From: Elusimicrobiota bacterium
GTDB lineage: Bacteria; Elusimicrobiota; Elusimicrobia; UBA1565; UBA9628
Assembly: GCA_028717525.1 (NCBI GenBank)
Contig: JAQUNT010000030.1
Location: 1 to 11,227 of the forward strand
DNA length: 11,227 nucleotides
Reading direction: 5' to 3'
Both the position numbers and the translations under genes were made by a program. Shown one piece after another: positions 1-11,227 of the stretch. The notes beneath the pieces are model-generated. The model did no database searches and was not told the DNA's origin. It worked only from the letters and a program-made list of their open reading frames with translations. Within the stretch, counting starts at the first letter, position 1, and the number at the start of each line of letters is the position of its first letter.

Positions 1-1
1 C

Positions 2-460
2 GACATCGTGCGGACCTATTTCACGGACCTCGTGGCTCCGGCTTTGCTGTGCCGCGCCGTGGCGGGCGGGATGGTGCGCCGCAAGTGGGGGCGCATCGTC
101 AACATCTCCTCCATCACCGCGGCGGCGCCCGGCGAGGCCTTGGTCCCCTACGCCTCGGCCAAGGCGGGCCTCAACGCCTTGACCCGGGGGCTCTCCGCCG
201 AGGTGGCGCGCTACGGGGTCACGGTCAACGCGATCATGCCCGGCTTCATGCTCACGGACATGGGCCGCGACGCGGTGCTGAAGATGAGCTCGGCCAAGAG
301 CGGGCTCTCCGAGGACGAGGTCCTGGAGCGCCTGCGCCGGGCCGTGCCGCTCAAGAAGCTCACCGAGCCCGCGGAGGTCGCGGCTTTGGCGCGCTTCCTG
401 GCCGGAGACGAGGCGGGCTTCATCACCGGCCAGGTCATCGGCGCGGCGGGCGGGGCCTAG
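2..460 (+). CDS. Short-chain dehydrogenase/reductase (FabG-like), 3' part
   Basis: This is the C-terminal part of a classical short-chain dehydrogenase/reductase, an NAD(P)H-dependent cytosolic oxidoreductase; the closest well-known relatives are 3-oxoacyl-ACP reductases. The reading frame is open to the left edge, so the Rossmann nucleotide-binding N-terminus (TGxxxGxG) lies outside the window. Visible are the catalytic serine strand GRIVNISS (about 89-112), the YxxxK active site in VPYASAK (Tyr codon 149-151), the following VNAIMPGF segment (family usual: VNxIxPGx), and a C-terminal FITGQVI segment typical of the family's last strand. The usual VDGG ending is AAGG here. Its TAG stop is 30 bases before the symporter start. 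The substrate cannot be told from this fragment; family assignment is firm, FabG function is not. Confidence 0.93.
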   Translation, partial: DIVRTYFTDLVAPALLCRAVAGGMVRRKWGRIVNISSITAAAPGEALVPYASAKAGLNALTRGLSAEVARYGVTVNAIMPGFMLTDMGRDAVLKMSSAKSGLSEDEVLERLRRAVPLKKLTEPAEVAALARFLAGDEAGFITGQVIGAAGGA

Positions 461-475
461 TCCGCCCCCGCATTT

Positions 476-484
476 TGTTACAAT
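476..484 (+). promoter_or_regulatory. Extended -10 element before the symporter gene
   Basis: The sequence TGTTACAAT combines a TGn extension with the hexamer TACAAT (479-484), matching five of six bases of the sigma-70 -10 consensus in an otherwise very GC-rich stretch. No -35 match is seen 17 bases upstream. Only six bases separate the hexamer from the ATG at 491 and there is no Shine-Dalgarno sequence, so transcription would start at or next to the start codon. This is inferred from sequence alone. Confidence 0.55.
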
Positions 485-490
485 CGCACG

Positions 491-2029
491 ATGCCCGCTG
501 AACTCCACCTGGGCTGGCTCGACGGAGCCATCCTCGTCGGCTACGTCGTCATGCTGGCCTCCATCGGCTGGTGGGCGGCGCACCGCACGGTCAAGACCAC
601 GGAAGACTACTTCCTGGCCAACCGCTCCATCCCCTGGCTGGTCACCACCGCGAGCTTCGTGGCCACCTGCATCAGCGCCCTGACCTTCATCGGGACCCCG
701 GCCGAGGGCTTCTCCTCGGACTACCGCTACCTGCTGAGCAACCCGGGCGACATCGCGGCCACCATCTTCATCGCCATGGTGTTCCTGCCGCACTTCCAGA
801 AGCTGCGCGTGACCTCCATCTACCAGGCCGTGGCCGAGCGCTTCGGGCCGCCGGCGCGCACCACCTGCTCCGCCTATTTCCTGCTCACGCGCTCCTTGGC
901 GTCCACCGTGCGCATCGTGGCCATCGCCAAGGTCCTGGAGGTGGTGACGGGCGGCGGCCTGTCCTACCCGCAGTGCGTGATCATCACCGTGGGCGGCATA
1001 CTGGCCTACACCACCTTGGGCGGGGGCCGGGCCATCGCCTGGACCGACCTCATGCAGTTCGGCCTGCTGGTAACCGGCGCGATCTCGGCTCTGGTCTACA
1101 TCGTGACGCAGGTCCCCGGCGGCGTGCCCGCCATCATCGACGCGGGCCGCCACGCCATGACCTCGGACGGCACGCTCTACAACAAGTTCAACTTCACGGA
1201 GATGTACAAGCCCGAGAACCTGGGCCTGATGGCGCTGATGACCATCTGGGGCTTCTTCAACTCCTCGGCCGCCTACGGCACGGACCAGGACATGGTGCAG
1301 CGCCTGCTGGCCTGCAACGACAACCGCAAGGCGCGCTGGAGCCTGATGGCCTGGGGCCTGGCCGGCATCCCCATCACCTTCCTCTTTTTGAGCATCGGCG
1401 CGGGGCTCTACGCCTACGCGCGCGTGCACCCGGAGCTCATCGCGGGCATGACGGACAACGACCACATCTTCCCGCGCTTCATCCTGGGGGTCATGCCGCA
1501 CGGGCTGCGCGGGCTGCTCCTGGCCGCGGTGGCCTCGGCCGCCATGGGCAGCGCGGACTCGGCCTTAGCCTCGCTGTCTACGGCCTTCACCATGGACTTC
1601 TACAAGCCCTTCTGGGGCAAGGGCAAGACCGAGGCCCAGGTGGTCAAGGTCTCCAAGCTCTCCTTCGTGGGCTTCGGGATCTTCTTCATGCTCGTGGCTC
1701 TGGCCCTCAAGAGCATGGACAACCTGCTTTGGCTGGCCTTCCGGCTCATCGCCTTCACCTACGGCCCCCTGCTGGGCATCTTCGTGGTGACCATCATGAC
1801 GGACTGGCGGCTCTCCGCGCGCAAGGTGCTGGGCCTGATGCTCGTCCCCACGGTGCTGACCTTCGCGCTGGCCATGCTGGCCTGGTACATGAACACGCAC
1901 GGCGGAGGGCCGTTCTGGCACGGCCTGCACGGGACCTACTGGCGGCTCTACACCATCTTCGGCACGCTCTTCGTGCTGGCCGGGGCCTGGCTGCTCAAGG
2001 AAAAAGGTGCCACGGGTCAACTTTCTTAA
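491..2029 (+). CDS. Sodium:solute symporter (SSS family) permease
   Basis: A 512-residue inner-membrane permease of the SSS family (relatives: PutP, SGLT, pantothenate and sialic acid symporters), which couples uptake of a small solute to sodium entry. It is hydrophobic throughout, with about 13 membrane segments, the usual family number. Family signatures visible are TTEDYFLANRSIPW (residues 36-49) after the first helix, GTDQDMVQR (263-271, usual form GxDQxxVQR), and SADSALASLSTAFTMDFYK (354-372), the segment that carries the sodium-site Ser/Thr residues in this fold. The substrate cannot be deduced. The ATG at 491 is chosen because the coding signature starts there and a -10 element sits just upstream. 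The last seven residues (GATGQLS) and the TAA stop are encoded by the hairpin repeat beginning at 2006, so the original C-terminus was probably different. Confidence 0.95.
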   Translation: MPAELHLGWLDGAILVGYVVMLASIGWWAAHRTVKTTEDYFLANRSIPWLVTTASFVATCISALTFIGTPAEGFSSDYRYLLSNPGDIAATIFIAMVFLPHFQKLRVTSIYQAVAERFGPPARTTCSAYFLLTRSLASTVRIVAIAKVLEVVTGGGLSYPQCVIITVGGILAYTTLGGGRAIAWTDLMQFGLLVTGAISALVYIVTQVPGGVPAIIDAGRHAMTSDGTLYNKFNFTEMYKPENLGLMALMTIWGFFNSSAAYGTDQDMVQRLLACNDNRKARWSLMAWGLAGIPITFLFLSIGAGLYAYARVHPELIAGMTDNDHIFPRFILGVMPHGLRGLLLAAVASAAMGSADSALASLSTAFTMDFYKPFWGKGKTEAQVVKVSKLSFVGFGIFFMLVALALKSMDNLLWLAFRLIAFTYGPLLGIFVVTIMTDWRLSARKVLGLMLVPTVLTFALAMLAWYMNTHGGGPFWHGLHGTYWRLYTIFGTLFVLAGAWLLKEKGATGQLS

Positions 2030-2071
2030 CTTACTTCGGTCAGAAAGTTAAGAAAGTTAACACCTGTCACC
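2006..2071. repeat. Hairpin repeat, copy 1 (REP-like)
   Basis: Two 27-base arms, 2006-2032 and 2045-2071, form an imperfect inverted repeat around a 12-base loop. The left arm starts GGTGCCACGGGTCAAC and the right arm ends AACACCTGTCACC; the inner 14 bases (AACTTTCTTAACTT and its complement) pair perfectly. 23 of 27 arm positions are complementary. A second copy lies at 4443-4507 in the same orientation. It sits between the convergent symporter and ADP-ribosylglycohydrolase genes and supplies the last codons and stops of both. There is no T-run after the stem, so it is not a standard intrinsic terminator, though such a hairpin could still affect RNA 3' ends. The architecture resembles REP elements moved by RAYT/Y1 transposases; no transposase is in the window. 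Confidence 0.88.
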
Positions 2072-2965
2072 AAGCCTCCTGGCCAGCCGCTCGATCTCTT
2101 CGCGCGCCTCCAGCCTGGCCAGGAGCTCCCGCGGCAGGGCTTGAACCCCGTTGCGGGCCCCGAATAGGGCTCCGGCCATGGAGAGGATGGTGTCCGTGTC
2201 TCCGGCCAGGGAGATGGAGTATTCCGCCATGGCCGCGAAGTCCTCGGTATGGCGGCAGAACACGTGCAGGGCGGTCACCACGGATTCATGCGCGCGCACG
2301 CTGTTGCCCAGCCGCTCGCGCACCTGCGCCGCCTGGGGCGGCTGCCCGAGCCAGGCCGCGGCCTGCTCCAGGCGGGTCCGGTATTCCGGGGCCTTGGCCC
2401 CGGCCAGCAAAGACTCCAGGAAGGGCTTCGCCGCGAACTCCGGCGCCAGGGCCGAAGCCGCTGCGCGGGCCATGAGCACTCCGCCCTCCACTCCCAGGGG
2501 ATGCGCGTGCGTGATGAGGCTGGCGCGAGCGGCAGCGTCCTCCAGGGCCGCGGGGTCTCTGTGGAAGAAGAGCCCCAAAGGCGCCGCGCGCATGGCCGCG
2601 CCGTTTCCGAAGGAGCCCTGCGGGAAGGTCGCGCGGGAAGCCTCGCGCCAGGGCTTGCCCGCGCGTACGGCCAAGAGGATGCGGCGCGTGCTGGGCCCGT
2701 AGCCCCGCAAGACCTCCATGCGCTCGGCCCAGAGCTTGGCCAGGTGGTCGCAGTCCACCCCGCTTCGGGCGATGAGGGATTCGGCCAAGGCCATGCTCAT
2801 CTGGGTGTCGTCGGTCCAGCGCAAGGTCCCCGCATGCGGCAGGCAGATGAGGCGCCAGGCCAGCTTTTCCACGGGCCCGCCCTCATATGGAGCTCCCAGG
2901 GCGTCGCCCAAGGCGGCTCCCAGAAGCGAGCCTGCGAAGCGCTCCTGCAGACTGGGCGGGTTCAT
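2057..2965 (-). CDS. ADP-ribosylglycohydrolase (DraG/ARH family)
   Basis: A 302-residue, all-alpha, probably cytosolic enzyme of the ADP-ribosylglycohydrolase family, which removes ADP-ribose from modified proteins or related substrates using two magnesium ions. Motifs in order: GAALGDALGAPYEG (residues 16-29), WTDDTQMSMA (50-59, metal ligands T51, D52, D53), GSFGNGAAMRAAP (117-129), THAHPLG (152-158), and AGDTDT (254-259, metal ligands D256, D258 and T259). All metal positions are intact, so it should be active; length is normal. It is the third gene of a minus-strand operon, and its ATG overlaps the TGA of the membrane-protein gene (ATGA), suggesting coupled translation. The last four residues (GDRC) and the TAA stop come from the repeat at 2006-2071. 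It has no signal peptide. Target unknown: it could reverse a regulatory ADP-ribosylation, as DraG does, or act as an immunity enzyme against an ADP-ribosylating toxin. Confidence 0.94.
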   Translation of the reverse strand: MNPPSLQERFAGSLLGAALGDALGAPYEGGPVEKLAWRLICLPHAGTLRWTDDTQMSMALAESLIARSGVDCDHLAKLWAERMEVLRGYGPSTRRILLAVRAGKPWREASRATFPQGSFGNGAAMRAAPLGLFFHRDPAALEDAAARASLITHAHPLGVEGGVLMARAAASALAPEFAAKPFLESLLAGAKAPEYRTRLEQAAAWLGQPPQAAQVRERLGNSVRAHESVVTALHVFCRHTEDFAAMAEYSISLAGDTDTILSMAGALFGARNGVQALPRELLARLEAREEIERLARRLGDRC

Positions 2966-3246
2966 CCTACGCCAGGGCCCGGAGCGCGGCAGAAGCGGCG
3001 GTGCAGCATGGGGATGAGCAGCTGGCAGGAAGCGTGGAACGCGGTCAGGCCCAGCAGAAGCAGGAAGCTCTGCCGCCAGACGCAGTAGGAGAGATAGAGG
3101 AACCAGGACGCGGCCGGTATCCCCGATGGGCCGCGTCCCAGCCGGTTGCGCTTGAGCCAGGCATACAGGGACCAGAGGTAGAGCAGCAGACCCAGGCCCA
3201 AGGCGATGGGCATGGTCACGGCGAGGAGCTTCTGGACCGCGTTCAT
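2962..3246 (-). CDS. Small membrane protein, candidate immunity protein
   Basis: A 94-residue hydrophobic protein starting MNAVQKLLAV. Likely membrane segments are residues 6-30, about 43-58 and 60-80, separated by a basic loop (LKRNRLGRGP, 31-40) containing a GPSGIP motif (39-44). The ATG at 3246 overlaps the TGA of the upstream secreted-protein gene (ATGA), and its own TGA overlaps the next ATG the same way, so it is the middle gene of a tightly coupled operon. The frame stays open upstream, but that extension would lie inside the upstream gene and reads as arginine/proline-rich nonsense. No family is recognised with certainty. Small membrane proteins with a GPSxIP-type loop directly after RHS-like C-terminal domains are, from memory, often immunity candidates; this is inference from position and shape only. 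Confidence 0.82.
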   Translation of the reverse strand: MNAVQKLLAVTMPIALGLGLLLYLWSLYAWLKRNRLGRGPSGIPAASWFLYLSYCVWRQSFLLLLGLTAFHASCQLLIPMLHRRFCRAPGPGVG

Positions 3247-4400
3247 AGCAGGGGTATGGTGGGGCCCGTGTAGACCCGCTGGCCCATCAGGCCCTTGAGC
3301 GTGCCGCCGATGCGCCCCTCCTCGGCGATGGGATAGCGCAGGAGCTTGCCGGAGACTTTCGCGCTGCCCGAGCCGAGGTAGCCGCGCCCGTACTTGGCCA
3401 GCAGCTCCGGGCCTCCGGCCTTGCACCAGTTCAGGGCTCCGCGCGCGCCCTGGCCCGTGCCCGCGATGACGAATTGGCCCGGCTTGAGGACCGCGGAGCC
3501 GTTCGCGGCCGCGGCCGGGGCCCAGCGCGTGACCGTCTGCACCCCCGCGGTCATGGGCTTGAGGATGCCGGCTCCGCCCAGGGCCAGGGAGTAGAGCAGC
3601 CCGGTCACCGTGCCGGCGCCGTAGGCGCCGGCTTTCCGGTCGGCCGGGTCCGTGCCCCCGTTGATCTTCTTGCGCACCCAGCCCGTGGCGCCGAAGGTCA
3701 GGGCGTCCCCGAAGCCCGCGCTGAAGTTGGAGGCCCGCTCCAGGTTCTTCGCGCCCACCCGTTCATCCACCCAGAGCAGGGCCCGGTCCAAGGTCGAGAG
3801 CTCCAAGGCCGGGCGCGAGACCGCAGGCGGAGACTTCACCGCCAAGGAGCGCAGCTTGGGGGAGTCTCCGGCCGGGGCGCGGCGGAAGGCGTCCAGAGCG
3901 GCCTGGCGTTCGTCCGGGGGCCTGGGCCGGAGCGCTGCCGTCCGGCCCCCGGCCGGCAGGCTTTCGGCCTTTTTGCGCTGGTCCAGGGCTTCGGCCAGGC
4001 GGGCCGCGCTGCGCAGGGACGAGGCCTGCTGGCTCTGGAAGGCCGCTCTTTGGGCCGCGAGCTTCTCGGCCGGGGGACCGGACGTTGCCGCGGCCTGCGC
4101 TCTCAGGCGGGGCCTGCCCCCCGGGGCGTAATGCTCCCTGAGCGCGGCGAGCTCAGCGCTTAGGCCCAGGCTCCGGGCCGCGGCAGCCACGCTGCCTAGG
4201 TAGGCCCGGACCTCAGCGGCCGAGGAGCAGGGCGCGGCGCAGCCCTCCTGGACCAGCCGGGCCTGGGCCTGGGCCGCGTAGGGCTGGCCCGGAAGATGGT
4301 TCCGGAACGAGGCTTGGGCCCGCGCCAAGGGCTCGTCCGGGCCCGCGGCCGCGGGGCCCGCGCAGGCGATCAGGAGGACGGCGAGGATGGAGGGGCGCAT
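3243..4400 (-). CDS. Secreted protein with RHS/polymorphic-toxin-like C-terminal domain
   Basis: A 385-residue exported protein. Residues 1-20 form a signal peptide (MRPSILAVLLIACAGPAAAG). The N-terminal part holds a close cysteine pair (GCAAPC), possibly a disulfide. Residues about 90-195 are alanine/arginine/glutamine-rich and probably helical. Near residues 226-275 comes SAGFGDALTFGATGWVRKK and then KAGAYGAGTVTG, the pattern GFGDxLxFGxTxxxR plus KxGxYxxG that I know from the segment before the variable tip of RHS/polymorphic toxins. The end (NWCKAGGPE, VSGKLLRYP, KGLMGQRVYTGP) resembles the conserved tail of the same proteins. No RHS repeats are present, so the tail stands alone on a short exported protein. 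An ATG at 4409 is in frame, but the -10-like hexamer ends at 4410, so 4400 fits the promoter better. It is first in a three-gene operon. Toxic activity is unproven. Confidence 0.82.
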   Translation of the reverse strand: MRPSILAVLLIACAGPAAAGPDEPLARAQASFRNHLPGQPYAAQAQARLVQEGCAAPCSSAAEVRAYLGSVAAAARSLGLSAELAALREHYAPGGRPRLRAQAAATSGPPAEKLAAQRAAFQSQQASSLRSAARLAEALDQRKKAESLPAGGRTAALRPRPPDERQAALDAFRRAPAGDSPKLRSLAVKSPPAVSRPALELSTLDRALLWVDERVGAKNLERASNFSAGFGDALTFGATGWVRKKINGGTDPADRKAGAYGAGTVTGLLYSLALGGAGILKPMTAGVQTVTRWAPAAAANGSAVLKPGQFVIAGTGQGARGALNWCKAGGPELLAKYGRGYLGSGSAKVSGKLLRYPIAEEGRIGGTLKGLMGQRVYTGPTIPLL

Positions 4401-4409
4401 CCGGGACAT

Positions 4410-4438
4410 AGTATTGTCCCGTCGACGGGCTTTGTCAA
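4410..4438 (-). promoter_or_regulatory. Sigma-70-like promoter of the secreted-protein operon, with internal palindrome
   Basis: On the minus strand a perfect -35 hexamer TTGACA (4438-4433) is followed after exactly 17 bases by AATACT (4415-4410), matching four of six -10 bases. Transcription would start near 4403, so the ATG at 4400 would be nearly leaderless; no Shine-Dalgarno sequence is present. The spacer contains the perfect 12-base palindrome CCCGTCGACGGG (4418-4429), a possible operator. The second repeat copy begins five bases upstream of the -35 element. Confidence 0.6.
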
Positions 4439-4442
4439 GCGT

Positions 4443-4507
4443 GGTGCCACGGGTCAACTTTCTTAACTTCCCTGACGAGTAAGTTAAGAAAGTTAACCCC
4501 TGTCACC
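4443..4507. repeat. Hairpin repeat, copy 2 (REP-like)
   Basis: Arms 4443-4469 and 4481-4507 surround an 11-base loop. The arms match copy 1 (2006-2071) at 53 of 54 positions, the one difference being AACCCC for AACACC in the right arm, while the loops differ completely (CCCTGACGAGT versus ACTTCGGTCAGA). 24 of 27 arm positions are complementary, and three of the stem mismatches are the same in both copies. The copy lies between two genes on the same strand: it supplies the TGA stop of the ferritin-like gene and ends just upstream of the promoter of the next operon. Conserved arms with free loops indicate selection or recent copying of the stem. Confidence 0.88.
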
Positions 4508-5012
4508 CTAGATCCATCGGCTTGGGGAACCGGTCCGGCTGGCTGTCGAGGAGGTCGGAGAGCTGGACCAGATGGCTGCGCTCCTCTTCCAGGATCTTGT
4601 CCAGGATGCCGCTGCGGTCGCCGAGGACCAGGTCCTTCATGGACATGTAGGTGAAGATGGTGTCCTTCTCCACGGCCATGGCCAGCTCGAGCGCCTCCAG
4701 ATCGGACAGCACGGCGCTGGCCGAGGTCCGCGCCAGGCGGGTGCCCATGATGACGCTGCTGGCGGCCACGGCGCGCTGGAAGGGCGAGGCCTCGGCCGAG
4801 CAGGATTCGGCCGGCTGGCTGAGCTCGAGCGAGCGCAGGATCTTTTTGAACTCCGCGGCGTGCTCGATCTCCTGCCTGCGCAGGAGAAGCCAAGTCTGCT
4901 TGAGGCGCTCGTCTTTGGTCTCGCGCTCGAACCTCTCGTAGAGCGCCCGGCCGCCTTCTTCCATGGCGATGGCCAGCTTGATGAGGTCTGGCGCGCTGTA
5001 GGCGGTCTTCAA
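4503..5012 (-). CDS. Ferritin-like diiron protein (rubrerythrin-type four-helix bundle)
   Basis: A 169-residue soluble protein with the four-helix diiron pattern of the rubrerythrin/ferritin-like superfamily. The likely metal ligands lie on four helices: the MEEGG segment (E18/E19), ExxH at E48-H51 in RRQEIEHAAEF, E115 in AMAVEKDTIF, and ExxH at E144-H147 in EEERSHL. There is no C-terminal rubredoxin domain, so it is not a full rubrerythrin. Likely roles are peroxide or oxygen reduction, or iron handling, in the cytosol. The start is the TTG at 5012, supported by AGGAG at 5022-5018 with a five-base gap; the next in-frame ATG (residue 17) would cut off half of helix 1. It starts 15 bases after the stop of the large upstream gene, so the two are probably co-transcribed. 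Its final glycine codon straddles the repeat edge and its TGA stop lies inside copy 2. Confidence 0.88.
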   Translation of the reverse strand: MKTAYSAPDLIKLAIAMEEGGRALYERFERETKDERLKQTWLLLRRQEIEHAAEFKKILRSLELSQPAESCSAEASPFQRAVAASSVIMGTRLARTSASAVLSDLEALELAMAVEKDTIFTYMSMKDLVLGDRSGILDKILEEERSHLVQLSDLLDSQPDRFPKPMDLG

Positions 5013-5017
5013 GGGGG

Positions 5018-5022
5018 CTCCT
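5018..5022 (-). promoter_or_regulatory. Shine-Dalgarno site deciding a TTG start
   Basis: AGGAG on the minus strand lies five bases before the TTG at 5012 and six bases after the TAG stop of the large upstream gene. It is the only clear ribosome-binding site in the window and marks an internal operon gene. First genes of transcription units here have none. Confidence 0.7.
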
Positions 5023-5027
5023 GAGGC

Positions 5028-8000
5028 CTAGGGCAGGCCGTAGATCTCGGTCATGTACTCGCCCAGGGTGCGCGCCTGGATGCGTCCGTCCTCGATGCGC
5101 AGGATCACGGTGTCCTGGTTCGCGCCCTGGCGCACCAGCCGGCCGATACTGGCGATGGGGGGCAGGTTCGTGTCGCTGCCGTAGTAGGCCACGGCCGAGA
5201 TGGACGGGGCGGCCAGCAGGCCCGCGGCGCGCTGCTGGAGCTTGAGCAGGCCGAAGGTGGCCTGGTCCGCCAGGCTCAGCGCGCGGCCGAGCCGGGCCCG
5301 CCGCCGGGCCGCCTTCTCCAGGGCCGCGGCCGCGGCGTCGAGGTCCTCGTACTCGCTGAAGCGCGGCGCCCACTGGAAGCGCACCGCGCTGCCGCTGCCG
5401 AAGCGGGAGAGGCGCACCGCGGCGGCCGAGGGCTTGGAGGAGAACTTGTCGGCGGAGCCCCGCGAGTAGGCCTTGCGCGCCTGCTCCATCAAGGAGGCCG
5501 AGGCCGCGGCCGAGGCGCCCGCCTGCGCGGCCGCCGGGCTCAGGGCCACTTCCAGGGACTTCACGGGCCGGTCCGTCAGGGAAGGCTGGTGCGCGGCGCC
5601 CATGTGATAGGGCAGCACGGAGCGCAAAGACCGGATGCGGATGCCGACGCGGCCCGTGGCCGGGTCGCGGGCCACGCTGACGATCTCGGTGTCCGGGCCG
5701 AAGAACTTGCCCGTGGCCAGCCAGCTCAGGCACTCGGCGCAGAGCTTCTTGAACTCGCCGCCGCTGTTGCTGACCACCACGGTCTTGACCGTGGTCCCGG
5801 CCGGCGCGTTGGCCAGGGCCGCGAGGATGGCGGTGCGCTCGGCGCAGAGGGTGATCTCGCGGCTGAGCTCCACGTTGGGCGCCGAGGCCCAGCGCCCGTC
5901 CGAGAGCTCCACGGCCGCGTGCACGTGGAAGTCAGAGAAGTTGGGCCGCTCCGCGGCCTCGTTCTGCACCGCGGTGTAGGTCTCCAGGGCCTTGGCCACG
6001 AGCAGCTTGAGCCGCTCCGGGGCCGGGACCTCGCCTGAGACGTCTACCTGGCGCAGGACCTTGGCCATGTCGCCGGTCGGCAGGGGGCCCGGGGTCCGGT
6101 CGGCCTCGATGGAAGAGCGGACCATCTTGAGGAAGAGCTCGGTCTGCGCCGCGTCGCCGCCGTTGGCCGTCCGCTCCGCGGCCAGCAGCTCGGCCAGGGC
6201 CCCGGGCAGGCGCTCGAGCTCCTGCGCGGTCATGAGGTTGACCACCACGTCGGCCTTCTCGCGCATGGGCAGGATGTTGGCGCGCTCGTTGACCAGCAGG
6301 TGCGCCCAGCCCTTGAGATTGTTGAAGACGCTGATACCGCGCTCGTTCTTGTCGCGCTTGAGGCGCCGGGCCAGGCGGATGGCGGCCGGCGCGGCCAGGT
6401 ACACGTTGAGGGTCTGGCGGCCCTTCACCGCGTCCAGGAACATCTGGTGCGAGGCGAAGATGGAGTCCACGATGAGAACGTCCTGCGGGCCGAGCTGGAG
6501 GAACACGCCGCTATCGAAGGTGGTGGGCCCGTCCATCACGTGCTTGGGCAGCTCTATGCGCCCGCCCGCGAGGAGAGTCTTGACGTCGTCGGCCGCGCGC
6601 TGCAGGTGCAGGGCCTCGGGCCGGTCGTAGTCGGGCCGGCCCTGCGGGTCGCGGGGGATGTCGCCCGCGGAGCGGAAGTAGAGGTCCACGGGGAAGACCT
6701 TCATGCGCTCGCCCAGGCTCTTGCGCATGGCCTCGGCCAAGGTGGACTTGCCCGCCGCGGTCGGGGCCTCTAAGAGGATAGCGCTGCGTCCGGGCAGGGC
6801 CTTGGCCAGCTCCTGGATGGAGGCCAGAGTCTGCTCCGTGTCCTGGCTCTGGTAGCGCATGTAGTCCGCGCCCTGGAATTCCTTGTCGATCAGGGCCCGC
6901 GCTTCCGCCAGGCCCGCGGCGGAGGGGTCCGCGGCCGCGGGCTGGGCGCCGCGGTGCAGGAGCGAGCCGACCGCTTCGGCGGCGCGCACGATGGGGCCGA
7001 GCACGGCGTTGGCCGCGCGGGGCATGTACACCTGGGCCAGGATGATGCTGCCCATGGTGACGGCGATGGCCGCGTTGAGGGCCCAGGACATGTCCCCGCC
7101 CATGAGCGCGGCGAAGAGGTGCATGAGGCTGCCGCCGATGAGCAGCAGCTTGGAGGCCACGGGCAGGTTCTGGGGGGCGCGGCCTTCGGACTTGTAGATG
7201 TTGTAGTTGTTCCGGATCTGGGGGGCGTCCAGGGAGCCCAGCAGGACCATGGCCGCGGTGAAGGCGACCTTCAGGCCGACGGAGAGGGGCAGGACCGCCT
7301 GCGACGCGATGAGCGCCACGCCCGCGGCCACGGCCGCGACCGTCGCCGCCGTGGCCTTGAGGGACCGCGAGTCCTTCTTGAAGTAGTTGAGCTGGCCGAC
7401 CACCAGGGCGCTCTCGGCCACGCCGGCGAAGTTGGCCAGCTGCCAGGCCAGGGCCGAGCCGTTTCCGACGGACACCAAGGACAGCAGGGTGGCGGCCGCG
7501 AACCAGATGAGCGGCCCGGCCAGGACCTGGTCCTTGGTCCCCTCGCGGCCGGTCTTGAAATTCTGGACGATCCAGGGCACGCCCAGCACCGAGAGGATGA
7601 CGGAGCCCGCGGCCGCGACCACTCCGACGTTGGCGGCCAGGATCGGCGCCGCGGCGGCGAGGCCGGCTGCGGCCAGGCCGGCGCCGAGCCAGCGCGCGGT
7701 CTGGCTCCGCCAGAAGGACTTGGCCGGGGCCTGGGCCTGGAGCGCGGGGACTTCAGAGGTCTTGGCGGAGAGGGGGGCGGCGGAAGTCTTGGCCAGAGGG
7801 GATCCGGTCCCTTTGAGGGCGGTGGAGAGCGCGGCCGCACCCTGGACCGCGATGGCGCCTGCCTCGGCCGCCGCGAGCTTTTCGTTGCGCAGCTCCGCGA
7901 AGACGGTCTCGGCCGCGCCCTTGGAGGATTCCGCCGGGGCCTTCTGGCTGAGGCCCGGCAGGCTGAGGCTCTCGGTGACCCGGGCCGAGGTCTTCTGGAT

Positions 8001-8432
8001 GTCGATCGGGCCGCCCTGGCCTTCGGACGCGGGCTGGGACTTGGAGAGGGCCTGCGCCGCAGGCGCAGGGGCCGGAGCGTTCTGGACGGCGGCCGCAGCG
8101 GTCTGGCCGGGCGCCGCGATCTGGCGGATGGCTGATGTGGGCAAGCCCATGACCGGGGCGGAGAAGGAGCGGTCCTGGACCTTGGGGACGTTGAGCGCGG
8201 CGTTGGGGCCGGAGAGGGCGGAGATCGGGGCCAAGGAGCCGGTCTGCAGGGAGGCGGGGCCGCCCAGCTTCATCTGGCCGATGGCTCCGGCCGGGCCGAG
8301 CTGGACCGGGACCGCGGTCTGGACCTTCTGGACGACGACCTCGTTGGCGGCCGCGTAGCCGGGGAGACCGAAGGAAAGGGCGAACTGGAGGGAGGCGAGC
8401 AGGACTGCGAGACCGCGCTTTGTTCCCGTCAT
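5028..8432 (-). CDS. Exported/membrane fusion: PQ-loop (SWEET-like) bundle, uridine-kinase-like domain, cytidine-deaminase-like domain
   Basis: A 1134-residue multidomain protein. Residues 1-28 look like a signal peptide or anchor; 30-245 are Ala/Pro/Gln/Ser-rich and low in complexity. Residues 268-470 form seven membrane segments in a 3-1-3 order, with PQ-loop positions at VPWIVQNFKTG (285-295) and DAPQIRNNYNIYKSEG (402-417); a further hydrophobic stretch at 248-267 may be an eighth. A P-loop kinase domain follows (about 540-740): Walker A APTAAGKST (556-564), VDLYF (582-586), DYDRPEAL (601-608) and LIVDSIFA (653-660), the layout of uridine kinase/phosphoribulokinase. Residues about 805-945 match cytidine deaminase: NVE (853-855), CAERTAI (863-869) and CAEC (898-901), giving zinc ligands C863, C898, C901 and catalytic E865. 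Residues 955-1134 are unrecognised. I infer nucleoside uptake coupled to phosphorylation and deamination. Whether both enzyme domains face the cytoplasm is unresolved. Confidence 0.82.
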   Translation of the reverse strand: MTGTKRGLAVLLASLQFALSFGLPGYAAANEVVVQKVQTAVPVQLGPAGAIGQMKLGGPASLQTGSLAPISALSGPNAALNVPKVQDRSFSAPVMGLPTSAIRQIAAPGQTAAAAVQNAPAPAPAAQALSKSQPASEGQGGPIDIQKTSARVTESLSLPGLSQKAPAESSKGAAETVFAELRNEKLAAAEAGAIAVQGAAALSTALKGTGSPLAKTSAAPLSAKTSEVPALQAQAPAKSFWRSQTARWLGAGLAAAGLAAAAPILAANVGVVAAAGSVILSVLGVPWIVQNFKTGREGTKDQVLAGPLIWFAAATLLSLVSVGNGSALAWQLANFAGVAESALVVGQLNYFKKDSRSLKATAATVAAVAAGVALIASQAVLPLSVGLKVAFTAAMVLLGSLDAPQIRNNYNIYKSEGRAPQNLPVASKLLLIGGSLMHLFAALMGGDMSWALNAAIAVTMGSIILAQVYMPRAANAVLGPIVRAAEAVGSLLHRGAQPAAADPSAAGLAEARALIDKEFQGADYMRYQSQDTEQTLASIQELAKALPGRSAILLEAPTAAGKSTLAEAMRKSLGERMKVFPVDLYFRSAGDIPRDPQGRPDYDRPEALHLQRAADDVKTLLAGGRIELPKHVMDGPTTFDSGVFLQLGPQDVLIVDSIFASHQMFLDAVKGRQTLNVYLAAPAAIRLARRLKRDKNERGISVFNNLKGWAHLLVNERANILPMREKADVVVNLMTAQELERLPGALAELLAAERTANGGDAAQTELFLKMVRSSIEADRTPGPLPTGDMAKVLRQVDVSGEVPAPERLKLLVAKALETYTAVQNEAAERPNFSDFHVHAAVELSDGRWASAPNVELSREITLCAERTAILAALANAPAGTTVKTVVVSNSGGEFKKLCAECLSWLATGKFFGPDTEIVSVARDPATGRVGIRIRSLRSVLPYHMGAAHQPSLTDRPVKSLEVALSPAAAQAGASAAASASLMEQARKAYSRGSADKFSSKPSAAAVRLSRFGSGSAVRFQWAPRFSEYEDLDAAAAALEKAARRRARLGRALSLADQATFGLLKLQQRAAGLLAAPSISAVAYYGSDTNLPPIASIGRLVRQGANQDTVILRIEDGRIQARTLGEYMTEIYGLP

Positions 8433-8438
8433 ACCATA

Positions 8439-8444
8439 AGTGTA
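8439..8444 (-). promoter_or_regulatory. -10-like hexamer before the large fusion gene
   Basis: TACACT (8444-8439, minus strand) matches four of six -10 bases and ends six bases before the ATG at 8432, the same spacing as before the symporter gene. No convincing -35 element and no Shine-Dalgarno sequence are seen. If used, the transcript would be leaderless. Evidence is positional and weak on its own. Confidence 0.4.
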
Positions 8445-8530
8445 AAGGAATGGCGCGAAAATGGCTGGGCCCAGCGGCCCCGTCGGCCGGGGCTAAAGGT
8501 ACTAGCTCCGCCTGGGCCGTCGCCGCCATT

Positions 8531-8539
8531 TGATATCAT
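8531..8539 (+). promoter_or_regulatory. Extended -10 element before the TPR gene
   Basis: TGATATCAT contains a TGn extension and TATCAT (8534-8539), matching five of six -10 bases, in the AT-rich patch of a 116-base divergent intergenic region. Nine bases separate it from the ATG at 8549, and no Shine-Dalgarno sequence is present, so the 5' leader would be zero to about three bases. The same intergenic region holds the opposing -10-like element at 8439-8444, so the two units may share regulation. Confidence 0.55.
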
Positions 8540-8548
8540 AACCCGCAA

Positions 8549-10192
8549 ATGTCCGCCCAGACCCGCGCTCTGCTCAAGCAGCTCTCGCGGACCGAGTCCC
8601 CGGATCGCGGCGGGGACCTCTCGGCGGCCCGGCTCGCCGAGCGGCGGGGACGCTTCGCGGAGGCTGAGCGGCTCTACAGCCGGGCCGCGGCCGCGGCGCC
8701 GGCCGACCGCGACATCCACATGGATTTCGCGCGCTTCCTGGAGGCGCGGGGCAGGTTCCGCGAGGCCGCCGCCCGCGCCGCGCGCGCCCTCAGGTTGGGC
8801 GGACCGCGCGCCGAGCTCCTCATGTCCCTGGGGCGCCTGAGCGAGAAGCAGGGCCGCCTGCGCAAGGCCGAGGACTGCTATCGCCGCTCGGCCCAGGCCG
8901 CTCCGGAGCTGGACCAGCCGGCTTGGGAAGCGGCCCGGATCCTGGAACGGCTGGGCCGGCGCCGAGACGCGGCGCGCTGGTACCGGCGCCTCGGCCGCCC
9001 GGGCGGGGCCCTGGCGGGCCGGGCGCGGCTGGCCTTGGCCTGGCTGAGCTGGGATGAGGGCCGCGTCAGCGAGGCCGAGAAGGGATTCCAGCGCGCGGCC
9101 GCCGCGGCGGAAGGGGCCCTGCCCGACTGGCCGCGGATCTTCTCGGCCTTGCTCTGCGCGCGCCGTTACCGCTCCGCCTTCCGGCTGGGCGAAGAGATGC
9201 TCCGGAGGTCCGTCGAACTGTCGAACTCGAACTGCTTCCAGTGGCCGTGGTGGTACGCCCGCGCCGCCATGGGCCGGGCGGAGCAGGAGCGCTTCGCCGC
9301 CGAGGAACTGCGGCGCCTGAGCCGCGCCGCCAAGGCCGGGGGCTTCGCGCATTGGTTCGCCTACTGCCGCGGGCCGCTGCTGAGCGGGCGTCGCGAGTTC
9401 GACGCCGCCTACGCCCGCATCCGGCGCCTGCCCGCGCGCTACTCCTGCCTGCACCACCCCTTCGTCCTGCGTCTGCTCAACTGGTCCGATTACGGCGGGG
9501 TCATCGCGGCCTGCCGGCGAGTCTCGAGACTCATACCGGGGTATTGGGGCTTCCGCTGCCGGGAAGCGGAGGCCTGCCTGATGAAGGGCGAGACGGCCCG
9601 CGGCCTGCGCCTATTCGAGAGCCTGCAGGAGTCGGTCGCGGCCTCGGCCAAGCCGGCGGTCATGACCTGGCACGGCGAGGCCAGGCTGTGGCTGGGGGAC
9701 TATCGCAAGGCCGCGGCGCTCTTGGACGAGGCCCTCTCGCTCGGCGCCCCGGAATGGGCCTTGGGCTGGCGCGGCGCCGCGCGCCTGAAGCTGGGCGACG
9801 CGCGCGGGGCCCTGGCCGACCTCGACCGCGCCCTGCAGCTCAGGGGCGAGGACGACGAGGCCCGCGTCTGGCGGGCGGAGGCCCTCAGGAGGAAGGGACG
9901 GGACTCCGAGGCCTTGCGGGACCTGGACCTGGTCCTCCGCCATGACCCGGGGAACGTCTGGGCCCGAATCGACCGGGCCCTGGTGCGCCTTAGCCTGGGC
10001 GATGAGCGCGGCCTGGCCGAGGATCTCGACGCCGTTCCGGCGCGGGTCCGCGCCGTCATCGAGAAGCGGCTGGGGTCCGCCGCGCCGGTTCCCGGCGCGG
10101 CGCGCCTCGCGGCCGTCCTGGAGGCCATCCTGGAGGGGGCCAAAGGGGTGCGGCGTCCGGAGAGCTATCTCGAGCCGCTCTGGCTCCGCTAG
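8549..10192 (+). CDS. TPR-repeat protein
   Basis: A 547-residue, arginine- and alanine-rich protein built of tetratricopeptide-like helix pairs, which usually serve as protein-binding scaffolds. Clear repeats occur near the N-terminus (about 22-125: AERRGRFAEAERLYSRA, LEARGRFREAAARAARAL, SEKQGRLRKAEDCYRRSA) and again near 395-490 (ARLKLGDARGALADLDRAL, ALRRKGRDSEALRDLDLVL). The middle, about 220-350, is richer in aromatic residues and cysteines (FQWPWWYAR, HWFAYCRG) and fits the repeat pattern poorly. No signal peptide or membrane segment is seen, so it is probably cytosolic. It is divergent from the large fusion gene and converges on the radical-SAM-like gene, sharing the bases CTAG at their stops. 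A functional partnership with the radical-SAM-like protein is possible but inferred only from adjacency. Confidence 0.88.
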   Translation: MSAQTRALLKQLSRTESPDRGGDLSAARLAERRGRFAEAERLYSRAAAAAPADRDIHMDFARFLEARGRFREAAARAARALRLGGPRAELLMSLGRLSEKQGRLRKAEDCYRRSAQAAPELDQPAWEAARILERLGRRRDAARWYRRLGRPGGALAGRARLALAWLSWDEGRVSEAEKGFQRAAAAAEGALPDWPRIFSALLCARRYRSAFRLGEEMLRRSVELSNSNCFQWPWWYARAAMGRAEQERFAAEELRRLSRAAKAGGFAHWFAYCRGPLLSGRREFDAAYARIRRLPARYSCLHHPFVLRLLNWSDYGGVIAACRRVSRLIPGYWGFRCREAEACLMKGETARGLRLFESLQESVAASAKPAVMTWHGEARLWLGDYRKAAALLDEALSLGAPEWALGWRGAARLKLGDARGALADLDRALQLRGEDDEARVWRAEALRRKGRDSEALRDLDLVLRHDPGNVWARIDRALVRLSLGDERGLAEDLDAVPARVRAVIEKRLGSAAPVPGAARLAAVLEAILEGAKGVRRPESYLEPLWLR

Positions 10193-11227
10193 CCGCGCCG
10201 CGCCAGGAGCCCGACCAGGCCGCGCAGATCCCGCGGACGGGGCCGGCGGCGCACGAGGTCCACGACGGCGCGGAAGGCGGGCAGCGGGTCCGGCGGGCCG
10301 TCCGCCGGGCGCGCCAGCAGTCCCGCCGCCTTCTCGTCGAGGCGGTCGCGCGGCGCTTGGCCTTGCCCGGCCGCGGCCAGACGCTGGGCCAGCTGCCAGA
10401 GCAGGGCCGCCTCCCGGTGCTTGAAGCGCCAGGGGATCTCGTGCTGTTCGGCCCGGATGATGCAGCCGGAGTTGTAGAAGGCGACGCGACTCCTTGCGAC
10501 CAGGCCGTCGCGCTCGGCCAGCCGGGTGATGGGGCGGCCCGGAAAGAGCTGCAGGCGCTGGCCGAGCACGCCGCAGGGCTCGATGAGCGGGCAGCGCGCG
10601 ATGTGCTCCGCGTTGAGCTTCAGGTCGCGCGCCGTGGTCCAGGGCGTGAAGAGGATCATGCTCAGGCGGCCCGGCTCGCAGCGGAACTGCCCGGGCCAGG
10701 CCGCGCGCGCGGCCGTGATGAAGGCGGCGGCTTCGTGCACCTGGGCGGCCGTGATGCCCTTGTTGAGGCGCAGGTTCTCCCGCGGCGAGAAGTTCTCCAC
10801 CCCCAGGCCGTAGAGGCGCAGGGCCAGGCCGCTGCGGCCGAGCCGCGGCAGGCAGCGCCGCAGGGCGGCCCGGGCGGCGAGCAGCTCGTCGATGCGCGGC
10901 GCGAAGAGCAGCTCGGCCCGCCGGGCCTTGAGCCGCAGCAGCTCGGAGACGAACTCGTCCAGGCGCCGCCACAGGCCCTGGCAGCGCAGCTCGAAGCGGC
11001 GCTCCCCGCGGTCCGGCAGCTGGCGGCAGGCGGCCGCGACCACGCGCGCGGCGAAGGCCGCCGCGCCCCGGGCGGGCCCGCGCGGCGGGGCGGCGGCGCA
11101 GAAGGAGCAGACCATGACGCGCTGGGGCAGGCGCAGGCCCCGGTAGAGAGGGTTGGATGAGACCGGCCTGAGGTAGTCGCAGGGCTCTCCGAAGAGCACC
11201 CGGATCAGCAGCGCGAGCGCCCAGGGC
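10189..11227 (-). CDS. Radical-SAM-like protein, 5' end beyond the window
   Basis: The minus-strand frame is open to the right edge and still reads as plausible protein there (PWALALLIRVLFGEPCDYL), so the gene starts outside the window; a GTG at 11199 is only an internal candidate. At least 345 residues are visible. The core looks like a radical SAM barrel: LYGLGVENFSPRENLRLNKG, shaped like the LGVESFsxxxLxxLNKG strand of the superfamily, and LSMILFTPWTTARDLKLN, a typical following strand and helix. The only close cysteine pair near the expected cluster site is VMVCSFC; the first cysteine of the standard CxxxCxxC is absent at that spacing (Arg instead), though another Cys lies about 28 residues earlier. 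Radical SAM enzymes use a 4Fe-4S cluster and S-adenosylmethionine to start radical chemistry; the substrate is unknown. The C-terminus is arginine-rich and its TAG stop overlaps that of the TPR gene. Confidence 0.75.
   Translation of the reverse strand, partial: PWALALLIRVLFGEPCDYLRPVSSNPLYRGLRLPQRVMVCSFCAAAPPRGPARGAAAFAARVVAAACRQLPDRGERRFELRCQGLWRRLDEFVSELLRLKARRAELLFAPRIDELLAARAALRRCLPRLGRSGLALRLYGLGVENFSPRENLRLNKGITAAQVHEAAAFITAARAAWPGQFRCEPGRLSMILFTPWTTARDLKLNAEHIARCPLIEPCGVLGQRLQLFPGRPITRLAERDGLVARSRVAFYNSGCIIRAEQHEIPWRFKHREAALLWQLAQRLAAAGQGQAPRDRLDEKAAGLLARPADGPPDPLPAFRAVVDLVRRRPRPRDLRGLVGLLARRG

Follow-up and report, generated by a model that had tools for sequence, protein, structure and literature searches.

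Within the window, the whole 11,227-nucleotide stretch of DNA that was analysed, one open reading frame at 5028..8432 on the (-) strand, the strand of every part described below, encodes a fusion protein of 1134 amino acids (P0001) with full-length relatives in L002, L003 and L004. The protein begins with a signal-peptide-like leader (residues 1-30; 8343..8432) and an Ala/Pro-rich, mostly disordered linker (residues 31-243; 7704..8342; pLDDT <50 over 22-142 and 185-238), inside which lies a short conserved helical stretch (residues 144-187; 7872..8003). These are followed by an extra N-terminal membrane helix, TM0 (residues 244-267; 7632..7703), a seven-helix 3-1-3 bundle of the SWEET/cystinosin type (residues 269-469; 7026..7628), a P-loop kinase of the uridine kinase fold (residues 547-739; 6216..6794), a domain of the cytidine deaminase fold (residues 800-945; 5598..6035) and a conserved tail (residues 970-1134; 5031..5525). 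The source is a groundwater-type bacterium. Its assembly (3.0 Mb, 562 contigs, 79% complete) holds a single match to the fusion.

An earlier note, made from the letters alone, had read this frame as one polypeptide joining a PQ-loop bundle, a uridine-kinase-like domain and a cytidine-deaminase-like domain. This three-part polypeptide is real, as it occurs at full length in three other genomes, where homologues of the same domain order were looked for and found, and its parts have both HMM and fold evidence; the residues that the note named also lie where it placed them. In the AlphaFold2 model of the full protein (47 sequences, mean pLDDT 71.7, pTM 0.46), Foldseek matched the uridine kinase structure 3asz at E 1.6e-7, the cytidine deaminase structure 2fr5 at E 3.2e-3 and the SWEET structure 5ctg at E 4.7e-3. 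Chance motif matches were ruled out by the HMM and fold evidence, and an accidental joining of neighbouring genes by the order kept in all three relatives. The fusion is conserved and apparently undescribed, in line with the note's view of its domain order: full-text literature searches on PQ-loop, transporter and transmembrane fusions with such enzymes found no paper.

The membrane bundle and its orientation

In the predicted structure the bundle adopts a 3-1-3 fold built from two three-helix repeats, and its fold matches are SWEET, cystinosin and KDELR structures, which bears out the PQ-loop/SWEET assignment of the earlier note. Among the residues picked out (P286, P404-Q405, W330/N334, E340, D447 and W450/N453), N334 and N453 on helices 3 and 7 are kept in 47/47 family rows, and the Asn and Trp pairs, the prolines and the buried acid in 46-47 of 47; by position, N334/N453 may be equivalent to Asn77/Asn197 of OsSWEET2b. 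The fusion thus has in common with SWEET, SemiSWEET and cystinosin (PF04193) the 3-1-3 fold, the PQ positions, the Asn pair of helices 3 and 7 and positive C-terminal-side loops, but differs by its extra N-terminal helix, the leader and linker ahead, the two enzymes behind and the lack of a PF04193 match (none at E<=1 in P0001 or in its genome, G000). Some relatives, P0008 and P0040 among them, do score above the PF04193 cut-off, another relative (L020) has a SemiSWEET match at E 0.03 only, and profile A2 gave a single, meaningless match (E 0.8) against PDB sequences.

The likeness to PnuC that had been drawn for this bundle found no support in the sequence. The PnuC family PF04973 has no match at E<=1 in P0001 and is absent from its genome, with 4 of the 29 genomes carrying one elsewhere, and PnuC and SWEET differ in helix order, (123) vs (132), according to PMC7162841. 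The PnuC structure 4qtn was not among the bundle fold matches, an absence that does not exclude a PnuC fold.

When the helix borders of the model are used, the kinase-side loops average 2.8, 3.2, 3.9 and 4.1 Lys/Arg and those on the opposite side 0, 0.1, 0 and 0.8; therefore, the kinase should be cytoplasmic, although the charged kinase-side loops are also longer (9-31 residues vs 5-7). The models contain eight helices, and the stretch ahead of the first carries 2.4 Lys/Arg, so that the linker would lie inside as well. The leader, in which Q16 is invariant in 15/15 aligned leaders, resembles a secretion signal, and one like it (E 0.011) stands at the front of a subtilase of the same genome (PF00082 above cut-off). 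At least one of three features must give way: the cleavage of the leader, the eight membrane crossings or the inside position of the kinase. Searched in G000, G001 and G033, the leader profile hit seven places, three of which are the fusion proteins themselves; of the other four, L077 is a subtilase by Pfam, and L076, L078 and L079 are without Pfam match. By eye, a leader of such kind also precedes an MFS transporter (L066:712-2652, by Pfam) and the membrane-like L076, L078 and L079. Two of these, L076 and L079, run off the end of their locus, and the 'MFS-like' and 'PQ-like' labels of the three come from reading the sequence.

The kinase and deaminase domains

The kinase matches PF00485 over residues 555-738 (E 3.4e-10, 40.5 bits vs a cut-off of 22), and its nearest solved structure by sequence is the Thermus thermophilus uridine kinase (E 3.8e-17). 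It shares with Udk/UCK the fold, the Walker A site (APTAAGKST, residues 556-564; 6741..6767), Asp583, Asp603 and the arginines, which are retained by the family kinases; following the uridine-kinase literature, we take D583 and D603 to be catalytic or ribose-binding, and one row (P0044) has a 19-column gap around the catalytic-Asp region. Unlike Udk/UCK, it has Ala for the first Walker A Gly, in 47/47 rows, and scores far below the NCBIfam udk equivalog cut-off (E 4e-20, 67.4 vs 220.3), a value that the best score in the 29 genomes, 192.7 for a separate Udk, likewise does not reach. Moreover, the motif that presumably reads the base, as we take it from the same literature, is replaced. This segment is P[IV]YDF[RK][AT][HY]TR in 6/6 aligned stand-alone Udks; in the fusion, residues 629-641 (6510..6548) occupy its place. 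With 14 of the 47 family rows in the kinase alignment and all 47 in the motif count, the full motif PxYDFxx[HY]TR was found in 0/47 and its Tyr in 5/47, the Tyr position being H or N in most rows.

The deaminase domain stays below the cut-offs of both NCBIfam cytidine deaminase TIGR01354 (E 1.5e-10, 41.5 vs 113.65) and PF00383 (residues 821-890, E 0.015, 15.6 vs 25), and its nearest solved structure by sequence is 7zob (E 0.0038). The catalytic Glu and the three zinc-site Cys are present in 9/9 rows having the module; they correspond to C-A-E (residues 863-865; 5838..5846), the expected zinc ligand and catalytic glutamate, and to CAEC (residues 898-901; 5730..5741), the expected second zinc-ligand cysteine pair. 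Together with N-x-E and a C-terminal LLP-like segment, C-A-E and C-x-x-C are common to the fusion and the tetrameric cytidine deaminases, whereas KLCAECLS in place of the Cdd PCGxCRQ, several inserts and the conserved tail of about 165 residues set it apart (for Cdd, six stretches were fetched and L090, having given no open frame with the pattern used, was left out; the profile used five and the alignment three).

In the model, the tail block (pLDDT 39-85) is predicted to follow the deaminase-like helix-strand order minus one early strand. Its profile scores 24.07 against the deaminase domain (800-945), a weak match (hhalign probability 9%) that none of 60 column shuffles equalled (0/60; maximum 21.3), and no profile match was found between the tail and canonical Cdd. 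It is plausible that the tail is a degenerate second half, as in the E. coli-type deaminase.

A bundle-kinase core with different third modules

A search with residues 240-960, in which scoring was confined to the 7992 candidates with the most shared words, found 46 homologues, and bundle and kinase are kept in all 47 rows; since the query held all three domains and favours relatives with bundle and kinase, their co-occurrence is partly an artefact of the query. By labels that we assigned from search and profile results, the C-terminal part is a tetramer-type deaminase in 9 rows, cut short in 1, an E. coli-type deaminase in 2, an adenylate kinase in 16, CdsA-like in 1 and none in 18. The row cut short is P0008, whose gene stops close to the edge of its contig; another contig carries a 21-residue piece that matches the tail. 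The named relatives are Elusimicrobia/Elusimicrobiota assemblies, 1 of the 15 in another listing being labelled only 'bacterium', and one scan of viral contigs found no viral relative.

In a quick maximum-likelihood tree built on residues 245-755, one event accounts for the adenylate kinase (SH-aLRT 99). Four changes are required for the tetramer-type label, which means that this module also disappeared or was exchanged. Two changes are required for the pair of E. coli-type deaminases: P0009 sits inside the tetramer-type clade, and P0042 lies on a long branch with odd composition. Their modules are 45% identical, which may reflect the transfer of one module from lineage to lineage. Against NF006537 (cut-off 153), P0042 scores above (187.1) and P0009 below (143.4), and neither module reaches the TIGR01355 cut-off of 275.

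The bundle profile matched 26 of 340 genomes of the phylum, one of them at E 8.2e-4 only, and besides the kinase fusions the bundle also occurs in other settings. In L017 and L020 a leader and a HAD-IIB-like part, with weak below-cut-off matches to PF06437 (IMP-specific 5'-nucleotidase) and HAD-IIB, precede the bundle; L018 is a stand-alone bundle protein of 254 residues with six close relatives; and L019 joins exonuclease-like, HAD-like (by eye), bundle and serine hydrolase-like parts and has no nucleoside link. L019 and the stand-alone bundles weaken the case for a bundle that always serves nucleosides. Among the gene neighbours in 15 stretches, called with a simple home-made gene caller, no operon logic or pathway hint was found; neighbour families are common to loci of one genus, with clusters 7 and 18, in two loci of different genera, as the exceptions.

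A candidate carrier with tethered enzymes

Based on these findings, we tentatively propose, with slightly less than even confidence, that the fusion is a membrane carrier whose metabolising enzymes are attached to it on the cytoplasmic face of the membrane, whereby a nucleoside-like substrate is trapped by phosphorylation and finished by the third module. First, the SWEET/cystinosin-type bundle would let the substrate through the inner membrane. Upon entry, the tethered uridine-kinase-fold domain could phosphorylate it, by which its exit would be blocked, and the third module may then deaminate an amino-base in the present clade or, as an adenylate kinase in another, add a second phosphorylation. 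What favours a carrier with a trapping enzyme over other readings is that this bundle is also joined to an adenylate kinase, to two kinds of cytidine deaminase and to a HAD phosphatase-like part. Fold and residue conservation, the common bundle-kinase core, the exchange of the third module and the charge pattern placing the kinase inside are computed; transport by the bundle, its direction, the activity of the enzymes and the nucleoside-like nature of the substrate are inferred. Some nucleoside-like compound other than plain uridine or cytidine is the probable substrate, as the missing base-reading motif makes 'pyrimidine' doubtful. Counted against the carrier with a trapping enzyme are P0009 below the NF006537 cut-off, the lack of a module reaching TIGR01355, the query-biased pairing, the missing neighbour hint and L019, and furthermore the CNT-type transporter, Udk and Cdd of the own genome, the motif count, the longer charged loops and the parity conflict of leader, helices and kinase.

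The earlier note had gone further and suggested a possible PnuC-like machine for the uptake, trapping and deamination of ordinary uridine and cytidine, of which the three-part fusion stood, whereas PnuC found no match and 'pyrimidine' became doubtful. We consider this version unlikely, although the two enzyme folds are those of Udk and Cdd, P0042 bears an E. coli-type Cdd above a curated cut-off, the motif Tyr persists in a few rows, and genome G016 has no Udk-like match other than the fusion kinase. The full base-reading motif is absent from the family, KLCAECLS replaces the Cdd signature, and the own genome encodes a separate Udk (187.5 bits), a separate Cdd (138.7 bits, above cut-off) and a CNT-type transporter (PF07662, above cut-off in 29/29 genomes examined, own included). 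Therefore, ordinary pyrimidine salvage should not need the fusion, which in this genome would be an extra, divergent system. A Udk match is lacking in 6 of the 29 genomes (G013, G019, G023, G026, G028 and G055), all of which matched the fusion by the bundle part only.

A comparably low probability is given to a bundle that does not transport and serves as an enzyme anchor or a ligand sensor, as in the KDEL receptor, which has the same fold and is a receptor, not a transporter. A plain anchor, however, need not keep the Asn and Trp pairs, prolines and buried acid that are nearly invariant here, the enzymes fused to the bundle include several from nucleotide metabolism, and stand-alone bundles exist. 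Least probable, and rather improbable altogether, is a carrier for a sugar or other non-nucleoside, on which the kinase would act and for which the deaminase would be a side activity: SWEETs carry sugars, as PMC5742349 describes, the kinase fold matches further include pantothenate kinase, phosphoribulokinase and a putative fructose transport kinase, and the bundle-fused HAD parts match HAD-IIB, with one weak trehalose-phosphate phosphatase match (E 0.22), but the same kinase bears cytidine deaminases at two tree positions and an adenylate kinase at another.

Turning back to a carrier with a tethered trapping kinase, PnuC and NadR offer a works-like comparison at most, being a seven-helix carrier and a riboside kinase. 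According to PMC7221760, PnuC admits nicotinamide riboside by facilitated diffusion and NadR traps it, the two are separate proteins, and their direct interaction is described there as without experimental evidence; among PnuC relatives, PMC7749635 names PnuT for thiamin, PnuX for riboflavin and, by prediction, PnuN for deoxynucleosides. The putative carrier and the kinase lie in one chain in the fusion, which would make both coupling and channelling directly accessible to tests on the purified protein. More speculatively, and in our view improbable as a complete scheme, the fusion might perform single-chain, phosphorylation-driven uptake of a nucleoside-like compound, passing from SWEET-fold carrier to tethered kinase and to an exchangeable third enzyme, as a nucleoside counterpart of group translocation, and the phosphatase-first relatives may reverse this process or dephosphorylate the substrate beforehand. 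The SWEET-type fold is known for sugars, cystine and peptide signals, to which a nucleoside-type substrate would be added. The family itself offers a natural series in which one putative carrier-kinase core is combined with a variety of third enzymes, and two of the relatives already carry the database label 'uridine kinase/cytidine deaminase'.

Occurrence and partners of the membrane bundle

The seven-helix PQ-loop bundle of the fusion is present without the kinase in six genomes (G013, G019, G023, G026, G028 and G055), in none of which a uridine kinase match was found. In one relative, P0040, the third module (residues 799-1049) is a phosphatidate cytidylyltransferase-like domain (PF01148, E 1.2e-51), which could stem from fused genes or from the assembly. 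Additionally, an HAD-IIB-like part, weakly similar to IMP-specific 5'-nucleotidase, lies N-terminal to the same bundle at loci L017 and L020, and the single ORF L019:168-3515 joins a DnaQ-like exonuclease, an HAD-like part (by eye), a PQ-loop bundle and an AmpH/beta-lactamase-like serine hydrolase.

The leader and linker

The parity conflict with normal transporter topology, namely that a cleaved leader, eight spanning helices and an inside kinase are not all compatible, arises because the leader (window 8343-8432) and the long Ala/Pro linker stand in front. A leader with such a linker also heads a subtilase (L077), an MFS transporter (L066:712-2652) and, as judged by eye, three further membrane-like proteins (L076, L078 and L079).

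Genes around the fusion

An ADP-ribosylglycohydrolase-type gene (window 2057-2965) lies close to the fusion at three loci of the same genus (the window, L059 and L060), and a rubrerythrin-like gene (window 4503-5012) adjoins it at two, the window and L059. Window 3243-4457 encodes a predicted protein some 390-400 residues long whose N-terminus resembles a signal peptide; it gave no Pfam match and has a conserved counterpart in L059.
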